From positions 1 through 11,705 of the forward strand of contig CABUTL010000021.1 in NCBI GenBank assembly GCA_902494375.1: a stretch of DNA of 11,705 nucleotides, in the 5' to 3' direction. Numbering within the stretch: the first letter of the stretch is position 1; every line of letters begins with the position of its first letter. This document shows positions 1-11,705 of this stretch, piece after piece. The notes below the pieces were generated by a model. The model ran no database searches. It saw only the letters and a program-made list of their open reading frames with translations, and was not told the DNA's origin. The stretch is from an uncultured Collinsella sp. GTDB taxonomy: Bacteria; Actinomycetota; Coriobacteriia; Coriobacteriales; Coriobacteriaceae. The translations under genes were made by a program, and so were the position numbers.

Positions 1-2
1 GT

Positions 3-782
3 GGTGTAGGCGAGCCGCAGCTGATGCTCGACAGGGGCACATCCGTCATTTTTGTAATGAGCCGCGTAGTACTGCGCGATGCTGGCGTTCATCTCGCTGC
101 CATTGCGATGGCGCTCAAACTGGCGTCTGCAGGTCTCGATGATCTTTGCTACCGACTTGGGTGCCGTCGCGGGAACAAGGGCGAGATAGCCCTCAAATAG
201 CTCGTTGATGCTCAGGAGGCACAGCAGGTCGATCAGCGTCCTTATGGCTGCTCCCTCGGCGGAAAAGTGCGCGGTCATGCGGTTATATCGGTTGCGGTCG
301 ACGATGGCCGCATGGGGTCTTGGAGTTTTCTGCCCCGTGGTCCCGGGCTTTTGCCGCGCCTGTGTATTGAGCTCGACGTTGCAGCGCTTGAGGCCGTCCA
401 ACGGAAGGAACAGTGCGGTGCGCAGGGTGTTCCGCTTGCTTTCGAGTTCATGACGCTCGTCGGGTTCCCATTCGAGCTTGAGTTTCGTGTCGAGCGCCGT
501 AAGCATATGGGCTAGGCAGCCTACGGTAAGAACGTACGAATCGTTGTCGCGTTTTGGGGCATAGGGGTCTGTCAGCTTGCGAATGTCGGGGTCGCCCATG
601 ATCTTTGTGCAGCGCTTCAGCAGTTGAGGGTGGTCGGCCAAGATCGTCGCGAGCGGTAGCGACGCGTAGTTCTTGATGGTCGCGGCGGCAAAGGCGGCGT
701 CATATTCGTTTGCATATGCTCGCTCAATGCGGGCATCCAGAATGCTTTTCTTATCGCCGTCTTCAGCGTGGTGGTTTGTCAT
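3..782 (-). CDS. Hypothetical protein, C-terminus beyond the left edge
   Basis: An uninterrupted minus-strand frame of 260 codons begins at ATG 782-780 and runs off the window. GGAG sits five bases before the ATG, which supports this start. The protein opens MTNHHAEDGDKKSILDARIE. It looks soluble, with no signal peptide or membrane segment, and is rich in Arg, Lys and His with scattered single Cys residues. It appears mostly helical. A basic, proline-containing linker (TQARQKPGTTGQKTPRPHAA, about residues 140-160) splits it into an N-terminal part and a hydrophobic helical part (about 175-215). I recognise no family and assign no function. It is transcribed away from deoC and has a long non-coding leader upstream. 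The frame's length and ribosome binding site make a real gene very likely; its total length is unknown. Confidence 0.8.
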   Translation of the reverse strand, partial: MTNHHAEDGDKKSILDARIERAYANEYDAAFAAATIKNYASLPLATILADHPQLLKRCTKIMGDPDIRKLTDPYAPKRDNDSYVLTVGCLAHMLTALDTKLKLEWEPDERHELESKRNTLRTALFLPLDGLKRCNVELNTQARQKPGTTGQKTPRPHAAIVDRNRYNRMTAHFSAEGAAIRTLIDLLCLLSINELFEGYLALVPATAPKSVAKIIETCRRQFERHRNGSEMNASIAQYYAAHYKNDGCAPVEHQLRLAYT

Positions 783-796
783 AGCTTCTCCAATCG

Positions 797-873
797 GTTG
801 ATGTTCGTGCTGTTTGTTGATGTGTTGGTTGTCGTGAGTGATGTGCTTGCCGTGGGTGATGTGCTGACGTTGG
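797..873 (-). repeat. Imperfect TGATGT (ACATCA) repeat cluster in the leader
   Basis: TGATGT occurs at 799, 818, 839 and 857, with start-to-start distances of 19, 21 and 18 bases. The last two copies are part of an imperfect 18-base tandem duplication (838-855 and 856-873, both beginning GTGATGTGCT). On the minus strand this becomes an A/C-rich, probably unstructured segment with ACATCA repeats ending about 15 bases before the start codon of the hypothetical gene. Spacing near two helical turns would suit a protein-binding array, but simple-sequence expansion is equally possible. Confidence 0.5.
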
Positions 874-1080
874 GGTGCTATGCGGTTTTCAATGAGCCCG
901 TGAGGCAGTTGCTGCAGGGGCGGGATGGAACGGCCCATGCAAGGCGGAAGGCATCGTGCTCAAAATCGAGACAGCAATGCCTTGGGTGCCTCACATGTGG
1001 CAGTTACCTCATTAAGTTGTCATTGCGTTTGGGGCTGTACTTTGCCGATCTTCTTTCTCTTACACGCTGAAAACTGAAAC

Positions 1081-1110
1081 TGAATATGCTCGATCTACTT
1101 AAAACCGCAA
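1081..1110 (-). promoter_or_regulatory. Possible minus-strand promoter for the hypothetical gene
   Basis: Read on the minus strand, TTGCGG (1110-1105) is followed after 18 bases by TATTCA (1086-1081). Initiation near 1074 would give a leader of about 290 bases. The -10 match is poor and the -35 element overlaps the hairpin near 1105, so this is only a candidate. Confidence 0.25.
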
Positions 1111-1120
1111 CGGCGGTCTT
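1101..1120. terminator. Small bidirectional terminator-like hairpin
   Basis: ACCGC and GCGGT flank the loop AACG, with AAA before and CTTTT after. Read on the minus strand the same stem is followed by GCGGTTTTA. The stem is only 5 bp, extendable by A-T pairs. No complete gene lies immediately upstream on either strand. Confidence 0.35.
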
Positions 1121-1305
1121 TTATCAACTTACATGTCGGAACGTGTCTTTGCAAGTACTTTTTTGCGTTTGTTTCAAATGGGGTGGTTTTGCAACCGTCA
1201 CGCGCCACGCTATGCGAACGCGCCCCGGCTCAGATAAGATGGTGCGATCGAGTTCTACCGCGCTCACCGCAAGTAGTCTTTGTTGCTGAGATAGGTCACG
1301 GCCGA

Positions 1306-1346
1306 AAGGGGCCCGTATCCCAACAGATACGGGCCCCTTGCTATTT
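1306..1346 (+). terminator. Perfect 14-bp terminator-like hairpin without an upstream gene
   Basis: Arms AAGGGGCCCGTATC (1306-1319) and GATACGGGCCCCTT (1326-1339) pair perfectly around the loop CCAACA and are followed by GCTATTT. The T-run is weak, so termination may be inefficient. No plus-strand coding sequence lies upstream, because the nearest gene is divergent, and no minus-strand gene would end here. It may be the 3' end of an unannotated small RNA or an attenuator in a long deoC leader. A possible -10 (TAAGAT, 1236-1241) lies about 70 bases upstream but lacks a good -35. Confidence 0.55.
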
Positions 1347-1416
1347 AAATGGGCATGAGGGTGTATTGAGGGGGGATGTCTTGCTGTCGGCATCCGCGTG
1401 CGGTGCCATTCGCTGT

Positions 1417-1437
1417 CCGTAAATTATACGTTTACGG
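1417..1437. promoter_or_regulatory. Inverted repeat upstream of deoC, possible operator
   Basis: CCGTAAA and TTTACGG form perfect 7-bp arms around the spacer TTATACG, about 120 bases before the deoC start. The symmetry and AT-rich core suit a dimeric repressor site. I could not place a convincing -35/-10 pair around it, so the link to deoC control is inference. Confidence 0.35.
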
Positions 1438-1556
1438 CTAATTTCATACCACTTGTCGGAATGCGGACGCTGTCCTTGCATGCCGGGCGTACATTGAACG
1501 TGGTTTTTCGCGTGAAGCCACGAATCGGTTGCCAGCCCTGAACAAGGAGGCCCAGC

Positions 1557-2249
1557 ATGACGCTTGCCAAACCCATCAATAAATACATCGACTATATCGA
1601 TGCCCCCGAGGACACGTTTGAGCAGTATGTCGAGAAGGCGTTAAAGTACAACTTTCGCTGCGTATTTGCGAACCTTCAGGAGTACGAGACGGGCCGCGCC
1701 ATGCTCGAGGGCTCTGACATCATCCTTGCCGGCGCCATCGACTTTCCCCAGGGCACTATGACGCTTGAGGAGAAGCTTGCGAGGTTTGAGGAATACGCTG
1801 CGTGTGGCTTTACCGAGATTGACTACGTTTTGAATCAGGGGTCGATCGAGAACCGCGATTTTGATGCCATCGAGCGCGAGATGACTACCATTGCTGATTT
1901 TTGTCGCGCGCATGGCATCACTGACAAGGTAATCGTCGAGATGTGCAAGCTGGACGGCGACGACGCCGCCAAGCGCCGTGTATGCGAGATCGCGCTGGAG
2001 GCCAAGCCGGGATTCCTTAAGACATCGACCGGCAGAAGCTTTGGCGGTGCTAAGCTCGAGGACGTGCGGCTGATGCACGAGGTGCTCGGCGATGCCGTGG
2101 CAATCAAGGCGGCGGGCGGTATCCATAATTACGAAGAGGCTTGCGCATTCATCGAGGCCGGCGCCAGCGCGTTAGGCGCATCGGCGGGCATCGCGATCGT
2201 CGAGGGCGCACCGACGGATGAGCGTCGCTGGCAGACGTATTTGACCTGA
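1557..2249 (+). CDS. deoC: Deoxyribose-phosphate aldolase (DERA, class I)
   Basis: DERA reversibly cleaves 2-deoxyribose 5-phosphate to glyceraldehyde 3-phosphate and acetaldehyde, linking deoxynucleoside salvage to glycolysis in the cytoplasm. The 230-residue length is normal for this TIM-barrel family. The Schiff-base lysine is in FLKTSTG (Lys155). The proton-relay partners fit Asp89 in EIDYVLN and Lys184 in IKAAGGI, and GASALGASAG near residues 202-211 matches the phosphate-binding end of the barrel. AAGGAGG lies six bases before the ATG, fixing the start. No other deo genes (phosphorylase, phosphopentomutase) are visible here. The downstream neighbours are two HAD phosphatases, so it may act in general sugar-phosphate metabolism. 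The family assignment is firm; its control is not evident beyond the inverted repeat upstream. Confidence 0.93.
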   Translation: MTLAKPINKYIDYIDAPEDTFEQYVEKALKYNFRCVFANLQEYETGRAMLEGSDIILAGAIDFPQGTMTLEEKLARFEEYAACGFTEIDYVLNQGSIENRDFDAIEREMTTIADFCRAHGITDKVIVEMCKLDGDDAAKRRVCEIALEAKPGFLKTSTGRSFGGAKLEDVRLMHEVLGDAVAIKAAGGIHNYEEACAFIEAGASALGASAGIAIVEGAPTDERRWQTYLT

Positions 2250-2380
2250 GCGATAAAGCTTCACGACCACACGCCGTTCATGTTCGAGACAATATGACTT
2301 TTTGCCCGTTGTAAACGGAGTCGCGATGGGTGTTCTGTATGATGGCTCAGACAAGGTTGTTCAATGACAGGGAGGCATAT

Positions 2381-3223
2381 ATGGCAATCAAAGCCATCGC
2401 GATGGATATCGACGGTACGCTCACCAACGATCAGAAAGTGATTAGCCCGCGTACGCGCGAGAAGCTGCTCGCGGCGCAGGAGTCGGGCATTAAGCTCATC
2501 TTGGCTTCGGGCCGTCCCGCATGGGGACTGCACGCCTTGGCGCAGGAGCTCGACCTTCAAAACCATGACGGTCTGCTGGTTGCCTTTAATGGCGCGCATG
2601 TGGTCGACGCTCAGACCGATGAGGTCCTTTTTGACCAGGCTATGCCGGCTGACGAGCTGCACCGTCTGATTGATCACCTGCGTAATTTTGACGTGATCCC
2701 TATGATTTCGCTCGGTCGCGATTTGCATGTCGTGGATTCGTATCACTGCATGATCACGCTGCCTGACGGCTCGCAGAAAAACATCGTCAAATACGAGCGC
2801 GATGCGTGCGATCTTAAGATTCGCGAGGTGGAGAGCCTGCATGAGGTCGCTGATGCTTATCCCGTGGACAAGCTGCTGACGGCGGGCGATCCGGCCTACC
2901 TGCAGGCGCATTACGAGGAGATGTATGCGCCCTTTAAGCAGACGCTTTCGGGCATGTTTACGGCCGACTGGTACTTTGAGTACACGGCGCCCGGTATCGA
3001 CAAGGCCCGCGCACTCGAGGGTGCCCTGCCCAAGCTCGGCATCGATGCCAGTGAGGTCGTATCGTTTGGCGACGGCCAGAACGACAAGTCCATGATTGAG
3101 TGGGCCGGCACCGGTGTTGCCATGGGTAACGCCGTCGAAGAGGTTAAGGCTGTAGCCCAGATGGTGACCGCCGATAACAACGAAGATGGCATTGCGGTGG
3201 CGCTGGATAAGCTGCTGGGTTAG
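2381..3223 (+). CDS. Cof-type HAD phosphatase
   Basis: This is a HAD-superfamily hydrolase of the Cof/YidA type (subfamily IIB), 280 residues long, normal for the group. Such enzymes dephosphorylate sugar phosphates, flavin precursors and other small phosphates; the substrate cannot be inferred here. Motif I is DIDGTLT (nucleophile Asp9, acid/base Asp11), motif II is LASGRP (Ser43), the motif III lysine is Lys208 in GIDKARAL, and motif IV is FGDGQND (Asp231, Asp235). The cap domain lies between motifs II and III. I chose the ATG at 2381 because AGGGAGG precedes it and the protein then begins directly with the first beta strand; an in-frame extension to 2330 has no such support. It lies 131 bases after deoC, and CCGTT-GTA-AACGG (2306-2318) plus TATGAT (2338-2343) in that gap hint at a separate weak promoter. 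Confidence 0.9.
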   Translation: MAIKAIAMDIDGTLTNDQKVISPRTREKLLAAQESGIKLILASGRPAWGLHALAQELDLQNHDGLLVAFNGAHVVDAQTDEVLFDQAMPADELHRLIDHLRNFDVIPMISLGRDLHVVDSYHCMITLPDGSQKNIVKYERDACDLKIREVESLHEVADAYPVDKLLTAGDPAYLQAHYEEMYAPFKQTLSGMFTADWYFEYTAPGIDKARALEGALPKLGIDASEVVSFGDGQNDKSMIEWAGTGVAMGNAVEEVKAVAQMVTADNNEDGIAVALDKLLG

Positions 3224-3246
3224 AATCGCCGATTAATGCATGGCTC

Positions 3247-3275
3247 GGGCGCCTGCTTGCGGGCGTCCTTTTGTT
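3247..3275 (+). terminator. Hairpin terminator between the two HAD genes
   Basis: GGGCGCC (3247-3253) pairs with GGCGTCC (3262-3268), with one G-T pair, and is followed by TTTTGTT. The downstream gene's ribosome binding site begins only a few bases later, so the hairpin may partly uncouple the two HAD genes instead of ending the operon completely. Confidence 0.55.
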
Positions 3276-3287
3276 AGGGAGGGTGCC

Positions 3288-3947
3288 GTGTCCGCATTTC
3301 CGTTCGACGCCGTTATCTTTGACATGGACGGCGTCATTGTCGATACCGAGTATTACTACTTGGGCGAGACTGCCGCGTTTGCCAAGGAGCTTGGACTTAA
3401 TCTGACTCAAGAGGAGTTGAATGGGCAGGTCGGTACCTCGCATCAGTTCTTCCTGCATATGCTGGTCGATTGGTTTGAGCGCGCCGGTAAGGGACACTTC
3501 ACTGGCGAGGAGGCGTTGGCCCGTTGGGACGAGTGGGCGCATAAGCGTCCGCGTGACTATCAGGCTTTGATTAACCCAGGCGCCGTGGATACGATTCGAG
3601 AGCTGCCGCGCCGTGGCGTTCGCGTGGCGCTTGCCAGCTCGTCTCCCATGGTTAGCATCGAGGAAGTGCTCAACGCATGCGGGCTGTCTGATGCCTTTGA
3701 GTATGTGGTGAGCGGCGAGCAGTTTAAGGAGAGCAAACCCGAGCCCGACATCTACCTGCATGCGCTGGACCTGCTGGGGCTGCCCGCGAATCGTTGCTGC
3801 TGCGTTGAGGATTCCGTTCCGGGCATTACCGCGGGTAAGCGAGCCGGCCTGACGGTCATTGCCAAGCGCGAGGAACGCTTTGGCTTTAGCCAGGATGCCG
3901 CGGACAAGATTATCGACCAGCTGCCGGAGCTGCTCACGCTTTCTTAG
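3288..3947 (+). CDS. HAD hydrolase, beta-phosphoglucomutase-like (subfamily IA)
   Basis: This 219-residue HAD hydrolase has a small helical cap inserted after motif I. Members include beta-phosphoglucomutase and 2-deoxyglucose-6-phosphate or other sugar-phosphate phosphatases. Motif I is FDMDGVIVDTE (Asp12, Asp14), motif II is ASSSP (Ser117-119), the conserved lysine is Lys150 in ESKPEPDIY, and the acidic motif is VEDSVPGI (Glu174, Asp175). The cap covers roughly residues 18-90. The GTG at 3288 is preferred because AGGGAGG precedes it and it gives the usual short N-terminus before motif I; upstream in-frame codons overlap the terminator hairpin. The DGVxxDTE motif and length fit phosphatase and mutase members equally well, so the reaction is left open. 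It follows the Cof-type gene by 64 bases. Confidence 0.88.
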   Translation: MSAFPFDAVIFDMDGVIVDTEYYYLGETAAFAKELGLNLTQEELNGQVGTSHQFFLHMLVDWFERAGKGHFTGEEALARWDEWAHKRPRDYQALINPGAVDTIRELPRRGVRVALASSSPMVSIEEVLNACGLSDAFEYVVSGEQFKESKPEPDIYLHALDLLGLPANRCCCVEDSVPGITAGKRAGLTVIAKREERFGFSQDAADKIIDQLPELLTLS

Positions 3948-3952
3948 GAGCG

Positions 3953-3970
3953 CGGTAGTTGCGCGTTTTT
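3953..3970 (+). terminator. Weak hairpin with T-run after the second HAD gene
   Basis: GCGCG and CGCGT can pair around a seven-base loop and run into TTTTT, just after the stop codon at 3947. The stem is short, so this is a weak terminator at best. The much stronger hairpin at 4031-4071 probably completes termination. Confidence 0.4.
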
Positions 3971-3998
3971 CGGGTCAGATGAGTAAATACCCGACATT

Positions 3999-4027
3999 TT
4001 GGTGCGGCAGCAAGCATACTTTATGCT
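3999..4027 (+). promoter_or_regulatory. Promoter and palindrome upstream of the GntR gene
   Basis: TTGGTG (3999-4004) and TATGCT (4022-4027) are separated by exactly 17 bases, a plausible sigma70 promoter. AGCATA-CTT-TATGCT (4013-4027) is a perfect palindrome that contains the -10 element, as expected of an operator. Control by the adjacent GntR regulator is an inference. Initiation would fall near 4033, inside the left arm of the following hairpin. Confidence 0.5.
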
Positions 4028-4030
4028 AAT

Positions 4031-4071
4031 GCGGGCTTAAGGGCTTGTTGAATGCCCTTGAGCCCGCTTTT
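4031..4071 (+). terminator. Strong 14-bp terminator between HAD and GntR genes
   Basis: Arms 4031-4044 (GCGGGCTTAAGGGC) and 4054-4067 (GCCCTTGAGCCCGC) pair fully with one G-T pair and are followed by TTTT. It should end transcripts coming from the HAD genes. It also lies right at the start of transcripts from the promoter at 3999-4027; those would begin within the first arm and so would probably not form the whole stem. Confidence 0.7.
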
Positions 4072-4097
4072 GACTTAATTGTGCTGGGAGAGGGTAT

Positions 4098-4841
4098 ATG
4101 CCACCGACTGAAGGGCTAACTGACGGTAAAGCAGCGATACCGCTGTACCGACAGGTCATTGATATCATTAAAAACGAAATCAACTCCGGCGCCTACAAGG
4201 CAGGCGCGCGGATACCCAACGAATTCGAATTGGCTGAGAGCTATAAAGTTGGCCGCGTTACCGTGCGACGCGCTATTGAGGAGCTCGTCCAGCAGGGCTA
4301 TCTAACGAAGCGACAGGGGAAAGGCACGTTCGTCAATGCCCCCAAGCTCAAGCGCAAGATTCGCCAGAAGGATGACGTCCAGAGTTTTTCGGACGCATGC
4401 CGCGTTAACGGAATGGAACCGGGGGCGTGTGTCATTTCGAGAAAGATACTGCCGGCGGATTCTACCGAAGCACAGTTCTTTGGTGTTCCCGTTGGAACTG
4501 ACTTGATTTGCGTCGAGCGTGTGCGTACTGCCGATGGCGTCCCCGTCATGCTTGAGAACAACATATACGTTTACGAGGACAACGCCTATCTATCAACGGC
4601 GCCTCTATCTAACCAATCCATTTTTGAGTTCGTGCGCAACCAGACTGGCCGCATGCCCGCGTTTACCGACCCGTGCACGCTCGAGATCGCGTGCGCATCG
4701 CCCGAGGTCGCTCGGTTGCTGGCGGTTCCCGTTGGCGAACCCTTGTTTTATATGGAAGCCTTCTTTTTCGATGAGCAACGGCGGCCGTTTATCATCGGTC
4801 GTCAGCGGATCGTTGGGTCTCGCTACGTTTTTGACATCTAG
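4098..4841 (+). CDS. GntR/HutC-family regulator, candidate controller of the Amadori operon
   Basis: This 247-residue protein has the standard HutC layout. Residues 15-80 are an N-terminal winged helix (PLYRQVIDIIKNEI, then RIPNEFELAESYKVGRVTVR, then GYLTKRQGKGTFV). Residues 95-243 are a UTRA effector domain (IYVYEDN, SIFEFV, LLAVPVGEPLFYME). HutC members usually repress neighbouring catabolic genes until a metabolite, often a phosphorylated sugar or amino-acid derivative, binds UTRA. GGGAGAGGG precedes the ATG at 4098. The gene lies in the same direction as the transporter operon, separated by 218 bases with its own hairpin and a second promoter, so it is probably a separate transcript. GntR regulators of this class (FrlR, FraR) serve the known fructoselysine and fructose-asparagine loci, which fits. 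The ligand, a phosphorylated Amadori compound, is inferred. Confidence 0.9.
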   Translation: MPPTEGLTDGKAAIPLYRQVIDIIKNEINSGAYKAGARIPNEFELAESYKVGRVTVRRAIEELVQQGYLTKRQGKGTFVNAPKLKRKIRQKDDVQSFSDACRVNGMEPGACVISRKILPADSTEAQFFGVPVGTDLICVERVRTADGVPVMLENNIYVYEDNAYLSTAPLSNQSIFEFVRNQTGRMPAFTDPCTLEIACASPEVARLLAVPVGEPLFYMEAFFFDEQRRPFIIGRQRIVGSRYVFDI

Positions 4842-4852
4842 GACATTGCGAA

Positions 4853-4890
4853 TGGAAACGCCCGGTGGATCATCTCACCGGGCGCTTCCA
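4853..4890 (+). terminator. Long hairpin after the GntR gene
   Basis: TGGAAACGCCCGGTG (4853-4867) pairs with CACCGGGCGCTTCCA (4876-4890) with a single A-C mismatch and an eight-base loop. It lies 11 bases after the GntR stop codon and separates it from the operon promoter. No T-run follows, so termination would depend on stem strength or another factor. Confidence 0.5.
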
Positions 4891-4893
4891 TAC

Positions 4894-4919
4894 CGTTCAC
4901 GGCGCGAACGCGACCGTTC
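4894..4919. promoter_or_regulatory. Cluster of GAACG half-sites upstream of the operon promoter
   Basis: CGTTC (4894-4898), GAACG (4906-4910) and CGTTC (4915-4919) alternate in orientation, and ACCGTTCA is repeated exactly 21 bases apart (4893-4900 and 4914-4920 region). The same GAACG core recurs twice at the transcription start. This suggests an upstream regulator site that may act together with the downstream one. The evidence is sequence symmetry only. Confidence 0.35.
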
Positions 4920-4951
4920 AACCGCGTTGCGGCAATCAGTTTGAAATTATC

Positions 4952-4980
4952 TTGATGACGGGAAAAGCTGCTGGTAATCT
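4952..4980 (+). promoter_or_regulatory. Sigma70 promoter of the Amadori operon
   Basis: TTGATG (4952-4957), a 17-base spacer and TAATCT (4975-4980) form the best promoter match in the window. Transcription should begin near 4987, giving a leader of about 73 bases before the transporter ATG. Confidence 0.65.
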
Positions 4981-5000
4981 ATAGAACGTCATAGAACGTT
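4981..5000. promoter_or_regulatory. Tandem 10-bp repeat at the start site, candidate operator
   Basis: ATAGAACGTC and ATAGAACGTT are adjacent ten-base direct repeats differing only in the last base. Within them AACGT-CATAGA-ACGTT also forms an inverted repeat. They begin directly after the -10 element and cover the predicted start site, a classic repressor position. The neighbouring GntR/HutC protein is the obvious candidate to bind. Confidence 0.5.
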
Positions 5001-5021
5001 TGCCTTATGCAAGCGTTGAAG

Positions 5022-5041
5022 CGAGATGCGATGCAGTCTCG
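5022..5041 (+). other. Leader hairpin just before the transporter ribosome binding site
   Basis: CGAGATGC and GCAGTCTCG pair around GAT with one bulged G. The hairpin ends about ten bases before GGAGG of the transporter gene and could affect transcript stability or translation. No function is demonstrated. Confidence 0.3.
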
Positions 5042-5059
5042 AGTTCTTTGGAGGTATCT

Positions 5060-6523
5060 ATGTCAGATACGAAGGCGAAGAAGACAAACAGACGTTTTAA
5101 GTTCAAATTACCGCATGTCTATACGATCATGTTCTTGCTGATCGTTGTCTTTGCGGTCCTGACTTGGATCGTTCCCTCGGGTCAGTATCAGCGCAAGACG
5201 ATTTCGACAGCGGCGGGCGAGCGTGAAGTCGCCGTTGCTGGAACCTATGAACAGGTCGATAAGAACTACACCGATTCCGAGACCGGCGAGACCATCAATC
5301 TGGGCCAGGATATCTTTGCGGTCCTGCAAGCGCCTACTAAGGGCATCCAGGAGGCTGCCGACGTCGTTGCGTTCGTCTTATTGATTGGCGGATCGTTCGC
5401 AGTCATCACCAAGACCAACGCTTTGAATGCCGGCATGAGCCGTGTGATTAAAAAGCTCAAGAACAAGGACATCCTCATCATTCCCATTACGATGACGTTG
5501 CTGTCCATTTGCGGCACTACGTTTGGCATGTCTGAGGAAGCCCTGCCGTTCTATGCCATCTTCATTCCCATCATGATGGGTATCGGTTATGACTCGATGA
5601 CGGCGTTTATCATCTGCTTCCTTGGTCCTAACCTGGGATATTGTGCTTCGACCATCGACCCGTTTAATGTTTTGATCGCCCAAGGCATCATTGGTATCGA
5701 GGGCAATCCTCAGCTGTGGCTGCGCGCCGTTTCTTGGGTCATCTTCACTGCCGTCGGTATCGCGTGGGCCATGCGCTATGCCATGCGTGTCAAGAAAAAC
5801 CCCGAGTCGTCCATTACGTACGAGGACGACAAGCTCAAGCGTGTTGAGTTTTCCGTGACCGATGCCTCCATCGAGGAAGAGTTCACTACCCGTCAGAAGC
5901 TCGTGCTTATCGATTTTGCCTGCGGTATGGGCATTATCGTCTGGGGTCTTGTTACCCAGGGCTGGTACATGAATGAGATTTCCGCCGTGTTCCTTGGTAT
6001 GGGCTTGCTTGCCGGTATCCTGGGCGGCCTTGACCAGCAGACGATCGCCGAGGAGTTCGTTAAAGGCATTGCCGACTTTGCGTACGCCGCCATCGTCATC
6101 GGCATCGCTCGCGGCATCTTGGTCATTGCAGAGGGTGGCATGATCATCGACACCATCCTCCAGGCGCTCGCTACTGCACTGGCCGGTGCACCTGCCGCCG
6201 TCTACACCACGTTTATGTATATCGTCCTTGGCCTGCTCTCTTTGCTGGTTCCCTCGAGCTCTGGACTTGCGGCGCTCACCATGCCCGTCATGGGTCCGCT
6301 GACCGAGCTTATGGGCCTCAATCCCGAAGCCGCCGTTACCGCGCTCCAGTTTGCTAATCAGACCATCAACACCATCAGTCCCGTGGCGGGCATGACGGTT
6401 GCCGGTCTTGCCGTGGCAAAGATCTCGTTTGGCCAATGGTGGAAGACCATTTGGAAGTTCTTCATTTTTATGGTCGTCTTTGGCCTGATCGTAACGGCAA
6501 TCTCTGGCATGCTTCCGGTGTAG
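5060..6523 (+). CDS. YfcC/DcuC-family membrane transporter, probable importer for the operon
   Basis: This 487-residue inner-membrane protein belongs to the YfcC / C4-dicarboxylate anaerobic carrier (DcuC) family. A basic N-terminus (KAKKTNRRFKFK) precedes the first membrane helix (about 18-38), which ends in the family's WIVPSGQY signature. A soluble loop containing VAGTYEQV comes next, then many hydrophobic segments with LLIGGSFAVI, GTTFGMSEEALPFY, PSSSGLAALTMP and a C-terminal helix. The P/S/G-rich re-entrant stretches are typical of this family. Family members carry dicarboxylates, amino acids or peptides. Being the first gene behind the operon promoter, it likely imports the operon's substrate, which I infer to be an Amadori compound; no PTS or ABC importer is present. 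GGAGG precedes ATG 5060, and an extension to 5000 would overlap the candidate operator. The next gene starts nine bases after the stop. Confidence 0.85.
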   Translation: MSDTKAKKTNRRFKFKLPHVYTIMFLLIVVFAVLTWIVPSGQYQRKTISTAAGEREVAVAGTYEQVDKNYTDSETGETINLGQDIFAVLQAPTKGIQEAADVVAFVLLIGGSFAVITKTNALNAGMSRVIKKLKNKDILIIPITMTLLSICGTTFGMSEEALPFYAIFIPIMMGIGYDSMTAFIICFLGPNLGYCASTIDPFNVLIAQGIIGIEGNPQLWLRAVSWVIFTAVGIAWAMRYAMRVKKNPESSITYEDDKLKRVEFSVTDASIEEEFTTRQKLVLIDFACGMGIIVWGLVTQGWYMNEISAVFLGMGLLAGILGGLDQQTIAEEFVKGIADFAYAAIVIGIARGILVIAEGGMIIDTILQALATALAGAPAAVYTTFMYIVLGLLSLLVPSSSGLAALTMPVMGPLTELMGLNPEAAVTALQFANQTINTISPVAGMTVAGLAVAKISFGQWWKTIWKFFIFMVVFGLIVTAISGMLPV

Positions 6524-6532
6524 GTGGTTGTG

Positions 6533-8116
6533 ATGTCTGATCGTTTAACGGTCCTGACGTCTAAGAGCGTCTTTACCGGTACGGGGGACCTGCCGTTTGA
6601 AGGTTTCGTAGCGGTCCGTGGCAATCGAATTGAGGCGGTTGGCACCAAGTGTGAGGTGGCTTCGTATTTGACCCAGGCGGACGAGGTAGTTGATCTGGGC
6701 GACCGCACCGTCATGCCTGGTCTGATCGATGTACATACCTTCTATACAGGCTGGGCGCTGCGGACGTTGGGGTCTGATCTGTCCGGCATCGATGATGCCA
6801 AAGAGGCCGTGTCGCTCTTGCGTGCATGGAAAGAAGATCATCCGGATTGCGCGGCGGCTTTTGGCCACAACCTATCCGAAACGTTGGCATCGGATGCCGA
6901 GAACGCAAATACGGCAGCTGTGTTTGACGAGTTTTTTGGTGATATCCCTGTCGTCTGCTTTACACCGGGCGCGGAGACCTGCGTTCTCAATGCTGCCGCC
7001 AGTGCGCGATACGGTTTTACACCGCAGGCGTGCTATGCCGAGAAGATCTGGCGCATGATGAGCGATTTCCTCGCGTTGCCCGAGGTGCGCGCGGGGTATT
7101 CGGACTACATGAGCATGCTTAACGAGCGCGGCGTTACCGCCATCAAGGAGATGGCGTTTGATGACTACTACGGCTTTGCCGACGAAATGGCTCGCCGTGA
7201 GGAATCTGGCGAGCTGACGGTTCGCGTCTCTATGATGTCGCAGCCGGTGGGCGCTGGTGCAAATCTGGCATATGCCCGCGAGGCACGAGAGCGCTTCCGG
7301 GGACCGTTCGTTCGTTTTTCTGGCTTCAACCGTATGACCGATCGCGGCGTATGGGCGGGGCTTGCCGAGATGATTGACCCCTATGAGGATACGGCCGATG
7401 CGGGCGCTGCCGGCAAGACGGTCGTCGAGGAGCCAGAGTGGGATCTGATTGAAAGCGAGCTGCGTGCAATTGATGCTGACGGCTTCCGATATTCCTTGCA
7501 TTGCCAGGGTGATGGCGCCGTTCGTCGCACCGTGGCGCTCTATGCCTCGCTGCCTCGAGACGAGCATGGACGGATGCTTCGCCGCCATGCGATTACCGAT
7601 CTCGAGAACTCTGACCCGACCGATCTTGTCGAGTTTGGCAAGTTAGGTGGAATTTGCGAGGTCTATCCGCAGATTCTGACGCTGGACCGGCGCGAGGATT
7701 GCCTGTCGATGATGCGTCGACAAATTGGCGAGACGCGACTTTTGCACAGCTGGAATCGCCGCGGCATGGAAGATTCCGGATGCACGGTGTGCTGTGGAAC
7801 GGATTTGCCGCTGTTGATTCCGAGCCTGGGCGAGTCAATCTACAGCGCGTGCGGCGGATTCTTCGCCGACGGACTGCCCGTGAATGAGGTCAACACGCTG
7901 ACGCTTGTCGAGCTCTTGCGCGCTTGGACTGCCGGGGGCGCGTACGATCTGATGCGCGAAGATGAGCTGGGTACGCTCGAGGTCGGCAAGCTTGCCGATA
8001 TCTGCGTGCTCGATCGGGATGTGTTTGACCTCGATTATCGCGACGCACGCGATCTTGCGGTTGATATGACGATGTCGGACGGACAAATCGTGTTCGATCG
8101 AAATAAGGAGGCATAA
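6533..8116 (+). CDS. Divergent YtcJ-like amidohydrolase (Amidohydrolase family 3)
   Basis: This 527-residue cytoplasmic protein has the composite beta-sandwich plus TIM-barrel layout of metal-dependent amidohydrolases. The N-terminal sandwich contains RGNRIEAVG and leads to VMPGLIDVHTF at residues 60-70. The C-terminal sandwich contains GTLEVGKLADICVLDRD. Usual metal ligands are seen as His68, His323 (LHCQGDGAV), His352 (RRHAITDLE) and Asp424 (GTDLPL). The second His of the HxH motif is Phe70, and the lysine usually found in the YtcJ GxKxxxDG segment aligns with Asn266 (GFNRMTD). The metal centre is therefore probably altered. Family enzymes hydrolyse amides, N-acyl groups or cyclic amides. 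Its place between an importer and Amadori enzymes suggests it removes an amide or acyl group from the adduct, but the substrate is unknown. AGGTGG before ATG 6533 favours this start over GTG 6524. Confidence 0.85.
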   Translation: MSDRLTVLTSKSVFTGTGDLPFEGFVAVRGNRIEAVGTKCEVASYLTQADEVVDLGDRTVMPGLIDVHTFYTGWALRTLGSDLSGIDDAKEAVSLLRAWKEDHPDCAAAFGHNLSETLASDAENANTAAVFDEFFGDIPVVCFTPGAETCVLNAAASARYGFTPQACYAEKIWRMMSDFLALPEVRAGYSDYMSMLNERGVTAIKEMAFDDYYGFADEMARREESGELTVRVSMMSQPVGAGANLAYAREARERFRGPFVRFSGFNRMTDRGVWAGLAEMIDPYEDTADAGAAGKTVVEEPEWDLIESELRAIDADGFRYSLHCQGDGAVRRTVALYASLPRDEHGRMLRRHAITDLENSDPTDLVEFGKLGGICEVYPQILTLDRREDCLSMMRRQIGETRLLHSWNRRGMEDSGCTVCCGTDLPLLIPSLGESIYSACGGFFADGLPVNEVNTLTLVELLRAWTAGGAYDLMREDELGTLEVGKLADICVLDRDVFDLDYRDARDLAVDMTMSDGQIVFDRNKEA

Positions 8117-8117
8117 G

Positions 8118-8969
8118 ATGTCTGAATCCAAGCCGACGCTGCGCCGCGAACAGATTGCGGGCATGAATATCCACTACATCATGTGGTCGCTCGATTACTT
8201 CCTTGATGTGCAGCAGCGTTTGGGCTTTGAGTCCATTGAGCTGTGGTGCGCAGAGCCGCATGTGACGCTCGACCATACGGGCTACTTTGAGGCTGAGGTC
8301 CTGGCGAAAAAGGCTGCAGACCGTGGGCTTAGGTATCGTACTCTGTGCCCCGAGAATGTTGTCTATCCTTGGCAGTACTGCGCACGCAAGCCGCTGCATG
8401 AACAGCGCAGCCTGGCGTACTTTAAGCACGGCATTGAGCTTGCCGAGGTACTTGGGTGCGACCGTATGTCCGTCAACTCGGGCTGGGGCGACTGGGACGA
8501 GGACCGCGAGGAAGCCTGGAAGCGCAGCCGCGAGCACTTGTCCATTCTGGCGGAGTATGCCGGCGAGCACGGTCTGGTGCTTACGATGGAAAGCCTGCGT
8601 CCCGAGGAGAGCAACCTTGTGACGACGGTTTCCGATGCGAAGCGCATGATTGACGAGGTCGCGAGCCCGTATTTACAGCCCATGGTTGATACAACCGCGA
8701 TGGGCGTTGCTGGCGAGACGCTCGAGGACTGGTTTGCCACCTTTGGTGATGGGGCAATTCACGAGATGCACTTTATCGACGGTGACCCGTATGGCCATCT
8801 GGTGTGGGGCGATGGCAAGCACGATATGGACGCCTTCGTTGCCACACTCAACGTCCATGGTTTCGACGGCATGCTGGGCCAGGAAATTACGGACGGCCGT
8901 TACTACGATGACCCGGCGGCGGCTGATGCCAAGAACATGGCCGCATTCGAGAAATATCTGATTGACTAA
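8118..8969 (+). CDS. FrlC-like sugar epimerase (AP_endonuc_2 TIM barrel)
   Basis: This 283-residue protein is a sugar phosphate isomerase/epimerase of the xylose-isomerase-like TIM barrel. By eye it resembles E. coli FrlC, which interconverts fructoselysine and psicoselysine. Shared features are GFESIELWCAEPH, the motif ESLRPEESN, and the probable metal ligands Glu158, Asp191 (MVDTTAM), His218 (MHFIDGD) and Glu256 (GQEITDG). HLVWGDGKHDMDAF resembles the FrlC segment HYIPGEGKMPL. AAGGAGG (8105-8111) lies within the end of the amidohydrolase gene, and the ATG follows its stop after one base, so the two are likely translationally coupled. In this operon it would let the cell use the C3-epimer (psicosyl or allulosyl form) of an Amadori product. 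Other sugar epimerase activities remain possible, as this family is broad. Confidence 0.85.
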   Translation: MSESKPTLRREQIAGMNIHYIMWSLDYFLDVQQRLGFESIELWCAEPHVTLDHTGYFEAEVLAKKAADRGLRYRTLCPENVVYPWQYCARKPLHEQRSLAYFKHGIELAEVLGCDRMSVNSGWGDWDEDREEAWKRSREHLSILAEYAGEHGLVLTMESLRPEESNLVTTVSDAKRMIDEVASPYLQPMVDTTAMGVAGETLEDWFATFGDGAIHEMHFIDGDPYGHLVWGDGKHDMDAFVATLNVHGFDGMLGQEITDGRYYDDPAAADAKNMAAFEKYLID

Positions 8970-8979
8970 AACAACTATC

Positions 8980-9010
8980 GGCCACGCAACCAACGTCATT
9001 GATTGCGGCC
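8980..9010 (+). other. Hairpin between the epimerase and deglycase genes
   Basis: GGCC-AC-GCAA (8980-8989) can pair with TTGCGGCC (9003-9010), leaving two bulged bases and a 13-base loop. It sits in the operon's only sizeable gap (62 bases). No T-run follows, so it is more likely to affect transcript processing or stability than to terminate. Confidence 0.35.
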
Positions 9011-9031
9011 CAAACAAGAAAGGAACTGGAT

Positions 9032-10000
9032 ATGAACGCACGCGATCTGATCAAAGAGGCAATTGCCGAGAAGGGCAAGTTCGACAGCGTCTACTGGATT
9101 GCTTGCGGTGGCTCCATGATCGATTTGATCCCGGCTCATGAGCTTCTGCAGCGCGAGGCAACCACCTTCACTTCGTATATCTATACCGCGCGTGAATTCG
9201 ACATTATGCGTCCGCGTCGTCTGGGCGAGAAGTCCCTGGTCATCGCTTGTAGCCACAGCGGCAATACCCCCGAGGTCGTCGAGGGCTGCGAGATTGCCCT
9301 TGCTGCTGGCGCTACGGTGATCGCCCAGACCGACAACGCTGGATCCAAGATTGACTCCGGCAAGTGGACCACGTGGGTCTACCCATGGGGCGAGGGCGTG
9401 CCGCAGGCCGAGGTCCCCGCTGGCATTTCGCTGTCGCTTGCGGCAGAGCTGCTCGATCAGCAGGAGGGCTACGCCGATCTTGCCGATATGTATGCCGGTA
9501 TCGCCGAGATGGATAAGATTCTTCCCCCGGCACGCGAGAAGGTAAATGCCGAGCTGGGCGATCGCTTTGCCAAGCTTTGCCAGGAGCACGAGTTCTTCTA
9601 TATTCTGGGCAGCGGTCCCAACTTTAGCCAGACCTACGGTTTCGCTATCTGCTCTCTTATGGAGATGCAGTGGCAGCACTGCAGCTACATTCACTCTGCC
9701 GAGTACTTCCATGGCCCCTTCGAGGCTACTCAGGATGGCGTTTTTTACTTCCTGCAGATGGGCTCCAGCGAGTGCCGTGCTATGGACGAGCGCGCCCTGG
9801 CGTTCCTTAAGACGCATACCGATACGCTGATGGTGCTCGATGCCAAGGAGTACGGTATGGAAGCCGTGCCGGCGAGCGTCCGTGCCTATCTGGACCCGGT
9901 GCTGTTCTACGCCATGAACTGCGAGCTGCGTGCCGCACGCGGCAAGGTGTTTGATCACGATCCCGATTTCCGTCGCTATATGGGTGTTGTCGAGTACTAG
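9032..10000 (+). CDS. Two-SIS-domain Amadori 6-phosphate deglycase (FraB/FrlB-like)
   Basis: This 322-residue cytoplasmic enzyme has two SIS domains. The first holds YWIACGGS (21-28) and CSHSGNTPE (73-81); the second holds YILGSGP (190-196). FrlB and FraB cleave 6-phosphorylated Amadori adducts to glucose 6-phosphate and the free amino acid. From memory, the match to Salmonella FraB is notably close: LMEMQW, HSAEYFHGPFE, MDERALAFLK and VLDAKEYG have direct counterparts, and the C-terminus RRYMGVVEY is shared in style with both FraB and FrlB. Glu211 and His227 align with FraB's catalytic Glu214 and His230. ATG 9032 has AAAGGAA upstream and gives the family's short N-terminus; a TTG at 8999 is less likely because it lies in the hairpin. 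FraB acts on 6-phosphofructose-aspartate and FrlB on fructoselysine 6-phosphate; which fits here is undecided. Confidence 0.9.
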   Translation: MNARDLIKEAIAEKGKFDSVYWIACGGSMIDLIPAHELLQREATTFTSYIYTAREFDIMRPRRLGEKSLVIACSHSGNTPEVVEGCEIALAAGATVIAQTDNAGSKIDSGKWTTWVYPWGEGVPQAEVPAGISLSLAAELLDQQEGYADLADMYAGIAEMDKILPPAREKVNAELGDRFAKLCQEHEFFYILGSGPNFSQTYGFAICSLMEMQWQHCSYIHSAEYFHGPFEATQDGVFYFLQMGSSECRAMDERALAFLKTHTDTLMVLDAKEYGMEAVPASVRAYLDPVLFYAMNCELRAARGKVFDHDPDFRRYMGVVEY

Positions 10001-10014
10001 AAGGAGCAAAGGCC

Positions 10015-10878
10015 ATGGCATTTAACGTTAACGCGCTCGGATTTGGCGACAACGTCGTCGATCGCTACGAGCATATCCACACCATGTATCCCGGCGGCAA
10101 TGCGGTGAACTTCGCCGTTTATGCCAAGAAATGCGGTGCCGCACGCTCCGCATACATGGGCATTTTTGGCAATGATGCCGCTGCCGAGCATGTCATTGCA
10201 AGCCTCGAGGATGAGGGTATCGAGCTTGACAAGTGCGAGCAGATGATTGGCGAGAACGGAGCGGCTCGCGTGACCGTCGTTGACGGTGACCGTGTCTTCC
10301 TTGGCTCCAACGAGGGCGGTATCCGTGGCGATGCGCGCTATGTCCTCGATCGCTTTGACCTTTCGTACATGAAGCAGTTCGATGTGGTTCATTCGGGCAA
10401 CTATTGCTTTACCGAGCGCGAGCTGCCCAAGTTGAAGGCTGCGGGCGTCACGGTCTCTTTTGACTTTTCGGACGACTCTACCGACGAGTACTACGAGCAG
10501 ATTGCGCCCTACGTCGATTTCGCTTTCTTTAGTGCGGCGGATGCTGCGAGTGAGGATGAGGTTCGCGAGCGTCTGGCATGGGTGAAGGGCCTGGGTCCGC
10601 GTTTTGTGTCGGCTACGGCGGGCGCCGAGGGCTGCATTGCTTACGACGGCGATCGTTATTACCGCCAGCTGGCTAAACCGGTAACGGACATGAAGGACAC
10701 CATGGGGGCGGGCGACTCGTTCCTTACCTCGTTTTTGATGTGCTATCTCGATTCCGCCAAGCGTGGTGAAGATGGCGCCGAGGCCATCGAGCGCGCGCTC
10801 GACTTTGCTGCCGGGTTTGCCTCGACCGTGTGCGGCATGGAAGGTTCTTGGGGCCACGGAGCACCAATCGTCGAATAG
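10015..10878 (+). CDS. FrlD-like PfkB sugar kinase (Amadori compound 6-kinase)
   Basis: This 287-residue ribokinase/PfkB-family kinase resembles E. coli fructoselysine 6-kinase FrlD. The N-terminal GFGDNVVDRY and PGGNAVNFAVY (26-36) match FrlD's GDNCVD and GGNAVNVAVY. The C-terminal PfkB signature DTMGAGDSF (228-236) contains the anion hole and the catalytic base Asp234. VSFDFSDD (147-154) also has an FrlD counterpart. It should phosphorylate the sugar C6 hydroxyl of an imported Amadori compound using ATP, giving the substrate for the deglycase encoded 14 bases upstream. AAGGAG directly follows the deglycase stop and fixes the ATG at 10015. It is somewhat longer than FrlD (about 260 residues), with extra residues at the C-terminus. 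It is the last gene of the operon. A generic fructokinase role is less likely given the neighbours. Confidence 0.9.
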   Translation: MAFNVNALGFGDNVVDRYEHIHTMYPGGNAVNFAVYAKKCGAARSAYMGIFGNDAAAEHVIASLEDEGIELDKCEQMIGENGAARVTVVDGDRVFLGSNEGGIRGDARYVLDRFDLSYMKQFDVVHSGNYCFTERELPKLKAAGVTVSFDFSDDSTDEYYEQIAPYVDFAFFSAADAASEDEVRERLAWVKGLGPRFVSATAGAEGCIAYDGDRYYRQLAKPVTDMKDTMGAGDSFLTSFLMCYLDSAKRGEDGAEAIERALDFAAGFASTVCGMEGSWGHGAPIVE

Positions 10879-10884
10879 CCGAGC

Positions 10885-10918
10885 GGTCCCGGGGAGGTGC
10901 AGGCGCCTCCTCGGGACC
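10885..10918 (+). terminator. GC-rich 13-bp hairpin after the kinase gene
   Basis: Arms 10885-10897 (GGTCCCGGGGAGG) and 10906-10918 (CCTCCTCGGGACC) pair completely with one G-T pair. The hairpin lies six bases after the operon's last stop codon. It has no T-run, so it may stabilise the transcript's 3' end or act together with the palindrome just downstream. Confidence 0.55.
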
Positions 10919-10924
10919 CGGTGT

Positions 10925-10990
10925 GCAAAAAATGCCAAATATGAGTAATGTATCCATTCCGGTAACAGTACTCATATTTAGCATTTTTGC
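10925..10990. terminator. Large A/T-flanked palindrome, bidirectional terminator or palindromic repeat
   Basis: Arms 10925-10947 and 10969-10990 are near-perfect inverted repeats of 22-23 bases with one extra A and one mismatch. The shared core is AAATATGAGTA / TACTCATATTT, and the ends are GCAAAAAATGC and GCATTTTTGC. The spacer is 21 bases. T-runs at the outer end on each strand let it terminate both the operon and the convergent tatD-like gene. The unusually long AT-rich arms and long spacer are atypical of simple terminators, so it could be a dispersed palindromic element. Confidence 0.6.
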
Positions 10991-11000
10991 CCACTAGGGG

Positions 11001-11705
11001 TTAGCGAAGGCAGCGAAGGTCAAAAACATAGTGCGCATTTGCTAAAACTATCGACTCGATGCGCTTTGCGTCGCAGTTTTTGAGCGAGGTGATGCGTTCT
11101 GAGGTCCTTGTGAGCGACCTGATGAGCGACTGCGTGCTTGTTTCTGTGTTTGGCTCGGCCGGCGCATCGGTCTCGAGCAGTAGGCGGTCGAGTGGAATCT
11201 GTCGTGCGTATTCGCGACAGCGCTTGGTCGCGAGCATGCGTTCGTTGACGGAAAAATAGCAGCCCGCATTACGCGCGCGGGTGAGTTCGTCCGAAGTGCC
11301 GCTAAACCAGTGGAAGATGATAGCGGGGGAGTCGGGGTTTGGGATGAGTAGTCCATGCGATTCGAGGACGTCCAGTACGGCTCCTGCCGAACGAACGGCG
11401 TGAATTGATATCACGCGCCCGGTAAGAGGATGCTGCACGAGCGCATCGCAGAGCCGGTTAAGTGCCTGTATTTGTAGCGGCTCACTTCCAGCAAAGCGCG
11501 CGGAAAAGTCGAGTCCGACTTCGCCGATGTAGCGTTCTTGGGCAGCAACTTCGCAAAGCAGATTGACTTCGGCAAAACCGCAGTGGCCATCGGCGAGCCA
11601 CCAGGGGTGAAGCCCAACGCCGGCGATGATGCCCGGGTGGCGACGAGCGCGCTCGTTTGCGGCCGAAAAGTCGCGTGGATCGACGCCGCAATCAAATAGA
11701 CCCAA
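11001..11705 (-). CDS. TatD-family metal-dependent DNase, N-terminus beyond the right edge
   Basis: These 234 residues form most of a TatD-type TIM-barrel hydrolase, a family of metal-dependent 3'-5' exonucleases implicated in DNA repair. Visible family features are FDCGVDPRDF near the edge, GVGLHPWW, the metal-ligand glutamate in YIGEVGLDF, histidines in ISIHAVRS and IIFHWFSGT, and the aspartate in LLLETDAP. A typical TatD protein is about 255-265 residues, so roughly 20-30 are missing, including the N-terminal HxH metal motif. The TTG at 11705-11703 reads as an internal leucine, not a start. The stop TAA is at 11003-11001, ten bases from the palindrome. The gene converges on the Amadori operon and is probably unrelated to it. 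The C-terminal segment is rich in Thr, Ser and Arg and diverges from the family. Confidence 0.85.
   Translation of the reverse strand: MGLFDCGVDPRDFSAANERARRHPGIIAGVGLHPWWLADGHCGFAEVNLLCEVAAQERYIGEVGLDFSARFAGSEPLQIQALNRLCDALVQHPLTGRVISIHAVRSAGAVLDVLESHGLLIPNPDSPAIIFHWFSGTSDELTRARNAGCYFSVNERMLATKRCREYARQIPLDRLLLETDAPAEPNTETSTQSLIRSLTRTSERITSLKNCDAKRIESIVLANAHYVFDLRCLR

Follow-up and report, generated by a model that had tools for sequence, protein, structure and literature searches.

A probable fructosamine-utilisation operon with a YfcC-type transporter and a remodelled amidohydrolase-fold protein in Collinsella

The Collinsella aerofaciens-like DNA analysed here (a stretch of 11,705 nucleotides, hereafter the window) carries between positions 4098 and 10878 a compact series of genes, GntR/UTRA–YfcC–Amidohydro_3–FrlC-like–SIS–PfkB, which we read, with a probability of roughly three in four, as an operon for the utilisation of fructosamines (Amadori compounds), with proposed import, processing, kinase, deglycase and repression steps. 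From yfcC onward, the genes are separated by 0, 1, 62 and 14 bases. Gene order, protein families, catalytic residues, recurrence, fusions and the candidate operator were read from the sequence; substrate class, transport direction, catalytic steps and regulation we infer. The ORF list places the reading frames at the coordinates given by the sequence-only reading, whose family names agree with the Pfam and NCBIfam results. FrlC, FrlB, FrlD and YfcC are the best NCBIfam models for the respective proteins and indicate the right families, each with a score below its equivalog cut-off. That none of the four operon proteins with a fitting equivalog model reaches the cut-off counts against the main reading.

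Kinase and SIS deglycase genes, the pair sought in a fructosamine-utilisation locus, occur together in the window. The putative PfkB kinase (10015..10878, + strand) contains the DTMGAGD motif and matches FrlD (NF007321) best, with 184.2 bits as compared with 51.6 for the next family and a cut-off of 247, which bears out its earlier description as FrlD-like. The predicted two-SIS fructosamine-6-phosphate deglycase (9032..10000, + strand) has FrlB as its best NCBIfam model (109.1 bits, cut-off 430; next family 29). In BLASTP searches it shares 36% identity (194 bits, partial chain; 193 bits in a separate search of solved chains) with PDB 3eua, which we take to be B. subtilis FrlB, and 38% identity (193 bits, partial chain; 190 bits in that separate search) with PDB 9otj, presumably Salmonella FraB, as compared with 30% identity and 115 bits for E. 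coli FrlB; on these alignments it is nearer to the two solved chains than to the E. coli enzyme. Its candidate catalytic pair, Glu211/His227, aligns with Glu234/His250 of 9otj, which would be Glu214/His230 of FraB if a 20-residue tag is assumed. The earlier assignment of a FraB/FrlB-like deglycase with a Glu/His pair thus agrees with both the structural matches and these residues. The pair alone is not diagnostic, since GlmS also has one. Moreover, FraB-likeness was judged by pairwise scores and motifs because the SIS tree is arbitrarily rooted, with open basal forks, and gives very long branches to E. coli FrlB and to a single remote SIS protein.

The FrlC-like gene (8118..8969, + strand) encodes a predicted sugar epimerase of the xylose-isomerase fold, with a PF01261 barrel (117.8 bits) and FrlC as top NCBIfam model (94.5 bits, cut-off 305; next family 44), in keeping with the name first given to it. 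Alignment with E. coli FrlC reveals common Glu, Asp, His and Glu positions, as in a ketose 3-epimerase fold; these are presumably metal ligands. Preceded by a GGAGG just before its ATG, yfcC (5060..6523, + strand) encodes the sole transporter in the operon, a predicted YfcC-type importer matching PF03606 (372.6 bits) and NF008611 (328.4 bits, cut-off 500); its Pfam matches are confined to DcuC and a weak DctM. The NCBI model describes YfcC as a putative basic amino acid antiporter, and both this label and the sub-cut-off score count against the main reading.

Comparison with described systems suggests that the locus is neither frl nor fra proper, since the frl families score highest without reaching their cut-offs and the deglycase is nearer to the chains taken as FraB and B. 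subtilis FrlB. Measured against E. coli frlABCDR, the deglycase, epimerase, kinase and regulator show 30, 27, 36 and 28% identity, respectively, whereas YfcC takes the place of FrlA, an amidohydrolase-fold protein is added and the regulator lies upstream; no FrlA-type permease was detected in the operon, and deglycase, kinase and epimerase all fall short of the corresponding equivalog cut-offs. The Salmonella fra locus (fraR, fraBDAE), dedicated to fructose-asparagine, likewise combines a GntR regulator, an importer, a kinase, a Glu/His deglycase and an enzyme acting on an amide. According to the available portions of two sources, FraA is a DcuA-family transporter, FraE is a periplasmic asparaginase and fra lacks frlC (PMC12755824, PMC4072780). 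The present locus differs in its DcuC/YfcC-type importer, its amidohydrolase-fold protein and its FrlC-like gene; Pfam searches found no DcuA-family importer, and no asparaginase family appears among the Pfam and NCBIfam matches of the operon proteins. The claim that a YfcC importer and an amidohydrolase are foreign to the known gene sets therefore stands for E. coli frl and, within the parts of those sources that describe it, for fra. The pairing of a transporter with an amide enzyme is nevertheless not without precedent, because fra has functional counterparts of both. The B. subtilis frlBONMD-frlP operon has a close deglycase type (3eua) and is described, in the available part of its source, as preferring alpha-glycated amino acids and as having an ABC importer, with no amidohydrolase or FrlC described there (PMC12632257). 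The gfr operons of Salmonella and F. prausnitzii, which serve fructoselysine and glucoselysine and likewise include deglycases, employ PTS uptake, and the accessible text mentions neither YfcC nor an amidohydrolase (PMC12136445). Our literature search found no paper joining at least three of YfcC family, SIS domain, amidohydrolase, PfkB and deglycase.

The Amidohydro_3-fold protein (6524..8116, + strand; the start may be the ATG at 6533) was initially called a YtcJ-like amidohydrolase. The family is correct, but the name conceals a largely replaced metal site. All canonical positions (HxH, Lys, His, His, Asp), which we take to be metal ligands, are kept in 14 of 14 HxH proteins, while the window protein instead displays HxF, Asn269, His326, Asp359 and Asp427 and so lacks the full set of a canonical binuclear Amidohydro_3 hydrolase. 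PDB 3igh and 3icj are Amidohydro_3 proteins of known structure; measured against HxH paralogues of the family, the window protein has the HxH, the Lys and the strand-6 His replaced. These changes extend across the HxF clade: the second His of HxH is absent and Tyr381 present in 287/287 proteins, Asp359 replaces the strand-6 His in 285/287, and only one of the canonical Lys/His pair at positions 269/326 is kept in 284/287. By alignment, most of the canonical metal ligands are gone from the clade, and hydrolysis by the protein is therefore not assured. Inspection by eye revealed no obvious signal peptide. The cluster nearest to the window protein represents 23,239 database sequences, and among the database matches listed five proteins carry this clade fused to a PfkB kinase, with the amidohydrolase-clade part directly upstream of the kinase; the two fused kinase domains tested score 352 and 338, above the cut-off of 247 for fructoselysine 6-kinase. 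An apparent amidohydrolase–FrlC fusion (P0060) was rejected, its sequence reading by eye as a frame-shifted run-through.

The module recurs in Enorma, Atopobium, other Coriobacteriia and an Acetivibrio MAG, and an SIS–PfkB–Amidohydro_3–YfcC–GntR set, 33–48% identical to the window proteins, is found in Klebsiella pneumoniae and in Citrobacter, where it is plasmid-borne. A fructosamine deglycase/kinase pair has been hypothesised for Klebsiella Kp13, according to the part of that report available, and possibly, though not necessarily, belongs to the Klebsiella locus compared here (PMC3904158). Conservation of gene order makes the locus more than a chance assembly; by the same token, its composition, initially thought unusual, is recurrent. 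Neighbour genomes were drawn round genome G001, and the survey covered 296 genomes of the class, across which GntR–YfcC–SIS–PfkB forms the usual core, with FrlC and the amidohydrolase variably present. A window-type kinase adjoins 30 of the 50 window-type SIS places; the amidohydrolase is absent from nine of these 30 pairs, and eight of 38 window-type kinases, one of the eight broken, have no window-type SIS gene beside them. The parts are therefore not obligatory partners, and this dispensability, too, counts against the main reading. At E up to 1e-80 the amidohydrolase profile matched 26 places, every one of them close to SIS genes: 21 are with the window-type SIS and five in another SIS-rich cluster. 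PTS genes occur near SIS–PfkB in two Coriobacteriia stretches (L127 and L128, one of which was tested). The TatD gene at the right edge was considered as part of a Qat defence system; this was rejected, as it scores 162.6 bits against a QatD cut-off of 230 and a TatD-like ORF also follows the locus in other Collinsella (L002, L088, L125, L133).

As first proposed, a HutC-family regulator stands beside the operon: the GntR/UTRA protein (4098..4841, + strand) matches PF00392 (71.5 bits) and PF07702 (80 bits) and is 38% identical to its Klebsiella homologue. The gap between regulator and yfcC contains a 16-bp inverted repeat (4852..4891), possibly a terminator or attenuator stem, without a T run, and a direct repeat, ATAGAACGT-c-ATAGAACGT (4981..4999, + strand), a candidate operator that lies some 60 bp ahead of the yfcC start. 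With up to three mismatches the motif has one match in the window (0.01 expected), and related sites lie upstream of homologous operons. It is weak in Klebsiella and was not found before O. uli yfcC; in addition, it was scored on the same regions from which it was derived, a point against the main reading. A spacing of 11 instead of 10 was rejected, scoring in most regions no better than most shuffles. Scans of the window yielded no Rfam family at gathering score, two promoters (4.4 expected) and eight terminator-like structures (7.3 expected).

In the proposed pathway, YfcC would import a glycated amino acid or derivative, and the amidohydrolase-fold protein would ready a variant of the substrate, in the simplest case by detaching it from an amide, peptide or lactam. 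Forms that are 3-epimeric (psicose-type) would be epimerised by the FrlC-like enzyme, the PfkB kinase would phosphorylate carbon 6 and the SIS deglycase would split the product into glucose 6-phosphate and an amine. The GntR/UTRA protein may keep the operon repressed from the repeat that precedes yfcC as long as it has no phosphorylated intermediate bound. As substrate we infer an alpha-glycated compound in preference to epsilon-fructoselysine. Kinase, deglycase, FrlC-like protein and GntR regulator in Collinsella are all consistent with the earlier suggestion of a variant sugar–amine adduct pathway in a gut bacterium.

Alternatively, the genes may encode an ordinary frl pathway for epsilon-fructoselysine in which the accessory genes have been exchanged. 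The FrlC-like gene would fit, and Wolf et al. (2019, Cell Host Microbe) reportedly dealt with Collinsella and fructoselysine, work that may overlap with the present locus. Collinsella is also one of the genera in which frlD homologues were seen among genomes from infant stool, according to the available part of that study (PMC9749803). We nonetheless consider this explanation rather unlikely, since the deglycase is less similar to E. coli FrlB (115 bits) than to 3eua and 9otj (193–194 bits), and the window kinase remains below the FrlD cut-off while the class also harbours a distinct frl lineage. That lineage is indicated by an additional kinase that Coriobacterium carries in its form of the locus and that passes the FrlD cut-off (256 versus 247), and by genome G156, in which FrlD (385 bits) and FrlC (445 bits) both exceed theirs. 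A pathway for an unrelated amino sugar or phosphosugar could be imagined given the breadth of the SIS and PfkB families and a related cluster (L081) with a ROK protein and several SIS proteins. This is very improbable: the top NCBIfam families are fructosamine enzymes, as are the nearest solved deglycases (a putative fructose-aminoacid-6-phosphate deglycase and the presumed FraB, so that no amino-sugar enzyme is closest), and both fused kinases tested pass the FrlD cut-off.

As for the amidohydrolase-fold protein, it is possible, although we would not favour it, that it is no hydrolase and isomerises or epimerises the ketosamine before the kinase acts, using Lys208, His355, Asp359, Glu361 and Tyr381 with one metal or none. 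The clade-wide replacements in the 287 HxF proteins and the fusion directly upstream of the kinase would be consistent with this, whereas its closest folds are hydrolases and deaminases, and amide hydrolysis with a reduced set of ligands is known from mononuclear amidohydrolases such as NagA. It appears distinctly unlikely that the protein works on the amine set free by deglycation (a lactam or ring amide, for instance) instead of on the glycated compound; absence of the gene from some otherwise similar operons would also suit an optional downstream step, but fusion to the kinase fits a step adjoining phosphorylation.

Heating of food produces Amadori compounds, and what microbes do with them is followed by means of frl/fra-type genes. 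An operon type distinct from these and common in gut Collinsella would presumably escape searches conducted at the frl equivalog cut-offs. Since this operon type occurs in versions that include the amidohydrolase and versions that lack it, it offers a natural experiment on the protein's function, and the rebuilt active site makes the protein a case in which to test for new chemistry on an old fold. It is tempting to speculate, tentatively, that the GntR–YfcC–SIS–PfkB core defines a widespread further class of fructosamine pathway, which recruited an amidohydrolase-fold enzyme with a rebuilt dinuclear centre (HxF, Asp359, Lys208, Tyr381) to carry out on glycated amino acids a step not yet described; in some bacteria this enzyme is fused to the kinase that it would feed.

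At 4098–10878, six genes lie head to tail, encoding a GntR/UTRA regulator, a YfcC-type transporter (PF03606; start codon ATG 5060, preceded by GGAGG), an Amidohydro_3 protein (6524–8116), a xylose-isomerase-like FrlC homologue, a two-SIS protein (9032–10000) and a PfkB kinase (10015–10878). The open reading frames and the Pfam and NCBIfam families agree with the gene families and coordinates proposed in the sequence-only reading. For the last three genes the top NCBIfam matches were fructoselysine 3-epimerase, fructoselysine 6-phosphate deglycase and fructoselysine 6-kinase, respectively, all well above the next family, yet under each curated cut-off. Identity to the E. coli frl proteins is 27, 30 and 36% for the FrlC-like, SIS and PfkB proteins and 28% for the regulator. 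We found no description of this gene set in those portions of the open-access literature that were searched; a 2019 paper reportedly deals with Collinsella and fructoselysine.

The deglycase matched PDB 3eua, a putative fructose-aminoacid-6-phosphate deglycase which we take to be B. subtilis FrlB, with 193 bits in phmmer, and PDB 9otj with 190 bits. The corresponding BLASTP scores were 194 and 193 bits, both against partial chains, and 115 bits for E. coli FrlB. The PDB name of 9otj is only ‘SIS domain protein’; we read it as FraB on two grounds: the glutamate at the catalytic position, residue 234 of a 345-residue chain, fits Glu214 plus a 20-residue tag, and one entry carries alanine at this position. 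The catalytic Glu/His pair predicted for the window protein was borne out: Glu211 and His227 occupy the catalytic positions, and both are present in 18/18 aligned proteins.

Conservation of the gene order, suggested earlier as a check, was indeed observed: the order recurs in Collinsella loci, and related sets occur in other Coriobacteriia, an Acetivibrio metagenome-assembled genome, Klebsiella and a Citrobacter plasmid. The SIS protein is 99–100% identical in eleven Collinsella loci (L001–L011), six of them named C. aerofaciens, which keep the window order as far as their contigs extend. The module was also found in Enorma, in Atopobium oral taxon 810, in genomes taken as Olsenella uli and Coriobacterium glomerans and, without FrlC, in Acetivibrio. 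In K. pneumoniae the order is SIS–PfkB–amidohydrolase–YfcC–GntR (550-kb record, with pyrBI and argF in the same stretch); the matches listed include a further one in a 5.4-Mb K. pneumoniae record, and a Citrobacter freundii plasmid carries the same gene set. Identities of the Klebsiella and Citrobacter sets to the window are 38–39% (GntR), 47–48% (YfcC), 33–34% (amidohydrolase), 42–43% (SIS) and 46–47% (kinase), and FrlC is not among the annotated genes of these stretches. On C. freundii plasmid pA-NDM-202212 (L091), an IS26 transposase gene lies 1.2 kb upstream of the module. A Leclercia plasmid holds SIS and kinase genes with an ABC-type binding protein, and neither YfcC nor amidohydrolase among its annotated genes outside a 1.4-kb gap before a transposase. 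Amidohydrolase relatives of the Klebsiella type (P0136–P0184, about 42–54%) occur in Paenibacillus, Bacillus, Neobacillus and Fontibacillus.

The surroundings of the module vary. Upstream of the window operon, on the same strand, 1557–3947 encodes DeoC (over the NCBIfam cut-off), a Cof-type HAD protein and a second HAD phosphatase; these may form part of the wider neighbourhood, since DeoC and HAD genes also flank the SIS–PfkB pair in loci L127–L129. At 11001–11705 lies a TatD-family nuclease gene (best match QatD, under cut-off); other Collinsella have a comparable gene after the locus. A second kinase match (28–31%) is found just downstream in L001:9975–10691, L005:9975–10580 and L007:5958–6674; none is present at that position in the window. 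The window likewise lacks the downstream tail of L078:12445–16967 and L074:2144–4213, which encodes a second kinase (in L078 scoring above the FrlD cut-off), an Amidohydro_2 protein and a UPF0047 (YjbQ) protein, together with BtpA and FGGY proteins in L078.

Across 296 genomes of one class, presumably Coriobacteriia, the SIS query matched at 50 places (33 genomes) and the kinase query at 38 (32 genomes), both with E up to 1e-60; with E up to 1e-80, the amidohydrolase profile matched at 26 places (23 genomes). Counted from match positions, a kinase adjoins 30/50 SIS places. YfcC adjoins 26 of these 30 pairs, the exceptions being L127–L129 and genome G057, where no yfcC stands in front of the amidohydrolase. 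The amidohydrolase accompanies 21 pairs and is missing from nine. Two of the nine (L130, L131) consist of GntR–YfcC–SIS–PfkB alone. Three (L127–L129) are surrounded by DeoC and HAD genes, with neither YfcC nor amidohydrolase in the stretch; PTS genes are present in two (the one tested being a sorbose-type IIC), and the third is at a contig end. Four represent a second Collinsella version, YfcC–FrlC–SIS–PfkB, from which the amidohydrolase is cleanly missing, whereas in L086 it sits between yfcC and frlC. The copies of this second module in G021 and G257 (L087/L066, L137) have yfcC split over two frames, owing to a frameshift or an assembly error. FrlC is missing from the versions of O. uli, G145, G156, G137 and G218, and doubled in G223 and G057. 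The other 20 SIS places (74–77% identical) have no window-type kinase beside them. For loci of this type (L013–L030, L033, L034), 20/20 have a GntR gene (59–62%) directly upstream. Eight kinases are without a window-type SIS gene. Three of the four examined (G167, G193, G220) are intact and directly follow the HAD gene, GntR to SIS being absent; this is the arrangement seen in L125, L126 and L133, with an intact kinase 94–95% identical. In G082 the remaining one is a broken remnant accompanied by part of yfcC.

At least five database proteins (P0193, P0232, P0219, P0233, P0234), found among the best 120 of 237 and the best 120 of 260, are fusions of an amidohydrolase of this clade with a PfkB domain at the C terminus. 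The N-terminal part is missing from P0219; the Amidohydro_3 model matches whole in P0233 and P0234 and with its later part only in P0193 and P0232. Against the fructoselysine 6-kinase model, whose cut-off is 247 bits, the two fused kinases tested reached 352 and 338. Five of the 26 amidohydrolase places lie in another cluster with SIS proteins (all five stretches Pfam-tested), in L081 with a ROK protein too. Two genomes with this cluster, G145 and G156, have FrlC- and PfkB-like genes nearby, those of G156 over the frlC and frlD cut-offs.

A repeat at 4981–4999, ATAGAACGTCATAGAACGT, is the sole window match with up to three mismatches (0.01 expected). Among 14 upstream regions, TAKRACNNNNTAKRAC is matched perfectly in eight (three being near-identical lone loci), with at most one mismatch in ten and with two in a further pair, which includes Klebsiella; O. 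uli and the region before the Klebsiella regulator show four. Dinucleotide shuffles were as good in 0 to 7 of 200 for the ten regions, and in 19 and 31 of 200 for the two. Three Collinsella genomes contain a related pattern (up to one mismatch) four times each, with two of the sites upstream of the lone SIS gene and one upstream of yfcC; backwards-read controls gave 0, 1 and 1. The repeat is a candidate operator on suggestive evidence only, as the motif was derived from the same regions on which it was scored. The lone-SIS operon L020:7101–9701, with the same operator type, comprises Collinsella genes for GntR (about 61%) and SIS (77%); a PF04199 cyclase/arylformamidase-like gene comes next, and the operon possibly belongs to the same regulon. 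According to PMC12632257, E. coli FrlR responds to a phosphorylated intermediate; by extension, the putative window repressor would do likewise.

The pathway would proceed through import, preparation, epimerisation, 6-phosphorylation and deglycation, the latter yielding glucose 6-phosphate and an amine. In the fra system (PMC12755824, PMC4072780), an asparaginase converts fructose-asparagine to fructose-aspartate before uptake by a DcuA-family transporter. By analogy, the amidohydrolase-fold protein may make the kinase's substrate from a derivative, but inside the cell. Its dispensability and its fusion to kinases fit such an upstream accessory step. The likeness of the deglycase points to alpha-glycated amino acids as the substrate, the class favoured by B. 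subtilis frl (PMC12632257).
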